7,410 nucleotides of DNA from Candidatus Auribacterota bacterium (GTDB lineage Bacteria; Auribacterota; JAFGBW01), in NCBI GenBank assembly GCA_016932965.1, contig JAFGBW010000010.1:1-7410 (forward strand). Direction: 5' to 3'. Shown here piece by piece: positions 1 to 7,410 of the stretch (positions are counted from its first letter, which is position 1; the number at the start of each line of letters is the position of its first letter). Position numbers and translations under genes: made by a program. The notes beneath the pieces are model-generated. The model was not told the DNA's origin. It saw nothing but the letters and a program-made list of their open reading frames with translations, and searched no databases.

Positions 1-1190
1 ACCACTTCCAGTTTAAACAGCTTCCGGATCAATGAAACAATGCGGGATAGATGATCCAATTCTGCTTCCAATGGATTTTTATATAAGGCTTTCTTTATAT
101 GACGTTCCACTTCTCCGCATTCATCCAATAACCGCATCTTATCGATGGTATTGTAATAGTGAAGGTAATCGGCATATTTCGCAATATGTGACAGATCTTC
201 CATGTTGATGTTGTTTTCCTTTGCCGCATTCAAAATAAAAGAGTAATAAGTCTCAGCGTCGATTTCCCTCAATTTATAAGCAAGGGACTGATGCACGATA
301 TTTCTTAATTTATCCTTATCCCCCTGGAGAGTCGTGTTAAAACGGCTGATCAATTCCTCCCTCTGTTCTTCCACCTTCTTAAAATCAATTTCTTTCTCAA
401 TAATACGCGCCTTGGTTTGAAGATTAAAATTCTCAAATGGACTCAAATCGATTTTATATTTCAGCGCCGTCTCTTCCAAAAATCTGGCGTAAACTTCAAA
501 ATCAATCGTTTTTTCGTCAAATTTCGTAACCTCCCTGTCCACTTCAAGAAGTTCCGGACTAAATATGGATTCTTTAAGCTTATTCAAACGTTCCAGCAAC
601 TTAGTTGAATAGGCATTAATCCTGTCCCGGTATTCCTGAACATTCATGAACGCCGTGTAGTTCCGGGCATACAAATCTTCATTCTCAATACCAAAGATGA
701 TAAAATTCAGATCAGACGTAATGGAAAGATATTCGGGTCCCGTGATTTTCCCCTGTTTCATGAAATAATCGGCAAAATCCATTTTCACTTTTCTATCCTT
801 AAAAGCAGAAAAAGGGCTGGTATCAATCACACCGGTTGAGCCTTCCACATTCACCAGCTTGATTCCGTAATCCTCAACGAATAATTTAACGATCTTATTG
901 ATATTCATCTGGGCTTCATAATTGCAGTGAGCATCCTGAATACAGATGACCAGTTCAGTGATTTTATCCTTATCCGGAATGACAACTTCTTTGATGATCC
1001 CTATCTCTTCAGGGATATAGATCTTGTTGACAAACTGAATGGAAAGCTGTTTTTCCGGAGGCATAGCAACGGCGCCTGAGGGTGTTTCGTCAGCGGATAA
1101 GAGTGACATCTCCGTTAGAATGAAAGAAAGAAAAAAAACAACGAATCGGAATACAAAAAAACGGGCTGCACAAGAAAAAAAATCAGTCAT
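1..1190 (-). CDS. Large secreted protein, N-terminal 396 residues (Omnitrophota-type family), cut by window edge
   Basis: The reading frame is open from the ATG at 1190 to base 1, so the C-terminus lies outside the window. A Shine-Dalgarno AAGGA sits 8 nt before the ATG, and a promoter-like pair lies just upstream. Residues 1-33 look like a signal peptide (hydrophobic stretch 11-26, small residues near 32-33), so the protein is probably exported. Residues 84-94 read IQDAHCNYEAQ, followed by VEGSTGVID (115-123) and GIENEDLY (167-174). The remainder is a charged, helical segment (about 185-396) with likely coiled coil. I recall this combination from uncharacterised Omnitrophota proteins; that is memory, not a search. 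The early His-containing motif followed by an NVEGS strand is loosely reminiscent of TraB/TIKI or EreA/ChaN-like folds, which is speculation. Function unknown. A gap of 151 nt separates it from the preceding gene on the same strand. Confidence 0.85.
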   Translation of the reverse strand, partial: MTDFFSCAARFFVFRFVVFFLSFILTEMSLLSADETPSGAVAMPPEKQLSIQFVNKIYIPEEIGIIKEVVIPDKDKITELVICIQDAHCNYEAQMNINKIVKLFVEDYGIKLVNVEGSTGVIDTSPFSAFKDRKVKMDFADYFMKQGKITGPEYLSITSDLNFIIFGIENEDLYARNYTAFMNVQEYRDRINAYSTKLLERLNKLKESIFSPELLEVDREVTKFDEKTIDFEVYARFLEETALKYKIDLSPFENFNLQTKARIIEKEIDFKKVEEQREELISRFNTTLQGDKDKLRNIVHQSLAYKLREIDAETYYSFILNAAKENNINMEDLSHIAKYADYLHYYNTIDKMRLLDECGEVERHIKKALYKNPLEAELDHLSRIVSLIRKLFKLEV

Positions 1191-1214
1191 TATAATCTTC
1201 CTTGTAAGAAATTG

Positions 1215-1242
1215 ATTATTAAATCTATATCATTTGTTTCAA
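1215..1242 (-). promoter_or_regulatory. Candidate sigma70-type promoter for the large secreted protein
   Basis: On the minus strand TTGAAA (1242-1237) is followed after 16 nt by AATAAT (1220-1215); each hexamer matches 5 of 6 consensus bases. Transcription would start near 1208, giving a leader of about 18 nt that contains the AAGGAAG Shine-Dalgarno (1203-1197) before the ATG at 1190. The region is AT-rich, so a chance match is possible. Confidence 0.45.
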
Positions 1243-1296
1243 CCAAGAGTCTATATCTTTATTTGCGCTTTTCCGGAAAGCACTCATCTATTCTTT

Positions 1297-1324
1297 TCCA
1301 TCTGTCCATCTGGCTGTCCATCTG
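1297..1324. repeat. Three copies of the octamer TCCATCTG
   Basis: TCCATCTG occurs at 1297-1304, 1305-1312 and 1317-1324, the last separated by GCTG. It lies in the gap just after the stop codon of the 115-aa gene on the minus strand. It forms no hairpin and has no clear role; it may be a simple-sequence remnant. Confidence 0.6.
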
Positions 1325-1341
1325 GGAAAATGCTTGAAATA

Positions 1342-1689
1342 TCAGTCTTTCTCAAGAATGCCACGTGCACTCATTTTATAATGGAAAGATGTGTTGAAAT
1401 CTTTCCAAATGGAATTAACGGTTTCCCATTTTTTTTCAAAACCGGAATAATCATTTTTTTCCAGGGATGACTGACAGTCCGTCAAGGCTTCCCGCATCTT
1501 TTGATGGATTCTTTGTGATACAGCCTTGGCATAAAGATAATTCAATCTCTCCAATTCAGAATCGTATTCCGCGCTGTCACCAATAGGGGTACCTTCTTCC
1601 TTAAAATATTTTTTTTCCAACGATTGATACTTCGGTTCCCAGTCGCGATCATATTCTTCCCGATCAAGGTATTTCATAGCAATATTCAT
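1342..1689 (-). CDS. Uncharacterised 115-aa charged helical protein
   Basis: I do not recognise this protein. The ATG at 1689 is preceded by AAGGA with 5 nt spacing, which supports this start over the in-frame ATG four codons later. The sequence is rich in Lys, Glu, Asp and aromatic residues, and has no signal peptide or membrane segment, so it should be cytoplasmic. Residues 42-77 and 80-103 look helical, with regularly spaced hydrophobics that suggest a small helical bundle. There is one cysteine and no metal or nucleotide motif. A TTGACA promoter-like element lies in the 76-nt gap upstream, so it may be transcribed independently of the peptidase-like gene before it. Clean Shine-Dalgarno spacing and protein-like composition favour a real gene over a chance ORF. 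Confidence 0.7.
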   Translation of the reverse strand: MNIAMKYLDREEYDRDWEPKYQSLEKKYFKEEGTPIGDSAEYDSELERLNYLYAKAVSQRIHQKMREALTDCQSSLEKNDYSGFEKKWETVNSIWKDFNTSFHYKMSARGILEKD

Positions 1690-1729
1690 AGATATCCTTC
1701 TGTTTTTTAATTTGAGAAATATTAAAAAA

Positions 1730-1756
1730 ATTATTAAATTAACTTTTCCATGTCAA
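1730..1756 (-). promoter_or_regulatory. Candidate promoter for the 115-aa gene
   Basis: On the minus strand a perfect TTGACA (1756-1751) is followed after 15 nt by AATAAT (1735-1730). The spacing is shorter than the optimal 17, and the surrounding AT-rich sequence offers other weak -10 matches. It sits in the short gap between two same-strand genes and would give a leader of roughly 35 nt. Confidence 0.35.
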
Positions 1757-1765
1757 TCGCAAAAT

Positions 1766-2536
1766 CTACTCAACCTCATTTGATTCGATCCCTCCTGCCA
1801 TCTTCGCTTTTTGAATCCAGTCAGCCTTCAACTCCCCTAAACGGGTAAAATGCCTCTCAAATGCTTTCAGTAAAGCGAGTTCCGAAGATGTTTCCTGCTG
1901 GCATAATAACAGATATCTTTTAAGCTTGACATCCCCCAAGGGTAAAGAAAAAAGGTATTCAGTCAGCGACGCAGCCTCAAATGAAAAAAGGATGTTCTGT
2001 TCTTCTTTAAGAAAAAAGGTCTGCCGGGTGAGCAGTTCTTCCAGAGAAATGATTCCATTCATTTTCTGACTTTCATAAAGAAAATGCGGGGTAATCAATT
2101 CGTCGGTCCGGATATTGTAAAGAAGGCCTTCCACAAGCCAAAGAGGAATCATCAGATGCTTATGATTCACTATTTCAGGCTCAGTCAGGATCAGATCATA
2201 CAAAAGAATGCGGATCAATTCTCGGTCCAGTTCCAGATATTTCAGATGATCCCCGGGGGAAAAATAAATGATCCGGGAAAGGGCCTTTTTGTTCCATTTA
2301 ATCTCCGTCCTGGTTTTATGATGGGTGATCATGATATGCAAGGGTTGTGCCCAAGACACCGAAAATTGAAACAGGTCTTCCAGGCTCTGTTTGAGTTTTT
2401 CCGCTTTTTCCAAAATCAAAGGATGAAGTTCAGGATGTCCGCCCGTAATCATAAAATTGGATCTGGCTGATTCCCTTGTCCAAGCATGAAATAACATTAA
2501 AAAACAACAGATAATAGTCAAACTTGCTTTTTTCAA
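1766..2536 (-). CDS. Secreted peptidase-MA-like protein with degenerate zinc site, probably inactive
   Basis: A 256-aa protein starting at a TTG. No ATG lies between this codon and an in-frame stop 8 codons upstream. The next ATG would cut into the signal peptide (KK at 2-3, hydrophobic 6-18), so TTG is the best start. The mature part matches the general plan of the gluzincin peptidase-MA-like domain. RELIR (105-109) stands where HExxH is expected, then PLWLVEGLLY (131-140) matches the third-ligand motif P.WL.EG, then ISLEELL (163-169), a helix AASLTEYLF (188-196) and a C-terminal F.RHFTRLGEL..DW segment (226-240). Both zinc-ligand histidines are arginine while the glutamates remain, so peptidase activity is unlikely and a binding or scaffold role is inferred. 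It follows dtd by 48 nt and is probably co-transcribed. The family call rests on motif order only. Confidence 0.75.
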   Translation of the reverse strand: MKKASLTIICCFLMLFHAWTRESARSNFMITGGHPELHPLILEKAEKLKQSLEDLFQFSVSWAQPLHIMITHHKTRTEIKWNKKALSRIIYFSPGDHLKYLELDRELIRILLYDLILTEPEIVNHKHLMIPLWLVEGLLYNIRTDELITPHFLYESQKMNGIISLEELLTRQTFFLKEEQNILFSFEAASLTEYLFSLPLGDVKLKRYLLLCQQETSSELALLKAFERHFTRLGELKADWIQKAKMAGGIESNEVE

Positions 2537-2584
2537 TTCCGGATTCCCAATTGAGCCTCAACCATTTGGACGTGGAGTTTTATT

Positions 2585-3037
2585 TTAAACGATCCTGTTT
2601 CTATCCATTTCCAACAGAATCGTCACAGGACCGCTGTTGACAGCATGGACCTTCATGAAAGCTCCAAAGAACCCAGCCGCGCAAAAGCAGTGCTTTGATA
2701 ATTCTTTTTCAAACGCCTCATAAAGTACTTTGGCTTTTTCCGGTTTAGCAACATTCCCATAATAAGGCCGGTTTCCCTTTCGGCAATCTGCGTAAAGAGT
2801 AAACTGTGAAACCAGAAGACAGCTATATCCTTTATCCATGAGAGAAAGGTTCATTTTACCGTTATCATCAGGGAAAATACGCAGCTGCAGGATTTTGAAG
2901 ATCATTTGAGAAATGCCCTCAAAAGAATCCTCCTCACTCAAGGCAAGATAAATCAGAAGTCCCGGACCGATTTTACCCGTTATTTGTCCGTCCGCTTCCA
3001 CATGAGCCGAATCCACTCTTTGTATAACGCAACGCAT
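2585..3037 (-). CDS. dtd: D-aminoacyl-tRNA deacylase
   Basis: Hydrolyses the ester bond of D-aminoacyl-tRNAs (classically D-Tyr-tRNA) and mischarged Gly-tRNA(Ala), so that D-amino acids are not trapped on tRNA or put into protein. It is a cytoplasmic homodimer. At 150 aa the length is typical. It opens with the family hallmark MR.VIQRV (1-8). SQFTLYAD (77-84) carries the Ser-Gln-x-Thr catalytic-site motif with Thr80. NSGPVT (134-139) is the cross-subunit Gly-Pro motif that excludes L-amino acids; the usual form is NDGPVT, so Asp to Ser is a mild variation. The ATG lies 4 nt after the stop of the zinc-ribbon gene. The AGGGATAAGG sequence overlapping that stop serves as its ribosome binding site, indicating translational coupling. 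Confidence 0.97.
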   Translation of the reverse strand: MRCVIQRVDSAHVEADGQITGKIGPGLLIYLALSEEDSFEGISQMIFKILQLRIFPDDNGKMNLSLMDKGYSCLLVSQFTLYADCRKGNRPYYGNVAKPEKAKVLYEAFEKELSKHCFCAAGFFGAFMKVHAVNSGPVTILLEMDRNRIV

Positions 3038-3041
3038 CGCC

Positions 3042-3992
3042 TTATCCCTGTGATTGTTCCTGGCAAAGATGAATTTGTTTTTTTATATAATCCGAAAGAG
3101 GGGAACGGGGGACCTTTAACAGGGCAAGCTGATAATATTTCACCGCCAGTTGATACTGGTTCCGGAGGAAAAAACTATCTGCGGCCTGAATCAAAAGCAT
3201 GTCATCAGGAATGGATCCGGATGAGTCAGGACTCGGGGAAGATGAAAGACCGGACGGGAGAGCATCCGGAGAGGCATGCGGAAAAAGAAAAAACAGACGG
3301 TTTTCGATTTTAATCTGAGAAACAGGAGGCAAAGCTTTCATGAATTCCGGACTCCGGAATAACGAATTAACCGGACGCAGGATATGAAGAGAAAGGAAAC
3401 GCGGAAAAATCATTTTCCCGAAACGTGTCTTGTTGATATGATATGTTGGTTGATTGTTCATGCATGAAACCGTACCAGTAAGAGAAATATCCAGAGGTTT
3501 ATTCAATAACCGATATATAAAATGAACCGTTAAGTAAGTTTTTCCCGGCTCTAAGATAATCTTCCGGAAACGAAAAAACCGGAAATATAGCTGTTCAAAT
3601 TGTTCACGAAGCAATGAAATCTGTCTTTCCAAAAAAATATTGGCTTCGGCCTCATTCAAGGTGATGTAATTTTTACTTTCCCCCCAATGAGCCATTTTTC
3701 GGTCCAGACTTTGAATATCATTTATAGTAGGATCCTGATGAGGAACATGTCCCGTATATGACATGAGATAAATCAAGATGAGTAATAAAAGCAGAAAACT
3801 TTTAAAAAACAAACCTTCAAAAAGCCCGCTTTTTTCAAGTTGAACTTTTTTTGATATTCTTTGTGGAACAGAAACAGATTCCTTTTCAGACACCATAAAA
3901 CTGGGATCTGTCAAATTCAGTTTTTTCCCGCAGGAAAGACACAAAAATCGGTCAACCGAATTCAATGTTCCGCAGTACTGACACTTGATCAT
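3042..3992 (-). CDS. Zinc-ribbon, single-pass membrane protein with TPR-like C-terminus
   Basis: A 316-aa multidomain protein. Cys4, Cys7, Cys18 and Cys21 form an N-terminal zinc ribbon (CxxC...CxxC). A basic linker (48-54) leads to one membrane helix at about 61-79, so the ribbon should be cytoplasmic and the rest periplasmic or external. Residues 108-235 contain TLNEAEANIFL, an ILEPGKTYLTVHF strand and a RFGKMIFPRFL segment. This recalls the extended beta-sheet domains of DUF2140- or LptC-like membrane proteins, though I am not certain. A Ser/Pro-rich linker (about 241-264) precedes a TPR-like helical pair (265-310, with LAVKYYQLAL). The ATG has no visible Shine-Dalgarno, but the cysteine spacing right after it fixes the start. 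It heads the probable operon with dtd, 4 nt downstream. Function unknown; an envelope role is inferred. Confidence 0.85.
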   Translation of the reverse strand: MIKCQYCGTLNSVDRFLCLSCGKKLNLTDPSFMVSEKESVSVPQRISKKVQLEKSGLFEGLFFKSFLLLLLILIYLMSYTGHVPHQDPTINDIQSLDRKMAHWGESKNYITLNEAEANIFLERQISLLREQFEQLYFRFFRFRKIILEPGKTYLTVHFIYRLLNKPLDISLTGTVSCMNNQPTYHINKTRFGKMIFPRFLSLHILRPVNSLFRSPEFMKALPPVSQIKIENRLFFLFPHASPDALPSGLSSSPSPDSSGSIPDDMLLIQAADSFFLRNQYQLAVKYYQLALLKVPRSPLSDYIKKQIHLCQEQSQG

Positions 3993-4030
3993 AACAATGG
4001 ATTGATATAAAAGTTAAAAAAATATCACTA

Positions 4031-4059
4031 ACTGTATAAATTTATATCTGCTCTTACAA
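4031..4059 (-). promoter_or_regulatory. Weak candidate promoter for the zinc-ribbon/dtd operon
   Basis: On the minus strand TTGTAA (4059-4054) and TACAGT (4036-4031) are 17 nt apart, each matching 4 of 6 consensus bases, about 38 nt before the ATG at 3992. The stretch is very AT-rich, so other start points are possible. Confidence 0.25.
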
Positions 4060-4450
4060 CTCTCAAATACTCAGTAAAAATATCATCTTACACCATAAAG
4101 GAAAGGCGCGAGAATCGAAAATTCGGAAAAAGACAGAAAAGAAGCATCAAATATCCTTATGTCATTCCAAAATCATGCAACGGAATAAACCACGTTTGAC
4201 ACCTCATAAATTTATTCTCTGTTGCCTCTATATTTATCTTAAAAAAACTCTCGATCCTCGTTTCTGAACAGGGAAAAAATAAGTTATTACGGGAACTTTT
4301 TCATTTTATTGTCAGATCATATTCTGTTTTTTACAAATTAACTGCTGTTTTTTATAGAAATTTATATTAAATGATATTATTTATGTACAAGATTAATCAT
4401 ATAAATAAACCTTCACATGCAATTCCAAACTCCCTAATTTGAGTGTTGCT

Positions 4451-4473
4451 GGAGGAATATGATAAATGAATAA
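4451..4473 (+). other. Strong Shine-Dalgarno with a four-codon mini-ORF
   Basis: GGAGG at 4451-4455 is the strongest Shine-Dalgarno in the intergenic region. It is followed by ATG at 4459 (ATG ATA AAT GAA TAA), with a second overlapping mini-ORF at 4466-4477. It may be a leader peptide, the scar of a lost gene, or chance purines. Confidence 0.3.
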
Positions 4474-4513
4474 ATAAACCACAAAGGACTCGAAAGGCGA
4501 GAAAATTATCATC

Positions 4514-4528
4514 CTGCTTGTCAAGCAG
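4514..4528. promoter_or_regulatory. 15-nt near-perfect palindrome, candidate operator
   Basis: CTGCTTG-T-CAAGCAG has perfectly matching 7-nt arms around one central base. This geometry suits a dimeric DNA-binding protein better than an RNA hairpin. It lies about 320 nt before the HPt-receiver gene, and no regulator gene is in the window. Confidence 0.35.
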
Positions 4529-4653
4529 ATAGAATGAATTTCAGATATCAAATCAGCCCTTCCGCTTGTTCTTTCCTTGGTGCTTCCTGTATCCTTCGGG
4601 GATTATATTTTATTAACCCTATATTGATAATAGATTGAATTTGACGATTGCAA

Positions 4654-4750
4654 CCCCTTTGCTTGCAACAGGGGAATTGGCCGAAAAAACAGCTTTGATG
4701 CATCCTTTTGAGCGAAGATGCCACTTCAAGCTCGCTTCAGAGAGCTTCAA
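4654..4750 (+). repeat. Dispersed hairpin repeat, copy 1
   Basis: This copy matches a second one at 7172-7265 in the same orientation. It begins with a hairpin: CCCCTTTG (4654-4661), loop CTTG, CAACAGGGG (4666-4674) with one bulged C. The 41-nt core at 4679-4719 runs from GGCCGAAAAAACAGC to AGCGAAGAT and differs from copy 2 by one A in a run and two A/G changes. A second hairpin, AAGCTC (4728-4733) with GAGCTT (4742-4747), closes the unit before the shared GCTTCAA end. TTGCAAC also occurs twice locally (4648-4654, 4663-4669). It ends 84 nt before the HPt-receiver start codon. It could be a mobile intergenic repeat or a structured RNA. Confidence 0.75.
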
Positions 4751-4834
4751 ACCTGTTGAAATGCCACCCATAATAAATTGTGAGCCAGTCATCGTACAAA
4801 CCATGAAACTTTGCCAGAGGTAACTAATAAATCG

Positions 4835-5620
4835 ATGGAAATATCTGTATTTTTACAAAAACCGGAAACCGTTTCACTCCGGCTTTCCTACCTGGAAAAT
4901 GTCTTAAAAAAACACAAAATCATTTTGGACCTCTTGAATCAGCTGATGAGTGAAATAATCACATCTGAAAAAAAACAGCAGATGGTGCGGGACATTTTCG
5001 CTGAAATGCACCGTTTAAAAGGTTCCGGCGGCACATTCGGTTTCAATGAAATATCGCTCATCTACAAGGAATTGCTGCAATACATCCGGCCTGCTTATGA
5101 AAAAAAAGAAATTCCTCCCCCTTCCGATCTGGCTGCGGGGAAAAAAATAGCGGAAGAATTTAGCGGCTATCTTCCCATCCTTTTGAAAGGGTTTCATCAG
5201 CTCAAATCCCCATCGGGCGGCCTTTCTTCCTATTCACTCCTGATTTTGAACGAAGACCGCCGTTTAGTCATCACCGAACTGGAAAAGGCGTGCATCAACA
5301 GAAAATGGATTATCTATACTGTTTTAAATCTTCAAGAAGCACGTTCACTGCCTCAAGGATTCTATCCCCATATTTTCATCCTTGATCCGCGTCTTCCTGA
5401 CGGTAACGGCATTCTTTTTTGCAGGGAGTTGAAAAAGAAATACCCTGCCATACCCATTATCGTTATATCTCCCGAATATAATCAAGAAGAAAAAAAGGAA
5501 AGTCAAAAAACGGGAGCAAACGAATATAGCGCCCCGCCCTATGACATGAATGCTATCATGAACCGTCTTGCAACCTATCACACCCAAGGTAAACCAAATG
5601 AAAAAAAATCCTCACAATAA
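4835..5620 (+). CDS. HPt-receiver phosphorelay protein with atypical receiver site
   Basis: A 261-aa cytoplasmic signalling protein. I start it at the ATG at 4835 rather than the in-frame TTG at 4811; a GAGG lies 14 nt before this ATG, which is rather far. Residues about 15-120 form a histidine phosphotransfer domain with HRLKGSGGTFGF at 59-70, His59 being the phospho-acceptor. Residues about 133-250 form a receiver domain: LNEDR (138-142) where an acidic pair is usual, phospho-acceptor Asp184 in LDPRLPDGNG, and switch Ser212 in IIVISP. The conserved lysine of the usual YxxKPFD motif is Pro234 (YSAPPYD), and the first acidic position appears to be Asn139, so phosphorylation may be impaired or altered. 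There is no kinase, output domain or membrane segment. The 3' end overlaps the LOG gene by 23 nt, suggesting translational coupling. Confidence 0.85.
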   Translation: MEISVFLQKPETVSLRLSYLENVLKKHKIILDLLNQLMSEIITSEKKQQMVRDIFAEMHRLKGSGGTFGFNEISLIYKELLQYIRPAYEKKEIPPPSDLAAGKKIAEEFSGYLPILLKGFHQLKSPSGGLSSYSLLILNEDRRLVITELEKACINRKWIIYTVLNLQEARSLPQGFYPHIFILDPRLPDGNGILFCRELKKKYPAIPIIVISPEYNQEEKKESQKTGANEYSAPPYDMNAIMNRLATYHTQGKPNEKKSSQ

Positions 5621-6482
5621 TAAGAACGGAACTAACCGTATCAGTTTTGTCAAAGCATACCGGAAGAGTTCTTTCCTCCTATCAAAAGAGGCCAGAATCA
5701 TCCGGATCGTCAGCGAATATCTCGAACCGGTTTACCGTTTCAGAAAATACAAAGTCAGAAACACGATTGTTTTCTTTGGTTCGGCTAGGGCTGTGGATGA
5801 AAAAACCGCCAAATTTGATAAGAAAAAAATCAATGAGAAAATCAAGAAATCCAGCAAGGTGGATTCCTTTCTGCTGGGGGAATTGAAACAGGCGGAAAAC
5901 CTGGAAAAAATGTCCTGCTATTTCTCAGCTGCTGAAGAACTGGCCTTCCGTCTGACCCAATGGTCCAATAAAATAAAGGACGAGTCGAACCGTTTTATCG
6001 TCACTTCCGGCGGAGGAAGTGGGATCATGACCGCGGCCAACAAAGGAGCCCTGAACGCAAAAGGATTGAGTATCGGCCTCAACATTTCTCTTCCTTTCGA
6101 ACAAACACCCAATCCTTTCATTTCTTCTGAACTTGGTTTCGAATTCCACTATTTTTTCATGAGAAAATTCTGGTTTCTTTATCTGGCCAAAGCCCTCGTG
6201 TTTTTTCCGGGCGGTTTCGGAACGTTTGATGAATTGATGGAAACGCTCACTCTTCTTCAGACAAAAAAAATAAACAGACCCCTTCCTGTCATTTTATTTG
6301 GAAAAAAATATTGGAAAGAAATCATCCGTTTTGAAAAAATGGTGGAATGGGGAGTGATTTCTCCGGAGGATCTGGATCTTTTTAAATTCACGGAAAGTGT
6401 GGAGGAAGCCTATCATATCATAACAAAAGAGCTTTCCACCCATTATCTCTCCGGAAATGTCATAAAACCGTCAATAGAATGA
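5598..6482 (+). CDS. LOG-family protein (nucleoside 5'-monophosphate phosphoribohydrolase-like)
   Basis: A 294-aa Rossmann-like protein of the LOG family, formerly annotated as lysine decarboxylase. Characterised members cleave ribose 5-phosphate from cytokinin nucleotides or other nucleoside monophosphates. Diagnostic parts are FFGSAR (59-64), GGGSGIM (138-144, usually GGGPGIM), the Arg189-Lys190 pair and PGGFGTFDE (204-212) containing the catalytic glutamate. Residues about 66-105 form a lysine-rich insertion between the first strand and the next helix, making it longer than small LOG enzymes of about 180-200 aa. The N-terminal 50 residues are basic. The ATG at 5598 has AAGG 8 nt upstream and is preferred to the in-frame TTG at 5568. 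It overlaps the HPt-receiver gene by 23 nt. The exact substrate cannot be inferred. Confidence 0.92.
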   Translation: MKKNPHNNKNGTNRISFVKAYRKSSFLLSKEARIIRIVSEYLEPVYRFRKYKVRNTIVFFGSARAVDEKTAKFDKKKINEKIKKSSKVDSFLLGELKQAENLEKMSCYFSAAEELAFRLTQWSNKIKDESNRFIVTSGGGSGIMTAANKGALNAKGLSIGLNISLPFEQTPNPFISSELGFEFHYFFMRKFWFLYLAKALVFFPGGFGTFDELMETLTLLQTKKINRPLPVILFGKKYWKEIIRFEKMVEWGVISPEDLDLFKFTESVEEAYHIITKELSTHYLSGNVIKPSIE

Positions 6483-6489
6483 AACGATC

Positions 6490-6669
6490 ATGAATATAAC
6501 CTTTCGTCTTCCCTATCTGCTGGACGCGTATATGATTTTAATCAGAGCAAAATTCTTGAGAATAGCCGGCATAATGACAACGGTTCCTCTTGGAAGCATC
6601 GCCAAAATTATCTTCCGGGATTGCACGGCTGCTTTTCATAAAAGCTCACTCTATAGAAAGGTTCTTTAA
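6490..6669 (+). CDS. Possible small ORF, 59 aa, basic and hydrophobic
   Basis: An ATG 7 nt after the LOG stop opens 59 codons ending in TAA at 6667-6669, one base before the ATG of the next gene, so it fills the gap almost exactly. The product is basic, with alternating hydrophobic and Arg/Lys segments (LLDAYMILIRAKFLRIAGIM at 10-29), and may be membrane-associated. There is no clear Shine-Dalgarno. The LL.AY..L.RA.FLR pattern faintly resembles the N-terminus of lasso-peptide B2 transglutaminase-like proteins, but the rest of such a protein is absent, so I would not annotate it so. It could be a real small protein, a truncated remnant, or chance. Confidence 0.35.
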   Translation: MNITFRLPYLLDAYMILIRAKFLRIAGIMTTVPLGSIAKIIFRDCTAAFHKSSLYRKVL

Positions 6670-6670
6670 T

Positions 6671-7087
6671 ATGGAAACCTCATCCAAAACCCCCCCCACT
6701 TTGCTCGCTTTTCTCATTGCGGACACCATCATTGACGATGTGACGACACGTAAAAAAAGCATCATCGGCCTTTTCAATTCCATCTGCTCCCCCCGTTTTC
6801 CTTTCAGGCATTCAGAAATGAACTTGTTCGTGAGCCTGACCGACGGGCACGGAGAATACCAATGTTCTCTTGTGTGCTCCCGTTCCGAAGATGAGAAAGA
6901 AATATTCAAAACCTCCGGCAAAGTGAACTTTCATACACCCAACTCTGTCGTGGAAATCAATTTTTCCCTAAGAAACATTGAATTCCCTACTTTTGGAAAA
7001 TACACTTTCCAGTTTTTCTGCAACGACTATTTACTGGTCATACGTCCGTTTGAAGTAGTTAAAATAGAAAAAGAGCCCCACTCGTGA
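6671..7087 (+). CDS. DUF6941-like conserved protein
   Basis: A 138-aa cytoplasmic protein starting at the ATG at 6671, with AAAGG 9 nt upstream; this is better supported than the in-frame TTG at 6590. The N-terminal half reads LLAFLIADTIIDDVTTRKKSI (11-31) then IGLFNSI (32-38), PRFPF (41-45) and LFVSLTDGHGEYQC (52-65). This fits the DUF6941 pattern of a D.(T)..K.S.IG.F..I opening, an FP motif and a strand with a D/GxGE turn. It continues with beta-rich sequence (83-133), probably a small beta-sandwich. The family has no established function, and the match is by eye. Codons 7-9 contain a run of eight C at 6690-6697, a possible slippage site. It is the last protein gene of the plus-strand cluster; no hairpin terminator follows. 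Confidence 0.75.
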   Translation: METSSKTPPTLLAFLIADTIIDDVTTRKKSIIGLFNSICSPRFPFRHSEMNLFVSLTDGHGEYQCSLVCSRSEDEKEIFKTSGKVNFHTPNSVVEINFSLRNIEFPTFGKYTFQFFCNDYLLVIRPFEVVKIEKEPHS

Positions 7088-7171
7088 GACGGATAGATGA
7101 TTACTGAATTGATGATAGAAAACCCATACTGAAACAAACCATAAAACAAAATGAATTCACCGGCCCCACCT

Positions 7172-7265
7172 CCCTTTTGACTACAAAGGGGAAAAGGCCG
7201 AAAAACAGCTTTGATGCGTCCTTTTAAGCGAAGATTCCCCTAAAGTAAGCTTACGGGGGCTTCAA
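7172..7265 (+). repeat. Dispersed hairpin repeat, copy 2
   Basis: Second copy of the unit at 4654-4750. The first hairpin is CCCTTTTG (7172-7179), loop ACTA, CAAAGGGG (7184-7191): eight pairs including one T-G wobble, with a stem that differs from copy 1 yet still pairs. The core at 7196-7235 (40 nt, GGCCGAAAAACAGC to AGCGAAGAT) matches copy 1 except for one missing A and two A/G changes. The distal part pairs GAAG (7230-7233) with CTTC (7260-7263), and TCCCC (7236-7240) with GGGGG (7255-7259). It lies between the DUF6941-like gene and tRNA-Leu. Confidence 0.75.
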
Positions 7266-7272
7266 TTATTCA

Positions 7273-7302
7273 TTGACCTTTATGATGAATGAAATATATA
7301 TA
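7273..7302 (+). promoter_or_regulatory. Candidate promoter of tRNA-Leu
   Basis: TTGACC (7273-7278) is followed by an alternating TATATATATAA stretch. TATATA begins 16 nt (7295) or 18 nt (7297) after the -35 box. Transcription would start near 7308, about 10 nt before the mature tRNA 5' end at 7319, which is a typical arrangement. Confidence 0.5.
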
Positions 7303-7318
7303 ACCACTCTACATTTAA

Positions 7319-7401
7319 GCTGGGATGGTGGAATGGCAGACACGCAAGCTTGAGGTGCTTGTGGGAGCAATCTCGTGCGGGTTCAAGTCCCGCTTCCAGC
7401 A
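7319..7401 (+). tRNA. tRNA-Leu, anticodon GAG
   Basis: An 83-nt class II tRNA folds completely. The acceptor GCTGGGA pairs with TTCCAGC (7394-7400, with one G-T pair), and the discriminator is A7401. The anticodon stem CAAGC (7345-7349) pairs with GCTTG (7357-7361) around the loop TTGAGGT, giving anticodon GAG at 7352-7354, which reads CUC and CUU leucine codons. The long variable arm (GGGAG...CTC), required in leucine tRNAs, is present. The T arm is GCGGG-TTCAAGT-CCCGC. The 3' CCA is not encoded (ATT follows), so it must be added after transcription. Confidence 0.97.
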
Positions 7402-7410
7402 TTACATTCT

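Follow-up and report, generated by a model that had tools for sequence, protein, structure and literature searches.

The window, a stretch of 7,410 nucleotides from the draft genome of a Candidatus Auribacterota bacterium, carries two copies of a small repeat in noncoding DNA. Copy 1 is located upstream of an HPt-receiver gene and copy 2 ~50 bp upstream of tRNA-Leu(GAG), both on the plus strand. Copy 1 forms only the last part of a region of ~800 bp (4000-4830) upstream of the HPt-receiver gene that has no predicted gene. The copies and their parts are as follows:

4635..4751, plus strand: copy 1 at full length (116-117 nt), upstream of the HPt-receiver gene; R1 sequence profile, 86.3 bits, E 2.7e-24; ends taken from the terminus positions
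4635..4641, plus strand: 5' terminus of copy 1, TTGAATT, inverted relative to the 3' terminus (sequence; base frequencies at the ends)
4654..4674, plus strand: hairpin 1 of copy 1, CCCCTTTG-CTTG-CAACAGGGG, with one C bulge (sequence, fold)
4680..4719, plus strand: conserved linker of copy 1 (sequence; conservation across copies)
4717..4751, plus strand: hairpin 2 of copy 1, decayed, with the 3' terminus GCTTCAAA (sequence, alignment)
7151..7266, plus strand: copy 2 at full length (115-116 nt), ~50 bp upstream of tRNA-Leu(GAG); R1 profile, 78.6 bits, E 6.3e-22; blastn to copy 1
7171..7192, plus strand: hairpin 1 of copy 2, CCCTTTTGACTACAAAGGGG, in a slipped register (sequence, fold)
7197..7236, plus strand: conserved linker of copy 2 (sequence)
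7233..7266, plus strand: hairpin 2 of copy 2 with the 3' terminus GGCTTCAAT (sequence, fold)

The two copies match each other in blastn with E = 2e-13, and therefore their likeness is not a matter of chance. The first-pass annotation had described a nearly identical core, and this is indeed what is found: gccgaaaaaacagctttgatgcatccttttgagcgaagat (~4680-4719) and gccgaaaaacagctttgatgcgtccttttaagcgaagat (~7197-7236) are identical but for one A indel and two A/G changes. The repeat as such was correctly recognized, but its extent was not, since the termini TGAAT.../...CTTCAA give a longer element that spans 4635-4751 and 7151-7266. Likewise, two hairpins can indeed be drawn for each copy, yet the differing first stem does not hold up as a compensatory change; the C-G stem pairs vary independently across copies, and the register of copy 2 is slipped. 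Taken singly, neither window copy folds better than shuffled sequence (z = -0.73 for copy 1 and -1.13 for copy 2). It is near certain that both sequences represent one and the same dispersed DNA element.

Copy number and anatomy of the element

The host genome is a draft of 3.14 Mb in 300 contigs and is 93% complete. With copy 1 as the query, blastn gave 26 matches in this genome, ~18 of which were convincing. A profile (R1) was built from 17 blastn matches; it describes sequence only, since RNAalifold yielded no consensus pairs, and it gave 59 matches at E <=1 and 52 at E 0.001. Reading of the matches one by one left ~50 real copies, ~40 of them full length, a copy number that rests on search matches and may be slightly low. 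The earlier suggestion of a genome-wide, dispersed REP/MITE-like element is thus confirmed by the blastn and profile searches. A pattern search gave 63 matches compared to 4 in the control. Its extra head-like matches look like chance, except for one copy of 48 nt (L080), and a tail-like match on contig C234 looks like chance as well.

Nearly all copies are located outside predicted genes, as called with a simple codon model made for the purpose. The flanking genes are convergent in 13 cases, divergent in 11, and co-directional in 17, and no preference of the element strand with respect to the neighboring genes was found. A few copies are near tRNA genes, the nearest being copy 2 of the window and L055. 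The median pairwise identity among the copies is 0.63, and their tree is star-like, with terminal branches of 9.70 compared to internal branches of 1.18.

Between its sharp, inversely repeated ends, the element, which is ~114 bp (~115) long, contains a conserved linker and two hairpins, each with a CTTG loop. Its consensus, [A/T]TGAATTCGCCGGCCGCAAACCCCTTTGCTTGCAGCGGGGTTAGGCCGAACAAACAGTTGCGAAGCATCCTTTTGAGCGGAGATTCCCTAAAGCTTGCTTTAGGGAACTTCAAT, has a G+C content of ~48% and runs from [A/T]TGAATTC to ACTTCAAT. The terminal sequences, [A/T]TGAATTC at the 5' end and CTTCAAT at the 3' end, are inverted repeats of ~6 bases, in which the per-base conservation is 94-100% over TGAA and 91-97% over TTCAAT. 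In terms of majority frequency, the two termini score 0.93 and 0.84, compared to 0.79 for the linker core and 0.68-0.81 for the arms and loops. The flanks are near-random and A+T-rich, and A or T precedes the 5' end in 83% of the copies. With terminal inverted repeats ([A/T]TGAA...TTCAAT) in the range of 4-30 bp, 87% of whose terminal cells pair, and with multiple dispersed copies of a unit of <500 bp, the element has two of the features of bacterial MITEs.

Some copies deviate in size. Three of them (L071, L075, and L076) are 48-nt forms with both ends intact, and L080, measured by eye, is a fourth. If the hairpin-1 loop GCTTGC of the consensus is joined to the hairpin-2 loop GCTTGC, exactly 48 nt result, and a deletion between these six-base repeats would explain L071, L075, and L076 well. 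L072 contains a 71-nt form, and in L029 one element directly abuts the end of another (...TTTCAATTCGCC...). L066 and L068 have a common extra stretch, AATTCTCGATTCCCAAT, past the usual 3' end of the element. The flanks of L050 and L076 share ATTCTG[A/G]CTCCTGAATT, perhaps a second small repeat family.

None of the 43 other genomes of the phylum carries the element (44 were searched, and the sample has two others of the same order); this absence holds for the sampled relatives and does not imply restriction to the species. A degenerate 23-nt core, which is a strict pattern, had one match in the GTDB genomes, a search from which records near the host may be excluded; this match, in a Schlesneria MAG (L077), comprises only 26 nt and is attributed to chance. 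There was no match in viral contigs and phages, and a plasmid match of only 21 nt is also a chance hit. Rfam gave no match at the gathering score except for tRNA, and the matches to CRISPR-DR57 (E 2.3) and Ms_IGR-8 (E 5.4) are ascribed to chance.

Copies inside genes

One copy (L036; G000:C112, locus 1326-1447) lies in frame within glgB, a gene with the Pfam alpha-amylase and C-terminal domains. Residues ~501-538 of the product (P0001), IEAPLTQLQETSVRKDASQLFFQPDSAAGKEVYGRQIQ, are encoded by the element. The solved GlgB 5gqw aligns on either side of the insert and skips the insert itself. Furthermore, a search with GlgB gave 8 matches, 61-67% identical, from six further genomes of this phylum, and their alignments stop at residues 497-505, that is, at the insert. 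All seven GlgB homologues recovered from the phylum are without the insert, with a net difference of 36 residues. The net insertion in glgB is thus 36 codons and not 38, a mismatch that weighs somewhat against the reading proposed below and implies either the loss of some target bases or a different ancestral loop.

A second in-frame copy (L040; G000:C97, locus 1501-1618) is present in an anti-sigma-like zf-HC2 protein, to which it contributes the peptide GISDRKDASQLSVRPAPAAGEGVYSRRIQ. Both copies are read on the minus strand of the element and in the same frame, resulting in the common peptide RKDASQLxxRPxxAAG. A search with the peptide revealed three long stop-free frames across the element, of 694 aa (C112), 450 aa (C97), and 681 aa (C70). 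In the third, the element (L062/L134; G000:C70, ~11820-11930) is at the start of a helicase-like frame. It has no in-frame ATG, GTG, or TTG inside, and a TTG that may serve as the start codon is located four codons before it; the element might therefore encode the N terminus of the helicase. That the copies agree in frame may mean no more than that this frame happens to be open in many of them. Judging from their intact frames only, the coding insertions are presumably translated.

Fusions of this kind have precedents. Rickettsia palindromic elements, 105-150 bp in length, are the foremost case of in-frame fusions, which have also been described for bacterial MITEs, elements with terminal inverted repeats and, usually, target-site duplications and TA ends (PMC2229807, PMC10969869). 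Our element resembles the Rickettsia palindromic elements in this size range, its palindromic makeup, its short terminal inverted repeats, and its dispersal, and also in the presence of some copies, with a shared peptide, in frame in conserved protein genes (PMC2229807, PMC10969869). However, nearly half of the Rickettsia palindromic elements are located in genes in Rickettsia conorii, compared to 2 (perhaps 3) of ~50 here, and one long stem-loop there contrasts with two separate hairpins here.

Probable past mobility and origin of the hairpins

In our reading, which we regard as likely, the repeat is an old, decayed, formerly mobile, and non-autonomous MITE-like palindromic element of ~114 bp. 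A trans-acting enzyme that recognized the ends and/or the hairpins would formerly have copied or moved it. This enzyme, probably a transposase that has been lost, might now be absent, belong to another family, or be encoded in an unassembled part of the genome, and since then the copies would have undergone neutral decay. Many copies have one open frame on the minus strand, and an insertion that hit a permissive loop of a protein could therefore persist as an added peptide, as is the case for the Rickettsia palindromic elements.

The search for a mobilizing enzyme covered four families (Y1, DDE_1, rve, and IS110-type). The best Y1_Tnp match in the 93%-complete assembly reached 12.8 bits and thus stayed below the cut-off of 23, and neither DDE_Tnp_1 nor rve had a significant match in the genome. 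One IS110-type transposase gene is present (L079; G000:C140:2163-2402), and its locus contains no element sequence. Target-site duplications were not observed either: no offset or length tested gave more than 1-2 matching flanks, although the copies are old and duplications may have decayed. With the transposases negative and the IS110-type locus free of the element, it is only from the distribution of the copies that we infer past mobility, namely, from how many unrelated sites are occupied, from the sharpness of the ends, and from the insertion in glgB.

Like the bacterial MITEs ERIC, RUP, and Correia/NEMIS, the element is shorter than 200 bp, has short terminal inverted repeats, is mostly intergenic, occurs in many copies, and is foldable if transcribed (PMC2229807). 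Unlike them, it has no target-site duplication, no terminal 5'-TA-3', and no partner insertion sequence that we could find, and with ~48% G+C it is not A+T-rich. The pneumococcal BOX elements are modular (PMC3049150), and the hairpin modules between conserved ends and the size variants of our element are reminiscent of them (PMC3049150). However, it has no repeated middle module, and its variation in size fits an internal deletion, as in the 48-nt form, rather than module number. We would place the element in a new family of small palindromic dispersed repeats, which as a kind are already known.

Of the other explanations, a REP/BIME/REPIN-type element mobilized by a RAYT (TnpA-REP), a Y1 tyrosine transposase, fares best, and even this we consider improbable. 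As in REP/REPIN sequences, the copies are extragenic palindromes without an obvious target-site duplication, and TTGAA precedes both palindromic units on the outer side. However, the assembly contains no Y1_Tnp domain above the cut-off, there is no GTAG/CGTC-like tag, solitary palindromes next to such a tetranucleotide do not occur, and the repeated unit is the whole 114 bp instead of single palindromes of 20-40 bp.

The first-pass annotation had also considered a structured RNA family. Such a family, be it a small RNA or a cis-regulatory leader present in many copies with its stems kept by selection, is very unlikely. Its two hairpins do appear in the consensus, for which good folding is obtained on either strand (z -2.88 and -3.18). 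In single copies, folding barely surpasses that of shuffled sequence (mean z of -0.92 and -1.12 in 43 copies), RNAalifold found no consensus pairs among the copies, and the covariation over the 28 named pairs was equalled in 125/500 shuffles. Closer inspection of the C-G stem pairs revealed 50 single changes to T-G compared to 37 to C-A (hand-summed; p 0.20), and thus no clear G-U preference on the plus strand, where selection on an RNA would tolerate only one of the two per strand. A double change to T-A was seen in 7 cells, with 7-8 expected under independent change (by hand). The lack of an orientation bias and of an Rfam match likewise speaks against an RNA.

Only locally did the test for compensatory changes turn out otherwise, with a weak signal in the inner second stem. 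The five innermost pairs of hairpin 2 stand above the shuffles (Watson-Crick, 1/2000), and mutual information there reached 9/200 against a tree-based null that is home-made and rough. In hairpin 1, the same rough null was exceeded by the Watson-Crick cells (191 versus 154; 0/200) but not by mutual information. The inner arms of hairpin 2 fall into the types TAAAG/CTTTA, TGCAG/CTGCA, and AAAAG/CTTTT; a small number of founder variants may be responsible for this, or else template-switch repair of palindromes. We read the element as having been born palindromic and having decayed since. That the window merely holds two unrelated hairpins alike by chance has a negligible probability, given the blastn E value, the ~50 copies in the genome, and the 63 pattern matches compared to 4 in the control.

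In sum, the repeat looks like selfish DNA rather than a functional RNA, and seemingly compensatory stem differences between two copies can be plain decay, which calls for caution in RNA discovery by eye. A more far-reaching view of our MITE-like element, as an independent protein-invading palindromic element in another phylum that spread without the common transposase types and seeded a fixed peptide of ~38 residues into conserved enzymes, is conceivable, but we hold it to be rather doubtful. In any case, the copy in glgB provides an example beyond Rickettsia of a small palindromic repeat that appears as an extra peptide in an intact-looking enzyme gene, and whether such repeats contribute to the origin of new protein sequence is a question that could be taken up in another lineage.
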